Below the pieces are notes generated by a model. It had not been told where the DNA came from. It made no database searches and saw nothing but the letters and a program-made list of their open reading frames with translations. This document shows positions 1 through 64,000 of a DNA stretch of 64,000 bases, piece by piece. The DNA comes from Fimbriiglobus ruber (GTDB taxonomy: Bacteria > Planctomycetota > Planctomycetia > Gemmatales > Gemmataceae), in NCBI RefSeq assembly GCF_002197845.1, contig NZ_NIDE01000007.1:310001-374000 (forward strand), given 5' to 3'. Every line of letters starts with the position of its first letter. Positions within the stretch are counted from its first letter, which is position 1. The translations under genes and the position numbers were made by a program.

Positions 1-11
1 GGGCCGAGGCG

Positions 12-962
12 GTGTTCGCGTCCGGAGTCAAGCCGCCCGGACCGCCGGACGACAAGACGGACGAGTTATACGCGCAGATCGGGCGACTCAAGGTCGAACT
101 CGACTGGGTGAAAAAAAATCTGCCGCCCTCAGTTGAGGCCCGGCGGGCTCTGATCGAGGACGATCACCCCGCGTTGAGTATCCGCCGGCAGTGCGCACTG
201 GTCGGCCTGAACCGGTCGACCCGGTACTACGACCCGGTCCCGGAGTCGGCCGCGAATCTGCGGCTGATGCGGTTGATCGACGAGCAGTACACCCGGTGCC
301 CGTTCTATGGCAGCCGGCGGATCGCCGCGTGGCTGGCCGGTCAGGGCCACGAGGTGAACCGCAAGCGGGTCCAGCGACTGCTCCGGATCATGGGGTTGGA
401 GGCCATCTGCCCGCGGCCGAAATGGTCCACCGGGCCGGCCCACAAGGTGTACCCATACCTGCTCCGGGGCGTCTCGATCGACCGGATCAACCAAGTGTGG
501 TCGGCCGACATTACGTATGTCCCGCTGCCGTCCGGGTTCATGTACCTGGCCGCGACGATCGACTGGTTCAGCCGGTCTGTGATCGCCTGGCGGTTGTCGA
601 ACACGCTCGACGGGTCGTTCTGTCAGGACATGCTGGACGAGGCGTTGGGCCGGGGGACGCCGGAGGTGTTCAACACCGATCAGGGCGTCCAATTCACGGC
701 CGGGGGATGGATCGACCGGGTGGAGGCAGCGGGCGTGAAGGTGAGCATGGATGGCCGCGGTCGGTGTCTGGACAATGTGTTTGTCGAACGACTGTGGCGT
801 ACTGTCAAATATGAAGACGTATATCTGTGGGGGTACGAGTCGGTCTCGGAACTGACGCGTGGGTTGCGATCGTACTTCGCGTTCTACAACGGGCAGCGGT
901 TGCATCAGTCCTTGGACTACCAGACGCCAGCGGCCGTGTATGAGGGGAAGTCGGAGGGCTGA
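12..962 (+). CDS. IS3-family transposase (OrfB-type, rve integrase core)
   Basis: This transposase carries out cut-and-circularise transposition of its IS3 element. The protein of about 316 residues has a helical stretch (WVKKNLPPSV, residues 33-42) typical of the OrfA/OrfB join. It is followed by an HTH_21-like segment (CPFYGSRRIAAWL) and an rve core with the catalytic triad visible in WSADITY, FNTDQGVQF and DNVFVERLWRTVKYE. The frame is open to the left edge, so the true start may lie upstream and this may be a fused OrfAB. An A8 run (111-118) sits where many IS3 elements frameshift, but the frame here reads straight through it. The catalytic core looks intact. Confidence 0.9.
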   Translation: MFASGVKPPGPPDDKTDELYAQIGRLKVELDWVKKNLPPSVEARRALIEDDHPALSIRRQCALVGLNRSTRYYDPVPESAANLRLMRLIDEQYTRCPFYGSRRIAAWLAGQGHEVNRKRVQRLLRIMGLEAICPRPKWSTGPAHKVYPYLLRGVSIDRINQVWSADITYVPLPSGFMYLAATIDWFSRSVIAWRLSNTLDGSFCQDMLDEALGRGTPEVFNTDQGVQFTAGGWIDRVEAAGVKVSMDGRGRCLDNVFVERLWRTVKYEDVYLWGYESVSELTRGLRSYFAFYNGQRLHQSLDYQTPAAVYEGKSEG

Positions 963-967
963 GGAGA

Positions 968-1022
968 GGGTTTTCCGCCCCGAAGCCCTCGACGGGGTGA
1001 AGGGCTTCGGGGCGGAAAACCC
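968..1022. terminator. 22-bp perfect hairpin after IS3 transposase
   Basis: Arms 968-989 and 1001-1022 are perfect reverse complements with an 11-base loop. The arms contain TTTTCCGCCCCGAAGCCCT. The hairpin starts six bases after the transposase stop and lies inside the element, so it could be a terminator or protect the IS from read-through. There is no long T run. Confidence 0.6.
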
Positions 1023-1110
1023 CTCCGGCAGAACGGGTCGACGAGTGAGATCGCCCCCCCAAAAAGTGTAGCTAAAGATTGCGGTTTTTTGGTCTAGACA
1101 ATGGGGTCCA

Positions 1111-1596
1111 CTATAGTTCCATTACCTGTGCGCCATAGCCAGCAATGTCTTTGTTGAACTCTGCCAGTGTGCGATTCTTCACACTCCCCCAGCGTGCATA
1201 ATAACCGGCTCCTTCGAGGCCATTCAAAAGAGTTTGACCAGAATAGTTGACTTCAGTTGGTGGATTAGCGATATGAACAAGGGCATCGTCAGAAATACTT
1301 TCGGCACCAACTACAAATTCGGACAGTTTTGCCGATGGGTTAGTCGTCGCGGATGGTTCAACCTGTGTAGCTACCGACCCTCCTTGCGAACGAGTACCGC
1401 TCCCTTTGGGTTTTGGTCCCCCTGCCGCACCACCGACTTGTCGTATCCCCTCTGCCGTTAATACTACCTGAACCGTGCCTGTTATTGTGTCGGAGATCCG
1501 ATTCGCAGTGGATTTCTCTTCACCCGTTACGATGTCTAGTTTAGTGATACCCTCGTAGACTTTGGTCACGCCCGTCGCATCGGCCACGTGTACCCC
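1111..1596 (-). pseudogene. Toxin-like surface protein, C-terminal piece (part 4 of 4)
   Basis: This is the last piece of the broken minus-strand gene whose other parts are at 9154-9292, 10770-11471 and 13217-13732. Joined to the part ending GVH, it reads GVHVADATGVTKVYEGITKL..., which resembles the pretoxin segments of polymorphic toxins (pattern YEGxTxxDxVTGEE, then a Gly-rich linker). After the linker (about residues 55-72) comes a variable tail of about 85 residues ending AGYGAQVMEL. I do not recognise a known toxin domain in it. The stop codon (1111-1113) touches the IS3 end, so any downstream immunity gene was displaced or lost. Confidence 0.6.
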
Positions 1597-1611
1597 CAGG
1601 GCAATCGCACC

Positions 1612-1839
1612 TCAAAACCCCTTGATTTTCAACAAAATTTCTTCCATGTATGCCTCGTCCCATCCAGCCTTTAATCGCATCCCATTGAGGCTCGACTTCG
1701 TTTTGATCTGCTTGAGGACCGAGAGCACCATCCGCCGCAACCAGCCGACGTTCTCGGCCTGGGCGTCCTCATCTCCATTCCGTACACGACTGGCATCCTC
1801 CCGGAACACCACATCTAACACCCAATGTAACCCATTCTC
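1612..1839 (-). pseudogene. ISAs1 transposase A, C-terminal piece
   Basis: Read leftward from 1839 this gives EN-GLHWVLDVVFREDASRV and ends near EILLKIKGF, matching the C-terminal end of ISAs1-family transposases. It is the continuation of the N-terminal piece at 4358-5294. The break falls inside the Glu-Asn codons, and the five bases GAGAA are present at both junctions. It has no start of its own and is separated from its promoter. Confidence 0.88.
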
Positions 1840-1877
1840 GATTGGCCTGTCACACTGACCTCCAAGTTACAAGTTGT

Positions 1878-1920
1878 GCGGGGTCCGGTCATCGACACCG
1901 TGACGATGACCGGACCCCGC
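1878..1920. terminator. 17-bp hairpin at the distal end of recombinase element copy 1
   Basis: Arms 1878-1894 and 1904-1920 (GCGGGGTCCGGTCATCG and its complement) are perfect, with a 9-base loop. It lies just beyond the recombinase stop and about 40 bases from the element end. The same hairpin is in copy 2. It could be a terminator or part of the attachment region. Confidence 0.6.
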
Positions 1921-1927
1921 CAAGCCA

Positions 1928-4065
1928 TTACGCACGTACCGTCGGCACGCGCAACGCCGCCAGCCGATCCCGATTGGCCCAGACCCGCGGGCATTCCTTG
2001 AGCGCACGCAACCGGTCGACCTCCGTGCCACCCGCCCACACGGCCCACGGGCCGCCCCGCCCGCCGACTTGGCGGGCATGCAACCATCCCTTCGTCCGCC
2101 ACCCGTGCAAGGTGTACGGCGACACGCCCAGGTGGCGAGCCAACTCGTGCAACCACCACTCGCCTTCTGTCAGCGGACCTGCCTCGTCGGGGACTCGCGA
2201 CACCCGCGGCCGCACCCCCAGATCGTCCACTAACCGCCGCACCATTCCGGCCGTAAACCCGGTCGCCCGTTTCGGGGTCGGAACCCGGCCTCCTGGAGAA
2301 TGGTGGCGATCTCGGCCGGCGTCCGATTCTGTTCGTGGAGCGCGATCAACCGGGCGGACAACTGCGGCCAATCCCGCTGTTGCCGGTATCCTTGCACCGG
2401 GCGGTGGACCGTCTGCTGCTGGACGGCCCCACCGGACCACTCGACGCGAATCGCGGCCCGGTCGCCGGTCGGGTCGACCGTCACCACGACCGTGTCGATC
2501 AGGAGTCGAACGATCTGCCGCCGGTCCGCCGGTGTCGTGGTCGACGCCCGCCACACCGCCGGCACATGTTCGGCCAACTGCCGGACGCGGTCCCGGTCGG
2601 CCTCCCCCAGGACGCGCGGTTGGGTTCGGCGGACGCGATCGAACTCCGCTTCCAGCCGCGCGACCTCCCGGAGTAACTCGTCCCACCGCTGCTCCAGGGT
2701 GCGGGCCACCAGCCGGTTCTCCGGCTCACAGGCGTGGTACTGGCGTCCCGCCCGATCCGCCTCGTACCGCGCCCGCTCGATCCGTTGCTCCCAGTGCCGG
2801 ACCAGTTGCCGGCGTTGCTCCTCGACGGCGGCCGCGGCCGTCAGACTCGCATCCAGGGCGGCCGGTTGCAACGCCGACAGCACCTGCTCGGCCACCCACG
2901 TCTCGATGTCCGCGGCCGGAGTCGATTGGCACAGGGGCAGCCCGTAGTCGGACCGCAGGGTGCTGCACACGTACGACGGTCGCCCCGTCCGGGTATACCG
3001 GACGTACATTCGCTTGCCGCACCGCCCGCACCGTACCACCCCGGCCAGGAGGGCGGTCCCGTTCCGAATCGCCCCGGGCGACCCCGCCCGCGATCGGTTC
3101 GCCGCGAGCCGCAGTTGGTTCGCCTCGAACCGCTCCCAACTGATGTACGCCGGGAATCGATCCCTGAGGAACACGAGGCACTCATCCGCCGCCAGGCCGG
3201 AGTTCCGACCACTCTTGGGATGTCCCGCCGTCTGCCTCCGCGGGTCGGTCGGCCGGTGCCCGTACCGGTACGCCCCCGCGTAGATCGGGTGGCGGAGGAT
3301 CTGGCGGATCGTCTCCCGGCCCGGTGGCCGCCATTGCAACGGTCCGCCGCTCCCGCCGGCGGTCGAGCGCACCGGGAGTCGGATCCCGTGGGCGATCAGG
3401 TGGCGAAGGATTCCGTGGACGGTGCCCTGCCGGTCGAACTCGTCAAAGATCAACCGGACGACGCCCTGGGCCTGCTCGTCGGGATCGAGGGTGACCTGCC
3501 CGGACGGGTGCTTGAGGTAACCGACCGGGACGGACACGATCAACTCACCCCGGCGGGCTTTATTCAACTTCCCCTGGTGCATCCGCTGTTTGAGGACGTG
3601 CAGTTCGGCCTCATTCATCATCCCGTGCAACCCGAGCAGGAGGCGATCCGAATGGTCGGTCGGATCGAACACGCCGTCGGCGTCGGCCAGCAGAACGCGG
3701 AACCGGGCGCACAACTCCAGCAGTTGGTGCCCGTCCTTGCACGACCGGGCCCGTCGACTCATCTCGAGCCCGAGGATCAGGCCGATGCGATCGAGGGCGA
3801 CCTCGGCCAACAAGCGCTGGAACCCCGGCCGCCCCTCGATCGACTGGCCGCTCTTGCCCAGGTCGTCGTCGATGACGGTCACCCGCTCACGGGTCCAACC
3901 GAGCGCGCTCGCACGATCGGTGAGGGCATACTGTCGGGCCGTCGATTCCTGGTGGTCGGCGACCTGTTGCGGGGTGGATTGCCGGACGTAGACGATCGCC
4001 CCGCGGTCGAGGTGCCACGGTCGGACCTTGGGGGAAGGCGAGAGATCACGCGGGGTGGCGGTCAT
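1928..4065 (-). pseudogene. Large serine recombinase, copy 1, frameshifted
   Basis: It is the same protein as the intact copy at 6695-8833, but a C5 run is reduced to C4 (2274-2277 on the plus strand). The frame therefore leaves the normal sequence after about residue 592 and stops at 2230. The resolvase catalytic domain, recombinase domain, zinc ribbon and coiled coil are all upstream of the lesion, and only the last 110 or so residues are lost. Residual activity is therefore possible. Up to the shift the translation is identical to copy 2. The ATG at 4065 has a GGGAGG ribosome site. Confidence 0.88.
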
Positions 4066-4357
4066 GACGCGCCTCCCGTAGTGGGGGCACATCGGTCAGA
4101 ATTGGCCGGGCGAGTAGGTCGGCGAGGAGTCGCTGGAGTTGCCGCCGGCGCTCGGGCGGGAGTTGCGCCCAGATCGCCGCCGGAGGGGCTAGCGACGGGG
4201 GGGACCGAGGACGGGGTCGTTGTCGGACATGGGGTGCCTCCGTGGCCGGGGCGCTGGTCGCACCACGCGGCCAGCGCCAGAAGGGCCTCGAGTGCGATCG
4301 TAACCGGTCCCCCCGACCTCGCACAAGTTGTTGCTTCGCCAGTCGTCTGGCTGGGGG

Positions 4358-5294
4358 TTCTCAATGCCCCAATGATTCCGCGCCCACCCGGCGAACTGCC
4401 GAGCCGAGGCGACCCGACTACTGATGTAAAAGCGCGTCTCGGTCTGGCTCTTCCCCTTCTCCCCACGCTCCGAGACCACCACGATCACACTCGTGAGGTC
4501 CTTCCACAATGCGTAATCCCGGACCCCCTTCCGGATCTCGTCCACGTCCGTCAGCACCCAACATTGCCGCAGTTCCTCCCGACCCCGAGTCGTCTTCTCC
4601 TGGGCAAACCCGTCCCACGTACCCGACGCGAACTCCTGCTCCAAGGCGTGATCAAACAGAGCCCGAGATCCGCGCGCAGATGGGGTTGATTGTCCTTTAC
4701 CGCGAGCAGGTAATCGCCCCCCTCGGCACGGATCGTGGTGGCGATCTCCTTCTGGCAGCCCATGGCGTCGATACTCACCAACGCCCCCGAGATCTCAATC
4801 AATTCCAACAACTTCGGGATCGCGGTGATCTCGTTCGACTTGTCGTCGACGGCCACTTGGCCGAGACTCAGGCGGGCATCGGTGGCCCACGCGCTGACCA
4901 AGTGGAGTGCCGTGACCCCGGCCCCGGCGTCCTCCGATCCGGCCAACCGCTTGCCATCGATCGCGATGTGCGCGCGTCCGAGTTTCCCGCACACGTCGGC
5001 GATCCATTGACCGAAGCACGCCTGAAACGCGGCCGGTTTGAGATGGGCAAACACCCGCCCGAAAGTGTCGTGGGACGGGATCCCGTGGACCAGTGGGAGG
5101 AACCGCCGGAACCACCCGATCTTGGCCCGGCCGAACGTTTCGACGGCGACCCAATCGTTGGCCCCGCCGATGGCCGCGCACAGGGCGATGGTCAGAATCT
5201 CGTGCAAGTTGTGAGCCAACGTCCGCCCCGGGCGGCGCGGGTCCTCCAAGGTGCGGAAGGCCTCAACGAAGGGCGCGGGAGGAGTCGTGTCCAT
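4358..5294 (-). pseudogene. ISAs1 transposase A, N-terminal piece
   Basis: This is the DDE transposase of ISAs1 element A. It starts at 5294 (MDTTPPAPFVEAFRTLEDPRR) and shows the family signatures GRAKIGWFRRFLPLVHGIPS, IAIDGKRLAGSED and KDNQPHLRADLG. A one-base frameshift near 4655-4665 moves it to the frame that reads LEQEFASGTWDGF...RFYISS and ends ARNHWGIEN at the recombinase-element junction. The rest of the protein is at 1612-1839. It is doubly disabled by the frameshift and the insertion. Confidence 0.87.
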
Positions 5295-5409
5295 AGGATG
5301 CGGTAACCATCCGTGGTTATGAGAGAACCCGATCGTCATTTCTCAATATATTAAAGGTGACAACCCGAGCCAGATCGCCCAGACTGCCTGTTGTGATGCG
5401 ATTGCCCTG

Positions 5410-5419
5410 CGTGTACCCC
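5410..5419. repeat. 10-bp target duplication CGTGTACCCC shared by both ISAs1 elements
   Basis: Identical copies are at 1587-1596, 5410-5419 and 9154-9163. The outer two flank the whole tandem and the middle one separates the two elements. Keeping one copy and joining 1586 to 9164 restores the toxin-like reading frame as AAGVH-VADATG. Each ISAs1 therefore has a perfect 10-bp duplication at the same site. Confidence 0.88.
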
Positions 5420-5497
5420 CAGGGCTCACGCACTACGAAGTAGTGACATTGTAAGGAGTTATGGATAGCATGATGGGACTCATGGAGGAGTCCCCCG

Positions 5498-6402
5498 ATG
5501 ACGATGCCCCTGGCGACGGTGTTCACCGACGTTCCGGACCCGCGAATTCAAACGAAGAACACCAAGCACCAGTTGACCGACATCCTGGTGATCGCCACGT
5601 GTGCGGTCTTGGCCGGCGCCCAGACATGGGATGCCATCGCCTTGTACGGGCGGACCAAGGAGGCGTTCTTCCGCCGGTTCCTCCCCCTCCCGAACGGAAT
5701 CCCGAGTCACGACACGTTTTATAACGTGTTCCGGGCTCTCGATCCGGATGCCTTCGCGACCCGGTTCGGGGCCTGGATGGCGGCCGCGTGTCGGGCCACG
5801 GGGTTGATCCCGATCGCGATCGACGGGAAGTCCGTCCGCGGGACGAAAAAGGCGACGGCGACCGGGTGTCTGCACACGGTGAGCGCGTGGGCGACGGCCA
5901 ACCGGGTGACCCTCGGCCAGGTGTCCGTGCCCGACGGGTCGAACGAGATCGCCGTCATGCCCGAACTGCTCCGGGTGCTGGAATTGAAGGGTGCCCTGGT
6001 GACGATCGACGCGGCCGGGTGCCAGGTCGAGAATGCCCGCATCATTCGTGACCGCGAGGGTGACTATCTGCTGACGGTGAAGGGCAACCAACCGACTCTC
6101 CTGGCGGCCGTCGAGGACGTGTTCGCGTCGGCCTGCGCGACCGACTTCGCGGGCGTCAAGTACGACCAGCACGCCACGAGTGAGAAGGGGCACGGGCGGC
6201 ACGACGAGCGGTATGTGACGGTGATTTATGACCCGAAAGGAATCCCCGACGTGTGGCAGGGTGTGAAGGCCGTAGTCCAGGTGAATCGGGAGCGGACGGT
6301 CGACGGGAAAACGACTCACACGACCCATTACTACTTAAGCAGTTACGCCAGTGCGGCGGCGATGATGGCCGGTGTGATCCGCGGGCATTGGGGGATCGAG
6401 AA
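5498..6402 (+). pseudogene. ISAs1 transposase B, N-terminal piece
   Basis: This ISAs1-family DDE transposase starts at ATG 5498, preceded by GGAGGAG. The frame is uninterrupted through FTDVPDPR, GRTKEAFFRRFLPLPNGIPS, PIAIDGKSVRG, KGNQPTLL and THYYLSS up to IRGHWGIEN, where the recombinase element begins. The frame runs on into the element as PQPDDWRSNN and stops at 6571. The missing C-terminus is at 8922-9140. It is inactive unless the element is excised. Confidence 0.88.
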
Positions 6403-6529
6403 CCCCCAGCCAGACGACTGGCGAAGCAACAACTTGTGCGAGGTCGGGGGGACCGGTTACGATCGCACTCGAGGCCCTTCTGGCGCTGGCCGCGTGGTGC
6501 GACCAGCGCCCCGGCCACGGAGGCACCCC

Positions 6530-6714
6530 ATGTCCGACAACGACCCCGTCCTCGGTCCCCCCCGTCGCTAGCCCCTCCGGCGGCGATCTGGGCGCAACTC
6601 CCGCCCGAGCGCCGGCGGCAACTCCAGCGACTCCTCGCCGACCTACTCGCCCGGCCAATTCTGACCGATGTGCCCCCACTACGGGAGGCGCGTCATGACC
6701 GCCACCCCGCGTGA
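6530..6714 (+). CDS. Small ORF upstream of the recombinase, frame shift needed at a C7 run
   Basis: The ATG at 6530 follows GGAGG at a good distance and encodes MSDNDPVLGPPRR before a stop at 6571. If the frame shifts at the C7 run in CTCGGTCCCCCCCGTC, it continues as APPAAIWAQLPPERRRQL, then LQRLLADLLARPILTD, to a TGA at 6712-6714. That TGA overlaps the recombinase start. The amphipathic LPPERRRQLQRLLADLL stretch looks like a real short protein. Both element copies are the same here, so the shift is either ancestral decay or programmed. The function is unknown; it may be an accessory or directionality factor (inference only). Confidence 0.4.
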
Positions 6715-8833
6715 TCTCTCGCCTTCCCCCAAGGTCCGACCGTGGCACCTCGACCGCGGGGCGATCGTCTACGTCCGGCAATCCACCCCGCAACAGGTCG
6801 CCGACCACCAGGAATCGACGGCCCGACAGTATGCCCTCACCGATCGTGCGAGCGCGCTCGGTTGGACCCGTGAGCGGGTGACCGTCATCGACGACGACCT
6901 GGGCAAGAGCGGCCAGTCGATCGAGGGGCGGCCGGGGTTCCAGCGCTTGTTGGCCGAGGTCGCCCTCGATCGCATCGGCCTGATCCTCGGGCTCGAGATG
7001 AGTCGACGGGCCCGGTCGTGCAAGGACGGGCACCAACTGCTGGAGTTGTGCGCCCGGTTCCGCGTTCTGCTGGCCGACGCCGACGGCGTGTTCGATCCGA
7101 CCGACCATTCGGATCGCCTCCTGCTCGGGTTGCACGGGATGATGAATGAGGCCGAACTGCACGTCCTCAAACAGCGGATGCACCAGGGGAAGTTGAATAA
7201 AGCCCGCCGGGGTGAGTTGATCGTGTCCGTCCCGGTCGGTTACCTCAAGCACCCGTCCGGGCAGGTCACCCTCGATCCCGACGAGCAGGCCCAGGGCGTC
7301 GTCCGGTTGATCTTTGACGAGTTCGACCGGCAGGGCACCGTCCACGGAATCCTTCGCCACCTGATCGCCCACGGGATCCGACTCCCGGTGCGCTCGACCG
7401 CCGGCGGGAGCGGCGGACCGTTGCAATGGCGGCCACCGGGCCGGGAGACGATCCGCCAGATCCTCCGCCACCCGATCTACGCGGGGGCGTACCGGTACGG
7501 GCACCGGCCGACCGACCCGCGGAGGCAGACGGCGGGACATCCCAAGAGTGGTCGGAACTCCGGCCTGGCGGCGGATGAGTGCCTCGTGTTCCTCAGGGAT
7601 CGATTCCCGGCGTACATCAGTTGGGAGCGGTTCGAGGCGAACCAACTGCGGCTCGCGGCGAACCGATCGCGGGCGGGGTCGCCCGGGGCGATTCGGAACG
7701 GGACCGCCCTCCTGGCCGGGGTGGTACGGTGCGGGCGGTGCGGCAAGCGAATGTACGTCCGGTATACCCGGACGGGGCGACCGTCGTACGTGTGCAGCAC
7801 CCTGCGGTCCGACTACGGGCTGCCCCTGTGCCAATCGACTCCGGCCGCGGACATCGAGACGTGGGTGGCCGAGCAGGTGCTGTCGGCGTTGCAACCGGCC
7901 GCCCTGGATGCGAGTCTGACGGCCGCGGCCGCCGTCGAGGAGCAACGCCGGCAACTGGTCCGGCACTGGGAGCAACGGATCGAGCGGGCGCGGTACGAGG
8001 CGGATCGGGCGGGACGCCAGTACCACGCCTGTGAGCCGGAGAACCGGCTGGTGGCCCGCACCCTGGAGCAGCGGTGGGACGAGTTACTCCGGGAGGTCGC
8101 GCGGCTGGAAGCGGAGTTCGATCGCGTCCGCCGAACCCAACCGCGCGTCCTGGGGGAGGCCGACCGGGACCGCGTCCGGCAGTTGGCCGAACATGTGCCG
8201 GCGGTGTGGCGGGCGTCGACCACGACACCGGCGGACCGGCGGCAGATCGTTCGACTCCTGATCGACACGGTCGTGGTGACGGTCGACCCGACCGGCGACC
8301 GGGCCGCGATTCGCGTCGAGTGGTCCGGTGGGGCCGTCCAGCAGCAGACGGTCCACCGCCCGGTGCAAGGATACCGGCAACAGCGGGATTGGCCGCAGTT
8401 GTCCGCCCGGTTGATCGCGCTCCACGAACAGAATCGGACGCCGGCCGAGATCGCCACCATTCTCCAGGAGGCCGGGTTCCGACCCCCGAAACGGGCGACC
8501 GGGTTTACGGCCGGAATGGTGCGGCGGTTAGTGGACGATCTGGGGGTGCGGCCGCGGGTGTCGCGAGTCCCCGACGAGGCAGGTCCGCTGACAGAAGGCG
8601 AGTGGTGGTTGCACGAGTTGGCTCGCCACCTGGGCGTGTCGCCGTACACCTTGCACGGGTGGCGGACGAAGGGATGGTTGCATGCCCGCCAAGTCGGCGG
8701 GCGGGGCGGCCCGTGGGCCGTGTGGGCGGGTGGCACGGAGGTCGACCGGTTGCGTGCGCTCAAGGAATGCCCGCGGGTCTGGGCCAATCGGGATCGGCTG
8801 GCGGCGTTGCGCGTGCCGACGGTACGTGCGTAA
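6695..8833 (+). CDS. Large serine recombinase with C-terminal HTH-like extension
   Basis: A protein of 712 residues that probably catalyses integration and excision of the surrounding element through a covalent phosphoserine. The N-terminal resolvase domain has IVYVRQSTPQQV (catalytic Ser near residue 27) and LGLEMSRRARS. A recombinase domain follows (VPVGYLKHPSG...REILRHPIYAGAY-like, about 170-280), then a zinc ribbon (VRCGRCGKRM...YVCSTLRSDYGLPLCQ, about 345-385) and a coiled coil (about 400-490). The last 150 residues add two HTH-like segments (RTPAEIATILQEAGF and LARHLGVSPYTLHGWRTKGW), unusual for the family. The start at 6695 has GGGAGG upstream; an earlier in-frame ATG at 6668 is less likely. 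The family assignment is firm, the target specificity inferred. Confidence 0.92.
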   Translation: MTATPRDLSPSPKVRPWHLDRGAIVYVRQSTPQQVADHQESTARQYALTDRASALGWTRERVTVIDDDLGKSGQSIEGRPGFQRLLAEVALDRIGLILGLEMSRRARSCKDGHQLLELCARFRVLLADADGVFDPTDHSDRLLLGLHGMMNEAELHVLKQRMHQGKLNKARRGELIVSVPVGYLKHPSGQVTLDPDEQAQGVVRLIFDEFDRQGTVHGILRHLIAHGIRLPVRSTAGGSGGPLQWRPPGRETIRQILRHPIYAGAYRYGHRPTDPRRQTAGHPKSGRNSGLAADECLVFLRDRFPAYISWERFEANQLRLAANRSRAGSPGAIRNGTALLAGVVRCGRCGKRMYVRYTRTGRPSYVCSTLRSDYGLPLCQSTPAADIETWVAEQVLSALQPAALDASLTAAAAVEEQRRQLVRHWEQRIERARYEADRAGRQYHACEPENRLVARTLEQRWDELLREVARLEAEFDRVRRTQPRVLGEADRDRVRQLAEHVPAVWRASTTTPADRRQIVRLLIDTVVVTVDPTGDRAAIRVEWSGGAVQQQTVHRPVQGYRQQRDWPQLSARLIALHEQNRTPAEIATILQEAGFRPPKRATGFTAGMVRRLVDDLGVRPRVSRVPDEAGPLTEGEWWLHELARHLGVSPYTLHGWRTKGWLHARQVGGRGGPWAVWAGGTEVDRLRALKECPRVWANRDRLAALRVPTVRA

Positions 8834-8840
8834 TGGCTTG

Positions 8841-8883
8841 GCGGGGTCCGGTCATCGTCACGGTGTCGATGACCGGACCCCGC
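8841..8883. terminator. 17-bp hairpin at the distal end of recombinase element copy 2
   Basis: Arms 8841-8857 and 8867-8883 are perfect complements with a 9-base loop, eight bases after the recombinase stop. The structure is the same as in copy 1. It may terminate the recombinase transcript. Confidence 0.6.
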
Positions 8884-8921
8884 ACAACTTGTAACTTGGA
8901 GGTCAGTGTGACAGGCCAATC

Positions 8922-9140
8922 GAGAATCAACTCCATTGGGTTCTCGATGTGGTGTTCCGGGAAGATGCGAGTCGGACGCAATCGGGACACGCGGGGGCGA
9001 ATCTGGCCCTGATCCGTCGGGTGCTGGTGTCGTTGCTCCGTCGCGCCCCTGGGAAGGAGACACTGCCGAGTAAGATCTTGAAAGCTGCTTGGGATGAAGA
9101 TTATTTGCTAAAAGTACTCCAGGCTATTCCAGAAGCATAG
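8922..9140 (+). pseudogene. ISAs1 transposase B, C-terminal piece
   Basis: From the GAGAAT junction it reads EN-QLHWVLDVVFREDASRTQ and continues to VLQAIPEA, with its stop at 9138-9140 just inside the element's right terminal repeat. It continues the piece at 5498-6402. Confidence 0.87.
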
Positions 9141-9153
9141 TGCGTGAGCCCTG

Positions 9154-9292
9154 CGTGTACCCCCGCCGCAATTATTGCGGACTCGGCCACATTATTCATT
9201 TGGCCATCTCTTGCGTTGTCGTACACACGCAGGGTCCGTTTCCCTTGGTCTATACCATGAGCGATTTTGGCTACTGGGTTCGGGTTTAGACC
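9154..9292 (-). pseudogene. Toxin-like surface protein, part 3 of 4
   Basis: This is the short host segment between the IS4 copy and the ISAs1 tandem. Read leftward it gives GLNPNPVAKIAHGIDQGKR, then NNVAESAIIAAGVH. It joins the part ending SLSDG on the right (across IS4) and VADATG on the left (across the ISAs1 pair). It has no recognisable domain of its own. Confidence 0.7.
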
Positions 9293-10769
9293 CAATACCG
9301 TTCGTTAAGTGATAACTACTGTCTGGGCAAAGGTTTTCTTCAAGGGTGGGCCACCCCGATGTTGCGGCCTCTTCTTGGCGAACTTCGACATCTTTCGCTT
9401 CACGACACGCGGGTTGATTCGATTGCGACGCGGCTCGATCCGCTCGTGAGCCATCTCCCACAACAGACACGTATACCACCGGTCCAAACTCTGCGGCGTC
9501 GCACTTTCGCACTCAGGCAAACGGGCCTGCAAGATCCGCAGGCAGCCCGTAAACGACAACCGATCCACATCCAGATCGACCGTCTGGGCCGATTCCAGCA
9601 TCAACGCTCGGACCGTGAAGTGACCCAACGACAACGCATACACTTCCTGCTCCACGCCGACCGGCGTCTGGCTGCGGAAGTGGGCCGGCTTGCCCGCACG
9701 GCGCGGGTCCAAGTGAGTCTTCTGCTCGTCGAACACCAGTTCTTCTTCCCAACGTTCGTGGTACAAAATGACCAGTTCCATTGCCGGATACGGCTCGGCA
9801 TCCAACAGGTTGGTCATCAACCGGTGCGGTTCTCCAGGACCGGTGCGCTGGGGGTCGTCCAGAGCGTATTCGATCACACGCACCACAATGCCGTCGCGGT
9901 CTTGGGAGCGGCGGTACGAGGAGGGGTAGATTTTGGTCAAGAACGACCCCTCCGCCAGGCGCCGGATGGGCTTGAGGACCATGTTGCTCTTGATGCGGAC
10001 CAAGAGCTTTACCCCTCGTGCCTCCAACGCGTTCCAGTGTTCGTAGCTGAAAAAGCCTCGATCTTCCAGAAGCAGACTGTCGGCCGGCAGTTTGTCCCAT
10101 AGCTTCTCGACCAAGGTCGGCTCGCCGTCGTGATAGCCGCCAATGACCAGGGCCACCTCGACGTGCGTGCCCACTTCCACCACACTCACCTTCCGCAACT
10201 GCGGGAAAGCGCTGTCGCCACGTCCCCCACTGCTGCGGCCGAAGTGGTCGGCATTGGCCGGCGTATCGGGAACGTCCTGGACCGTTCCGTCGATGGCCAT
10301 GAGCCGGAACCCCTGGTAGAAGGCTCCGGGCGTACTCGGTGTGGCCAACGGCCGCACGACCTGCTCGAACACCGATCGCACCGCGTCGACGCCCAAGCGC
10401 TGACGGCCTTCGCACAGGCTGCTGCGGGCCGGCGTCTGTTCGCCCCGCGTCATGCGCCGGGCGTATTTGAACACCTGACGCAGGGGCAGGTGGGTCAGCA
10501 GGCCCATCGCCAGGACGACCCACAGCATGGTTCGGTGCGACAGTTGGCACCGGCGTTGTCCGACCCGGTCCGAGTCCGACAGGGCTTGTTCGATGACCTC
10601 GGGCGAGATAATCTTGGTCAGGCCCGCCAGCCGATCCAGGATCACGGTCTCCGATTCACTCGCGATACAGCCTCCGTGCGGTCGCATGCTTCCCGCCTCC
10701 CTGAGACCCGATGTTTTGGCGAACACAAGGTAGCAGGGGCGGGGGCTTGCGCTAAGACGAACGGTATTG
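9293..10769 (-). mobile_element. IS4-family element, copy 1
   Basis: The ends are CAATACCGTTCGT (9293 side) and ACGAACGGTATTG (ending 10769). The flanks carry the direct repeat TTAGACC (9286-9292 and 10773-10779), seen as GGTCTAA on the coding strand. A nearly identical second copy lies at 14270-15748 in the opposite orientation. It interrupts the toxin-like gene after the codons for SLSDG. Confidence 0.85.
9305..10687 (-). CDS. IS4-family DDE transposase, copy 1 (intact)
   Basis: A protein of about 460 residues with the IS4 N-terminal domain (LTKIISPEVIEQAL, CQLSHRTMLWVVLAMGLL). The catalytic positions are in FRLMAIDGTVQDV, LLEDRGFFSYEHW and the diagnostic YREK signature YHERWEEELVFDEQK. 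The start at 10687 is chosen for the GGAGG-like sequence just upstream; an alternative GTG lies at 10726. The frame is uninterrupted, so this copy could mobilise itself and the defective copy 2. Confidence 0.9.
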   Translation of the reverse strand: MRPHGGCIASESETVILDRLAGLTKIISPEVIEQALSDSDRVGQRRCQLSHRTMLWVVLAMGLLTHLPLRQVFKYARRMTRGEQTPARSSLCEGRQRLGVDAVRSVFEQVVRPLATPSTPGAFYQGFRLMAIDGTVQDVPDTPANADHFGRSSGGRGDSAFPQLRKVSVVEVGTHVEVALVIGGYHDGEPTLVEKLWDKLPADSLLLEDRGFFSYEHWNALEARGVKLLVRIKSNMVLKPIRRLAEGSFLTKIYPSSYRRSQDRDGIVVRVIEYALDDPQRTGPGEPHRLMTNLLDAEPYPAMELVILYHERWEEELVFDEQKTHLDPRRAGKPAHFRSQTPVGVEQEVYALSLGHFTVRALMLESAQTVDLDVDRLSFTGCLRILQARLPECESATPQSLDRWYTCLLWEMAHERIEPRRNRINPRVVKRKMSKFAKKRPQHRGGPPLKKTFAQTVVIT

Positions 10770-11471
10770 CGATTAGACCGTCGGATAGCGATTCGACCGT
10801 AACTGCGATATTCTTACCAACGTCGGCTGCGGTGGCGGCACCATCCAACCCGTTTGCACGAAGTTTATCTGCGGCCGCTCCGGCGACGTTTCCCTCGACA
10901 CGAGCAATTGCTTTCATGACGACGAATGGATTTACCCAATCGTACCACGCATTGCTTGGTTCTGGATCCGGATCGACGAACGGAACCCCCGTGGTATCGA
11001 AGTGTAAATGCCCGGTGTCTCCACTAGCCTCCCCACTGACGTCGTCGAACGCGTACACGAGCCCGTACCGGTCGGTCCCCGTCTCCGATCGGGTAAAGTA
11101 CCCGGCCAGCGCGTCGGCCGTCTCGGTGTTGGTGTACCCGTACGACCCGCTCCCGGCCCGCCCGCTTGTCGCCCCGGTGTCCGTCCGCACGTACGTCCCG
11201 GTCGCCGATGTGGTCGTCTGCGACGTGCCCACGTCGTCGTTCCCGGTCCCGGTCGCGGTCACGCTTTCGGATCCGGTCACCGTCTCCCCGTACGCCACGC
11301 CCCCGGTCGTCTGTCCGACCTCGGTCAGCGTGTAGGCGCCCGATCCCGTGGTCGTCGTCCCGTCCGACCCGGTCACGTCGTCCCCGGTGTCCGTCTCGGT
11401 CAGGGTCGTCGTCCCGGTCCCAGATAGAGTATACCCGCCGGCCCCGCCGCTCGACCACCCCCGGATCCGCC
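10770..11471 (-). pseudogene. Toxin-like surface protein, part 2 of 4
   Basis: The right half is Thr/Gly-rich repeat sequence (GYTLSGTGTTTLTE, SGAYTLTEVGQTTGG, SATGTYVRTDTGATSG). It passes into a more globular stretch (YGLVYAFDDVSGEASGDTG, then NAWYDWVNPFVVMKAIARVEGNVAG) and breaks off at VTVESLSDG, where IS4 inserted. Such Thr-rich repeats followed by a conserved junction region are seen in giant planctomycete secreted proteins. The join to part 1 needs a one-base shift in a G5 run. Confidence 0.65.
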
Positions 11472-13216
11472 GAGCCTCTTGCGCGTTTCATTTAGGGCTG
11501 TGAATTCTTGGAGAAACGGGTTCTCCTCAAATCGTCATCCCCCACGGAGACCAGCGATTTTGCTCGTCGCCAGTCATTTTTTCGCCGTTTTCGCGATTTC
11601 TACCCCACTTCCCCTGTTAGGCGGGGAAGCCTTGCGCGTCGTTCTGGAAAGGCTTCTTTTCCAGGAGATACGCCATGATCGTCCATGCCAACAAACCCCT
11701 CTTCGCGTGGGATGAACTCCAACACTCGCCCACCCTCGCCACCATTCGCGCGGCCCTCGAAGCCATCCCGGACGCACCACTCCTCCACGCCCTCCAACAG
11801 CGGCGTCACCGTGGATGCGACACGTACCCCGTCCGCGTCCTGTGGGGCGTACTCCTCCTCGCCATCCTCCTCCGACACACCACGACCGAGGCGTGCCTCG
11901 AGGAACTCCGACGCAACGCCCCCCTGCGTCTGCTCATCGGCATCGCATCCGAGGACGCCGTGCCGCACGGGTGGAACCTCACCCGCTTCCTCGCCGTCCT
12001 CGGACAGCCCGAACATCTCACCCTCATGCGGGACATCTTCGACCACATGGTTCAGCGACTCGGCCTCGCCGTTCCCGACCTCGGCACCCACACGGCCGGC
12101 GATTCCACCGGCCTGCGGGGGCGGCTCGAACCCCATGCACAACGCCGGGCCGGTGAGGTCGCCGACGGACTCCCCCAGGCCAGCGGCGGACGCAAGGAGT
12201 ACAAGGACGACGACGGCCACGTCACCAAAGTCGTCGAATGGTTCGGGTACAAACTGCACCTGCTCGTCGACGTGAGACACGAAGTCGTCTTGGCGTTCGA
12301 CATCAGCGACACCAAGGCCGGCGACAACGAGCGGATTGACGCTCTGGTCGACCAAGCCGAGGCGAACCTACCCGCCGACCGCATGAAAACGCTGGCCTAC
12401 GACAAGGCGGCGGACGACATTAAGGTCCACGAGGTGCTCCACGATCACGACATCAAACCGGTGATCCAGAACCGGTCGTGTGGGCCGAAGGACGGCGAGC
12501 GGGAGAAGGTGATCGGCGGTCGGGTGCCGCTGCACGTGGTCCACGACGAAGCCGGTACGGTCTACTGCTACGACACGACCGGCCCGGCCCCGGTCCGCCG
12601 GGCGATGAGTTACGCGGGCCACGAGAAGGATCGCGGGACATGGAAATATCGGTGCCCGGCCCGGGTGGAAGGGTTCGCGTGTGGCAGCGAGGCCAAATGC
12701 AACGAGGGGAAGGCGTACGGGATGACGGTGCGGGTGGACCAAGAGATCGACTTGCGACGGTTCCCGGCGATCCCGCGAGCCACGCCGCAGTTCGAGCGGC
12801 TGTACAAGGGACGGACCGCCGTGGAACGGGTAAATGATCGGCTGAAGGTGTTCTGGGGGTTGGACGACGGCAACGTGGTCGGCGCGCGTCGGTTCTGTGC
12901 GCACGTGTCGGCGGTGCGGTTGGTGCACTTGGCGTGCGCGACGTTGCTCGCGAAGGCGCAGCGAAACGAGGGATCCTTCGGAACGTTACGCCTGTCACCG
13001 ATTGCCAAGAAATTGGACGAACTGGTAGCCTCGGAGAAGGCGACGGCCAAAACCTGACGTCCGACAGCCCAAGCGGTTCCGCACCCGTCGCCCCCCGTCG
13101 GGAAGGTGGTATTGCGCGCCGAGAGACACCGGAGCCGCGGTCTGGCCTCCGCGCGCACCTGCGCCCGACCCACGGCGACCGGGAACCGCCGAAAAAATCC
13201 ACATCGCAAGTGGCTC
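11472..13216 (+). mobile_element. IS4-superfamily insertion sequence
   Basis: The terminal repeats are GAGCCTCTTGCG (11472-11483) and CGCAAGTGGCTC (13205-13216), 11 of 12 matching. Direct repeats GGATCCGCC (11463-11471) and GGATCCACC (13217-13225) flank it, 8 of 9 matching. It sits within the Gly-rich GWSSGG repeats of the toxin-like gene and carries one transposase. Confidence 0.78.
11675..13057 (+). CDS. DDE transposase, IS4 superfamily (IS1182/ISNCY-like)
   Basis: A protein of 460 residues starting at an ATG preceded by CCAGGAG. The first Asp is in HTAGDSTGLRGRL, the second in MKTLAYDKAADDIKVHEVL, and the Glu in RLYKGRTAVERVNDRLKVFW. A four-Cys patch (about residues 325-345) is inserted before the last motif. 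The ORF is intact. The exact ISfinder family is uncertain. Confidence 0.82.
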   Translation: MIVHANKPLFAWDELQHSPTLATIRAALEAIPDAPLLHALQQRRHRGCDTYPVRVLWGVLLLAILLRHTTTEACLEELRRNAPLRLLIGIASEDAVPHGWNLTRFLAVLGQPEHLTLMRDIFDHMVQRLGLAVPDLGTHTAGDSTGLRGRLEPHAQRRAGEVADGLPQASGGRKEYKDDDGHVTKVVEWFGYKLHLLVDVRHEVVLAFDISDTKAGDNERIDALVDQAEANLPADRMKTLAYDKAADDIKVHEVLHDHDIKPVIQNRSCGPKDGEREKVIGGRVPLHVVHDEAGTVYCYDTTGPAPVRRAMSYAGHEKDRGTWKYRCPARVEGFACGSEAKCNEGKAYGMTVRVDQEIDLRRFPAIPRATPQFERLYKGRTAVERVNDRLKVFWGLDDGNVVGARRFCAHVSAVRLVHLACATLLAKAQRNEGSFGTLRLSPIAKKLDELVASEKATAKT

Positions 13217-13732
13217 GGATCCACCCGACCCGCCGCTGGACCACCCGCCGCTCGCCCCGGCCTCGGACTCGGTGAAGCTGTAGCCGGTGATGCCCGTGTC
13301 CGTCACCGTGTACGTCCCGTTGACCGCGTCGTCCGTATTGACCGTGGTGAACGACCCGCTCGTCCCCTCGGTGACCGTGTACGACCCGCTGGCCCCCGGG
13401 GTGGTGTCGCTGAACGTCGACCCCCGGGTGCCCGTCTCGGTCGTCGTCGACTCCCCGTCGATGTCGTTCCCCGACCCGGTGATCGTCTCCCCCTGGGTGC
13501 GGGTCTCGGTGAACGACGCGCTGCCGCCCCACTCGGTCGCCGTCGACCCCTGGGACTCGGTCCCGGTGATCGTGTAGTCTCCGGTGTCCGCGTCCCCCTG
13601 GGTCGACGAATCCGACGCCGTCGCCGTCTTCCCCCCACCAGTAGCTGCCGCCCGACCCGCCGTAGCCCCCGGACCCGCCCGACCCCCCGGAACCCGACGA
13701 CAGACCGCACCCCTGGAGGTAATGCCCCACAT
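13217..13732 (-). pseudogene. Toxin-like surface protein, part 1 of 4
   Basis: This is Thr/Ser/Gly-rich repeat sequence: TGDYTITGTESQGS, ASGSYTVTEGTSGSFTT, VNGTYTVTDTGITGYSFTE, then GWSSGGSGG, which recurs as GWSSGGAGG in part 2. An adjacent frame codes for a Gly-Ser-Tyr-rich linker at 13650-13720, so the N-terminus may contain another slip. I cannot identify a signal peptide or the true start; the frame opens after a stop near 13780. Confidence 0.5.
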
Positions 13733-13812
13733 GCTGACGGCCTGTTGCTTTTCTCCCGGAAGTCCGGCGAAGAATTAGGTGCAAATATTTGTTAGGTCTC
13801 GCGGATTTTTTG

Positions 13813-14244
13813 CTATAACATGGACCAACTTTGAATGACAATATCTCGACGTTCATCGGAATTGAGGACATTAGTGAGCCAAAGGCCGAAGTCAGCATCC
13901 TCTTCGTCCTCAGAATAAAATTGCGTGGAAACAGGTAGCTCCGAATTGTTGTAAGCAATGGTTTTCACGGATTGGCCAATCGCAATGTTTAGTTTCCGGT
14001 TTTCTCCTTCCGAATGAAAGGAAGCAGTTATCCGCTTCCCCCGAACTTCACTGGCAAGCCCGTTCAGATAAATGTATAATTTTTTGCTCACAACAAACAG
14101 CCCCACGGCATCATCACCGAGTTTGGAACAGATGCCTTGTGGGCGCTGGCTGGGCATCGGATTGTTCATGTTGTGAGGCTCGTCAAACGAGGTGTCCACC
14201 ACAACCTGTTTAGTCGCGAAAAAATCTTTCATCGTTATGTGCAT
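13813..14244 (-). CDS. Hypothetical protein, 143 residues, AT-richer than neighbours
   Basis: A complete-looking gene starting at ATG 14244 behind AGAAGGAT. The protein is acidic toward the C-terminus (YSEDEEDADFGLWLTNVL) and lacks a signal peptide or membrane segment. The base composition is clearly lower in GC than the surroundings, and an IS4 copy sits just upstream of the ribosome site. It lies upstream of the broken toxin-like gene on the same strand. Its size and composition suit a captured accessory or immunity gene, but nothing proves this. Confidence 0.6.
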   Translation of the reverse strand: MHITMKDFFATKQVVVDTSFDEPHNMNNPMPSQRPQGICSKLGDDAVGLFVVSKKLYIYLNGLASEVRGKRITASFHSEGENRKLNIAIGQSVKTIAYNNSELPVSTQFYSEDEEDADFGLWLTNVLNSDERRDIVIQSWSML

Positions 14245-14269
14245 GGCGCTTATCCTTCTGGTCTAATCG

Positions 14270-15748
14270 CAATACCGTTCGTCTTAGCGCAAGCCCCCGC
14301 CCCCTGCTACCTTGTGTTCGCCAAAACATCGGGTCTCAGGGAGGCGGGAAGCATGCGACCGCACGGAGGCTGTATCGCGAGTGAATCGGAGACCGTGATC
14401 CTGGATCGGCTGGCGGGCCTGACCAAGATTATCTCGCCCGAGGTCATCGAACAAGCCCTGTCGGACTCGGACCGGGTCGGACAACGCCGGTGCCAACTGT
14501 CGCACCGAACCATGCTGTGGGTCGTCCTGGCGATGGGCCTGCTGACCCACCTGCCCCTGCGTCAGGTGTTCAAATACGCCCGGCGCATGACGCGGGGCGA
14601 ACAGACGCCGGCCCGCAGCAGCCTGTGCGAAGGCCGTCAGCGCTTGGGCGTCGACGCGGTGCGATCGGTGTTCGAGCAGGTCGTGCGGCCGTTGGCCACA
14701 CCGAGTACGCCGGGCGCCTTCTACCAGGGGTTCCGACTCATGGCCATCGACGGAACGGTCCAGGACGTTCCCGATACGCCGGCCAATGCCGCCCACTTCG
14801 GCCGTAGCCGGGGGGGGACGCGGCGACAGCGCCTTCCCGCAGTTGCGGAAGGTGAGTGTGGTGGAAGTGGGCACGCACGTCGAGGTGGCCCTGACCATTG
14901 GCGGCTATCACGACGCCGAGCCGACCTTGGCCGAGAAGCTATGGGACAAACTGCCGGCCGACAGTCTGCTTCTGGAGAATCGAGGGTTTTTCAGCTACGA
15001 GCACTGGAACGCGTTGGAGGCACGAGGGATCAAGCTCTTGGTCCGCATCAAGAGCAACATGGTCCTCAAGCCCACCCAGCGTCTGGCGGACGGGTCGTTC
15101 GTGGCCAAAATCTACCCCTCCTCGTACCGCCGCTCCCAAGACCGCGACGGCATTGTGGTGCGTGTGATCGAATACGCTCTGGACGACCCCCAACGCACCG
15201 GCCATGAGCAACCACATCGGTTGATGACCAACCTGTTGGATGCCGAGCGGTACCCGGCCCTGGAGCTAGTCATTTTGTACCACGAGCGTTGGGAAGAAGA
15301 ACTGGTCTTCGACGAGCAGAAAACCCACTTGGACCCGCGTCGTGCGGGTAAGCCGGCCCACTTCCGTAGCCAGACGCCGGTCGGCGTGGAGCAGGAAGTG
15401 TATGCGTTGTCGTTGGGTCACTTCACGGTCCGAGCGTTGATGCTGGAATCGGCCCAGACGGTCGATCTGGATGTGGATCGGTTGTCGTTTACGGGCTGCC
15501 TGCGGATCTTGCAGGCCCGTTTGCCTGAGTGCGAAAGTGCGACGCCGCAGAGTTTGGACCGGTGGTATACGTGTCTGTTGTGGGAGATGGCTCACGAGCG
15601 GATCGAGCCGCGTCGCAATCGAATCAACCCGCGTGTCGTGAAGCGAAAGATGTCGAAGTTCGCCAAGAAGAGGCCGCAACATCGGGGTGGCCCACCCTTG
15701 AAGAAAACCTTTGCCCAGACAGTAGTTATCAGTTAACGAACGGTATTG
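14270..15748 (+). mobile_element. IS4-family element, copy 2
   Basis: The ends are CAATACCGTTCGT and its complement, as in copy 1, with a perfect 10-bp duplication GGTCTAATCG at 14260-14269 and 15749-15758. It lies about 3.5 kb from copy 1 in opposite orientation, forming a long inverted repeat that could support inversion of 10770-14269. Confidence 0.87.
14353..15736 (+). pseudogene. IS4-family transposase, copy 2, frameshifted
   Basis: It is nearly identical to copy 1, but a G8 run (14810-14817) shifts the frame just after GTVQDVPDTPANAAHFG. The remainder, from GGRGDSAFPQLRKVSV through YHERWEEELVFDEQK to the stop at 15736, is in the next frame. A handful of substitutions also separate it from copy 1. 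It is probably inactive in cis but mobilisable in trans. Confidence 0.88.
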
Positions 15749-15813
15749 GGTCTAATCGAGCATCCCATACTTCCTCAGAATCGGGGCGGGGTGCGGTCTC
15801 TCTGGCGGCTTGA

Positions 15814-17186
15814 TCACGCGGCGATTGTGAGTTCGTTTCGCCCGCGGGTGGCGTAGGTTGGTACGGTCACGCTCGGGAACGTGCGGAGCAGCCGTTGATA
15901 CGCCTCGGCCCACACGCCGCTGAGGTTCAGGACCCGCAGGTCGAGAATCGTCTGCGCCCCGCCTTTGGTCCACCGCATGCCCGACAACTTGAGCCGCTGT
16001 GTGACGATCGTCTTGCACGCGGCCTCGGTGACCCCACTGCCGCACGGGATGCCCACCCGCTGGTACGCGGCATACCGCAGAAACTTCGTCCGCGTCCGCA
16101 GGTAGTTATACGCCTTGTCAAACGCCGTTCGCCTCTTCCCCTTCAACGTCTGACGGCTGCGATGCACCGACGCCGAGTTGAGAACCCGGCGGATGCCGTT
16201 CGGCCGTTTCAACAGCGTCTGCATCCGTCGCACCCAGGCGTGGGCCTGCCGTCCCGGACCGAACAACGCCCCGGCCATCGCCTACAGTCGCTCGCTCGCG
16301 TGGTAGTAGTCGACCACCCGCACCCCGTCGAGCCGGTCCCCGGTGCGCGGGTGCCGCATCGGCCGCAGGACGGTGGCGTAATACGCCGACTCGTTGTCCC
16401 CCGCATCGGTCACGTAGCACAACCGCGGCAGCGGCCGCTCCCACGCCTGCAACACGGCCGTCACCAGGCGGGTCAGGTTCCGACTCATCGTCCCCTGCTT
16501 CGACTCGGGCGTGTGCGCCAGGTACACCGTCCCCAGGCGCCGCCCGCGGCGGTTCATCACGGTCACCGTCCCCGCGGTCGCCACCTCGAACACGGTGCCG
16601 CCGCGGACCGGCAGGCCGAACGAGATGCCGTCCCGGCCGACGCTCAGGACCGGCTTGTGCGGGCCCGTCCCGACCCACGCCTGTTCCAGCAAGCGGAGAA
16701 TGTTCTGCACCTGCACGTCGTGTCGGGCCGCGGCCATCCCGTCGGCCACCCGGGCAACCACCTCCCGCAACTTCTTGATCCCCCATCGCAGGCCGTGTTC
16801 GTCCCGCAACCGCTGCCGGGTGCGACGCTGGGTGGCGCCGGCCTCGGACTGGTAGTATGCGGCCCGTTCGGCGATGGCCGGGGTCGCCCCGGCCGCGAGG
16901 CCGAGTTGCAGAGCCACGGGGAAGAGGGTCGGCTCACCGGTCCGGTGCGTCGGGCGATACCCCACCCGCCACAACCGAACCTTGCCGAACAGGGTGGCCA
17001 CGATTTGCGGTGTCGGGCGGCGGACCCGGGTGTACGGCGTGGACTCGAACTCGACGTGGGACGGCAACGCCGTGACATCCTGGGGCTCGACGTGATTGTA
17101 CGCCCATTCCAGCCCGAGGCGGCCGAGTTCTCGCATCCGCTCCCGCAGTTGTTGCTCGAGGGCGAACGTCGCCGAGGGGGAGGCGG
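15814..17186 (-). pseudogene. ISKra4-like transposase, main part, with in-frame amber stop
   Basis: Continues the start at 18466-18620 after a DDE element interrupts it. Visible parts are LEQQLRERMRELGRLGLEWAYN, GYRPTHRTGEPTLFPVALQLG, LSVGRDGISFGL (first Asp), CYVTDAGDNES (second Asp) and VVDYYHASERL. Then comes TAG (16282-16284), followed in frame by MAGALFGPGRQAHAWVRRM and GIPCGSGVTEAACKTIVTQR with the likely catalytic Glu. The insertion and the amber codon make it defective. Confidence 0.75.
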
Positions 17187-18465
17187 GGCTTTCAGGGGTA
17201 GGTCATCTGCGCCATGAATTCGGCCTCCGAGAGCGCCGGTATGGGTACCGGATCGGGCCACGGCTCCGGTTCCAACCGCCCGGTCGGGACCGTCCCGCAG
17301 AGCAACCCGGCCAGGATCAGCCCGAGTCCGATCCGGAACAGCCGATGGATCCGGGGCCGACCGGTTGTTCGGAATGCGGGGACCGTCTCCGGCCGGGGCT
17401 CGAACTCGGCCAACCCCCCGACCTCGACCAACCACAGGGTGGCCACCGCGACCACCACCCACACTCGGGCCACCCAGTCCGGATCGGTGATTCGCGTCCG
17501 CTGCCACTGCCATCCGCCCCGCTTGATCACCTGGAACCCTTGCTCGATCCACGCCCGGAACGCATACCAGCACGGGTCCGCGGCCCCGACCGGGAGGTCG
17601 GTCCACAGCAACCACGGGTCGGCGCAACCGGCGACCCGGCACGCCAGTAACGTACATTCCAGGGGGGCCGTCTGGTACGCCGTCCCGGTCGCCGCGAACC
17701 GGGTCCCCTCGCGCGCTGCGAACGACCGGAGCGGACGGAACGCGTGCCACCCACTCGGACGGAATGAGCCGACCGTTTTGACCCGCATCAGCGGGTGCCA
17801 CTGGCGGGCCGTAATCATCCGGAACAGGTCGGCCGATTCCAATCCCCGGTCGGTCAGGACGAGGACCGTCCACCCCTTCCCCAACCCGGCCGACACCCGG
17901 TCGAGCAACCGTTCCCAGTGAGGATTCCACGGATCCTTCGTATCGGCCGGGAGAACCGCCCACGCGACCGGGATGGCACACCCGCGGTACACAATCCCGG
18001 CGGTCCGGACGTGGAACCGGTCGCCCAAGTTGGTCACGTCCAGGGCGATCACCACCCGCATCTCGGTCCACCCGGTCGTGATCCATCGGATCAGGGGCCG
18101 GCAGTAGATCGCCGGGTCGAATTCCGTCCGCCCACGGCCGGCTTTCCGGCCCGCCGGTTGGTACCGTTCGCGTAATCGCTGGCGGACCGTATTGACGGCC
18201 TGCCCGAGAACGGCCGCCAGAGCCACGGCCACCGCGGTTAACGCACTGGCGTGGGCCAGAACCATTCCGAAACTCCACTCGGCGACGGCGGCCGCCTGGT
18301 GCTTCGGGAGGTCCGGGAACTGGGTGGCAACCCGTTCCGTCCAGGTGTACAGTTGGGTGGAGCGAGGCATGGGCAACTCCCGAAGTGGTTGCGTGGTAAC
18401 AACCAGCATACGCGAGTCCCAGGCCTTGCTCTCTTATGCCCATGCCTGACCTACCCTTGTAAGCC
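17187..18465 (-). mobile_element. DDE insertion sequence inside the ISKra4-like gene
   Basis: The ends GGCTTTCAGGGGTAGGTCA (17187-17205) and the complement of GGCTTACAAGGGTAGGTCA (18447-18465) agree at 17 of 19 positions. It separates the ISKra4-like N-terminus (18620-18466) from its body. The flanks are C-rich, and a clean target duplication cannot be read. Confidence 0.6.
17192..18370 (-). CDS. DDE transposase, IS4-like
   Basis: A protein of about 392 residues starting at ATG 18370 (MPRSTQLYTWTERVATQF) after GGGAGTTGCCC. Motifs are VVIALDVTNLGDRF (first Asp), VLVLTDRGLESADLFRMI (second Asp) and RAWIEQGFQVIKRGGWQW (Glu region). The C-terminus has hydrophobic stretches and ends MAQMTYP inside the terminal repeat. 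The reading frame is intact, so this is probably the youngest insertion in this stretch. Confidence 0.8.
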   Translation of the reverse strand: MPRSTQLYTWTERVATQFPDLPKHQAAAVAEWSFGMVLAHASALTAVAVALAAVLGQAVNTVRQRLRERYQPAGRKAGRGRTEFDPAIYCRPLIRWITTGWTEMRVVIALDVTNLGDRFHVRTAGIVYRGCAIPVAWAVLPADTKDPWNPHWERLLDRVSAGLGKGWTVLVLTDRGLESADLFRMITARQWHPLMRVKTVGSFRPSGWHAFRPLRSFAAREGTRFAATGTAYQTAPLECTLLACRVAGCADPWLLWTDLPVGAADPCWYAFRAWIEQGFQVIKRGGWQWQRTRITDPDWVARVWVVVAVATLWLVEVGGLAEFEPRPETVPAFRTTGRPRIHRLFRIGLGLILAGLLCGTVPTGRLEPEPWPDPVPIPALSEAEFMAQMTYP

Positions 18466-18620
18466 GGGGGGGGCAGCGGCGAAGTCGCGGAGGAGTTGGA
18501 CCAGGGCCGCCCACGCCGGGGCGAGTGCGTCCTCGGCGTCGAGGTCGGGCGAGTGGGAGCCGGCCGATCGGGGAACCCCGAGGGTAGCCGCGACGGCGAG
18601 CAAGTGCAGAGAGTACGTCA
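18466..18620 (-). pseudogene. ISKra4-like transposase, N-terminal piece
   Basis: Begins ATGACGTACTCTCTGC at 18620 (MTYSLHLLAVAATLGV) and reads to VQLLRDFAAAPP, where the DDE element starts. The body at 15814-17186 resumes with a Pro/Ser linker and FALEQQLRERM. The assignment rests on position, strand and the plausible join. Confidence 0.5.
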
Positions 18621-18621
18621 T

Positions 18622-18682
18622 GTGTGGCGTCCTGGCCGGCGAAACTGTGTGGTAACAGCTCGTTGAACCAAGGACGCCACAC
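18622..18682. repeat. 12-bp inverted repeat GTGTGGCGTCCT
   Basis: GTGTGGCGTCCT (18622-18633) is complemented exactly by 18671-18682, with a 37-base spacer just upstream of the ISKra4-like start. It may be the outer end or control region of that element. Confidence 0.4.
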
Positions 18683-18747
18683 GTTTTCAAGTCGTCAAAG
18701 CCAACCCGGAACCCGTTGCGGTTGAAAGCGGTGAAAAAGCGGCTGGA

Positions 18748-18933
18748 TCATGCGCAGGGGAGAGATCCCACCCCAGCCATTGCGTAACGTATGGCTTCAT
18801 CTGAACCAACGCGCATGCCAAATTTGTGACCCGCTTCTAGCATTAATTTTGCTATCGCCTCGGACACCGGACCTTTGCCCCGAAGTACACTGACGGCAAC
18901 AGCACTCACAACCGGCGCAACTAATTCTATCAT
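18748..18933 (-). CDS. Short hypothetical ORF, AT-rich
   Basis: A possible 61-residue protein (MIELVAPVVSAVAVSVLRGK... ending GVGSLPCA). It lies in an AT-rich patch between the IS cluster and the next intact gene. No strong ribosome site and no family were recognised. It could be a truncated end of a gene carried into this region. Confidence 0.3.
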   Translation of the reverse strand: MIELVAPVVSAVAVSVLRGKGPVSEAIAKLMLEAGHKFGMRVGSDEAIRYAMAGVGSLPCA

Positions 18934-19309
18934 TTTTATGCTCAAAATATATTTTGATATAAAACTACGGTTTATCCGCTATTTTCCCTTGCTTCAAAGC
19001 CGCAGTTTTTACACGTTAAGTTAGAGCATTTGTCGCTCCATGTATATGCTTCGCTACGCAAGAAAAGAAATTCATTTTTTTGAAAAATTCCGAAATGATC
19101 GAGTGGAACAGCTTTTTAAGAACGATCTTAAGTTACCCTGGCGTACTTCTCGCCCGCCCCAAGGCACCTGCCACGATCTGCCGTGCCCACGCGTCGTCGT
19201 CGGCCGCCAGCGGCGGGTCGGGCGTGACGACGACGACGCCTGATCGAGTACCGGCCGCGGGTCGATCGCCGGCTCAACTCTTCTGGACACGAGGGGAATC
19301 AGAATCAAT
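18934..19309. other. Intergenic, partly AT-rich, no gene seen
   Basis: The first 150 bases are unusually AT-rich for this window and could hold promoters or a fragment of foreign DNA. The rest shows no convincing coding frame, only shadow ORFs. Confidence 0.5.
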
Positions 19310-19332
19310 GGCCGCGGACCCGGTCCGCGGCC
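19310..19332 (-). terminator. Hairpin after the thioredoxin-fold gene
   Basis: GGCCGCGGAC pairs with GTCCGCGGCC around a 3-base loop, 12 bases beyond the stop of the leftward gene ending at 19344. It is a strong GC stem without a U run. Confidence 0.5.
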
Positions 19333-19343
19333 GCCCGGCTTAC

Positions 19344-21131
19344 CTACTTCCCGGCGTCCACGTCGATGCGCACGGCCTGGAGGATCTCGCCCGTCTTGTC
19401 GTTCTGCACCAGTGCGACCACTTTCAGGTCTTTCAGATCCAGCGGGCGGACGGCCGACGGGAACGGGCGCTCGTTCTCCGCGAAGTCGTCCAGGTATTTC
19501 ACCAGTCCCGTCCGGATCGACCCGACGCTAGCGGTCGCCGCGTGCTTCACGGCCTTGTCTTTGACGGCGACCCCGTCCACCCCGCCCGGCATCGCCCGAA
19601 CGACCTGGTGGTGGAACCGCAGTTTGTTCCCGCCCACGTACTTCACCACCTCCTCGACCACCAGCAAGCGGAGCCTCAACCCGTCGGCCGGTTCGAGCCC
19701 GTCCGCTTCGACCGCGATCTCGACCGTGTCCCCGCGGCGGGTCGCCGTGCCGCCCAGCTTGATGGCGGTCGTCTCTTCCAGCCGGGGGTCGATCAGCTTG
19801 CGGTACTGCTCGAACTTGTTTTCGGCGTTGGCCATGCCGCCGCCGCCGCCGGCCGCGGGCTTGCCGTTGAACAAGGTACTCGGGGTGCCGCGGATGTCGC
19901 CGGAGAACTTCTCACGGTAGTAGTCCCACCGGCCGACCGTGGCCGGGTTGGTCAGCGGGTCGGGGCCGGGGATGTGCATGTGGTACTGGAGCAGGATCAG
20001 GTCGGCCGGCCGGTACGCCTTGGCCAGCGCGTCGAATGCCACGTCCGCCGCCACGCACGGCGGGCACTGCGCCCCGGTGAACAGTTCCATCACGGCCACC
20101 CGGGTGGCGGCCTTGTCCTTCCGCCCGGCGAACGCGGCCGGCTTGAACGGCGGCACCGTCGCCAGGTACTCTTCGTCGAGCTTCGTATCCAGTACGGTCA
20201 GGCGGGCATCCAGCGCCTTGATCTCGTCCCGCTGGTTCGCCCCCTCGAGCGCGGCTTTGAACGCGGTCAGCACCCGCACCTGGAACGTGGCCGGGTCGGC
20301 CTCGGTGAGCGTTTTCGTCGCGGCGCGGAGGGCGTCCACCGCGACGGCCTCCAGCCCCTTCTGGGAGGCCAGCACTTCCGCTGCCGCGACCGCCGTGAAC
20401 CGGGCGTACTTGGGGCCGTAGGGGGCCGACTGCTTATCGATCAGTCCGAGGAGTGCCTTCGCCTCGTCCGGCGTCACCTTCCACTTGGCCGCCGACTGAA
20501 GCAAGGCGAGGGCGGCGTCCGTCGCGGCCGGGTGTTCGGCGTTCTTCTCGACCGCCTCGCGGTACAGGGCGGGCACCTGCCCGTCGGCATCCTTCTGCGC
20601 TTCCTCGGCCTTGGCCAGCAATTCTTTCTTCTTCTCCGCGTCTTTTTCCGCCCGGGCCTGGAACCGGAGCGTGACCGATTTGGCGGCCAGTTGCTGGGCC
20701 TTGGTCAACTGTTCGAGGCCGACCCCTTTGCTGGTCGCGGAGTCGATAGCGTCCTTGTCGGTGCGGGTCAGCTTCGCGCGGTACTGGAATTGCTCGTTGC
20801 CGTACCCGCCGAGGATCGGTTTGGCGTCGTCACCGAGTTGGCCGGAGAACGTGTTCCCGTTGTTCAGGCTCAACGTCACGTCCCGGCCGGATATTTGGAA
20901 GTCTTTCACCTTCGCCGGGCTGGCTTTCGGCGGCGTGGCGGCCACCGTCGCGGTCGGCTTCCCGTCTTTCGTCTCGATCGTGAGGATATAAACATTGACC
21001 TCGGTGGAGCCACCGCGGGCGGTGTAAGTGAGCAACCAGTTGCCGGCGAGATCCGGTTTTTCCGCGGCGGGGGCCGTCAGGGTGATCGTGCCGAACACGG
21101 CGACGACGAACAATGCGAGTCGCAACTTCAC
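19344..21131 (-). CDS. Secreted protein with C-terminal thioredoxin-like (TlpA/AhpC-TSA type) domain
   Basis: A 595-residue exported protein. GTG at 21131 is chosen because TTGAGGA lies 8-9 bases upstream and the protein then starts with a clean signal peptide (KLRLALFVVAVFGTITL...APAA). Residues about 25-120 form a lipocalin-like beta region (PDLAGNWLLTYTARGG). A helical Ala/Lys-rich middle follows, then a thioredoxin fold with the redox motif FTGAQCPPCVAAD near residue 355. The tail is beta-rich. It is likely a periplasmic disulfide or thiol-handling protein; the substrate is unknown. This is one of few intact non-IS genes on the left arm. Confidence 0.78.
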   Translation of the reverse strand: MKLRLALFVVAVFGTITLTAPAAEKPDLAGNWLLTYTARGGSTEVNVYILTIETKDGKPTATVAATPPKASPAKVKDFQISGRDVTLSLNNGNTFSGQLGDDAKPILGGYGNEQFQYRAKLTRTDKDAIDSATSKGVGLEQLTKAQQLAAKSVTLRFQARAEKDAEKKKELLAKAEEAQKDADGQVPALYREAVEKNAEHPAATDAALALLQSAAKWKVTPDEAKALLGLIDKQSAPYGPKYARFTAVAAAEVLASQKGLEAVAVDALRAATKTLTEADPATFQVRVLTAFKAALEGANQRDEIKALDARLTVLDTKLDEEYLATVPPFKPAAFAGRKDKAATRVAVMELFTGAQCPPCVAADVAFDALAKAYRPADLILLQYHMHIPGPDPLTNPATVGRWDYYREKFSGDIRGTPSTLFNGKPAAGGGGGMANAENKFEQYRKLIDPRLEETTAIKLGGTATRRGDTVEIAVEADGLEPADGLRLRLLVVEEVVKYVGGNKLRFHHQVVRAMPGGVDGVAVKDKAVKHAATASVGSIRTGLVKYLDDFAENERPFPSAVRPLDLKDLKVVALVQNDKTGEILQAVRIDVDAGK

Positions 21132-21419
21132 GAGACAAATCCTCAAGAGGGGACTGAGAGGCCGCGTTATCATACGCTCAAACCAATAGTGCCGAAACGA
21201 GCCTCGCACCGGAAGCAGGTCGTCTCATGATTTTTTCCCAAAGCGGGAAGTCAATCCCGGCCGGAGCCCATAGGAATACGTGTCCGAAATGACCGATGCC
21301 GGCTTTACGATGGCTGGTAACGCGTGCATGGCCCGGCATCGCGCGGCATACCGGGGTAAGTCAGTTTCTGCCTCATCTCCGCGGCCGCCGCCTGAACCGA
21401 ATAGATCGGTTGCGTCAGA

Positions 21420-22147
21420 TCAGATAAACATGAGGTCGTGCTGCCGGGACGAGAGGAACTCGCATCCCGTGGGTGTGACCAGCACGTCCTCTTCCAACCC
21501 GACGACCCCGGAACCGGTCGCCACGCCCAGTTCCAGGGTGAACACGTTGCCCGCCTCGACCACGGCCTCCACGTTGCGGCCGTAGCACGGCCAGCGCGGC
21601 CCCAGCATGGTGCCGCCGTCGTGGACCGCCCGCCCCAGACCGTGCCCGAGCCCGTGCTTGAACTCGGGGAATCCGGCGCCCACCACGACCTTCCGCGCGG
21701 CGGCGTCGACCTCGAACCCGCGCGCCCCCGGCCGCAGGGCCGCGGCCCCCGCCTCAATGGCCCGCACGACCGTGCCGAAGGCCCGTTGCACGTCGACGGG
21801 AGGGGCGGACTCGCCCGGCCGCCGGACGTACCACATCCGCTGGAGGTCCGAACAGTAGCCGTCGAGCCGAACGCCCAGGTCGATGTGGACCAGATGTCCC
21901 GGCTCGATGAGGATCGCCGCCGACGGGTATGTGTGGCCGAGGTCGGACGCCGGACCACTATTGACGATCGGGCACCCCTCGGCCGGCCAGGCCGGCGACA
22001 CGCCCAGGTCGGCGAACCGCGCGTGAACGAAGGCGGCCAGGTCTCGCTCGCTCAACCCCGGCCGGATCTGCGGGGTGAGCAGGTCGATAACCCGTTCGGT
22101 GACGGCCACGGCCCTGCGAATCCGCCCGACTTCGTCCGGAGACTTGC
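21420..22147 (-). pseudogene. M24-family (Xaa-Pro) peptidase, C-terminal piece
   Basis: This is the pita-bread metallopeptidase domain: GHTYPSAAILIEPGHLVHIDLGV with a metal Asp, then KHGLGHGLGRAVHDGG and LELGVATGSGVVGLEEDVLVT with the metal His/Glu residues. It joins the middle piece at 23392-23572 across an ISH3-like insertion as LRGR-KSPDEVGRIRR. It carries most catalytic residues but has lost its start. Confidence 0.85.
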
Positions 22148-23391
22148 CAGTACTTTCAACGCAACTTATCATGCCTAACCGATTGCACCCAAGGGGATTG
22201 AGTGGTCTTCCGGATACAGCTTCTTGAGTTCATCCGCGAGCCACTCCAACACCCTCGCCAACGTCAACTCACCCAACCACGCGGTCGGTTTCGCCTTCCT
22301 GCGACGACCCAGTTCCTCCGTCAAAGCCACCCACATCTGTCGCAACAGGAAGGCGATCCCCTGCAGCAACAGCCGATAATTCGAATCCCGACTGGTCGTG
22401 GTCGCCAACCCCTGGTTCTTCTGGCGGTAGCTCGTTTCGATCCCGAACCGCTTCCGATACAATCGCCGCTGGGCTTGGGCCATCCGGTGGACGTTCCCGG
22501 CCCGACGACCCGCCCACCCGTCGAACGCGAACACCCTCGTCTTCCGCCCCCTTTTCCAGACCAGGACCCGTGTCCGGACCAAGCGGTTCGCCCGCTCCGT
22601 CCGCCACTCGACCCAGTGGATCGAGTTATGCCGCTTGGCGAACAGGGCGTTGCGAGCATTGGTCCGGCGACCGATCCGCTGGAGCGGCACCACGTAGGAC
22701 AACTTCCGCTCTTGGAGCAGCAACAACGTGTCGCCCCCGCCGAACCCGCTGTCCAGCGCCACTCCCTGGATTTTCAGGCCCTGTTGGGCGATCTGATCGA
22801 GCAGCGCCCGGACGATCTCGTGCGGCTTCTGGCCGGGCGAGACCTTGGTCAGAGCGACCGCGTACCGGCGGCGCTTGTGGAGGAGGACGGCCGAGGCGTA
22901 CGCAAAGAACCATTTCGTCCCTTGCTTCCTGGGGCCGCCCACCACGTCCTTCACCCGTTGGCCGTAATACCCGACGTAGTGGGTGTCGATGGCAATCTGC
23001 CAACGGCGTCGGCGGTCGTGGGGGCCAAACGCCATGACCGCGTGCAATCCGCGGAGCAGGGCCGCGTGGAGTTGGTCGCCGGAGAACGATTGGGCCTTGA
23101 GAGCCCGGGACGCCGTCTCATGACTAAACGAGAAGAAGCGTCGGACGGTGGCGAACAGGGAGGCCCCGGTGGCGGCCATCAGGAGCAACAGGTTGAGCAG
23201 GTCGGCGACGCCGACCGAGTCGTGGAACGGCTTCCACGGGAGGCAGTTCCGGAGGAACTCTCGGGCCTCCTGGTGAATGACACTTGGGGTAATGCGGGAA
23301 TGGAAATGCCGCATGGGAGCCTCCCGATTCGGACGGGCGCAATACCTGTATTGCATCTCCTTTGCGTCGCTTCGACAAGTTGAAAGTACTG
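22148..23391 (-). mobile_element. ISH3-like insertion sequence
   Basis: Perfect 13-bp terminal inverted repeats CAGTACTTTCAAC (22148-22160) and GTTGAAAGTACTG (23379-23391). It interrupts the M24 peptidase gene between the codons for LRGR and KSPDE. The total length is 1244 bp and it holds one transposase. Confidence 0.82.
22175..23314 (-). CDS. DDE transposase, ISH3-like
   Basis: A 379-residue protein starting at ATG 23314 (MRHFHSRITPSVIHQEAREF). Catalytic motifs are WQIAIDTHYVGYYG, IQGVALDSGFGGGDTL and RKRFGIETSYRQKNQ. The frame is intact and the stop lies close to the left terminal repeat. Confidence 0.8.
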   Translation of the reverse strand: MRHFHSRITPSVIHQEAREFLRNCLPWKPFHDSVGVADLLNLLLLMAATGASLFATVRRFFSFSHETASRALKAQSFSGDQLHAALLRGLHAVMAFGPHDRRRRWQIAIDTHYVGYYGQRVKDVVGGPRKQGTKWFFAYASAVLLHKRRRYAVALTKVSPGQKPHEIVRALLDQIAQQGLKIQGVALDSGFGGGDTLLLLQERKLSYVVPLQRIGRRTNARNALFAKRHNSIHWVEWRTERANRLVRTRVLVWKRGRKTRVFAFDGWAGRRAGNVHRMAQAQRRLYRKRFGIETSYRQKNQGLATTTSRDSNYRLLLQGIAFLLRQMWVALTEELGRRRKAKPTAWLGELTLARVLEWLADELKKLYPEDHSIPLGAIG

Positions 23392-23571
23392 CTGCGGCCC
23401 CGCAATCGAGCCAGCAGTGGAGCAGCGGAGGTCAACCGGTCCAGGTACGGCGTGCCCGTCAGTAGCTGCTGTAAGAGCAACCAGTGGCCGTGAGTCAGGC
23501 CGTCGGCCGTTAGGTCGTCGGTGCTGTAATTCAGCCCGATCTGCCGCGGGTCGAGCCGCCGCAAGGTGTTT
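23392..23571 (-). pseudogene. M24-family peptidase, middle piece
   Basis: Read leftward it gives NTLRRLDPRQIGLNYSTDD, then ADGLTHGHWLLLQQLLTGTP and PLLARLRG, the creatinase-like N-domain end of Xaa-Pro peptidases. It joins the N-terminal piece as RDPLL-NTLRRL once the ISAzo13 element and one TTA copy are removed. Confidence 0.85.
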
Positions 23572-23592
23572 AGGGCGACCGGAACAATTACT

Positions 23593-24532
23593 TCACCCTT
23601 TGGCCGCACCCGAAACTCCTTGGCGTGGCCGGATGGTATAGTTCCAACTCGGACAGGTCTTATGCCGTCGCAAGCGCAACTTCCTCATCTCGTGATCCGT
23701 GACCTTCAGGCCCCTCTCATAGTTTCCCCGCAACAACACGGCTTTCACCTGCAAGCCTGTTTCGGTTCTCGTGTCCTGAATATAGCCCAACAAGATCAAC
23801 CACGAACGCAAGGGCTTGCCGGCCCAGTTGATGCTGATAAAGCTGAACAGCCGATGCTCAATCGGGTTCCACTTGGAGCCACCGCGGGGGTAGTGGCACA
23901 CCGTCACCTCCAGGTTGAAGGCGTCAGCCAGCCGTTCCTGCAACTGACGCTTCCACATCCGAGGCCGACAGCCATTACTGCCACCCGAGTCCGCCAGGAT
24001 CAGGAGTTTGGTAGCGTCCGGGAAACGACGGCGACCGTGGCTCTTCCACCACGAGACAATCGCATCGACCGCAAACTCCGGCGTGTCGGCCGATTCGCCC
24101 ACGTACACGTAACCGCGGTCGTGTTGTACCAGGTAGATGCCATACGGGGTGGCCCGGCCCTCGGCGTCACTGAGGAAGTCATAAGCGTTGACCTCGTCCG
24201 CCTCGTGGCACCAGGTCTGCCCATCCTGCTGGAAGTTGCCGATCAACTCTTTTTTCTTGGTATCCACGCTGATGACCGGCCTGCCCGCTTTCAGGAACCG
24301 CCGCTTCTGGTGGGCGATGTAGCGGAACTGACGATCCCGATCGGGGTGCGGTGGGCCGGTAAACCGTTTCCGATTCGCCTTCAACGAGTACTTGAGTTTG
24401 TGGAGCAAACGCCGGACGGTCTTGGGGTCGATGGCATGGCCTCGTTGGGCCAGCAGTTGGCCCAGTCGCTTCAGGCTCAGACGCACCCACCGCTGTTTCG
24501 TCATCGGGTCGCCGCCGGTGTCATCGACCAGC
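23593..24532 (-). pseudogene. ISAzo13-family transposase, C-terminal piece
   Basis: Continues the N-terminal piece at 26256-26585 across the nested IS. It reads ALLVDDTGGDPMTKQRW, GRPVISVDTKKKELIGN (first Asp), LLILADSGGSNGCRPRMW (second Asp), HYPRGGSKWNPIEHRLFSF (Glu), ending KTCPSWNYTIRP. These are hallmarks of the Rhodopirellula/ISAzo13 transposase family. Confidence 0.88.
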
Positions 24533-24542
24533 AGGGCTACCA

Positions 24543-26245
24543 TAGGCTGATCGGAAGTCAGGCTGGCCGTGGTTTCGGGTTCATCCCGGATCTGGTACGG
24601 TTTTTCCCGGGGCCGAGTCGGTCCCGAGGAACTTCCGCCGTAGCCACTGGACCGTCGACCCGAACATCTGTTTCGCCCACGTCTGAACGACCTTCTCGGG
24701 AACCCGCTCGAGGTCGCCCTGGATCTGCTCCGGGGTAGTCGTCCCGATCATGGCCCCCAACCCCACGCTCAACCCCGTCAACCCACTGGCCGATTGGTCC
24801 CCGGACAAGCGCTTGAGAACCCCGAACGCGGATTCCACGATCTCCGTACTCCCGACCAGCCGTTCGCCCGGGTGGGCCGCCCGGGTCTCCCGACCGACGT
24901 ACGCCCGCAACCGGTTCCGCAAGCGTTCCGTGGTCGGATGGTCGCGGGTCGCCAACGGTTCCCACGCCTCGGCGACCAGGGCCGGGGTCCGGGCGCCGAA
25001 CCCCTCGACCCGGACCACCCGGACGGTCGCCTGGGCCAGCGCGTGTTGGTCGGCCCAGACCGGCAGCGCCGCCGCGTACCCGGCCACCCACCCGTAGTGC
25101 GCCACCACGTCCGCATCCGGTTCCGCGGCCTGCAACTTCCGCAGAACGAACGGGCCGAACCGGACGAACGCGGCCACACTCAGGTACCGTCCCCGAGCCC
25201 GCAACGTTGGGGCCATCAGGTGCGCCGACCGGGTCTGGCGAATCGCCGCCGCGGTGGCCGCCATCTGGCGGGTGAACGCCGCCCACTGGGGATCGCCCTC
25301 CCAGTAGTGCTTGAGCAGGTTAGCCGCGACGTGGGTCACGTCCGCCACCCCGACGGTGTCCGGATACCGGACCCGGAAGTCCTGAATGCCGGCCCGCCAT
25401 TCGGTCGCCCCGTCGGACACGATCTGCCGCGGCGGCCCGGTCCGGGCGACCGCGTCGGCCAGCGCGGTGGCGACCTGCGCGCGGTTCGTGGTGGCCATCG
25501 GAACCAGGGCCAGGAGATGCACATCAGCCAACGGGAGGGGGCGGACCCCGAACGGCACCTGATCGAGTGGGATGCCAAAGATGGCGAACAATTTCTGGTG
25601 ACCGATCTGGAGGGTGTGGTCGATCAGCCACGCCCACGAGTGGTCGTGGGCCAGGGGGCGCGTGAGGTGGGCGTACCCGAGTCGGACGACCCACGACCGG
25701 ACGGTGGTCGGGCACGGCGTCCGGTCGGTGTCCAGGGCGGTCGGCCCGGCGGCGGCCACGACGGCCAGCGCGGCGGCCGTTCCGCGGAACGACAACCCGG
25801 CCTGCCGGACGAGGGCGACGGCGAGACCGATGACGGCGACGGGGTATTGGCCGCCGCGGGGGGACAAATCTTTTTGGGGGGCGCGACATCGCCCGCGTCG
25901 GCCCCATCCGGGCGATACCGGGCGACTTCCTGTTCGAGGTGGTCGACCCGTTGTTGCAGGTGGTCGACCCGCTGTTGCAGGTCCTCGGCCCGCTGACGAT
26001 GACGTTGGCGGGACGCGACGAGATCCCGGACGCGGATGGTCAAGGCTTTCTGTTCGGCTTTGCGGGCGGCCGCTTTCGCTTTCCAGGCGTCCCGCGAGCG
26101 GACCAGTTTGGGGATCAGAATCCGGGGCGGGGTGTGGAATGCCGTTGCGGTTGCCATGCGAGCCTCGTGCCCGACAAGCGGGAAACAGTTCCCGGAAGTA
26201 GAATCGCGCGAATAATCCGCGACAAGCCCAACTTCCGATCAGCCT
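24543..26245 (-). mobile_element. DDE insertion sequence nested in the ISAzo13 element
   Basis: Ends AGGCTGATCGGAAGT and its complement (26231-26245), with a perfect 10-bp duplication AGGGCTACCA at 24533-24542 and 26246-26255. It splits the ISAzo13 transposase at the codons for LVA-LLV. An eroded relative lies at 52748-53015. Confidence 0.85.
24581..26157 (-). CDS. DDE-type transposase with N-terminal coiled coil, needs a -1 shift
   Basis: The first frame starts at 26157 (MATATAFHTPPRILIPKLVR) and forms a coiled coil (EDLQQRVDHLQQRVDHLEQEV). At CCCCCCAAAAAG (25874-25885) a -1 shift joins it to the frame reading LSPRGGQYPVAVIGLAVALV and RTPCPTTVRSWVVRLGYAHL. That frame continues with RQIVSDGATEWRAGI, TVGVADVTHVAANLLKHYW and GERLVGSTEIVESAFGVLKR, ending at 24581. 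The shift site could be programmed or a decay mutation. The family was not recognised with certainty. Confidence 0.65.
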
Positions 26246-26255
26246 AGGGCTACCA

Positions 26256-26585
26256 GGTCTCGCTCCAGGACCGGATCTTTTTTTCCAAGGGCGGGCGGCC
26301 CGCTCCAGGGCGGCGGACCCGTCCCGGCGGGAGGTTGGCAAAAGCCGACCCTAACTCTTGGCGTCCCCGGCGAATGGTCTGGACGTGGAGGCCTGTGATG
26401 GAGGATACCAGGCGGTCACCGCCGTGGCCGATGCGCTGGGCTTCCCAGGCCGCCAGCCAGCGTCGCTGTTGCTCGTTGAGCCGACTGAGGAGCAAGTTGA
26501 GTTGTCGGTGGACCTCCTTGTTGGGATGGTCTGTCGCCTGGAGGCAATCAGGACATCGACATTGGTGAAGCGGGGTAGGGTGCAT
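26256..26585 (-). pseudogene. ISAzo13-family transposase, N-terminal piece
   Basis: Begins at ATG 26585 (MHPTPLHQCRCPDCLQATD) and includes LNEQQRRWLAAWEAQRIGHG and GRQELGSAFANLPPGRVRRPGAG. It runs into an A7 run (26277-26283 on the plus strand as T7). A -1 slip at A-AAA-AAG there gives EKK-DPVLERDLVA, the normal family sequence, which then meets the nested IS. Confidence 0.83.
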
Positions 26586-26663
26586 GATGTGGTCTCCAGC
26601 TGACGCAACAAGCCATGCAAGTGATTGTAGGGACAAGGGTGAAGTAATTGTTCCGGCCGCCCT

Positions 26664-26939
26664 TAGCAGCGGGTCGCGGATGTCTTCGTCGTACCCGATG
26701 ACTTCGCGAAATACGCCCTTGGCCCGAACGGCCGACGTGTCGAAGTTGGCGACCACGGCGACCCGCTCCCCGCCAGCCCCGAAGAGAAACGCGGAGTTCC
26801 GCACCACACCCGCGCCGACGACCTGCTCGACGCCGGGGTCGGGGTGCAGATCCGTCTCGCGCGCGAAGGCTAACCAGCAATCGAGCCCGGTCTCGGCCAG
26901 TAACGCCTGGGCCTGGTCGGCCTTCTCGTAAAGTAACAT
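26664..26939 (-). pseudogene. M24-family peptidase, N-terminal piece
   Basis: Starts at ATG 26939 (MLLYEKADQAQALLAETGLD) and reads through CWLAFARETDLHPDPG and GGERVAVVANFDTSAVRAKG to DIRDPLL, the creatinase-like N-terminal domain of an Xaa-Pro aminopeptidase-like protein. With the pieces at 23392-23571 and 21420-22147 the ancestral enzyme would be about 395 residues. Confidence 0.85.
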
Positions 26940-27006
26940 GTCCACCCTTTGCCGTTTCGGCCGGGATTGAGATTGGTCTTGGCGGTCGGCAGCGAGTCGA
27001 CCCGGA

Positions 27007-27375
27007 TCACGCCCTGTCCAGCCGACGATCGGTGTCGTGCGATCGCACTCGGAGAAGGATTTTCCCCCATTTTGACACCAATTCCCTGAGTACCTCGGTG
27101 GGCAGGGTTTCAGACCGCTCCGCCCCCGATTCGTCACGAATCCATTGCGCCTCCAGGATGGCTGTATTCCTGGTAATTGTGGCGAACGCTTGGTCGCCGG
27201 ACCAATCGTACCTGTTCACGTTCCCCGTGAGTATCTCATCGATCTCGGCGAGGATGGTGTCCAGGCAGAGACGGATGTCTTCCAGAAAGATCACGATCGG
27301 AACGGGGTCCTTGCCTGGGATCGAGACCGTCGGGCTGATAAAGCCGTGCGTGTTAATCGAGTAACCAATGTCCAT
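27007..27375 (-). CDS. Hypothetical protein, 122 residues
   Basis: Starts at ATG 27375 (MDIGYSINTHGFISPTVSIP). It has a predicted helical hairpin (VIFLEDIRLCLDTILAEIDEIL) and a basic C-terminus (SHDTDRRLDRA). It has no signal peptide and no recognised family. It lies 67 bases upstream of the broken M24 gene on the same strand. An upstream in-frame extension exists but overlaps a DUF4058 remnant, so the later ATG is preferred. Confidence 0.5.
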   Translation of the reverse strand: MDIGYSINTHGFISPTVSIPGKDPVPIVIFLEDIRLCLDTILAEIDEILTGNVNRYDWSGDQAFATITRNTAILEAQWIRDESGAERSETLPTEVLRELVSKWGKILLRVRSHDTDRRLDRA

Positions 27376-27410
27376 GTCATGCCCGTCTGGCGGGGACGCT
27401 GAAGCGAGGC

Positions 27411-27473
27411 GCACTCCCGCCAGAAGTCTTTTTGCTCCAGGTAGGGGTTCATCCCGGGGAACGGGGGTGGCAT
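27411..27473 (-). pseudogene. DUF4058 N-terminal remnant
   Basis: MPPPFPGMNPYLEQKDFWRE, beginning at ATG 27473, matches the characteristic N-terminus of the planctomycete DUF4058 family (PFPGMxPYLE...FW). The homology ends after about 20 residues, so only a stump of the gene remains. Confidence 0.65.
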
Positions 27474-27494
27474 TTGTGGCCCCTCCAGAAACGA

Positions 27495-27520
27495 AACCGG
27501 GGGCCGCACGGCCCCCGGTT
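27495..27520 (-). terminator. Terminator hairpin downstream of pgi
   Basis: AACCGGGGGCC (27495-27505) and GGCCCCCGGTT (27510-27520) form a perfect 11-bp stem with a GCAC loop, followed in the pgi direction by TTTCG. It lies 25 bases after the pgi stop. Confidence 0.75.
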
Positions 27521-27545
27521 AGCTTACCAAATATCGCCGTACGTC

Positions 27546-29051
27546 TCACACGCCCTTGGCTTGATCGCGGACCTCGCCCTTGGGCAGGTTGGGGGTCGCT
27601 TTCAGCACGGCCATCATGTTCTTCTTGTAGACCTCGACGCCCGGCTGACCGTAGGGGTTGATGTTCGCCAGCCGGCCCTCGACGACGGTGGCCAGCATGA
27701 GCATCTGCAGGAGCTGGCCGATCGTGTGCTCGGTCAGCACCGGGAGGACGAGGTCGGCGGACGGCCTGGCCGTCTCCAGGTATCCCTGGCTCGTCCCCTG
27801 GAACGCCGCCTGGAGCAGGTCCGGGTAGCCCTTGCGGCTGATGCCGTTCAGGTCGTCCTCGTTCCGGTCCGACATGCCGACCATGATCGGCGGGTGCCGG
27901 TTCGTGCGGACGAACAGGTTGTTGACCACCTTGTCCCGCGCGCCGTCCTGGAGTTGCTGCCCGCGGCTGTGCAGGTCGCGGGAGAGCACGGTCGTCAGCG
28001 GGGTCGGCCCGCGGCCGGTCTTACCGAGCGATTCGGCCAGGAGCTGGTCGTACCACTGGCCGACCGATTCGAGCTTCTTCGTCCAGACGCCCAGCACCCG
28101 CGTCGACTTGTGGTACTCCTCGTTCATCAGGTGGTTGACGGCCGCGAACTGGAGGACCGGGTTGCGGTCGAACGGCTCCTCCAGGAACCGCTTGGTCATG
28201 GCCGCGGCCCCGAGCAGGATCGCCCGGATGTCCAGCCCGACGATGGCCGCCGGCAGCAGGCCGGCCGCCGTGAACACGCTGAACCGCCCGCCGACGTCGT
28301 CCGGGACGGTGAGGATGTCGTCGTCCGTGTGCCCTTCGGCCCGGGCGAGGTCGCGGAGCTTGCCCTTCGGCCCGGTGACGGGGACGATCATCTGGCGGAG
28401 CAGCGGCGACTTCGGCCCGTAGTACTTGGCCGCCTCCGCCCGGACGGCCCGGTACGCGGCGGCCGTCTCCAGCGTCCCCCCGGACTTGCTGGCGACCACG
28501 ATGCCCCACCGCTCCGCCGGCAGGTCGGGCTCGACGCAGGTGTTCTCCAACAACTCGAGCAGGTCCTGCAACGAGTCGTTGTCGAAGTTGTTCCCCTCGA
28601 AGTAGAGCCGCGGCTTGCCCATCCGCATCTTCGGGGGCAGCTCGTTGTGGTACGTGTGGCAGAGCGCGTCGAACAGCGCGCGGGCGCCGAGGTAGCTCCC
28701 GCCGATGCCGAGGACCACCACCCGGTCGCAGTTCTCCCGCAGGCGGGCGGAGATCCGGTTGATCTTGCCGAGTTCGCTCGCGTCCCCCTTGCGGCGGAGC
28801 TGGTCGAGCATCTTCTGCGGCAGGTCGATGAACCCGGGCTGAAGCGGCAGGAGCTTGGCCGGCGGGTTCTGCAGCTCGCGCTCGGCCGCGACTTGCCCCC
28901 GAACCGCGTTCAGGAGCGTCCGCATCGGTTCCAGCCGCTCGGGCGACAGGAAGTTCTTGGCCTGTAGCTCGGCCAACGGGGTCCACGGCTCGGGGGGAGG
29001 CGCGACGAGCCGCTTGTAGTCGTACTCGATCGATTCGTCGGGCAATTGCAT
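27546..29051 (-). CDS. pgi: Glucose-6-phosphate isomerase
   Basis: Cytoplasmic enzyme interconverting glucose 6-phosphate and fructose 6-phosphate. It has 501 residues. Signatures are VVVLGIGGSYLGARALFDAL (SIS domain phosphate site, about residue 112), WGIVVASKSGGTLETAAAYR, and the PGI signature near the end (ANINPYGQPGVEVYKKNMM). The start ATG at 29051 gives MQLPDESIEYDYKRLVAPPP, with no competing upstream start. It is divergent from a phosphoglycerate mutase 104 bases away, so two glycolytic genes share a control region, and it ends in a strong hairpin. Confidence 0.95.
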   Translation of the reverse strand: MQLPDESIEYDYKRLVAPPPEPWTPLAELQAKNFLSPERLEPMRTLLNAVRGQVAAERELQNPPAKLLPLQPGFIDLPQKMLDQLRRKGDASELGKINRISARLRENCDRVVVLGIGGSYLGARALFDALCHTYHNELPPKMRMGKPRLYFEGNNFDNDSLQDLLELLENTCVEPDLPAERWGIVVASKSGGTLETAAAYRAVRAEAAKYYGPKSPLLRQMIVPVTGPKGKLRDLARAEGHTDDDILTVPDDVGGRFSVFTAAGLLPAAIVGLDIRAILLGAAAMTKRFLEEPFDRNPVLQFAAVNHLMNEEYHKSTRVLGVWTKKLESVGQWYDQLLAESLGKTGRGPTPLTTVLSRDLHSRGQQLQDGARDKVVNNLFVRTNRHPPIMVGMSDRNEDDLNGISRKGYPDLLQAAFQGTSQGYLETARPSADLVLPVLTEHTIGQLLQMLMLATVVEGRLANINPYGQPGVEVYKKNMMAVLKATPNLPKGEVRDQAKGV

Positions 29052-29155
29052 CGGTCCGGTACTCCGCAGGCGAATTCGCGCCGCAACTCCCGTTTAAGGA
29101 GTAGATTTCGCACCAATACTGTACGTCACTGTCCGCCGGGCGTAAACTTTTCTCC
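29052..29155. promoter_or_regulatory. Shared divergent promoter region pgi / phosphoglycerate mutase
   Basis: A 104-base gap between the divergent starts of two glycolytic genes must hold both promoters. No clear -35/-10 pair or operator palindrome can be picked with confidence. The ATG at 29156 lacks a good Shine-Dalgarno sequence. Confidence 0.4.
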
Positions 29156-30361
29156 ATGAACATCCACGAATTGATCCGGGATCTGCGCGAACCTGCGCGG
29201 ACGAAAATCGTTCTCCTCGTGGCCGACGGCTTGGGCGGATTGCCTTTGAAGCCGGGCGGGAAGACGGAGCTGGAAACGGCCGCCCGGCCGAACCTCGACG
29301 CCTGCGCGCGGGAAGGGGCAATTGGGCTGAGTACGCCGGTTTTGCCGGGTATTACCCCGGGTAGCGGCCCCGGGCACCTCGCCCTATTCGGGTACGACCC
29401 CCTCGAATATCGCATCGGCCGGGGCGTTCTCGAAGCCCTGGGTATCAATTTTCCGGTCGGGGCCAAAGACGTGGCCATCCGGGGGAATTTCTGCACCCTC
29501 GGACCGGACGGCAAAATTACTGACCGCCGGGCCGGGCGGCCGACGACCGAGCGGTGTATCGAGGTCGTGAACAAGCTCCGGACGATCAAGGTTCCGGGCG
29601 TTGAAGTGTTCGTCGAACCTGTTAAAGAACACCGGTTCGTCCTGGTATTCCGTGCGGACGGGTTGGGCGGGCAGGTTAACGACACGGACCCGCAAATGGT
29701 CGGCGCGGTGCCGCTAAAAGCCGAGGGCGCGGACCCGGCGTCCGCGAAGACGGCGGCCGTGGCGAACGAGTTCATCGCCAAAACGCAAGAGGTGTTGAAG
29801 AACGAGAAGGACGCGAACGGCTGCACCCTCCGCGGGTTCGCGACCTACCCGAACATCATCACGTTCGCCGACCTGTACGGGCTGAAGCCGGCGGCCATCG
29901 CCGTCTACCCGATGTACAAGGGCCTCGCCCGGCTGGTGGGCATGGACATCCTGGACGCCGGGCAGACGCTGGCCGACCAGGTGGCCACGCTCAAGCGGGT
30001 GTGGAACGACTACGACTTCTTCTTCCTGCACTACAAGTACACGGACAGCACGGGCGAAGACGGCAACTTCCCCGAGAAGGTGAAGAAGATCGAGCAGTTC
30101 GACGCGGCCATCCCCGAGATCCGCGCGCTCAAGCCGGACGTGTTGATCGTGACCGGCGACCACAGCACGCCGAGCAAGATGAAGTCGCACTCCTGGCACC
30201 CGGTCCCGACCCTGATCGTGGCGGACACCGCTCGGACGGACGACGCGACCGAGTTCAGCGAACGGACGTGTCTCCACGGCGGCCTCGGCCAGTTCCAGGC
30301 GGTCCACCTGATGCTGCTCGCGATGGCCCACGCCGGCCGGCTCGGGAAGTACGGGGCATAA
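29156..30361 (+). CDS. apgM: 2,3-bisphosphoglycerate-independent phosphoglycerate mutase, archaeal type
   Basis: Interconverts 3- and 2-phosphoglycerate in glycolysis. The 401-residue protein belongs to the metal-dependent alkaline-phosphatase superfamily. IVLLVADGLGGLPL (about 19-32) supplies the first metal Asp, TPGSGPGHLALFGYDP the nucleophile region, HYKYTDSTGEDGNF a mid-region metal site, and VTGDHSTPSKMKSHSWHPVP the late Asp/His metal ligands. Its length fits the ApgM family. The C-terminus is followed by a long bidirectional terminator. Confidence 0.93.
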   Translation: MNIHELIRDLREPARTKIVLLVADGLGGLPLKPGGKTELETAARPNLDACAREGAIGLSTPVLPGITPGSGPGHLALFGYDPLEYRIGRGVLEALGINFPVGAKDVAIRGNFCTLGPDGKITDRRAGRPTTERCIEVVNKLRTIKVPGVEVFVEPVKEHRFVLVFRADGLGGQVNDTDPQMVGAVPLKAEGADPASAKTAAVANEFIAKTQEVLKNEKDANGCTLRGFATYPNIITFADLYGLKPAAIAVYPMYKGLARLVGMDILDAGQTLADQVATLKRVWNDYDFFFLHYKYTDSTGEDGNFPEKVKKIEQFDAAIPEIRALKPDVLIVTGDHSTPSKMKSHSWHPVPTLIVADTARTDDATEFSERTCLHGGLGQFQAVHLMLLAMAHAGRLGKYGA

Positions 30362-30380
30362 AACCAGTTAAAAATTAAAA

Positions 30381-30450
30381 GTTAAAAGTTAAAAAAGCAG
30401 AACCAAGAGCAGACTGTCTTGCTCTTGGTTCTGCTTTTTTAACTTTTAAC
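30381..30450. terminator. 31-bp perfect bidirectional terminator
   Basis: Arms 30381-30411 and 30420-30450 are perfect complements with an 8-base loop. The core is GCAGAACCAAGAGCA, flanked by A and T runs. It lies between convergent genes; the stop codon of the leftward gene (30439-30441) is inside the right arm. Confidence 0.9.
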
Positions 30451-31050
30451 TCTGAATTCAGCGGCTGCACCCATGATGCGAAGGGCCGTGGTGATCCAAC
30501 ACAGGCCACCAAAGGTCCACGCCAAGATGGGGAAGTGGTCGGGGAAGAGGCAGAAGAGGACGAAGAATGCGATCGTTTCCGTGCCCTCCATCAGACCCGC
30601 GTGGTAATAGAACGATTTGCGGCCGCGGGCCTGGGTGGTCAAATTCCGCTTGGCTGCGATGGTCGCGTAGGCCAGGAACGAGCCGCCCGTGCCGACGAAA
30701 CTGTAGATGAGGAAAGCGGCCGGCAGCACGAACGCCGGTTGACCGATCGCAAAGGCGAAGGGTACGCCGGAATAAAACAATGTGTCGAGGACGATGTCGA
30801 GGTAGCCGCCGAAGTCGGTCAACCCCATCCGCCGGGCGACCGCCCCGTCCAACCCGTCCGCCACCCGGTTCAACAAAATCAGAACCAGTGCCAAAGTGTA
30901 CTCGGCGTAAGCCAGCGCCACGCACCCGGCGACGCCGATCAGGAAGCCGCCGACGGTGACGGCGTTCGCCGACAGGCCGAGCCGGGCGAGCAGTCCGCCA
31001 AACCAGTTGAGGGGCGGGTCGATGAACCGCCGGGCACGGGCGTCGAACAT
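30439..31050 (-). CDS. CDP-alcohol phosphatidyltransferase family protein
   Basis: A membrane enzyme transferring a phosphatidyl or related group from a CDP-linked donor to an alcohol. The family motif DGxxAR(x8)Gx3Dx3D is present as DGLDGAVARRMGLTDFGGYL followed by DIVLD. Several hydrophobic segments surround it (VTVGGFLIGVAGCVALAYA, FVLPAAFLIYSFVG, ETIAFFVLFCLF). The start at 31050 (MFDARARRFIDPPLNW) is preferred over 31101 because it matches the usual short cytosolic N-terminus. The acceptor alcohol cannot be told from sequence. Confidence 0.85.
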   Translation of the reverse strand: MFDARARRFIDPPLNWFGGLLARLGLSANAVTVGGFLIGVAGCVALAYAEYTLALVLILLNRVADGLDGAVARRMGLTDFGGYLDIVLDTLFYSGVPFAFAIGQPAFVLPAAFLIYSFVGTGGSFLAYATIAAKRNLTTQARGRKSFYYHAGLMEGTETIAFFVLFCLFPDHFPILAWTFGGLCWITTALRIMGAAAEFRVKS

Positions 31051-31374
31051 GACCGATCCTGGCAGGTGAGGAAGAAAATTGAGTGCCCCGGAACGGAACA
31101 TCGTTCAGGGTACATCCGCCCGGTCCAGCGGACATCCCGTCCAGTTAACGTTTCCAGCGGGCATAGGCCGAGAAAAAACAGGAAAATTAATCGAAGTTGA
31201 TGGGGAGGAATTACAGCAAATCAGCAAGCGATGGGTCATTTCTCGGGTTGACGTGTACACTTATTCTCACTATTTTTTGCCACTAGAGAAGTCGGTTTTA
31301 CTTGCAAATTCGGTACGGGCGAAGGAAATGCAAAGGTCTGCGTTTTCTGGCCCGGCTTTCCATGGAGCGGAACT

Positions 31375-32049
31375 GTGTTCTCAATTCGGCCGGCGAAGTT
31401 GCTACCGTTCTTTCTGTTGGCAGGCATGTTCTACGCCCCCGTCGGGGCCAGAGCCGAAATCGCCCACTTGGTGCTGGACAGCGACCCGGGCGATTTCATC
31501 GGTGGCGGAAAGCATTCCGACTTAACTTATACGCCTCAAAACACCGTTACGAATTACTTTCAGGCAGAGGTCTACGGTACGTCTTCTGGGCTGCCTTCGT
31601 ACCTGAGGTTTCTTTTCTTCTTGAATACAAGTCCGGTTCCATCCGAATATGCCATGCTCGATTTTTCTACTCAACAGTTGGGAATCCCGATTGGAGTAGG
31701 GACGTACACCAATGCCGAGCGCGCACCGTTTGCCTCTCCCGGGCATCCTGGGTTGGACATTGCTTTTGAATCTCGGGAAGACAACGCCCTCACGGGTAGC
31801 TTTACGATCAACAGTCTGACCTTTTACCAGGATGCAAACAATAAGACCCAGATCGCAAACATTGACGTGGATTTTGTGCAGTATAGTCGGGGAGTACCGG
31901 GGCCAGCCCTCCACGGCCACTTCACCTTCAGTTCGTCGGCTATTTCTTCCGTTCCCGGACCTTCGGGGCTCGTATCGATGGGGATGGGGTTGACCTCTGT
32001 CGCGACGTTCCTCGGCCGCCGGTTCCGGAGCCGGGTTGGTTGTCGATAG
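31375..32049 (+). CDS. Secreted protein with PEP-CTERM-like sorting tail
   Basis: A 224-residue protein. GTG at 31375 is the only start giving a full signal peptide (AKLLPFFLLAGMFYAPVGARA, cleavage near 27). The body is beta-rich and acidic. It ends with VPGPSGLVSMGMGLTSVATF followed by LGRRFRSRVG, a PEP-CTERM-like signal: VPxP motif, hydrophobic helix, Arg-rich end. It is probably an exopolysaccharide-associated extracellular protein processed by an exosortase. Upstream, 31102-31374 shows no gene. Confidence 0.7.
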   Translation: MFSIRPAKLLPFFLLAGMFYAPVGARAEIAHLVLDSDPGDFIGGGKHSDLTYTPQNTVTNYFQAEVYGTSSGLPSYLRFLFFLNTSPVPSEYAMLDFSTQQLGIPIGVGTYTNAERAPFASPGHPGLDIAFESREDNALTGSFTINSLTFYQDANNKTQIANIDVDFVQYSRGVPGPALHGHFTFSSSAISSVPGPSGLVSMGMGLTSVATFLGRRFRSRVGCR

Positions 32050-32312
32050 CGATCGCGCCACGCGCCCACTTTCACACCGCCCGCGATTGGCCTTCGGTCA
32101 ATCGCGGGTGTGTTTCGCCGACGCAGATCTCCTCGGCTCGTGCCTTCATCGATCGAATTGGCACGCCGTGATAAGGGCCGAAAAAGGCACAGGGGAGAGC
32201 CCTGGCAAATTGGCCAGGATTTCTCGCATCTCGCATCCACACTCTCTTGACCGCTCCTCCGGCGATGGTTATACGCCTGTTTCCGCGCTCGTTCGCGGGC
32301 ACGAGGTCACGG

Positions 32313-33338
32313 ATGTCATTCCACCGCTGGGTTTCTCCACTGCTGCTAGCGACCGGGTTGGCCGGGCTGCCGGCGTGTACCTTCCACGGGCAACTGGCCA
32401 CCCCCGATACCGGCAAGGCGGGCGACGGCACGGTCGCCCAGAGCGACTCGGAGTTCGGCGTCCTGCGGCCGGGCGAGCGGGTCGCGATGCACCCGCGCGG
32501 CCCGGGCCCCGATGGCCCCTCACCCTTCGCGGCCGACCCGTCTTCGCCGCCTCCTCCCGCCCCACTCCCGGGCGGAGTCTTCGAGGCCGTCCCGGCGAGT
32601 CGGTCGACCGCGTTCACGACCCCGGCCCAGCCCGCGACACCCACGCCGCCGCCGTCGGCACCGGCTGCGGCCCCCGCGCCGCCCGATCCGCCCCTGGTCG
32701 CCGCGATCCGGGCCCACCTGGACGGCCACCCCGAGCGGGCCGTTCAATGCCTGGAGGCGCTCGACAAGCCGAACCAGGAACTCATGCTGCAGGTCATCCC
32801 CGCACTGGTGCGGATGTCGCAAATCGACGTGGCGCGGGCCAGCCCGCACGACGTCGGCATGATCGTCGGCCAACTCGAATCGACGGCCTCGTCGCTGGCC
32901 CCCCGCGCGCAACTGTACATCGAGAAGGCCTGCTTCTGCCGGGCGGCGCGGAACTTCGGCCGGTACGAACCGCTACCGGATCAGTACACGTTCAAGCCCG
33001 GCACCCTGGCCGAATTGTACGTCGAGGTGAAAAACGTCCCGTCCGAGCCGACCAGCACGCCGACCGACGGCGACGGGTACGTCACCACCCTCGTGTGCAA
33101 GCTCCGGCTCCACGATGAGACCGGCGGGGTCGTTGAATTAACCGACCGCAATCGCAAGCCCGTCCCCGTCCTGCAAGACACCAAGCGGGACTTCACCCGC
33201 AGCCCCATCCGCGACTACTTCCTGCTCTTCCGGTTCCCCGTCCCGGCGGCACCCGGCAAGTATTCGGTGGCACTCGAAGTCCTCGATCCGGCGTCCGGTC
33301 GGGCGGTCAGTAAGCCGATGATGTTCCGCGTGCAATAG
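32313..33338 (+). CDS. Putative lipoprotein, planctomycete hypothetical
   Basis: The start at 32313 follows ACGAGGT and gives MSFHRWVSPLLLATGLAGLP followed by AC, a lipobox with Cys near 22. A Pro/Ala-rich linker (about 60-125) precedes a conserved globular domain (PPLVAAIRAHLDGHPERAVQ, then LYVEVKNVPSEPTSTPTDGD, RDYFLLFRFPVPAAPGKYSV). It is probably anchored to a membrane and faces the periplasm. No enzymatic motif is seen. Confidence 0.65.
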   Translation: MSFHRWVSPLLLATGLAGLPACTFHGQLATPDTGKAGDGTVAQSDSEFGVLRPGERVAMHPRGPGPDGPSPFAADPSSPPPPAPLPGGVFEAVPASRSTAFTTPAQPATPTPPPSAPAAAPAPPDPPLVAAIRAHLDGHPERAVQCLEALDKPNQELMLQVIPALVRMSQIDVARASPHDVGMIVGQLESTASSLAPRAQLYIEKACFCRAARNFGRYEPLPDQYTFKPGTLAELYVEVKNVPSEPTSTPTDGDGYVTTLVCKLRLHDETGGVVELTDRNRKPVPVLQDTKRDFTRSPIRDYFLLFRFPVPAAPGKYSVALEVLDPASGRAVSKPMMFRVQ

Positions 33339-33343
33339 CCCTT

Positions 33344-33430
33344 CCGCCACAGATGAACACGGATGAACACGGATCAGAAAAGAATCATTCGGATTCTTGA
33401 TCCGTGTTCATCCGTGTTCATCTGTGGCGG
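33344..33430. repeat. 33-bp-arm inverted repeat between lipoprotein gene and cysC
   Basis: CCGCCACAGATGAACACGGA (start of arm 33344-33376) is perfectly complemented by 33398-33430, and the inner AAGAATC/GATTCTT extends the stem. Each arm contains GATGAACACG repeats. It acts as a strong hairpin after the lipoprotein gene and looks like a dispersed repeat. Confidence 0.8.
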
Positions 33431-33482
33431 ATTCGTATTCTGACTCGTGGTACTTTGAAATTGCTACGGGGCAAGAGTTTTC

Positions 33483-34181
33483 ATGAGCGAGATCCAACCC
33501 ACGCGAGTCTTCTACCACCCCGGGACCGTGACCCGAGAGGAGCGGGCGAAGGTTCTCCGGCAAACGGGGGCGACGCTGTGGTTCACCGGCCTGTCCGGGT
33601 CCGGGAAGTCGACTCTGGCGGTCGCCGTGGAACAGGTCCTCATTCAACGGGGTCACGCGGCCTATGTGTTAGACGGGGACAACATTCGATTCGGCCTGAA
33701 CGCCGGGCCGAAGATCCTGGCGGACACGCGGGGGTACGACGACGACCGGGCGAAACGGTTCGGACTCGGCTTCTCGGCGGCGGACCGCGAAGAGAACATC
33801 CGCCGGATCGGCGAAGTCGCCAAATTGTTCGCGGACGCCGGCCTCTTCGCGCTGGCCAGCTTCGTCAGCCCGTACCGCAAGGACCGGGACGCGGTCCGCA
33901 AAATCCACGAACAAAACAAAACCGGTGCGATCCCGTTCATCGAAGTGTTCGTCGACACCCCGATCGGGATGTGTGAACAGCGGGACCCGAAGGGGCTCTA
34001 CAAACAAGCCCGCGAAGCTGTTGCCGCCGGCAAGGGGATGGGGTTCACCGGCGTGGACGACCCCTACGAGCCGACGGTGAAGCCGGAATTGACGTTCGAC
34101 GCGTCCAGGCAGGCCGTCGAGGAAGGCGTCGCGATGGTGTTGAACTACCTCGTCCAACGCGGCCTGGTCGCCGGTGCGTGA
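33483..34181 (+). CDS. cysC: Adenylyl-sulfate kinase (APS kinase)
   Basis: Phosphorylates APS to PAPS in sulfate activation. It has 232 residues with the P-loop FTGLSGSGKSTLAVAVE (about 34-50), the APS-binding YVLDGDNIRFGLN, DREENIRRIGEVAKLFADAG, ASFVSPYRKDRDAVR, and GMGFTGVDDPYEPTVKPEL. It stands alone, not fused to a sulfate adenylyltransferase. Length and motifs are complete. Confidence 0.95.
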   Translation: MSEIQPTRVFYHPGTVTREERAKVLRQTGATLWFTGLSGSGKSTLAVAVEQVLIQRGHAAYVLDGDNIRFGLNAGPKILADTRGYDDDRAKRFGLGFSAADREENIRRIGEVAKLFADAGLFALASFVSPYRKDRDAVRKIHEQNKTGAIPFIEVFVDTPIGMCEQRDPKGLYKQAREAVAAGKGMGFTGVDDPYEPTVKPELTFDASRQAVEEGVAMVLNYLVQRGLVAGA

Positions 34182-34566
34182 TGACCGCCGGCGGCGGTCA
34201 TGTTCGTCCCGCCCGCGGGCGTACTATCTGGTACGCTCGCGGTCTGGTGCGATTGCACCAATTACGCGGCCAGTCCGCCGATAAATTCTACCCGCCTTAC
34301 TCATTTCCCCTGTGGTCGACCGCGCGCAAAAGTTTAACTAGTCCATTGCAGACGACGCATTCCATTTAACCGTCGCGGAACTTGAGAAAAACACTGTTTT
34401 CGACTGAAGTTCGCGCCCAGCCCGCGTTGACTGGGTCCGAGACCGAACGTAGAGTTGTCCCGACCGACCCGCCAAGGTCGCCCCGAAGTTGACCCCCGAC
34501 TCGCACTCGGCTGCCCCCTCGCCGGGCGCTCCTCGGGGAACAGAGTACCGTCCTTACAGGTTCCCA
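34182..34566. other. Intergenic, no gene seen
   Basis: This stretch of 385 bases after cysC has no convincing coding frame on either strand. A short weak GAACTT/AAGTTC inverted repeat lies near 34379-34412. Promoters for the next gene presumably lie here. Confidence 0.5.
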
Positions 34567-35301
34567 ATGCCGCACACGCACTCCTACTGGCGAACCGACC
34601 GCCCGGCCGAGGGGTTCTACACCACCGAATTACCGTTCGAACCGGCGCAAACGGTCCGGACGTTTTTACCGGAACAATACGAACCTCGATATCCGTACCC
34701 CTTGCTAGTGCTGTTCCACCCCCGGGGGGGCAACGAGGAACAGGTTCTGCGGCACGTCCCGCGACTGAGCCGCCGCAATTTCGTGGCGATCAGCCTCCGG
34801 GGCTCCGAAACCTTTGGCGTCCGGGCGGACGGGCGGTCGGCCTACGGGTGGGGTGCGGCCGACGACGTGGCGGATTACCTGACCCGGGCGGTCGAGCAGA
34901 CCCGGCGCACGTACCACATTCACTCGGAGCGAATTTATCTGGTCGGCGTGAACGAAGGAGCGGCGGCCGCGTACCGGGCCGCGTTCGCCCTCGGGGACCA
35001 GATCGCCGGGGTCGCGGCTCTGAACGGTGCCCTGCCCCGTCCGACGGACGGAAACCCCCTCTTCCGCCTCGACCAGGTTCGCAAGCTCCGCGTCTTCATG
35101 GCGCACGGGGCGGACAACGTCGCCCTGCCGCCCGCGTCCATCGTCCGCGACCACAAGCTCCTCTACGCAGCCGGCGCCACCGTCCTCCGCCAGACCTACG
35201 ACACGACCCACCGCGTTCACCCGGATATGCTGCGAGACTTGAATCGGTGGATCATCGGCCACGTCAACACGACGCACGAACTGCTCATCCCAGCGAAATA
35301 A
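34567..35301 (+). CDS. Alpha/beta-hydrolase (esterase/PHB-depolymerase-like), nucleophile missing
   Basis: A 244-residue cytoplasmic protein starting at MPHTHSYWRTDRPAEGFYTT. The fold is recognised by PYPLLVLFHPRGGNEEQVL (oxyanion strand) and RIYLVGVNEGAAAAYRAAF (nucleophile elbow). The elbow reads G-V-N-E-G, with Asn where Ser is expected. A late Asp/His region follows (FMAHGADNVALPPASI, RQTYDTTHRVHPDMLRD). It may be a non-catalytic or altered member. An alternative start at 34489 lacks a better ribosome site. Confidence 0.7.
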   Translation: MPHTHSYWRTDRPAEGFYTTELPFEPAQTVRTFLPEQYEPRYPYPLLVLFHPRGGNEEQVLRHVPRLSRRNFVAISLRGSETFGVRADGRSAYGWGAADDVADYLTRAVEQTRRTYHIHSERIYLVGVNEGAAAAYRAAFALGDQIAGVAALNGALPRPTDGNPLFRLDQVRKLRVFMAHGADNVALPPASIVRDHKLLYAAGATVLRQTYDTTHRVHPDMLRDLNRWIIGHVNTTHELLIPAK

Positions 35302-35305
35302 CGGT

Positions 35306-35357
35306 GGAGTCCCGGCTTTAGCCGGTCCAAACAAAGACCGGCTAAAGCCGGGACTCC
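35306..35357. terminator. 21-bp inverted repeat, bidirectional terminator
   Basis: GGAGTCCCGGCTTTAGCCGG starts arm 35306-35326, perfectly complementary to 35337-35357 with a 10-base loop. It lies between the convergent hydrolase and DUF58 genes. Confidence 0.8.
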
Positions 35358-35371
35358 AACTTTTGCCCGGT

Positions 35372-36757
35372 TTACGCGAGATGGGTCAGGAAGCCGTAAT
35401 CCGCCGGGGCGCCGGCCGCGGAGCGATCGCCGAGGGTCATCAGTTCGGCTTCGCTGTTCACGAACCGGACGTCGCGGATGCCTTCGGCCATCAGCCGACC
35501 GGCGGCCTGTGCCCGATCCTCGCTGCCGTCCTCGGCGATCCCGACCAGCACTGCGGATACCGCGAACCCCTGGCGGCGTAGCATGCCCAGCGCGAGCGAC
35601 GTTTCGACCGGGACGCGCGGCAGGATGGCGATCAGGGTGGCGTCCTTCGGCAACCGCGGGGCAACCTCGAACACCATGTCCGGGAACGTCATCCCGTCCG
35701 TCAATTCGAGCCGGGCGAGCGCCTCGCGGATGAGTTGGAACTGGTCGAACCCCCGCCGCGTGTCGACGACCACCGGCCGCAGACGGTTGTTCTGTTCGAG
35801 TAATTCAAATCGTTCCCGGGCTTCGAACCGTGTCTCGTACCCTTGTTCCGGCGGTGGCTCCTCGGCCGTTTCTAGGGCCTCGTCGCGGATACGTTCGACG
35901 GCGTCCCGGCCGTTGCTCGCCAGCCCGACTTGTTGGTTCAGCATCGAAACGGCGTACGCCAGGGAGCAGGCGGCCGTCACCGCGAGGTCCGACCGCGTCG
36001 GTTCGCCGCGCTTCGGGAAGCCGGCCTTGTGGAAGTCGACCAGGATCGTCGCGCCGGCGAGCGAGGTGGGCTCGTAGATGCGCGAGTGGAGTTCGCCGGT
36101 CCGCGCGGTCGCCCGCCAGTGGACGCGCTGGAGCGGGTCGCCGAGGACGTACGGGCGGACGCCAGCGGTCCGCGTCGGGTCTTCGTACAGGCGGTTCGCC
36201 AGGCGGATCTCGCCGATCGGCCGCTTGGACGAAAAGTTGTAGCTCGGCAGCGGCAGGATCTTCGGGTAGACCATCACATAAGCGGGCTCGGCGAGCAGCC
36301 GGTGCCGGCGGTGGAGGCCGAACACGTCGCCCGTCTCGGCCGCACACGGCCCGATCGAGTAATACCCGCGACCCTCGAACGTGAGCTTAAACTTGACCGG
36401 TTTGACCTGTTTCGGCCGCAGGAACAGCACCTGAACACGTCGCCCCTTGACGGTCACGCGGGGCTTCGGCCGGACCTCCGCGGCCGGTAGCATGTCTTCG
36501 ACCAGCACCCAGCCGATCGGGATCGACCCCTCGTTCTTGAGCCGCAGCACGACCTCGATCGAGTCCCCGACTTCCAGCGGGTCCGTCGGGCAGGTCCGCT
36601 CGGCCGACAGGTTCGTGACCCACGCGCGGGCGAGGTAGCGGCTGAGGAGGTAGACGCCGAGCAGGACGTACCCGCCGAACGCGACCAACCCGGCCTTCAG
36701 CGCGAGCGCGAGGCCGAGTAGGGCGACGATGATGAATAGCCAGCGCCAGGATCGCAT
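35372..36757 (-). CDS. DUF58 domain protein
   Basis: Usually paired with MoxR ATPases in membrane-protein or extracellular-enzyme assembly systems. It has 461 residues. Two N-terminal hydrophobic segments (WLFIIVALLGLALALKAGLV, AFGGYVLLGVYLLSRYLA) are followed by a beta domain. The DUF58 hallmark is GVRPYVLGDPLQRVHWRATA, and a VWA-like C-terminal region follows (VVVDTRRGFDQFQLIREALA). The partner MoxR gene is upstream on the same strand, but an Rpn-like gene sits between them. Confidence 0.85.
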   Translation of the reverse strand: MRSWRWLFIIVALLGLALALKAGLVAFGGYVLLGVYLLSRYLARAWVTNLSAERTCPTDPLEVGDSIEVVLRLKNEGSIPIGWVLVEDMLPAAEVRPKPRVTVKGRRVQVLFLRPKQVKPVKFKLTFEGRGYYSIGPCAAETGDVFGLHRRHRLLAEPAYVMVYPKILPLPSYNFSSKRPIGEIRLANRLYEDPTRTAGVRPYVLGDPLQRVHWRATARTGELHSRIYEPTSLAGATILVDFHKAGFPKRGEPTRSDLAVTAACSLAYAVSMLNQQVGLASNGRDAVERIRDEALETAEEPPPEQGYETRFEARERFELLEQNNRLRPVVVDTRRGFDQFQLIREALARLELTDGMTFPDMVFEVAPRLPKDATLIAILPRVPVETSLALGMLRRQGFAVSAVLVGIAEDGSEDRAQAAGRLMAEGIRDVRFVNSEAELMTLGDRSAAGAPADYGFLTHLA

Positions 36758-36867
36758 CGGCGGGGGTGACTCCGGAAACGATGGCGCGAGATGTGGGTGA
36801 CACGGGACCGACCCACAGTTTTTACTGTCGGCAGTACGGTGTCCGAATACTCCGTCGATAGTCGCAG

Positions 36868-37149
36868 TTAGAGGCCCAGTTCGGTCAGAGCTTTGGCTTT
36901 CGGTGCGAGCGCGAACAGCCGGAGTAGCCGGTCGTCCGGGAGCGCTCGGAGTGCCAGAAGCGTGTCGGCCGACAAAGGGCCGAATTGGCTTTCGAGTAAC
37001 ACTTCCAGTGCTTCCAAACGACCCTCTTGCTTTCCCTCTTGCTTTCCCTCTTGCTTCCCCTCTTGCAACCCTTGTTGCCGCCCTTTTTGGAGGCCCTTTT
37101 CTAACCCCTCTTCCAGCCCGCGATCATAAGGTGTTTGATTCCGGTGCAT
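36868..37149 (-). CDS. Putative intragenic antitoxin (RpnS-like) from internal start
   Basis: The internal ATG at 37149 (MHRNQTPYDRGLEEGLEKGL) is in frame with the Rpn-like nuclease. It follows GGAGGGA at an 8-base spacing, better than the ribosome site at the full-length start. The 93-residue product would be the whole repeat region and C-terminal domain without the nuclease. E. coli rpn genes make such a short antitoxin from within the toxin gene. Expression here is inferred. Confidence 0.5.
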   Translation of the reverse strand: MHRNQTPYDRGLEEGLEKGLQKGRQQGLQEGKQEGKQEGKQEGRLEALEVLLESQFGPLSADTLLALRALPDDRLLRLFALAPKAKALTELGL

Positions 37150-37887
37150 GGTTGAAGTCCCTCCGAGTGTTTCTTTGGCTAGTGTATCGTAAAGTTCGAT
37201 CAGCCGGTCTCTCTCGACGGGGAGGTACGCGTACACACATTCTTCGAGGAGGAAACGCTGTTGGTCGGTAAGCGGCGCCCCGGCTATCCGCCGGAGGACG
37301 GCCAGGCCGAGTTCTTCAGCCCGGCTCTGGGGTATTCGCATCAGGGCCGATAGCGCGACCCCGAGCCAGTTCTCCCCCCGGGCATACGCCTCGGCGTCCA
37401 GCGCGGGCAGGCCCACGTACAGGTATTGTAACGTCAGGACCGGGAAATCCATGAAATAACGGAACACCCGATCGACGCCGATGCCGTCCAGACCGACGTT
37501 GAGATACAGAACGATCGGCAGGGCGGGGATCTGGTAGCGCTCGGTCAGGTGGAAATAATACGCCGGGAGGCGGGGCGTGATGCCGGTCGTCCGGTCGGCG
37601 GATTCGACCTCAATGTGGACAAGGGCAAGGCACGCGTCTGGGGCATCGGCTGGTTGGTCGGGGGAAACGGGCTCGCGGGCGCGGAGTTTCGCCACAAGGT
37701 CGAGCCGGTGGCGAGGGCCGTCGGGTGGTTCGGGCAGGAGTTCGGTGTCGATCCACTCGATGTCGGACAAATCGAGACGGGCCGCCCGGTCGGCGAAGAA
37801 GAGTCGAAGGAAATCGGCGAAAAAGAGCCGTATCAGCGCCTTGAACCGTTGGTCGTGGTCCCTCGGAATCGGGTCGGGTTCTGTCAT
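36868..37887 (-). CDS. Rpn-family PD-(D/E)XK nuclease-like protein
   Basis: A 339-residue protein. DQRFKALIRLFFADFLRLFF at the start, IDTELLPEPPDGPRHRLDLV and CLALVHIEVESADR carry the expected Asp...Glu-X-Glu nuclease core (residues about 15-115). The C-terminal third is a charged Gly/Lys/Glu/Gln repeat (EEGLEKGLQKGRQQ, then GKQE tetrads) followed by a DUF4351-like helical end. It lies between moxR and the DUF58 gene, 57 and 110 bases away. Rpn proteins in E. coli are DNA nucleases acting in phage defence; that role here is by homology only. Confidence 0.78.
   Translation of the reverse strand: MTEPDPIPRDHDQRFKALIRLFFADFLRLFFADRAARLDLSDIEWIDTELLPEPPDGPRHRLDLVAKLRAREPVSPDQPADAPDACLALVHIEVESADRTTGITPRLPAYYFHLTERYQIPALPIVLYLNVGLDGIGVDRVFRYFMDFPVLTLQYLYVGLPALDAEAYARGENWLGVALSALMRIPQSRAEELGLAVLRRIAGAPLTDQQRFLLEECVYAYLPVERDRLIELYDTLAKETLGGTSTMHRNQTPYDRGLEEGLEKGLQKGRQQGLQEGKQEGKQEGKQEGRLEALEVLLESQFGPLSADTLLALRALPDDRLLRLFALAPKAKALTELGL
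37158..37164 (-). promoter_or_regulatory. Internal ribosome binding site GGAGGGA
   Basis: Near-perfect Shine-Dalgarno sequence inside the Rpn-like gene, eight bases before an in-frame ATG at the junction between nuclease domain and repeat domain. Confidence 0.55.
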
Positions 37888-37944
37888 CGAGTTTCGATCC
37901 GAGTGAAACAGCCATTACGGGACGATACGCGACCGAGTCCGCAT

Positions 37945-38898
37945 TCACTCCCCCCGGTTGACCACCGGCACCCGGGCGTCGTCTACCAGTTCCTTCACCA
38001 CCACGGCCGGCGTCTTCTTCCGCAGGCGGCTCTCGGGCTTCAGGATGAGCCGGTGCCCGAGGACCGGGTGGGCCATCCGCTTGACGTCGTCCGGGGCTAC
38101 GAAATCCCGGCCCGCGATGGCCGCCAGCGCCTGCGAACACCGGAACAGCGCGATCGACGCCCGCGGGCTGCCGCCGAGCATGACGTCCTCGTGTTCCCGG
38201 CTCGCGTGGACGATGTCGAGGATGTACCGCTTCACCTTCTCGTCCAGGTGGATGTCCCGGATCGCGTCCTGGCACGCGATCACGTCCTGGGCCGAGACGA
38301 CCGGCTGCAGGTCGTCGATCGGGTGTCCCTTCTGGAGCCGTGACAGCATTTTCGACTCTTCCTCGTAACTCGGGTAGCCGAGGCTGAGGCGGACGAGGAA
38401 GCGGTCGAGCTGCGCTTCCGGGAGCGGAAACGTCCCCTCCTGGTCGACCGGATTTTGCGTGGCGATGACCAGGAACGGCGGCTTGAGGACGTAGGTCTGC
38501 CCGTCCGCGCTGACCCGCCGCTCGGCCATCGCTTCGAGGAGCGCGGCCTGGGTTCTGGGCGTCGCCCGGTTGATTTCGTCCACGAGCAGGGTCTGGGCGA
38601 AGACGGGGCCGGGGCGGAACTCGAACTCGGTCGTCTTCTGGTTGAAGATCGAGACGCCGGACACGTCCGTGGGCAGCAGGTCGGGCGTACACTGGAGCCG
38701 CTTGAAGGTACAGCCGACGCTCCGCGCGAGCGCGCGGGCGAACATCGTCTTGGCCACCCCCGGTACGTCTTCCAGGAGGACGTGCCCCTCACAGAAGTAC
38801 GCGGCCAGCGCAAGGTTGAGCTGCGGCCGCTTGCCGATGATGACCTTCTCCATGTTGGCGACGATCCGCCCCGCCGTCCCGGCCACGTCCACGCCCAT
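37945..38898 (-). CDS. MoxR-family AAA+ ATPase
   Basis: A 317-residue chaperone-like ATPase. The Walker A is EDVPGVAKTMFARALARS (about 38-55), Walker B LLVDEINRATPRTQAALLEA (about 108-127), sensor 1 LVIATQNPVDQEGTFPLPEA, and the C-terminal lid includes GASPRAS-type SPRASIALFRCSQALA. These ATPases usually act with DUF58/VWA proteins in assembly of secreted or membrane complexes; the DUF58 gene follows on the same strand. Length and motifs are complete. Confidence 0.93.
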   Translation of the reverse strand: MGVDVAGTAGRIVANMEKVIIGKRPQLNLALAAYFCEGHVLLEDVPGVAKTMFARALARSVGCTFKRLQCTPDLLPTDVSGVSIFNQKTTEFEFRPGPVFAQTLLVDEINRATPRTQAALLEAMAERRVSADGQTYVLKPPFLVIATQNPVDQEGTFPLPEAQLDRFLVRLSLGYPSYEEESKMLSRLQKGHPIDDLQPVVSAQDVIACQDAIRDIHLDEKVKRYILDIVHASREHEDVMLGGSPRASIALFRCSQALAAIAGRDFVAPDDVKRMAHPVLGHRLILKPESRLRKKTPAVVVKELVDDARVPVVNRGE

Positions 38899-39071
38899 AC
38901 CGCCCCCCGTCGCCCGAACCCGGATGGGAAAAAGTCGATGTGTTCAGAATACCGACCCGCACGGCCGTCGGTGGCGAACCGGCGGTATCCCAACGCTTCA
39001 CCTGAAACGCTCCGGCCGCGCCTGATCGGAACCGCTCAACACTCTTCTGTCGCTTCGAGCGAGACGTCTTC

Positions 39072-40208
39072 TTATTTCCCCACGAATTTCCCGACCGTGT
39101 TCAGGAACTCGTCATTCGACGTGGTTTTGCCGAGTTGCTTGACCAGGGCTTCCATCGCCTCGTCCGGGCGGCGCATCTGGAGAAGGCTGCGGCGGAGGAG
39201 GTTGATGCGTTCGAGCATGTCCGGCGGCAGGATGCGCTCTTCCTTCCGCGTTCCCGATTGACTCAGGTCGATCGACGGGTAAATCCGCTTGTCCGCGAGT
39301 TTGCGGTCGAGGACGAGTTCCATGTTCCCGGTGCCCTTGAACTCCTGGAAGATCACGTCGTCCATCCGGGAGTTCGTTTCGATCAGGGCGGTCCCGAGAA
39401 TGGTCAGGGTGCCGCCCTCCTCGAACGCGCGGGCGGCCCCGAAGAGTCGCTTGGGGATGTCCATCGCCCGGCTGTCGACGCCTCCGGACATCGTCCGCCC
39501 GCCGGAGCCGGTCTGCTTGTTGTACGCCCGGGCGAGCCGGGTCAGGCTGTCGAGCAGCACGAACACGTCCCGGCCCTGCTCCGTGAGCCGCTTCGCCCGT
39601 TCCATGACCAGTTCCGCGGTGCGGACGTGAACGATCGCGTCCTGGTCGTTGCTCGACGCGACGACCTCGCCCTTCACGGTCCGGCGGAATTCGGTCACTT
39701 CTTCCGGCCGCTCGTCCACGAGCAGGACGATCAGGTGCATTTCGGGGTAGAGGCTCGAGATGGAGTCGGCGATGTGCGAGAGGAGAACGGTTTTGCCGGA
39801 CCGGGGCGGGGCGACGATCAGCCCCCGTTGCCCTTTGCCGATCGGCGTGAACAGGTCCATCACGCGGGTCGTCAGGGGCTCGGCCCCGGTTTCTAACTGG
39901 AGCCACTGGGTCGGGTCGACGGGCGTCAGTTCGTCCCAGTTCCGGCGGCGAAAGAGCTTGGCCTCGGCCCCCTCGATGTGGTCGATGGCCGCGAGCCGGG
40001 GCCCGGTCGCCCCGCGACGGGGGGGCTCGATCGGCCCGGCGACGAGGAGTCCCTGCTTCAGGCCAAATTTCTGAATCAGCGGCTGACCCACGTAAGGGTC
40101 GGTCGGCCGGGCGGCGTAGTGCCGGGCGGGGTCTCTCAGGAACCCGAACCCCTTGGGGTGCATTTCCAGGACGCCCTGGAACACGGTCGGCTTGTTGGCG
40201 ATCGTCAT
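39072..40208 (-). CDS. rho: Transcription termination factor Rho
   Basis: Hexameric RNA-dependent ATPase that ends transcription. It has 378 residues, shorter than E. coli Rho, mainly because the N-terminal helical bundle is missing; it starts at FQGVLEMHPKGFGFLRDP in the cold-shock RNA-binding domain. The P-loop is GLIVAPPRSGKTVLLSHIA (about 130-148), Walker B VFVLLDSLTRLARAYN, the Q-loop/R-loop area SGGVDSRAMDIPKRLFGAAR, and the end IDLSQSGTRKEERILPPD. It appears monocistronic, and 38899-39071 is a short non-coding gap. Confidence 0.95.
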   Translation of the reverse strand: MTIANKPTVFQGVLEMHPKGFGFLRDPARHYAARPTDPYVGQPLIQKFGLKQGLLVAGPIEPPRRGATGPRLAAIDHIEGAEAKLFRRRNWDELTPVDPTQWLQLETGAEPLTTRVMDLFTPIGKGQRGLIVAPPRSGKTVLLSHIADSISSLYPEMHLIVLLVDERPEEVTEFRRTVKGEVVASSNDQDAIVHVRTAELVMERAKRLTEQGRDVFVLLDSLTRLARAYNKQTGSGGRTMSGGVDSRAMDIPKRLFGAARAFEEGGTLTILGTALIETNSRMDDVIFQEFKGTGNMELVLDRKLADKRIYPSIDLSQSGTRKEERILPPDMLERINLLRRSLLQMRRPDEAMEALVKQLGKTTSNDEFLNTVGKFVGK

Positions 40209-40397
40209 GTGAAAATCAGTGTGGCACGACGGGTCCGGCCTGGCGGCCGGGTCGAGCGGGGGAAGATCGAACAGTCAGAAATCGGAGCGGACGGGCGGCG
40301 CGATGAGGTCGGCCCGTTCATGTACCTAACGGAGTGGATTCTACCGGACGGCCCGACGTCGTGCCAGCACAAAGCCGGGGGAGAAAAAATCCGCGGG

Positions 40398-41345
40398 CTA
40401 TCCGACATCCGCATCGCAAATCATCAGGCCGCCGTCACCCGCTACGGCGAAAGTCAGACCGTCCGGCGCGAACGCGACCGCGTGAATCTTTCCGATCCCG
40501 AAATCGTACGCGGTCCGGCGGATGCCCGCACCGGTGTCGTAAATTTCCACCCCATTCGGGCTCCCACCGATCACCATGAACGGGGCGATCGGAGACGCGG
40601 CGGCGGACGTTACGGCGCGGAAGCCAGTTTTCACTTTCCGCCACGTTGTTCTCCCAGTCGGGTCGAACGACAGCAGAAACGAATTCGCTCCCACGATCGT
40701 CGCCCCGTCCGGCAGGTGCGCGACCGCGGCAGCCCAATCGCACGGGAGGCTACTTGTCACCGCTTCCGCGTTTTCCTTGGCTGCGGTGACGTGGTCCAGG
40801 AAAAACCAAATTCCGCGTTCACCAGTAACCGTCAATCCGGCCCCGCGCGGCGAAAACGCCACGGTGTAAGCACTCGGCACCGCAATCGGCAAATTCGTGT
40901 ACGGCGGGGAGAGTTGCCAGACCCGAGCGCCGCCGCCGTTGACGTGGTTTCCCGCGCCGAGCTGCCGGGACGCGGCCGCGAGGTGTTGACCGTCGGCGGA
41001 GAAGGAGAGCGACCAGATCGAACGAACGGTAGGAATCCCCGCTCGGTTCGGGGGCATTTCCCACACGCAGGGGTCGAGGTTTTGGTCTGCCGACAAATCT
41101 CGCAATTCGATCAAATTATCACGGACGTCGGTGCGAGCGGGTCGCCCCGAATACGCCAACGTCCGCCCGTCCGCGGCGACCGCCACGGCGTACACCGGGC
41201 GGCCGGCGCGAATCGTCGAGATACATTCGCCCCGGCCAGGATCCCAGAGGCGAACGGTCCCATCAGTACTGCCCGAGGCCAGTCGGCCGTCGGGCGCGAA
41301 AGCTACGGCACGGACGTCTTTCGTATGGCCGGTCAGGTGAATCAT
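40398..41345 (-). CDS. WD40-repeat protein
   Basis: A 315-residue beta-propeller starting at MIHLTGHTKDVRAVAFAPDG (ATG 41345). Repeats are recognisable by VRAVAFAPDGRLASGSTDG followed by TVRLWD, RSIWSLSFSADGQHLAAAS, YTVAFSPRGAGLTVTG and IHAVAFAPDGLTFAVAGDGG. Six to seven blades, some degenerate, are likely. There is no signal peptide. It lies 55 bases downstream of the SGNH hydrolase on the same strand and may be co-transcribed. Its partner is unknown. Confidence 0.8.
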   Translation of the reverse strand: MIHLTGHTKDVRAVAFAPDGRLASGSTDGTVRLWDPGRGECISTIRAGRPVYAVAVAADGRTLAYSGRPARTDVRDNLIELRDLSADQNLDPCVWEMPPNRAGIPTVRSIWSLSFSADGQHLAAASRQLGAGNHVNGGGARVWQLSPPYTNLPIAVPSAYTVAFSPRGAGLTVTGERGIWFFLDHVTAAKENAEAVTSSLPCDWAAAVAHLPDGATIVGANSFLLSFDPTGRTTWRKVKTGFRAVTSAAASPIAPFMVIGGSPNGVEIYDTGAGIRRTAYDFGIGKIHAVAFAPDGLTFAVAGDGGLMICDADVG

Positions 41346-41400
41346 CCGGAATCCCGAAGTGCGTTGCCGCACACCGACCAATTCGCCCGCTCGCAACCTA

Positions 41401-42657
41401 TTACTTCACCGCTTTGACTTCGAACTTGCGGGCTTTCGGCGCGGCGAGTTTGTACACCCCGGCTTGCGCGGCGTTGATCGCGTCCATCCGCTTCGCCAGT
41501 TCCTTCGACTTCCGCTCGGCCGCCACGTCGGCCAACCAGTCCGGGGCGCCGAACATCACGACCCCGCGGAACCGTTGGTGGACGATGCCATTCTTCGCCT
41601 GGATCGCCTGGAAAACCGCGTTCGCCTGGGCGAACACCGGACCGGCCGTCTGGTTCCCGAGGTTCACGCCGGCCGCGAGTTGCTTCGCGGTGTATTTCCC
41701 GGCGTCGACGCCGTCGATCGCGACCGTGTAGTCCCCGTCGTTCAGGCCGGTAACGGTCAGGCCGTACCAGTTCAGGTCTTTTAGCTCGCTGGTGTACGGT
41801 AGCATGGACAGCCATTCTTTCTGGACCGGCAGCGGCAGCGATTCGTCGGTCCGCTCGAACGTCGCGCCGGACGGGGTCGCGGTCACGCCGGAGACCTGGC
41901 ACTGCTTCGAGTCCGCCTTACTTGCCTTGGCGTCGATCGTCACGTCGCTGACCAGCGCGGGGGCCTGGAGGCCGGTCAGGATCGCGTGGGCCATGAGCAA
42001 CCCGCCCGGCTTGGACGTGTGAAACCCGTCGCCGAACGGCTTGGCGACCTTGGCCTGGGGGTCGTCGGCCTCCATCTTCTCCAGGGCCGCCCGCGTGGTG
42101 GCGTACTGATCCACGAACGGGTCGCCGAACGACTCCGCGAGACCCTTGAGCGGGGCGTAGAACTCTTTCTGGGTTTCCACGTACAGCTTGAAGTTCGGAT
42201 TCACCCGCCGGTCGACCGCGTTCGGCGAGATCAGGGCGACGCGGACGCCCGCTTTCTTGGCGGCCTCGAGCATCGCCTTGGTCTTCTCGACGTACACCTT
42301 GTTCGCCCCGGGGTTGAACTTGCCGTAGCCCGCGTCGTTCATCCCGAAGTCGATCGTGACCGCGGTCGGCTTCTCGTCGAGAACGTGGGTCTGGAACCGC
42401 CCGGCCCCGCCGTTCGCCGTGTCGCCGCCGATGCCGGCGTTCAGGAAGACGAAGTTCGCCGTGGGGAACCGGGTGGTCAGGTAGAGTTCGATGTAGGTCG
42501 AGTATTCGTACTGCTCGGTGATGCTGTCGCCGAGGAAGACGATTCGGTCGTTCGTTTTGAAGAAGAAGTCCTTGGGCGGGTCGGCCGCGGTGGCGGGGGA
42601 GACGACGACCAGCGCCGCGAGCAACGCGGACGCGGAAATTACGAACCGGCGGAACAT
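41401..42657 (-). CDS. Secreted SGNH/GDSL-type hydrolase
   Basis: A 418-residue exported esterase-like enzyme. ATG 42657, behind GAGGTG, gives a signal peptide (FVISASALLAALVVVSPATAA). Block I is DRIVFLGDSITEQYEYSTY (Ser nucleophile near 45), block II LNAGIGGDTANGGAGRF, block III IDFGMNDAGYG, and block V DGFHTSKPGGLLMAHAIL (catalytic Asp/His). The C-terminal 170 residues form an extra domain often seen in planctomycete homologues. The substrate, possibly acetylated polysaccharide, is a guess. Confidence 0.85.
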   Translation of the reverse strand: MFRRFVISASALLAALVVVSPATAADPPKDFFFKTNDRIVFLGDSITEQYEYSTYIELYLTTRFPTANFVFLNAGIGGDTANGGAGRFQTHVLDEKPTAVTIDFGMNDAGYGKFNPGANKVYVEKTKAMLEAAKKAGVRVALISPNAVDRRVNPNFKLYVETQKEFYAPLKGLAESFGDPFVDQYATTRAALEKMEADDPQAKVAKPFGDGFHTSKPGGLLMAHAILTGLQAPALVSDVTIDAKASKADSKQCQVSGVTATPSGATFERTDESLPLPVQKEWLSMLPYTSELKDLNWYGLTVTGLNDGDYTVAIDGVDAGKYTAKQLAAGVNLGNQTAGPVFAQANAVFQAIQAKNGIVHQRFRGVVMFGAPDWLADVAAERKSKELAKRMDAINAAQAGVYKLAAPKARKFEVKAVK

Positions 42658-42816
42658 CGAGAACACCTCGGTTGGAAAGGATCGAACGAGGCGGATTGTA
42701 GCCGGATGGCGGGCGACGTGAAACGAACAAAACAGCGGGGTTGACGGAAATGGGGGATCGTGTGGGAAGTCGCGGGTTTCGCTGGCGGCAATCAACGAGT
42801 AGGGAGCCAGTCTCGG

Positions 42817-42939
42817 CGACCAGGGCTTACGGCCTGGTCTATTATCTGCCGCCCCGTTGGGGCTCAAAACCTGAATCGCGTAACAGTTTTGAGCCCCAAC
42901 GGGGCGGCAGATAATAGACCAGGCCGTGAGCCCTGGTCG
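42817..42939. repeat. Long inverted repeat, 54-bp nearly perfect arms (MITE-like)
   Basis: Arm 42831-42870 is perfectly complementary to 42886-42925 (core CTGCCGCCCCGTTGGGG). The outer bases 42817-42830 pair with 42926-42939 apart from one T/G. The loop is 15 bases. It ends six bases before the ilvB stop, so it acts as terminator for ilvB and possibly originated as a mobile repeat. Confidence 0.85.
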
Positions 42940-42944
42940 TTCTT

Positions 42945-44714
42945 CTAAGCCTTGATGATATCCTTCACGGTCATCCCGGCCGGGATCATCGGCAGCACGT
43001 GCTCCTGGTGCGGGACGTGGACATCCAGCAGGTACGGGCCGTCGTGGTCGAGCATCTCGATCAGCGCTTCGTCGAGATCCTTGCGGTCGGTGATGGCACG
43101 GCCCTTGACCCCGAACCCCTCGGCGATCTTTACGAAGTTCGGGTACCACTCCTGGTCGGCCCCGGCCCCCAGGTACGTGTGGCCCCGGTTGCTACCGAAG
43201 AACCGGTCTTCCCACTGGACGACCATCCCGAGGTGCTGGTTGTTCAGCAGGAGGATCTTCGGGGCGATCTTCTCGGCGTAGCAGCAGGCCAGTTCCTGAA
43301 TGTTCATCTGGAAGCTGCCGTCGCCGTCGACGTCGATCACGATCGCGTCCGGGTGGGCGACCTTCGCGCCCATCGCGGCCGGGAGGCCGAAGCCCATCGT
43401 GCCGAGACCGCCGCTGGTCACCCACGTCCGCGGCTTGTTCAGGTGGAAGAACTGGGCCGCCCACATCTGGTGCTGGCCGACGCCGGTGGTCATGATCGTG
43501 TTGTCGATCTGGCCGCGGTCGCGGATGATTTCCCAGAGCCGCTTGATCGCCGCCTGCGGGAGGATGGCGTCCTCGCGGTCCGGGCACTTCATCGGCTCGG
43601 CTTCCCGCCAGGCGTCGATCTGCCGCAGCCAGTCGGTGTACCGGCCGCCGGCCACGAGGTCCGCGTTGTCGTCCTCGCGGAGCATCGCGCAGAGGTCTTC
43701 GAGGGCCCCGCCCAGGTCCCCGTGGACGGGAATGTGGGCGTGCTTGTTCTTGTGGATCTCGGACTTGTCGATGTCGATGTGGACGATCTTCCCGTGCTTG
43801 GCGAACTCGGCCAGCTTCCCGGTCACCCGATCGTCGAACCGGACGCCGAAGGCGAGGAGCAGATCGGCGTCGTTGACCGCGTAGTTCGAGTAGACGGTCC
43901 CGTGCATGCCGAGCATCTGCAGGCACAGGTAGTGGTCGGCCGGGAACGTCCCCAGGCCGTGCAGGGTCAGACCGACCGGGATGCCGGCCCGCTCGGCGAA
44001 TTCCCGGAGGAACGCGCTGGCCTCGCTGTGGATGACGCCGCCGCCGGCGTAGATGAACGGCTTCTTGCTCTGGCGCAGGGCGTCGAGGATCGGCTGGAGT
44101 TCCTTCCGCGGTGCCCGGCGGGTCGGCTTATACCCCGGGAGGTTCATCGGCGGGTCCCAATTCGGCACGACCGTCCGGTTCTGCACGTCCTTCGGCATGT
44201 CGATCAACACCGGTCCCGGTCGCCCGGTGGTGGCGATGTGGAACGCCTCCTTCATGACCCGGGTCAGGTCTTCGGTCCGCGTGACGAGGTAGTGGTGCTT
44301 GGTGATCCCGCGGCAGATCTCGACCATCGGCGTTTCTTGGAACGCGTCGGACCCGAGGACGTTCGTGCCCACCTGCCCGGTGATGACGATCAGCGGGACC
44401 GAGTCCATCTTGGCGTCGGCGATGTTCGTGACGAAGTTGGTCGCCCCGGGGCCGCTGGTGCTGAAGCAGATGCCGGGCTTGCCGGTGGTCCGGGCGTACC
44501 CGTGGGCCATGAACCCGCCGCCCTGCTCGTGCCGCGGGAGAATGGTGCGAATCTTGTCGGCGTACCGGGTGAGCGCCTGGTGAATCGGCATCGAGGCCCC
44601 GCCCGGGTAGGCGAAGACGGTGTCGACCCCGTGGTTAACCAGGGCTTGAACGAGGATGTCGGCCCCGCTCATCGGTGTCGCCTGGCTCGGAGTCGTCTTG
44701 CTCGGTTCGCCCAT
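42945..44714 (-). CDS. ilvB: Acetolactate synthase, catalytic subunit
   Basis: Thiamin-diphosphate enzyme starting branched-chain amino acid synthesis from pyruvate. 589 residues from ATG 44714 ([20 protein letters not shown]), with AGGTGG upstream. Visible parts are [17 protein letters not shown], the catalytic Glu in [30 protein letters not shown], the FAD/middle domain, and the ThDP motif [19 protein letters not shown] followed by [19 protein letters not shown]. No small regulatory subunit gene (ilvN) is adjacent. Confidence 0.94.
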
Positions 44715-44823
44715 GATCCACCTGTGACGTCTGCGAAAGCGTCCCGCGGAAAGCAACGAGCCCGGGGCCGCGGACACCGCGGCCGGTCGTGAAAATAGAA
44801 GAGCAGGCTCGTATTCCCGCACT

Positions 44824-45295
44824 CTAACTATATTCGGGGAAATGGAAGTGGAGAACGGCCAATTCGGGGAACTTTCCCGGAACCGGGTCGGGATGCGCCG
44901 CGGACACTTGAACTGTCGGGGCACAAACCGCTCTCTTCCGGCGGGAGAGAGCGGGCAGGGCGGCCGGATTTATGCGTAGGCTGGAAATCAGGTCGTTCCA
45001 GCTGTGGGCGTCCAGAATACGATCGGTGAGTTCCTCCAGGCGGGGCAGGTCGGCGATCGCCTCCAGCGCGGCGAGGACGGTGGCCGGGGGCGGGCCGAAT
45101 CGCTTACCGCCGAGGCGTTCAAGGGTTGCCCGCGCCTCGGCGAGACGCCCGCGGGCTTCCCCGCGGGCGAGGATGGCTTGGTAGGTCGAGGATTCTTCCA
45201 TTTCGCGAACCCCGTCGAGAAGGCGATCGATGACATCGTCGTCGTACCGCAAGCCCAGCAAGACGTACGTACTGGCCCACAACCTGGCGCCAGCG
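44824..45295 (-). pseudogene. Partial tandem duplicate of an Rpn-like gene end
   Basis: It repeats the C-terminal part of the gene at 45296-46245: LWASTYVLLGLRYDDDVIDR, then MEESSTYQAILARGEARGRL, LGGKRFGPPPATVLAALEAI, ending HFHFPEYS. The duplicated unit is about 417 bp. It has no nuclease domain and no good start, so it is a remnant unless translated from the internal ATG of MEESSTYQ. In this copy the repeat region is collapsed to one GEARG. Confidence 0.65.
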
Positions 45296-46245
45296 TCAGC
45301 CGGGTTGCGCAGCGTCGGGAACCAGCTCACCCCAACTGTGGGCATCGAGAACGCGGTCAGTCAATTCTTCCAGGCGCACCAGATCGGCGATTCCCTCTAG
45401 CGTGGCGACAACCGAGGCGGGCGGCGGGCCGAACCGCTTCCCGCCCAATCGCAGGAGCGTCGCCCGCGCTTCGGTCAGACGCCCGCGGGCTTCCCCGCGG
45501 GCTTCGCCCAACGTGATCCCGCGGGCTTCCCCGCGGGCTTCCCCGCGGGCTTCCCCAGCGTGACCCCGCGGGCTTCCCCGCGGGCGAGGATGGCTTGGTA
45601 GGTCGAGGATTCTTCCATTTCGCGAACTCCGTCGAGAAGGCGATCGATGACGGCGTCGTCGTACCGCAAGCCCAGCAAGACGTACGTACTGGCCCACAAC
45701 TTGGCGGCCAGCGGGCGGTCGGCTTCGGCCCGGATGCGGTGGCCCATTTGGTCCACGATCGTAGGCAAGGCGGCCGGATCGCGGGCCGCTAACGGCGCCA
45801 ACGGCAGCAGGGCGAGCGCGCCGGTCAGGAATTCGGCCGGCGGGCACTCCCACACCCGAATCACCCGGTACTTGAACTCCCACGCCGGACCGAGCAGTGG
45901 CTGCACCACCCACGACCCGGTCACGCCCCGCATGTTCGTTTCCTGGCGGAGCAGGAACACGACCGACGTTACTTGGAGTTTGTGCCGGACGTACAGTAAC
46001 GAATTATAACAGAGCAGCCGGGGAACGAACCACGGGTCGGTATTGGCCTGGAATTCGAGGTGCAAGAGACCCGGTTCAGGTCCGTCGATCTGGATGACCT
46101 TGTCGGCCGCCGCGGTGACCGTTGATACGTCCGCGTCGATGACTCGGACGGGTCCGGGAAGGGCGGCGCGGGCGAGATACCGGACCCACCCAGCCGGGTC
46201 GATCTCCAGCAGATCCTTGCTCGTCGCGTCGAACGGCTTGGACAT
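45296..46245 (-). pseudogene. Rpn-like PD-(D/E)XK nuclease, frameshifted in its repeat region
   Basis: ATG 46245 (MSKPFDATSKDLLEIDPAGW). The nuclease core is visible as VRVIDADVSTVTAAADKVIQ and GLLHLEFQANTDPW (residues about 30-75), typical of planctomycete Rpn/DUF4351-like proteins. After MEESSTYQAILARGEARGVT a missing base near 45553-45556 shifts the frame inside GEAR repeats. The correct continuation (GEARGRLTEARATLLRLGGK...) runs in the next frame to 45296. It is probably disabled or phase-variable. It is followed by a partial duplicate. Confidence 0.68.
45478..45592 (-). repeat. 12-bp tandem repeat encoding GEAR units
   Basis: GGGGAAGCCCGC-type 12-base units recur about eight times, two of them separated by a divergent VTLGEARG-type unit. 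It codes for Gly-Glu-Ala-Arg repeats and contains the frameshift. Similar tetrad repeats (GKQE) occur in the Rpn-like gene at 37020-37080. Confidence 0.7.
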
Positions 46246-46254
46246 CGGCGGTTC

Positions 46255-47511
46255 TCACGACGCGCGCCACGTCACCGAACGGTTTTCTTCCGCGGGATGG
46301 CGGCAGACGGATTGCCACACGTCGGCTGCCCAGTCCTTGTCGGCCGGGTCGGCGACGTCGATCTGACAGCGGAGCCCGGCGCCCCCGACGGAAACAATTC
46401 CGGCGAGCCGCCAGACTTGCTGCCCGCGGGCGTCGCGGCACTCTTCGACCGTCAGTTCCCTCGCGGCACCCGGCCCGGCCGGGCGGATCGTGACGGTCCG
46501 TCGATCGTCCCACGCGAGCCACGTCTGGCCGTCGTCCGCCCACCCGTCGGCCAGGGAGCCGGGGACGAGGACCGACCACCCGTCGCCGAGCGCCACCCGG
46601 ACCGGGAACCGGCGGTAGCCAACCGGGGCGGCACACGGCGGTTGAGCCGCGGCCCGGCGCCGCACCTCGGCCTTCAACTCCGCGTCGCTCCCCTGGACGG
46701 TGAACCCGTTCCGGTCCGCCTCGATCGCCACGAACACGTCGGCCCACGCCCGCCACGGAAGGGGGGCGGTCGGGTCGAGGGCGAACGCTTCTTCCAGGTC
46801 GGCGGCGATCTGGTCGGTCAACTCGCCCTCTTCTTCGGTGAGCGGTGCCCGCCATGGAAATTCGCACCACAGCAGCGCGATCGCGCGATTCCGATAGAAC
46901 CCGGCGTCTGGGTCCGCGTGCCACCAGGGGAACATGTCGCGGGCCGCAGCGGGGTCGGCCGCGACGGCCGCCGCCCATTCCCGCGACCGCGGTCCGCAGG
47001 GCGTCAGGATCGGCCCGGGGTGGGTGAAGCCGTGGTCGGGCGGGAGGCCCAGTATGGCGGGACCGGGTTCGTCCGGGGCATCAAGGATCGCCCGGCAGCG
47101 GCGGCGGGCGTGGGCGAGGAACTGGCGGTTCAGGGCGTCCGGGTCGCCGGCCGGGAAGAAGCCCGTCGGGTCGTCGATCCGCTCCCAGGCCACGCCGAAA
47201 TCTTCCGCGAACGCGCCGAGGGCGCGGCAGAGGTGAGTGTGGTAGCCGGGGCCGGCCGGGGCGGTGGTCGCGGTCGCCCGGAGGAGTCCGCCCGACGAGA
47301 GCCGAAGTTCGACGTCGTCCGCGGCCGGGTGGAAGGAAACGAACAGCACGGGCCGGTTGTCCGCGTCGTGGCCGAGTTCGGCCCCGAGGACGACGTCGCC
47401 GAGCGTCTCGAACCACGCCGCGGCCCGCGCGAGCCCGTCCCGGATCTCGGTCCGGGACGCCGGAGCGCCGGTCGCTTCGAGCCGTCCGGTGAGTGTGAGT
47501 CCGGGGGCCAT
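46255..47511 (-). CDS. Hypothetical protein, 418 residues
   Basis: Starts MAPGLTLTGRLEATGAPASR. No signal peptide and no recognised domain. It is Trp- and Ala-rich with acidic patches (APLTEEEGELTDQIAADLEE) and ends SVTWRAS nine bases before the Rpn-like start, so the two are probably co-transcribed. The GC-rich third-position pattern is consistent with a real gene. Confidence 0.6.
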   Translation of the reverse strand: MAPGLTLTGRLEATGAPASRTEIRDGLARAAAWFETLGDVVLGAELGHDADNRPVLFVSFHPAADDVELRLSSGGLLRATATTAPAGPGYHTHLCRALGAFAEDFGVAWERIDDPTGFFPAGDPDALNRQFLAHARRRCRAILDAPDEPGPAILGLPPDHGFTHPGPILTPCGPRSREWAAAVAADPAAARDMFPWWHADPDAGFYRNRAIALLWCEFPWRAPLTEEEGELTDQIAADLEEAFALDPTAPLPWRAWADVFVAIEADRNGFTVQGSDAELKAEVRRRAAAQPPCAAPVGYRRFPVRVALGDGWSVLVPGSLADGWADDGQTWLAWDDRRTVTIRPAGPGAARELTVEECRDARGQQVWRLAGIVSVGGAGLRCQIDVADPADKDWAADVWQSVCRHPAEENRSVTWRAS

Positions 47512-47574
47512 GATGTTTCAGGTGAACAGGGTAGGGGACGACGTTTAATCGATACGACCCGACCGGGCGCGCGG

Positions 47575-48831
47575 TTAGCCCGCGATGCGGAACCGGACGG
47601 ATTCGCTCCCGCGGGCAGGCGGCCGGGAGCGGCCGGATGCCTGGGCCGCTATGGCACGGTAGACCGATTCCTGACCGCGGGTGAAGATCCGCCCGCGGGC
47701 GGTCATGGCGGCGGCAGCCGCGGCGAAGAGGGGGCCGCAGTCGAAGTCGTCGGTCGTTCCGTCGGGGCCGACGCGGGAGAACGAGGGCACGTCCCGCGGG
47801 GGAACGCCTCCCAGCGGCAAGACGGTCGCGAACAGCCCGACGCACGTTTCTCGGTCGAACAGTGTGCCCGGGGCAATCCTGGCGTGGTCTCCGATGAAGC
47901 AGCCGGTCGGCAGGTCGTCTGGTCCGGCGACGGTTTGGGTGCCCGGCCCGAGGGTCGCCCACTCGCCGACGTAACTGTACGCCATGAATCCTTGGTGGGC
48001 TTTGTCCGCGTACCCCTGAAAAATGCTCGCCGCGACCTCGCCGCCGATCCGGCAGTGGGCGCCAATGGACGTTCCCGCCCGGATCGTCGCGCCGAGGACG
48101 TGGGCTCCCGGGCCGATGAAACAGGGGCCGTCGAGCCGGGTGAACGCGGCCACGACGGCACCCGCGGCCACGGCCACCGGGCCGCCCGTGGTATCGATCA
48201 TCACCATCGGATCGATGGCGGCCGTCGGGTGAAGAAAGAGCCGGTCGGCCGGGCCGGTCAGACCGCCCGCCGCCGGGCGCGAGCCGAGCCCGTCCGAGTC
48301 GACCGCGTGGGGGAAGTCGGCGGCGATCTGCGACTTGTTGCACGCGACGAGGTCCGCCGGCTTCCGCAAGACGGTCCCGCCAACGGTTCTCACCGGGAGC
48401 GTCGCCAGCCAGTCTTCGAGGCACTGTTCGAGGGTGGCCGGGGAGACGGCCGCGAGCGCGTCCGGGCCGACGGCGGCGAACGCCAGGTCGCCGTCGCATA
48501 CGGCCACGAACGGGCCGTCGGCGAACAAATCGGCGGTGAGCGGGGCCGATTCTCCGGGCGCTCGGGGGGGCGGAACCCACCGGGCGTTGACCAGGACCGT
48601 CGGGCCGGCCCGGAGCCATTGCGGGTTGTTGACCGGAATGTACGGCCGCGCGGCGCGCGTCAACTCGGCCACGATGGGGCGGACGAGATGACCGACCGCG
48701 TCCGGGGCGAAATACCGGCGGTGCTTGATTTCCAGCGCGGACATCCCGCACAACAAGTCCGCCACCGGGCGAGCTAGTGCGAGTGGGGCGAGGTCGGCTA
48801 CCCGGCGATCCTCGTACAAACAGATGCGCAT
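47575..48831 (-). CDS. GlmU-like putative sugar nucleotidyltransferase
   Basis: A 418-residue protein of the planctomycete/Bacteroidetes GlmU-like type. The N-terminal half (MRICLYEDRRVADLAPLALA, LCGMSALEIKHRRYF, PTVLVNARWV) is a divergent nucleotidyltransferase domain. The C-terminal half is a left-handed beta-helix with hexapeptide repeats (GPCFIGPGAHVLGATIRAGT, GAHCRIGGEV, GCFIGDHARIAPGTLFD). It probably makes an NDP-activated sugar or amino sugar for envelope polymers. The exact substrate is unknown. Confidence 0.8.
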   Translation of the reverse strand: MRICLYEDRRVADLAPLALARPVADLLCGMSALEIKHRRYFAPDAVGHLVRPIVAELTRAARPYIPVNNPQWLRAGPTVLVNARWVPPPRAPGESAPLTADLFADGPFVAVCDGDLAFAAVGPDALAAVSPATLEQCLEDWLATLPVRTVGGTVLRKPADLVACNKSQIAADFPHAVDSDGLGSRPAAGGLTGPADRLFLHPTAAIDPMVMIDTTGGPVAVAAGAVVAAFTRLDGPCFIGPGAHVLGATIRAGTSIGAHCRIGGEVAASIFQGYADKAHQGFMAYSYVGEWATLGPGTQTVAGPDDLPTGCFIGDHARIAPGTLFDRETCVGLFATVLPLGGVPPRDVPSFSRVGPDGTTDDFDCGPLFAAAAAAMTARGRIFTRGQESVYRAIAAQASGRSRPPARGSESVRFRIAG

Positions 48832-49057
48832 CCTGCGCCTCCGGAGGAACCGCGAAGAAACGAGAACGGACGCGAGTGTAGATCAGCGGGCGGCCGCCTG
48901 CCTAGCCCGATTCGGCGCGAGAGAAGAGAGGCGGTTGGGAGCGCAGCCCCGGTCGAATTCGATCGGAGCCTACGAGTCATCTACGCCCGTGTAGGACCGC
49001 GTTCGCCACATCCGACGGTCGGCTCCAATCCGTCCTATGCTCTCGAACCCGATCGTG

Positions 49058-50353
49058 TTACGGGATCGTGAACTGGAACCCCGCGCGGGGGTACTCTTCT
49101 TCGCCGACCTCGTAGCCCGGCGGCGTCGTCCGCCAGACCTCGCCGCACTTGGCCAGGTCATGTCCGAGTGTGAACAAGAGCCGCATCGTTTTCAGGTCGA
49201 AGGTCGTACTCTTGGGCGCGATCGGCGTGTCTTCCGGCACGAACGCGTGGTGGAACTTCATGCCGGACACCGCACAGAGCGTGTACAGGCGCCACAAGTC
49301 GGCCCGGTACAAGGCGTACAGCGTCGCGGATATCGTGGACGTGGCTCGCGTCAGGAACCCGAGCCGTCCTTCGATCGGGTCGACGTATAGTTTCCCACCC
49401 GCGATGATGTACAGGTTCGACCCGGCCAACCACTTCACCCCGGGCGTGGCGGGGTTCGGTTCCGGCGTGCCCGGGCCGAACTTGATGAAAGTTTGCGCCA
49501 CTGCCCCGCCGTCCGCGTGCTCTTCCTTGTACCGCACCCCGTTGACGTCCACGTCGAAATCGACCGACGGAACCAGGCCGGGAATGCTGGACGTCGCGAG
49601 CAGCACTTTGCGGACGAGGGTGTCGGCGTCCGGGCGACCACTGCAGGCGATCGCGCCGAGATCCCAGACCACGAGCCGGCGTGTTCTTTGGAGCATGGTC
49701 CCGACGTACAGCTTCCGTCCGGCCAGGTGGGCCGCCCGTATGTCGGCCAGGGTCTCGTCGTTGACTTCGGCCGCGATCAACTTCTCCAACGGGGCGGCGG
49801 TCGCGATCGAGTTGTGCCACAAGATCGAGATGAGTGGTCGGTAAGTAAACACGTCGGACGTCTTGAGACTGGTCGCCAGGCGCTGCATGTTCGGATCGTA
49901 TTTCGGCCCGAGGTAAGCGAATACGGCGATCAGGGCGCCGCTGCTAATCCCGGTGACCACGTCAAAATCGGGCCGCTTTCCGCTCTCCGTCCACCCGCAA
50001 AGAATGCCCTGGGCGTAGGCACCGTACTGTCCGCCGCCCGAGAGGGCGAGGATATTCAACGGGCGAGATTGCCCCTTGGGGATGACGACGTCCGGATCTT
50101 TCTTCGCCACGTCCTGCGGGGCCACCGGCGCCGCAAGCGCACTCGCGAGCGCGTCGGCCGTGACCCGCTCGACCGGTTGGTACGTGCCCGCGGGCGCCGC
50201 CAGGTCGGTGATCTTCTTGGCCTTGTATTCCGGCGGCAGCGGCTCGGCCCGCTTGGGCGTGGACGAGCAGCCCGCCAGAATCGCCAGCAGACCAGCCAGA
50301 GCGGCCGGCCCGGCACACGACGCTAACGGATATTGGAATCTGTATGTGCGCAT
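49058..50353 (-). CDS. Patatin-like phospholipase, lipoprotein
   Basis: A 431-residue envelope protein. The signal ends in the lipobox LAGLLAILAGCSS (Cys near 29). The patatin domain has the oxyanion loop NILALSGGGQYGAYAQGIL, nucleophile VTGISSGALIAVFAY and catalytic Asp in EEHADGGAVAQTF. A C-terminal segment follows the domain. It is likely a periplasmic lipid acyl hydrolase attached to a membrane. ATG 50353 is chosen for the signal peptide. Confidence 0.88.
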   Translation of the reverse strand: MRTYRFQYPLASCAGPAALAGLLAILAGCSSTPKRAEPLPPEYKAKKITDLAAPAGTYQPVERVTADALASALAAPVAPQDVAKKDPDVVIPKGQSRPLNILALSGGGQYGAYAQGILCGWTESGKRPDFDVVTGISSGALIAVFAYLGPKYDPNMQRLATSLKTSDVFTYRPLISILWHNSIATAAPLEKLIAAEVNDETLADIRAAHLAGRKLYVGTMLQRTRRLVVWDLGAIACSGRPDADTLVRKVLLATSSIPGLVPSVDFDVDVNGVRYKEEHADGGAVAQTFIKFGPGTPEPNPATPGVKWLAGSNLYIIAGGKLYVDPIEGRLGFLTRATSTISATLYALYRADLWRLYTLCAVSGMKFHHAFVPEDTPIAPKSTTFDLKTMRLLFTLGHDLAKCGEVWRTTPPGYEVGEEEYPRAGFQFTIP

Positions 50354-50752
50354 CGTGTCGTATAGGGGGATTTTTAGGTCGCGGGGCACTGCGCAAACTG
50401 GCAGGAACGTACCAAGAGTTTCGGACAAAGTCGATACGGACTTAAGTGGCGGGTGCCGCGCACACGGAATAACGCTTTCTACCCTTTTTATTCCTAAAAA
50501 CGGCGAAAAAATCACCACGACGGCGCGACGGATCTCGTGCAAGATGAGAATCGCAAATCAAATGAATTCAATATCTTACGGCATGAAAATCCTATCCACG
50601 ACCACTCGAAGAAGGAGCGACGTGACCGGGCGGTATTCCGTCGTCCTGTAGAAAAGAATCGCATTCGGTTGTATCGATCTTGGGATTTATTCCGGTGGCA
50701 GTGCGGGCACTCTTTCCGTTAATCGGCCCGGATCATTGTATTGTCACCAGAA
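50354..50752. other. Intergenic, no gene seen
   Basis: This stretch of 399 bases between the patatin start and the epimerase stop is somewhat lower in GC around 50500-50720. No convincing frame, hairpin or repeat was found. Confidence 0.5.
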
Positions 50753-51697
50753 TTACAAGCCTCGAATCCCCCCTGCGAACGGATCGCGTTCGTCGAACAG
50801 TAACGTTGCTTCGGCGGTGATGTACGCGGTGCCGGTTACGGTCGGGATCACGTGGCCGTCGGCCCCACGTTCGTATTGGCCCTCGAACACAGTCCCGAGG
50901 ACGCCCTCCTGCCGCCACACTTGACCCGGCACGAGCTTGTCGTCCGCCGCGAGGCAGGAAAGTTTCGCGCTGGTGCCGGTCCCGCACGGCGACCGGTCGT
51001 AAGCCCGGCCGGGGCAGAGGACGAAGTTGCGGGAGTGATTCGCCGGGTCGCCCGGCGGGCCGAAGAATTCGACGTGGTCGATGACTGCGCCGCCCGCCCC
51101 CGTGATCCCGTTCATGTTCAGAGCCTGGCGGACGCGCCAGGCCACATCCGTCAACCGCTCGACGTTCTGGATGGCGATCGTCTCGCGGTGTTCGCCGACC
51201 AGGAAAAACCAGTTCCCGCCCCACGCCACGTCGCCGACCACGGGTCCGTACCCTTCCGCGGCCACCGCCACGTTCTTGGCGAAGCGGTAACTCGGGACGT
51301 TGCGAACGCTCACCCGGCCGTCCGGATGCAAGGTCGCGGTGACGTTGCCGACCGGCGTCTCGATGACGTGATCGCCGGGAGAAATTCGCCCAAGGTGAGC
51401 CAGCGTGACGACGAGCCCGATGGTCCCGTGCCCGCACATGCCAAGCGTGCCGACATTATTAAAGAAGATTACCCCGGCAGACGCGACCGGGTCCGCCGGT
51501 TCGCAGAGTAACGCCCCGACGAGGACGTCCGAGCCGCGGGGCTCGTTCACCACCGCGGACCGGAAGTGATCGAAGCGCTGGGCGAAGACCCGGCAGCGGT
51601 CGGCGACCGACCCCGGGCCGAGGTCCGGCCCGCCCGCCACGACTACGCGGGTCGGTTCGCCGGCTGTGTGGGAGTCGATGACCTGAACTCGCTGCAT
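50753..51697 (-). CDS. Proline racemase family, 4-hydroxyproline epimerase-like
   Basis: Epimerises hydroxyproline or a related imino acid by a two-base mechanism. 314 residues from ATG 51697 ([20 protein letters not shown]). Both catalytic Cys are present: [16 protein letters not shown] (about 80) and [19 protein letters not shown] (about 240). [11 protein letters not shown] and GGNWFFLV are typical of the family. The two-Cys form separates it from Ser/Thr dehydratase members. Confidence 0.88.
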
Positions 51698-51760
51698 GCG
51701 GCACACCGGATCGAAAAAAAGTGTCGACAAATATCCTTACGCTAAACCACGATTGGAGTT

Positions 51761-51846
51761 GCGCCAATTTGGAGTGTGGCGATTGACCGCCGCTTTGGTT
51801 TTTAAAAGCAAAAGCGGCGGTCAAGCGCCACACTCCAAATTGGCGC
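51761..51846. repeat. 36-bp-arm inverted repeat upstream of the epimerase
   Basis: Arm 51761-51796 (contains GGAGTGTGGCGATTGACCGC) matches the complement of 51811-51846 with one mismatch and a 14-base loop. It is a MITE/REP-like hairpin 64 bases before the epimerase start on its promoter side. Confidence 0.78.
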
Positions 51847-51991
51847 TAACATCGTTTGGTGATCGCTATCTTCAGGATAGCGGCTACGACGGGCTACGAG
51901 CAGGGTGAAGTCGTGAGGGCGTCGGGAGAGGAAGGACGCCCTGAATTGCGGTCGATGGGTCAATCGTATCGGTTCGGGGGGGCTGTGTAAC

Positions 51992-52498
51992 TCAGACACC
52001 CGAGCTTTCTTGCTCGGCCAGGACAGCGAGTTCGGTCAGACGGGCTGCGGTCACGCCGATTCGCTCGAAGCACTCGGCCACGATGCTGTTCGGGGCGGTG
52101 AACAGAGTGATGAGCAGGTCCATCTGCGTGAACGACGGTCGGCCGTAGTCCCGCGCACGGGCGTAGGAGTCGCGGAGTACGCGGATGACGTTGTCCGAGA
52201 GAAATTCACGGTTTAGTAGAAGCGGCGGGACGGGTTCGGCGTCCTGGTAGAAGAGGTCGCGGAACTGTTCGAGTAAACGACCGAGGTCGGCGCCGAGGCG
52301 GTTGGCCCAGTTGAACACCCCGGGGTCGGGGGCGGCCAGGAGTCCCATGAACAGGTGGGGCGTCCGCACGCTGTCCCAGTTCGTTGCCCGGGCGTGTGCC
52401 AAAGACTCCCGGAGGGCCCGCGCCGTGGCCGAATCGGCTACGTCCGCACGGACCCGCCCGCTGGGCACGAATATATCGTCGTCCACTCGGTCGGGCAT
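51992..52498 (-). CDS. Stand-alone Clp-N (Clp repeat) domain protein
   Basis: A 168-residue cytoplasmic protein. Two Clp-repeat-like motifs are visible: ATARALRESLAHARATNWDS with TPHLFMGLLAAPDPGVFNW, and DNVIRVLRDSYARARDYGRP with FTQMDLLITLFTAPNSIVAE. In ClpA/B/C this domain binds substrates or adaptors; here no AAA module follows. It could be an adaptor or a decoy. No linked Clp ATPase lies in the window. Confidence 0.65.
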   Translation of the reverse strand: MPDRVDDDIFVPSGRVRADVADSATARALRESLAHARATNWDSVRTPHLFMGLLAAPDPGVFNWANRLGADLGRLLEQFRDLFYQDAEPVPPLLLNREFLSDNVIRVLRDSYARARDYGRPSFTQMDLLITLFTAPNSIVAECFERIGVTAARLTELAVLAEQESSGV

Positions 52499-52747
52499 GG
52501 CCAGCCAACCACTTTAAGGATTTATCCGATTTCGCCGCGTCCGGGCGGCAGATGGGGGGCATTATTGCGCGCAAATCACAACCTCGCAAGTCTCCGTTCC
52601 TTCTCTCGCATCAGTTTTCGCATCCGAGCTGTCGAACTTTCTTGCATTGTTAAGTAATCGTCTCGTCGAATTGCCGCCGCGCTTCTTCCGGGCATCATCC
52701 GGACGGTGATACCATAATTGTGTAAGATTCGCGCCGATCAGTAATCA

Positions 52748-53015
52748 GAAGTTGGGCTTGTCGCGGATTATTCTCGCGGGACGCATGGAAGGCCAAAGCA
52801 ACCGCCCGCGAAGCCGAGCGGAAAGCCCTGACCATTCGCGTCCGGGATCTCGTCGCATTCCACCAACGTCATCGTCAGTGGGTCGAGGATCTGCAACAGT
52901 GGGTCGACCCCGTCGCCTTCATCGGCCTCGCGGTAGCCCTCGTCCGGCAAGCCGGGTTGTCGTTCCTCAGAACGGCGGCCGCGCTGGCCGTCGGGACGAC
53001 CGCCTCGGGCGAAAG
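52748..53015 (+). mobile_element. Eroded remnant of the 24543-26245-type IS
   Basis: GAAGTTGGGCTTGTCGCGGA at 52748 equals the inner right end of the IS at 24543-26245 (complement). After a deletion the DNA resumes with codons for DAWKAKATAREAERKALTIR and VRDLVAFHQRHRQWVEDLQQ. It then jumps to PVAFIGLAVALVRQAGLSFL and fades. Two internal deletions are visible, so it is a dead fragment between the Clp-N-like gene and uvrC. Confidence 0.75.
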
Positions 53016-53189
53016 ATCGGTGACGTGGACGATCCGCGGGAACGGGTAGGCTGGCTCGGATGAGGTGTTGTTGACCGATCGCTTCAGAGGTGTGCGTTCG
53101 TTTCCGTGCCGGCGAACGTCGAGTAACGGTGCGGAGGGGTGGGCCGTACAATAAGCAGAGCCCCGACGACAGCCAGAAGGAAGTGGCGC

Positions 53190-54539
53190 ATGTCCGACGA
53201 ATCGACCCCCGTGAGCTTCCAAACCCCGGACCCAAGCAAGATTCCGCCCGGAGAGAAAGTCAAAGAATTCCCGGCCGCCCCCGGCGTCTACCTGATGAAA
53301 GACGATGCCGGGAACGTGATCTACGTCGGCAAGGCGAAGAGCCTGCGGAGCCGGGCGTCGCACTATTTCACCAAGGAAGCGGCCGAGAACACCCGCACCG
53401 CGGAACTCGTCAAGTGTATCCGGGATATCGATTTCATCCCGTGCGAAACGGAAGTCGAAGCGCTCCTGAAAGAGGCCCGGCTGGTCAAGGACATTCAGCC
53501 GCGGTTCAACGTCCTGCTCAAGGACGACAAGACGTTCCCGTACCTGCAAATCCGCACCCGCGAGGAGTTCCCCCGCGTCGAGTTCACCCGGTCCCCGCGG
53601 CGGAAGGGCGTCCGCCTGTACGGCCCGTTCACCAACGCGCGGAGCCTCCGGGCGGCCATCCAGGTCCTCCAGCGCGTCTTCCAGTTCCGCACTTGCACGC
53701 TCGACATCAAGTCGGACGACGACCGCTGGCGGTGGTTCCGGCCGTGCATCCTGCACAGCATCCGCCAGTGTTCGGCGCCGTGCAACCTCCGCGTGACCCG
53801 CGAGGAGTACCGCCGGCAGATCCGCAAACTCATCCTGATTCTGGAGGGGAAGAAGGGGAAGCTGCTCAAGGAGATGGAAGGACACATGAAGGAGGCGAGC
53901 GTCGCCCTCCAGTTCGAGAAGGCCGCCCGGCTGCGGGACGAGATCGCCGCGCTCAAGCGGCTAGAACTGCGGGGTGACGTGGAGGCGAACGTCCAACCCG
54001 AGGTGTTTCCCATCGACCCCAAGAAAGGGCTCGTCGGCCTGCGGAAAGTGTTGGGGCTGGCGAAAGTCCCGCGGACGATCGAGGGCGTGGACATCGCCCA
54101 CCTCGGCGGGTCGGACACGGTGGCGTCGCTGGTCGCGTTCCTGGACGGGTTGCCGTTCAAGCCGGGGTACCGGCGGTTCAAGATCAAGTCGGTGGAGGGA
54201 GTAGACGACTTCGCGTCGATGCGAGAGATCGTCACCCGCCGATTCAAGCGCCTGCACGACGACGACTCGGTTTTCCCGGACATTCTGCTCATCGACGGCG
54301 GCAAGGGCCAGCTCAACGCCGCCCTCGACGCCTTCAAGATGCTGGCGATCGACCCGCCGTGCGTGATCTCGCTGGCGAAGCAGGAGGAGGAGATCTTCCG
54401 CCCCGGCCAGTCCGAGTCGATCAAGCTCAGCCGCCACTCGGCCGCGCTGCGACTCCTGCAATACGTCCGCGACGAAGCCCACCGCTTCGCACAGCACTAC
54501 CACCATATCCTGAGGCGAAAGAAGCTGACCGGAGAATAA
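53190..54539 (+). CDS. uvrC: UvrC excinuclease subunit, C-terminally short
   Basis: Makes the dual incisions in nucleotide excision repair. 449 residues from ATG 53190 (AAGGAAG upstream). The GIY-YIG nuclease is APGVYLMKDDAGNVIYVGKA (about 30-49). The Cys cluster region is FRPCILHSIRQCSAPCNL, UVR motif FEKAARLRDEIAALKRL, and the RNase H-like 5' nuclease GVDIAHLGGSDTVASLVAF with PDILLIDGGKGQLNAALDA. The protein ends soon after HRFAQHYHHILRRKKL, so the usual helix-hairpin-helix tail is absent. Confidence 0.92.
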   Translation: MSDESTPVSFQTPDPSKIPPGEKVKEFPAAPGVYLMKDDAGNVIYVGKAKSLRSRASHYFTKEAAENTRTAELVKCIRDIDFIPCETEVEALLKEARLVKDIQPRFNVLLKDDKTFPYLQIRTREEFPRVEFTRSPRRKGVRLYGPFTNARSLRAAIQVLQRVFQFRTCTLDIKSDDDRWRWFRPCILHSIRQCSAPCNLRVTREEYRRQIRKLILILEGKKGKLLKEMEGHMKEASVALQFEKAARLRDEIAALKRLELRGDVEANVQPEVFPIDPKKGLVGLRKVLGLAKVPRTIEGVDIAHLGGSDTVASLVAFLDGLPFKPGYRRFKIKSVEGVDDFASMREIVTRRFKRLHDDDSVFPDILLIDGGKGQLNAALDAFKMLAIDPPCVISLAKQEEEIFRPGQSESIKLSRHSAALRLLQYVRDEAHRFAQHYHHILRRKKLTGE

Positions 54540-54695
54540 GTAAGAATCAGTCGTCAAGTCATCAGGTCGTCAAGTCTTCACGTCGACAGCGGATTCTCGT
54601 GAAAGCGAGAACCTACGGCGTTGATTGCGCGTCTTGATCTTGAATGGGACACCTGATGACTGGATGAGTGAGATCCCGGCATGAGCCATTTGAAT
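54540..54695. other. Intergenic, no gene seen
   Basis: Contains short GTCAAGTC/GTCATCAGG-like repeats (54550-54585) but no gene or clean terminator. Confidence 0.4.
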
Positions 54696-54881
54696 TGGGT
54701 GCAATCGGTTTCCAGACGGCCAACACCTGCGATTTTTGTCGTTTTACAAGGGAGTTCTACGCTCAGTTCCCTTACTGCGGAGTACGTGACGGGCATTAAT
54801 GCCCGAATTGGGCTGTAAAAAAAGCTGGGGCATGCCGTACCAGACCGTTCTCTTACCCGCGGTTCGGATCGAGCATGCCCC

Positions 54882-56452
54882 ATGGATGGCGAGCATAAAC
54901 CGACAGCGACAACATGTCCAGCCGACTCGGCGTCGGCGTCGGTGTCGGTGTCGGCGTCGGTGTCGGCGTTCGAGGATAACGCGCGTCGCGAATTCGAGGC
55001 GATCGTGCGGTTCTGCCGCGCGAACAACAACCCGTTCCGGCCCTTCGAATGGGACTTGCTCACGCGGCTCTGGGCTCTGGGCGGCTTGCTGCTGCGACTG
55101 TTCTTGGCATGTCGCCACGCGCGCCTGGAGGCCACCCCGCCCCGCGGTTTCCGCCGGGGAGACCCGGCGGCCGAACGGACCCTCAAGACGCTCTTCGGCC
55201 GCGTGAGCTACGTGCGGTTGCAGATGATTCGCGTCCGCGGCGGTTGCAGTTATCACCCGCTCGACGTGGCGTTGGGCCTGACCCGCGATGGCTTCTCGCC
55301 CTGGGTGATCCAGTTCGTGACGCGATTGGCGACGCGGATGCGTTTCGCGTCGCGTCGGTCGCTCTGCCGGTCCGTCTTGGGGTGGTCACCGTCCGTCGAG
55401 TCGATCGAGGAGTTGGCGTTGGGGCTCGGCCGCTTGGCCGAGCCGTTCGCGCGGCAGCAGGCGGGTCCGAACGACGACGGTGAGGTTCTGGTGATCGAGG
55501 TGGATGGCAAGTGCCCGCCGACGGCCCGGGCGGAGGAGTTGGCCAAGCGTCGGGGCAAGCGGTCGAAGCATGCGAAGGCGTGCGCGTGCGGCTGCCAGCG
55601 TCATCGCGGCCGAGCCAAGCGGCGGCGGCGTGGGGGCAAGAAACGCCGGAAGAAAGGGGACAAGAGCAAGAACGGCAAGGAGGTGGTGGTGGTCGTGATG
55701 TACACGCTGAAACGTGGCGGGGATGGCCGCCTACACGGCCCGAAGAACAAGAAGGTGTGGGCGTCGTTCGGCGGCCGTCGTGGTGCGGCGTGTTGGGCGC
55801 GGGCCGAGGCGACCAAGCGGGGGTTTGGTCCGGACACGTCCCGGACGGTGCAGATCGTGGTCGATGGGGCGAGCGGGTTGAGGAGCAACTTAGCGGCCGC
55901 GTTCCCGAACGCGATCGCGACCGTCGACGTGTGTCACGTGGTGGAGAAGTTGTGGGAACTCGGCCATCGGTTTCACCAGGAAGGAAGCGCCGAATTGAGG
56001 GCCCGGGTGGAAGAATGGAAGGCGTGGGTGTACGCGGGTCGGGCGGGGGAGTTGGTGGCGCACCTGCGGCGGTTGCTCGACGGCACCCCCGGACGGGTCC
56101 CGGAACGCGGGCCAAGAGGAAGGGTTTGGAGAAGGTGATTGGGTACGTCGAACCGCGCCTGTCGATGATGAAGTACGCCGAGTGGCGTGAGCACGACTTG
56201 GTGATCGCGTCGGGTCAGGTAGAGGGGGCCGTGCGGCACGTGGTCGGTGAGCGGATGGACTGTGCGGGCATGCGCTGGATACCGGGCCGAGCCGAGGCGT
56301 TGCTGCACCTGCGTTGCATCGAACTGAACGGCGACTGGGACGAGTTCGTCGCCTTTAGCGACCAGGAGTATCAGAAACGACTGATCGAGCATAAGGCGGT
56401 GCAGATTCGTTCCAACAAGCCGCTAAAATGCGGCTTTGCATTGGCTGCCTGA
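54882..56452 (+). pseudogene. ISKra4-like transposase, frameshifted near the C-terminus
   Basis: Starts MDGEHKPTATTCPADSASAS, with a hexamer-repeat-encoded Ser/Ala/Val stretch. Catalytic regions: EVLVIEVDGKCPPTARAEEL (first Asp), TVQIVVDGASGLRSNLAAAF (second Asp), DVCHVVEKLWELGHRFHQEG. A Lys/Arg-rich insert (about residues 235-270) contains a CACGC cluster. Near 56080-56105 the frame shifts, and the rest (KGLEKVIGYVEPRLSMMKYA, IASGQVEGAVRHVVGERMDC with the catalytic Glu) follows in another frame to 56452. It is probably inactive. Confidence 0.78.
54926..54970. repeat. Hexanucleotide repeat in transposase N-terminus
   Basis: GGCGTC and GGTGTC hexamers alternate about seven times, coding for Ser-Ala/Ser-Val. 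The repeat number could vary by slippage without breaking the frame. Confidence 0.7.
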
Positions 56453-56533
56453 TCTCTGTCTGGAAACCGATTGCACCCATATTCCAGCTTTCGGCGGGGT
56501 CAGCGGAGGTAAGATTTCTCTCGTCGCGTACCC

Positions 56534-57922
56534 CTACGGCTTGGCGGCGTCCGCGGGCTTCTTCTCGGGGTACTTGGCGGCGACCGCGGCAGCGGCCCCG
56601 GCTCCGCCCGCGCAGGCGGCATGGAGTCCGGCTTCCCAGGCCCGCCACTTGACGAACGCGGCCGCCCGCTTGTCCTCGGCGCTCGTCTTGCTGTCGGTCG
56701 TGAAACGGTAGTTCGTGTAACTATACTTCAGAGCCTCGTTGTTCGCGTTGTTCGCGTTGAGGACGTCGAAGCCGTAGTCCTTGGGGCTCTGGTTCGTGAG
56801 GAGTAGGACCATCGCCAGCGCCGCGTCTTTCACCTGAATGTCGGGCTGGTTTACGTTAACCCCGGCCCGGGGGAGGCCGGTGTCGTCGTTGAACAGGTGG
56901 GTGATGGCTCCCAGGTGTTCGCGGCTGTTGCTCCGGGCGAGCACGCTCGCCGCGTAGGTCTTGGTCCAGGGGTTCGCATTCGGTACGGACAACAAGCGGG
57001 CCGCGAGCTTGGAGACGACCGCCGGGCCGAGGTTCGAATTCTGGGCGACGTTCATCGCCTGCATGACTCCACTGACCCCTTCCCGCGTGTCGAGCCAGTG
57101 GAGGGCCACGCGGCGGAACGCCGGCCCGTGGGGCCCGTTGCCGGCCAGGGCGTCGCGACCGGCGGGCTGGTAGAAGAAGTTCGCGATCGGGTACTGCCCG
57201 CCGTTGTTGACGACGAGAGTCCGGTCCGGCACCAGACTCTCGCCGATCATGACGAGCGCCACGTCGGCCACGTCCGGCACGAACTGCTGGACCCGGCCGT
57301 TGGCGTTCCACTGGGGCGCCAGCCGGGTCTGGAAGTCCTGCCGGCGGGCGGCCAGGGCGCGCGCGAGTTCGCGGGCCGGCGGGGAATCCGCCGCGGTCCC
57401 CGCCGGCCCGCCGACGAGCGCGCCGGCCCCCTGGGTCAGGTCGGCCGGGATGCCGCGGACGGCGAGCAACAGGTCGTAGTTGGCTTTCTTCTTGACGATC
57501 TCGGTGAAGAGCAGTTTGGCGGGTTCGTCGTCGCCGGCCGTGGTGCGGAAGCGGTGCCACGCGGGCAGGTCGTGCGTGTACTTGCCGGCGGCGTCGGCCA
57601 GAAACGTGTCGATCTTCGCCTGTAGGTCTTCGGCCTCGGCCCGGGGGACGAGGAGGGACGTCCGGAGTTGCACCTCGGGGTCCGGCTCTTCGAGGCCCGC
57701 GCGCAGGGCGGGCAGCGCCACCCGGCCCATTTTCTGCAGCTCGAGCATCGCCCGGTCGCGCTCCCTGTACGCGTCGCTCCCCAGCCGGCGGACGAGATCC
57801 CGCGCCCGCGCGACCTGGTCCGCCGGGAGGACGAGGGACGCCGGGTCTGGCGACGCCCCCCGCGCGAGAACGGCCGCGGAACCCCAGGCTAAAGCGATCA
57901 AGGCGAATCGATTCGCACCCAT
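56534..57922 (-). CDS. Secreted HEAT-like protein, hypothetical
   Basis: A 462-residue protein with an N-terminal signal (FALIALAWGSAAVLARGAS). A HEAT-like N-region (RARDLVRRLGSDAYRERDRA, VALPALRAGLEEPDPEVQLR) is common in planctomycete periplasmic proteins. The remainder has helical repeat character (GVSGVMQAMNVAQNSNLGPA, TYAASVLARSNSREHLGAIT) and an Ala/Lys/Pro tail. No catalytic motif; it is probably a scaffold or sensor. Confidence 0.7.
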   Translation of the reverse strand: MGANRFALIALAWGSAAVLARGASPDPASLVLPADQVARARDLVRRLGSDAYRERDRAMLELQKMGRVALPALRAGLEEPDPEVQLRTSLLVPRAEAEDLQAKIDTFLADAAGKYTHDLPAWHRFRTTAGDDEPAKLLFTEIVKKKANYDLLLAVRGIPADLTQGAGALVGGPAGTAADSPPARELARALAARRQDFQTRLAPQWNANGRVQQFVPDVADVALVMIGESLVPDRTLVVNNGGQYPIANFFYQPAGRDALAGNGPHGPAFRRVALHWLDTREGVSGVMQAMNVAQNSNLGPAVVSKLAARLLSVPNANPWTKTYAASVLARSNSREHLGAITHLFNDDTGLPRAGVNVNQPDIQVKDAALAMVLLLTNQSPKDYGFDVLNANNANNEALKYSYTNYRFTTDSKTSAEDKRAAAFVKWRAWEAGLHAACAGGAGAAAAVAAKYPEKKPADAAKP

Positions 57923-58201
57923 AGCCTCACCCGTCCAAAAAGTGACTGGCCGGCGGTCCGCATTCCCCCCGTCCTATTTTCGGCCGTAAGCCAGTGCTGG
58001 CACAATGTATTGTAGTGCCGCGGTCAGAATCGGCACCGAATCTCGGCTAAACCGGAGCGGTTTGGGGTGGGCGGGATTCAGCTTTGCACACGGCGGCCGC
58101 CGCCGCAATTCAAAAAATGGATCGACCGAAGAAGACTGGAATGAAAGCGGCCAGCCCGGGTTCCCGGGCCGGCCGTGGGGCTTTCTGGTCGCCGCGCCGC
58201 G
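57923..58201. other. Intergenic, no gene seen
   Basis: A gap of 279 bases between the giant surface gene's stop and the HEAT-like gene's start. Only shadow ORFs; short GC-rich palindromes (CCCGGGTTCCCGGGCC-type near 58150) may serve as a terminator. Confidence 0.4.
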
Positions 58202-60097
58202 TTAGCCGACGTACGTGCCGCCGGTGAAGTCGGGCTCGTACGCGAAGAAGTTGTCCACCGGGTTGAGGGTGGTGGCCGACAGAATCTGGACGCGGGACGC
58301 ACCGCCCGGCCCGGGGGCCACGATCAGGTCGGCCTTCGGGCCGGCCGGCCCCTGCTCGGTCTTGTCCACGACCTGGGCCGCGACGCGGACCCCGCCGGTG
58401 AACCCCGGCTCGTAGGCGAAGAAGTTGGCCAGGGTCGTGGTCGTCAGCCCGCTGAACACTTCGACCCGCGAGCTACCCGTATCTGCCCCGATGATGATGT
58501 CCGGCGTGCCGTCCCCGTTGAAGTCGCCGGTCGCCACGTTCACGCCGCCGGTGTACCCGACCTCGAACGGGTTGTAGTCGGCCAGGACCGTGTTCGGGTC
58601 CATCCCGTCCACCACTTTGACTTCGGCCGGGACGCCCGGGCCGGTCGCCAGGACGATGTCCGCGTGGCCGCTGCCGGTGAAGTCGGCCGCGGCCACCCGG
58701 ACCCCGCCGCGCTGGGACGGGTCGAACGCGAAGAAGTCCTCAAGGAGCGACCCATCCGCCCCGCTGTACACCTGGACGCGGGGGCCGCCGGTGGTGTCGG
58801 CGCTGACGATGATGTCCGCGTGGCCGTCGCCGTTCACGTCCGCGGCGGCCACGAACAGGCCGCCCCGGAAACTCGAATCGAAGGCCATGAAATCCATCAT
58901 CACGGCGCCGGTCTTGCCGTTGAAGACTTCGACCCGTGGCCCGCCGCCCGGGCCGGCTACCGTGATGATGTCCGGCGTGCCGTCCCCGTTCACGTCCGCG
59001 ACCGCCACCCGGACGCCGCCGGTGAACGTCGACTCGAACGCGTTGAACCGGAACACCTCGCCGCCGGTCGCGTAGTCGAACACGCGGACCGTCGGGGCCT
59101 CGCCGGGGCCCGGGGCCGTGACCACGAACGCCGGGGTGGACGGGTCGGCGGTGGAGACGCTGAACGACGGGTCGAGCGGGACGTTGGCCCGCATCGTCGA
59201 CGTATCCCCGGTGGAACTGCCGGTGGCCGCCGACCCGGAGGTCCCGGTCGACATATTGGTACTGTCGAGGAATTGCCGCTTGGTCGGATCGGTCAACGCG
59301 TTGGGGGCGAAGTACCCGAAGTTGAACGGGCCGCCGAGCGCGTTCGGCGCCAGATTGATCCCATTGAACGCGCCGGTCGAGGTGTCGACCGACGTGAGGA
59401 CCGGGTCGCCGTCCTGGAGGCCGGTCAGGGTGAACCCGGCCGGCGGGTTGACGATCGAAACCGTGTACGACCCCGGCGGCAAGGCCGGGAACGTGTACCG
59501 GCCGTTCGCGTCGGTCGTCGCGATCAGTCCGCCGGGGACGTCGGCGGCCGTCAGTGGGCGGGCCAGGATCGTGCCCGCGTAAGCCGTCCCACTGATTTGA
59601 ACCTGAATGTTCGGGAACCCGAGTTCGCCCGTATCGCGGGTGGTGCTCTGGTTACTGTCGAGGTAGACGAACCCGTAGAGCTGGGCCGGCTGGACCTCGC
59701 CGAAGTCGTAGTCCGGGGCGTTGTCGCCCGCGGCCAGGCTGACGGTCAGCGTGCGGTTGGTGAGCGGCTCGGGCGGGTTCGTGTTCCCGACCGTGCCGGG
59801 CGTGTCGAGCACGTGTTCGTAGAACCCGAGCGGCGGGGATTCGACGATCGTGTAGTTGCCCGCGGGCAAGGTCGTGAACTGGTAGAACCCGGTCGAGTCG
59901 GTCGTCGTCGTGAGCGAGACCGCTTGTCCGCCGGTCGTCGCCCCGGTCAGGGTCACGGTCGTGCCGCCGATGCCGGGTTCGCCCGAGTCCTTGGTCCCGT
60001 TCAGGTTGTTGTCGCGGTAGACGTAGCCGGACACGGCAGCCGTCGACGGCGGCGTGATCGGGGGCGACGTGTTCCCGCCGTTCCCCTGGGTGTTGTA

Positions 60098-61365
60098 AAT
60101 GCCCAAGTCGACGTTCAGGTTGGCGAGCCCGCCGGAGTCCGGGTTCGAGCCCGGGGGGCCGAGGGTGACGGGCTGGCTGGTGATCGTGGTGCCGTTCGCG
60201 TCGTTGGTCCCGTGGTCGGCGTTGTTCCCGCTGTCAAGGTAGTTCGTTGACCCCGGCTCGAACGGGCCGGTGAGCGAGATTGTTGACCCGGTGCCGGTGC
60301 TGGACGAGTACCCGGCCGGCGGGGTGATGCGGACGCTATACGTCCCGGGGATGAGGTCGGTGAACAGGTACTTGCCGCCGCCCGCGGTCGTCGTGGCGGC
60401 CACCACGTTCCCGCCAGAATCGAGGAGCTGAACCGGGACGCCGTCCCGGCCGGTTTCACCGTCGTCCAGCGTGCCGTCGTTGTTCGTGTCGACCCACACC
60501 GTGTCCCCGAGCGACAGCGGCTGGAAGACGCCGAAGTCGACGTTCAGATTGGCGGCCCCGCCGGTGTCCGGGTTGGTGCCGGGGGCGGTCAGGGTGACGG
60601 GCTGGCTGGTGATGGTCCCGCCGGTCGCGTCGGCCGTCCCGTGGTCGGTGTTGTTGCCGGCGTCCGTGTAGTCCGTCGACCCCGGCTCGAACGGCCCGGT
60701 GGGCGACCCGTTCGTGCCCGTGCTGGACACGTACCCGACCGGCGGCGTGATCCGCACGCTGTAGGTGCCGGGGGTCAGGTCGGTGAACAGGTACTTGCCG
60801 CCGCCCGCGGTGGTCGTCGTCGCGACGACGTTGCCGCCGGAGTCGAGGAGTTGAACCTGGACCCCATCCAGGCCGGTTTCGCCGTCGTCCAATTTGCCGT
60901 CGTTGTTGGCGTCGACCCACACCGTGTCCCCGAGCGACAGCGGTTGGAAGACGCCGAAGTCGACGTTCTGGTTGGCGGTCCCGTTGTTGTCCGGGTTGGT
61001 CGCGCCGGGGGTCAGGGTGACGGGCTGGCTGGTGATGGTCCCGCCGGCCGCGTCGGCCGTCCCGTGGTCGGTGTTGTTGCCGGCGTCCGTGTAGTCCGTC
61101 GACCCCGGCTCGAACGGCCCGGTGGGCGACCCGTTCGTGCCCGTGCTGGACACGTACCCCGCGGGCGGGGTAATCCGCACGCTGTAGGTGCCGGGGGCGA
61201 GGTTGGTAAACTCGTACTGGCCGCCGCCGGCCGTCGTGGTGGTCGCGAGGACGTTGCCGCCGGAGTCGAGGAGTTGAACCTGGACCCCGTCCAGGCCGGT
61301 CTCGCCGTCGTCCAATTTGCCGTCATTGTTGGCGTCGACCCACACCGTGTCCCCGAGCGACAGCA
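60098..61365 (-). repeat. Three tandem 423-bp SdrD B-like repeats
   Basis: The segment coding for SLGDTVWVDANNDG recurs with starts near 61365, 60942 and 60519, a spacing of 423 bases (141 residues). The first two units are nearly identical, the third is more diverged. Each codes for a calcium-binding-like B domain. Confidence 0.85.
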
Positions 61366-61369
61366 GGGT

Positions 61370-64000
61370 CACGTTGACGGTCGCGGTCGCCTGTTGGTTC
61401 TGGAGTGGTGGCGCCTCGTTGGTCGCCGACACGGTGGCCGTGTTGACGAGCGTCAGGTCGGCCGCGGACGTCGTCCCGGTGATGCGGACGGACAGCGTCG
61501 CCCCGGGCGCCAGGGTCGTCACCGACGAGTTCAGCACCAGCTGACCGCCGCTGATCACAAACGCGGAGGCGTTGGCACTGGCCGGGTCGATCGTCCAGGC
61601 GTTGCCGTTGCCGAGGGCCGGGAGGGGGTCCGAGAACGTCAGCCCGTTCGCGTCCCCCGGCCCGATGTTCGACAGGGTGACCGTGAACCCGGCCGCGGCC
61701 CCGACGACCACGCTCGGGGCGTCCGCGGTTTTGGCGACGGTGACGTCGGGCGAGAGGACGTTTTCGGTGGCCGTGGCCGGGGGGACCGGCGGGACGTTCG
61801 GGACGGTCACGGTGGCCGTGTTCGTCAGCGGGACGGTCAGCGGGTTGGCCGACGGCGTGGTCGGCCCGACGATGTGGACCGACTCGCTCGCCCCGGGAGC
61901 CAGGGACGGGGCGGCGACGACCGAAATGCCCGACAGGATGAAGTCGGCCGACGTCTGGGCGGCCGTCGAGCCGGTCGCCGCGTTGACGGTGACGTCAATA
62001 CCCCGGACGCGGCTCAGGTCGACGCCGGTGAACCCGTTCATGTTCAGGGTGTAAGTCCCCGGCCCACTCGTCACGGCCCCCGTCTGGGTCGCCGTGTTGC
62101 CGTTGGCATCCGTAATGGTGACCGAGAACGGGATGTCGCCCAGGTCGGCGGACTTGAACACGAGCGCCAGGGTGGCCCCGCCGGCGGAGAAATCCTGGTC
62201 GGTGGCGTACGTGTACGCCGCGTCCACGTTGGCCGTCGTCAGCGGGGCCGTCGCCACGGACAGGCTCCCGGCTCCGACCTGCCACTGGGTGGCCCCGGCG
62301 GACGGCGCCCCGGCGTCGATCGCCGTCTGGGTGACGGTGATCGTCCGGGTCACCCCGGGGGCGATCGTCTCCGGCCCCCGCGAGTTCGTCGCCCCGACGG
62401 GCGCCGCGAGGTTGATCAACCCGGTGCTGGTAGCCGGGTCCGTGAAGTCGTCGACGGTCGCGCTCGCCGTGTTCAGGACGAGTTGACCGTTCACGATCGA
62501 GAACGCGCCGGGGACGGTCTGGGACGCGATCGTCCACGGCACTCCGGTCGGCAGCGGGTCCGTCAACGACAGCCCGGTTGCCGTGCTGGTCCCGGCGGCG
62601 TTGGAGATGGTGACGGTGTACCCGGCCTGTCCGCCGGCGTCGACGCTCGGGGCGTCCGCCGTCTTGGTGATCGACACCTGCGGTGGCTGCACGGTGACGA
62701 CGACGGTCGCAGTCGCGTGCTGGTTCTGGAGGGGGGCGCCTCGTTGGTCGCCGACACGGTGACCGTGTTGACCAGCGTCAGGTCGGCCGCGGTCGTCGTC
62801 CCGGTGATGTGGACGGACAGGGTCGCCCCGGTCGCCAGGGTGGTGGGGCTGAGGACCAACTGGCCGCCGCTAATGGAGAACGCGCCGGGCGTGGTCTGGG
62901 ACGCGATCGACCAGACGTTGCCGTTCCCGAGGGTCGGCAGCGGGTCCGAGAAGGTCACCCCGTTCGCGGTCCCCGGGCCGGTGTTCGTGACCGTGACCGT
63001 GAACCCGGCCGTGGCGCCGGCGACGACGCTCGGGGCGTCCGCCGTCTTGGTGACGGTGACGTCCGGCGAGAGGACGTTCTCGGTCGCGGTGGCCGGGGGG
63101 ACCGGCGGGACGTTCGGAACGGTGATGGTGGCCGTGTTGACCAGCGGGACGGTCAGCGGCGACGCCGTCGGCACCGTCGTGGCGACCACGTGGACAACCA
63201 AGCTCGAACCGCTCGCCAATGAAACGGCCCCGTTGTTCAGGAGCTGGAGGCTGCCGCCGCTAATGACGAACGTGGAGGCGTTCGGGCTGGCCGGGTCGAT
63301 GGACCAGTTGAGGGCCGTACCGGCCTCGGTCGGCAGCGGATCCGTCAGCGACAGTCCGGTCGCCGTGCTGGTCCCCGGGGCGTTAGAGATAGTGACGGTG
63401 AACCCGGCTTGGCCGCCGGCGTCGACGCTCGGGGCGTCCGCCGTCTTGACGACCGACACCTCCGGCGGGGTGGCACGGTGACGACAACGGTCGCGGTCGC
63501 GTGCTGGTTCTGGAACGGGGGCGCCTCGTTGGTCGCCGACACGGTGACCGTGTTGACCAGCGTCAGGTCGGCCGCGGTCGTCGTCCCGGTGATGTGGACG
63601 GACAGGGTCGCCCCGGTCGCCAGGGTGGTGGGGCTGAGGACCAACTGGCCGCCGCTGATGGCGAACGCGCCGGGCGTGGTCTGGGACGCGATCGACCAGA
63701 CGTTGCCGTTCCCGAGGGTCGGGAGCGGGTCCGAGAAGGTCACCCCGTTCGCGGTCCCCGGGCCGGTGTTCGTGACCGTGACCGTGAACCCGGCCGTGGT
63801 GCCGGCGACGACGCTCGGGGCGTCCGCCGTCTTGGTGACGGTAACGTCCGGGAGAGGACGTTCTCGGTCGCGGTGGCCGGCGGGACGGTGGGGACGTTGG
63901 TGCCCGTCACGGCCGCCGTGTTAGCCAGCGGGACGGTCAGTGGCGACGCCGTCGGCACCGTCGTGGCGACCACGTGAACGACTAGGCTCGTCCCGGCCGC
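61370..64000 (-). repeat. DUF11 repeats with a 786-bp higher-order unit
   Basis: The stretch around 62741-62960 recurs almost unchanged at 63526-63745. The offset of 785 bases is one short of 786 (262 residues) because of a deletion. A more diverged copy lies at 61400-61800. Recombination between units could change the protein length by whole domains. Confidence 0.8.

Follow-up and report, generated by a model that had tools for sequence, protein, structure and literature searches.

An in-frame internal start codon conserved within an Rpn-like nuclease gene of Fimbriiglobus ruber and its planctomycete homologues

Introduction

Does the predicted nuclease gene at positions 36868–37887 of a 64,000-nucleotide stretch of Fimbriiglobus ruber DNA (contig NZ_NIDE01000007.1, positions 310,001 to 374,000; this whole stretch is referred to as the window) encode one protein or two, and might the smaller restrain the larger? 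In E. coli, the small protein RpnS inhibits the nuclease RpnL, and this gene-within-gene design has been proposed to be broad (Zhong et al. 2023, PMC10327210). A sequence-only reading of the F. ruber gene had suggested the same architecture, with an internal start codon preceding a repeat-rich C-terminal domain. Here, we describe the gene, the evolutionary record of its internal start and the predicted structure of its products.

Results

Gene structure and internal start codon

The gene consists of a single open reading frame of 339 codons on the minus strand (36868–37887) that starts with ATG. Its product of 339 amino acids, termed L, is assigned from this frame together with its one close paralogue in the same genome, L002 (72% identical), and about 45 homologues. 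Within the frame, an ATG is located at 37149–37147 (minus strand; residue 247) that shares the stop codon of the long frame and opens a frame of 93 residues (36868–37149), the putative product of which is termed S. The motif GGAGGGA occurs at 37158–37164, leaving a spacer of 8 nt to the internal ATG. The in-frame ATG with a properly spaced GGAGGGA and a 93-residue product, as claimed by the sequence-only reading, was thereby confirmed. The 16S rRNA of the 12.36-Mb genome ends with GGATCACCTCCTTTCT at its 3' end, so that the anti-Shine-Dalgarno sequence is intact and can pair with the internal GGAGGGA. Among the 1036 ATG codons on both strands of the window, 22 (2.1%) are preceded by GGAGG at a matching distance. 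As about 2% of the ATG codons carry such a sequence, the internal site in a single gene is not decisive, and an ATG with a Shine-Dalgarno (SD) sequence has an appreciable chance of occurring in any one gene. A promoter scan of positions 36600–38100 yielded no sigma-70-like site, a result that neither favours nor disfavours an internal promoter like the one in E. coli.

Conservation of the internal start and its ribosome binding site

Full-length homologues, mostly 30–58% identical, were collected from 95 genomes of the family and from further genomes of the phylum. No homologue was found in the two genomes of the same genus, G001 and G002, which are only 86–87% complete, and the sole match among plasmid records was to one Synechocystis plasmid. 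In a codon alignment of 45 sequences, including that of the window, Met247 corresponds to ATG in 39, GTG in five and CGC in one. Val at this column was encoded by GTG in all five cases, while GTG represents 40% of the Val codons in these genes. The SD sequence occurs at a constant distance across the homologues, though it is encoded by different amino acids. At the fourth codon before the internal start, Arg was encoded by AGG in 9 of 10 sequences (expected 7%), Gly by GGA in 11 of 14 (expected 16%) and Glu by GAG in 20 of 20 (expected 49%). The use of the rare codons AGG and GGA indicates that codon choice tracks the SD sequence, not the usual bias. The binomial figures for this choice ignore shared ancestry; the pattern was kept after thinning by cluster. 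When each 50%-identity cluster was reduced to a single sequence, 13 of 15 sequences still had an SD match of 4 bases or more, and the SD position in these 15 sequences, less than 50% identical to each other, is occupied by 13 different dipeptides. Maintenance of Met247 for protein reasons alone was rejected, as Val is always GTG and the SD sequence is kept through different residues.

As a null, synonymous codons were resampled with each gene's own usage in 2000 draws. The family-summed SD score of 224 exceeded both the null mean of 167 and the null maximum of 199. In a scan over 324 codon columns, M247 reached a z of 6.0, which was equalled only by neighbours sharing the same SD sequence; the next independent column had a z of 2.9. 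Met183, which is ATG in all sequences and served as a negative control, is not preceded by an SD sequence. The mean SD match was 5.05 bases at the internal start versus 3.37 at the main start, with the main starts assigned by a simple rule. Weak internal SD sequences were observed in L110 and L092. The site is also kept in fragments and broken copies outside the test set (L098, L111, L121, L128, L131, L132 and the second copy in L085). The sequence-only reading had staked its proposal on an internal ribosome site that orthologues conserve. In the 45 homologues, this conservation was strong and went beyond the synonymous null. Judged from this alignment, the conservation puts the internal start far beyond chance, and the start is almost certainly real as a selected feature.

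The purine-rich stretch might instead serve another purpose, e.g., to pause the ribosome between two domains without any internal initiation. The site is located at a domain boundary, where pausing could help folding. Such a pause, however, needs no start codon at a fixed distance, yet 44 of the 45 sequences have ATG or GTG here and Val never uses another codon. In addition, tail-only copies retain the same site. We regard this explanation as exceedingly improbable and continue with a selected internal start. Its loss has occurred: L086 is full-length with an intact nuclease motif and carries CGC in place of the start codon, indicating that S is not indispensable everywhere. L086 and L109 belong to one genus and both have Arg in place of the internal Met; the nuclease frame of L109 is also broken.

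Predicted nuclease domain and family membership

An AlphaFold2 model of L (mean pLDDT 74) displayed a mixed alpha/beta N-terminal domain, a helical middle domain (residues 163–241; 37165–37401, minus strand) and a helical tail. Structure predictions took in the distant contig loci and left out the homologue loci from the genome searches. Foldseek yielded no match at E ≤ 0.001, and a sequence-profile search of the PDB returned nothing useful. With VIA-align, residues 5–162 matched mainly PD-(D/E)XK nucleases, with a best Z of 7.6; values under 8 are modest, and the top matches agree. These included McrC (7.6), EndoMS (7.2), Card1 (6.2), SduA (5.9) and BamHI (4.3). From the model and these matches, the putative PD-(D/E)XK domain was placed at residues 9–162 (37402–37863, minus strand), with a D...E-x-E motif formed by D63 (37699–37701), E93 (37609–37611) and E95 (37603–37605). 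D63 is present in 43 of 43 aligned sequences and E93 in 45 of 45, while position 95 is E in 37 of 45 and otherwise D, Q or K. The modelling supports a PD-(D/E)XK nuclease fold for the N-terminal part, with its acidic residues kept. Among the E-x-E relatives, L120 (1480–2409, minus strand) carries E-x-K, the textbook PD-(D/E)XK motif.

Most members have E, not Q or K, as the third motif residue, and stop codons or frameshifts disrupt several of the copies in relatives, both of which would be expected if the nuclease were catalytically dead and the gene regulatory or decayed. Against this stand the invariance of D63 and E93, the restriction of position 95 to E, D, Q or K, and the presence among the fold matches of BamHI, a working PD-(D/E)XK enzyme with E-x-E. 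A dead nuclease is, in our view, very unlikely, and L is treated below as a putative active enzyme.

Met247 is positioned in a low-confidence linker of the AlphaFold2 model (residues 242–254), between the middle helical domain and the repeat-bearing tail. The claim that the start lies exactly between nuclease core and repeat domain therefore holds on the side of the tail, which the linker precedes; on the other side, the middle domain intervenes.

The window protein scored 11.1 bits against TIGR01784 (Rpn family recombination-promoting nuclease/putative transposase), compared to a cut-off of 52.1. The full-length relative L043 from Oceanobacillus passes with 59.2 bits, and the planctomycete relatives L136 and L138 are near the cut-off with 46–47 bits. 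In a profile-profile comparison, residues 6–117 of the N-terminal domain aligned with enterobacterial Rpn (Prob 90). DUF4351 (PF14261) was not matched by the tail of the window protein at the Pfam gathering score; the domain was detected in the tail of 26 of 41 aligned family members (E ≤ 0.01), and DUF4351 is the annotation given in some species to stand-alone RpnS proteins (PMC10327210). Searches of Pfam, NCBIfam and PADLOC with the window protein alone matched only Yae1_N and FliH, which were driven by the repeats and discounted. The fold and the D63/E93 motif bear out the earlier assignment as an Rpn-like nuclease, and since the score falls below the curated Rpn model, 'Rpn-like' is the right name. 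The gene is a divergent new member of the known Rpn design and not a new kind.

The same genome harbours a second, distant family at L003 (1384–2343, minus strand) and L004 (1408–2343, minus strand) with MRESxTYQ...EGREEG tails. GAGGAG precedes the internal ATG of L003, and only a weaker GGGGA that of L004. These two were scanned together with loci retrieved by similarity from other phyla. Of the 67 full-length ORFs, 65 contained one or more SD-like starts before or in the tail; as a permissive scan lacking a null, this only agrees with the broad design suggested by Zhong et al.

The repeat-bearing tail and the predicted small product

The S frame is predicted to encode a long repeat helix followed by short helices in a DUF4351-type tail. 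Within it, 12-bp tandem repeats (3.8 copies; 37022–37066, minus strand) encode four-residue QEGK units. The invariant F302 follows N250 at a distance divisible by four in 33 of 36 non-redundant sequences; from Met247 to F302, tail length across the homologues ranges from 25 to 109 residues. L096 and L097 come from two species of a single genus and are near-identical; their lengths in this region are exactly one EKGI-type four-residue unit apart. In L085, a tail-only duplicate is located downstream that has kept its own internal start and is two units shorter. The tail of L139 (1489–2637, plus strand) is greatly expanded by KLGESRGI repeats to 109 residues between the internal Met and the conserved Phe, in four-residue register. 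In L128 (1435–2274, plus strand), the nuclease frame is broken and the tail ORF retains the internal SD sequence and ATG; it is possibly an orphan antitoxin. A model of S alone (pLDDT 71) consists of a helix at residues 7–56 and three short helices. It gave only weak helical matches among the few chains compared, and 7TH0, the crystal structure of RpnA-S, was not listed among them.

For E. coli Rpn, differences between strains in steps of four residues have been described, as have downstream rpnS copies and a failure to neutralise between partners of unequal repeat number (PMC10327210). The two copies in the F. ruber genome differ by 12 residues in the tail repeat helix, with the shorter repeat in L002. 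This difference, together with a helix that is quantised in steps of four residues among homologues about 30–70% identical, suggests that each S may be specific for its own L. We tentatively propose, with some doubt, that repeat number might act as a length code separating coexisting copies, each S neutralising only its own L.

Genomic context

The rpn-like gene is located between moxR (37945–38898) and a DUF58 gene (35372–36757). Of 20 relatives with a match to DUF58, 13 have moxR directly next to the DUF58 gene. This arrangement fits insertion of a single gene, which has been described for rpn genes. The neighbours at this locus (moxR, DUF58 and rho) do not constitute a defence island.

Discussion

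We propose that one gene gives rise to two proteins by means of two start codons in one frame. L would be a PD-(D/E)XK nuclease in which the catalytic N-terminal domain is followed by a helical middle domain and a helical C-terminal tail, while initiation at 37149 would produce the tail alone, i.e., S with 93 amino acids, presumably in excess as judged from the E. coli system. As S carries the same repeat helix as the tail of L, the two should pair through this common helix of four-residue repeats, and the pairing would block cleavage as E. coli RpnS does on RpnL. Upon loss of pairing, L would be freed and may damage DNA during phage attack or other stress. Taking the analysis as a whole, S is probably made and probably inhibits L; a role of S as an antitoxin, and a possible role of the system in phage defence, are suggested by analogy with the work of Zhong et al. 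(PMC10327210).

The likeness to E. coli RpnL/RpnS comprises a PD-(D/E)XK N-terminal domain, an internal start with an SD sequence ahead of the C-terminal tail, repeats of four residues that are of the same type (KGIE/KQEG), a tail predicted as a long helix with short helices, tail-only duplicates downstream (here in a relative), and a patchy distribution with several copies per genome. The Rpn-type architecture suggested by the sequence-only reading recurs in about 45 planctomycete homologues, which share the start, the SD spacing and the four-residue repeats. In contrast to the enterobacterial proteins with E-x-Q, the present family has E-x-E and a DUF4351-type tail; furthermore, sequence similarity is only distant, and the gene is located outside a defence neighbourhood.

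A small C-terminal protein produced from an internal start in a large gene is also a feature of Cas10d/Cas11d, and Cas11d has been cited as a gene-within-gene product of the cooperative type (PMC10327210). By this precedent, the internal start would be used but S would be a structural partner of L, namely an additional subunit for oligomerisation in the manner of Cas11d with Cas10d, and all sequence evidence on the internal start fits such a role equally well. Cas11d cooperates with its long protein, and the folds differ; the anatomy of the present family, with its variation by four residues and its tail-only duplicates, matches that of Rpn, whose small protein was shown to be inhibitory. We therefore consider a structural role unlikely and favour S as an inhibitor.

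The design was previously shown by experiment in E. coli, and internal translation in C. difficile. The present findings would extend this gene-within-gene toxin-antitoxin design to a divergent planctomycete clade that is missed by current curated models, and they add evolutionary evidence, at the level of codons, for selection on the internal start. A start codon with an SD sequence conserved beyond the synonymous null, combined with a length quantised by four, could serve to find such genes in any genome without expression data. If the length code is true, gain or loss of repeats would create new incompatible toxin-antitoxin pairs across several planctomycete lineages.
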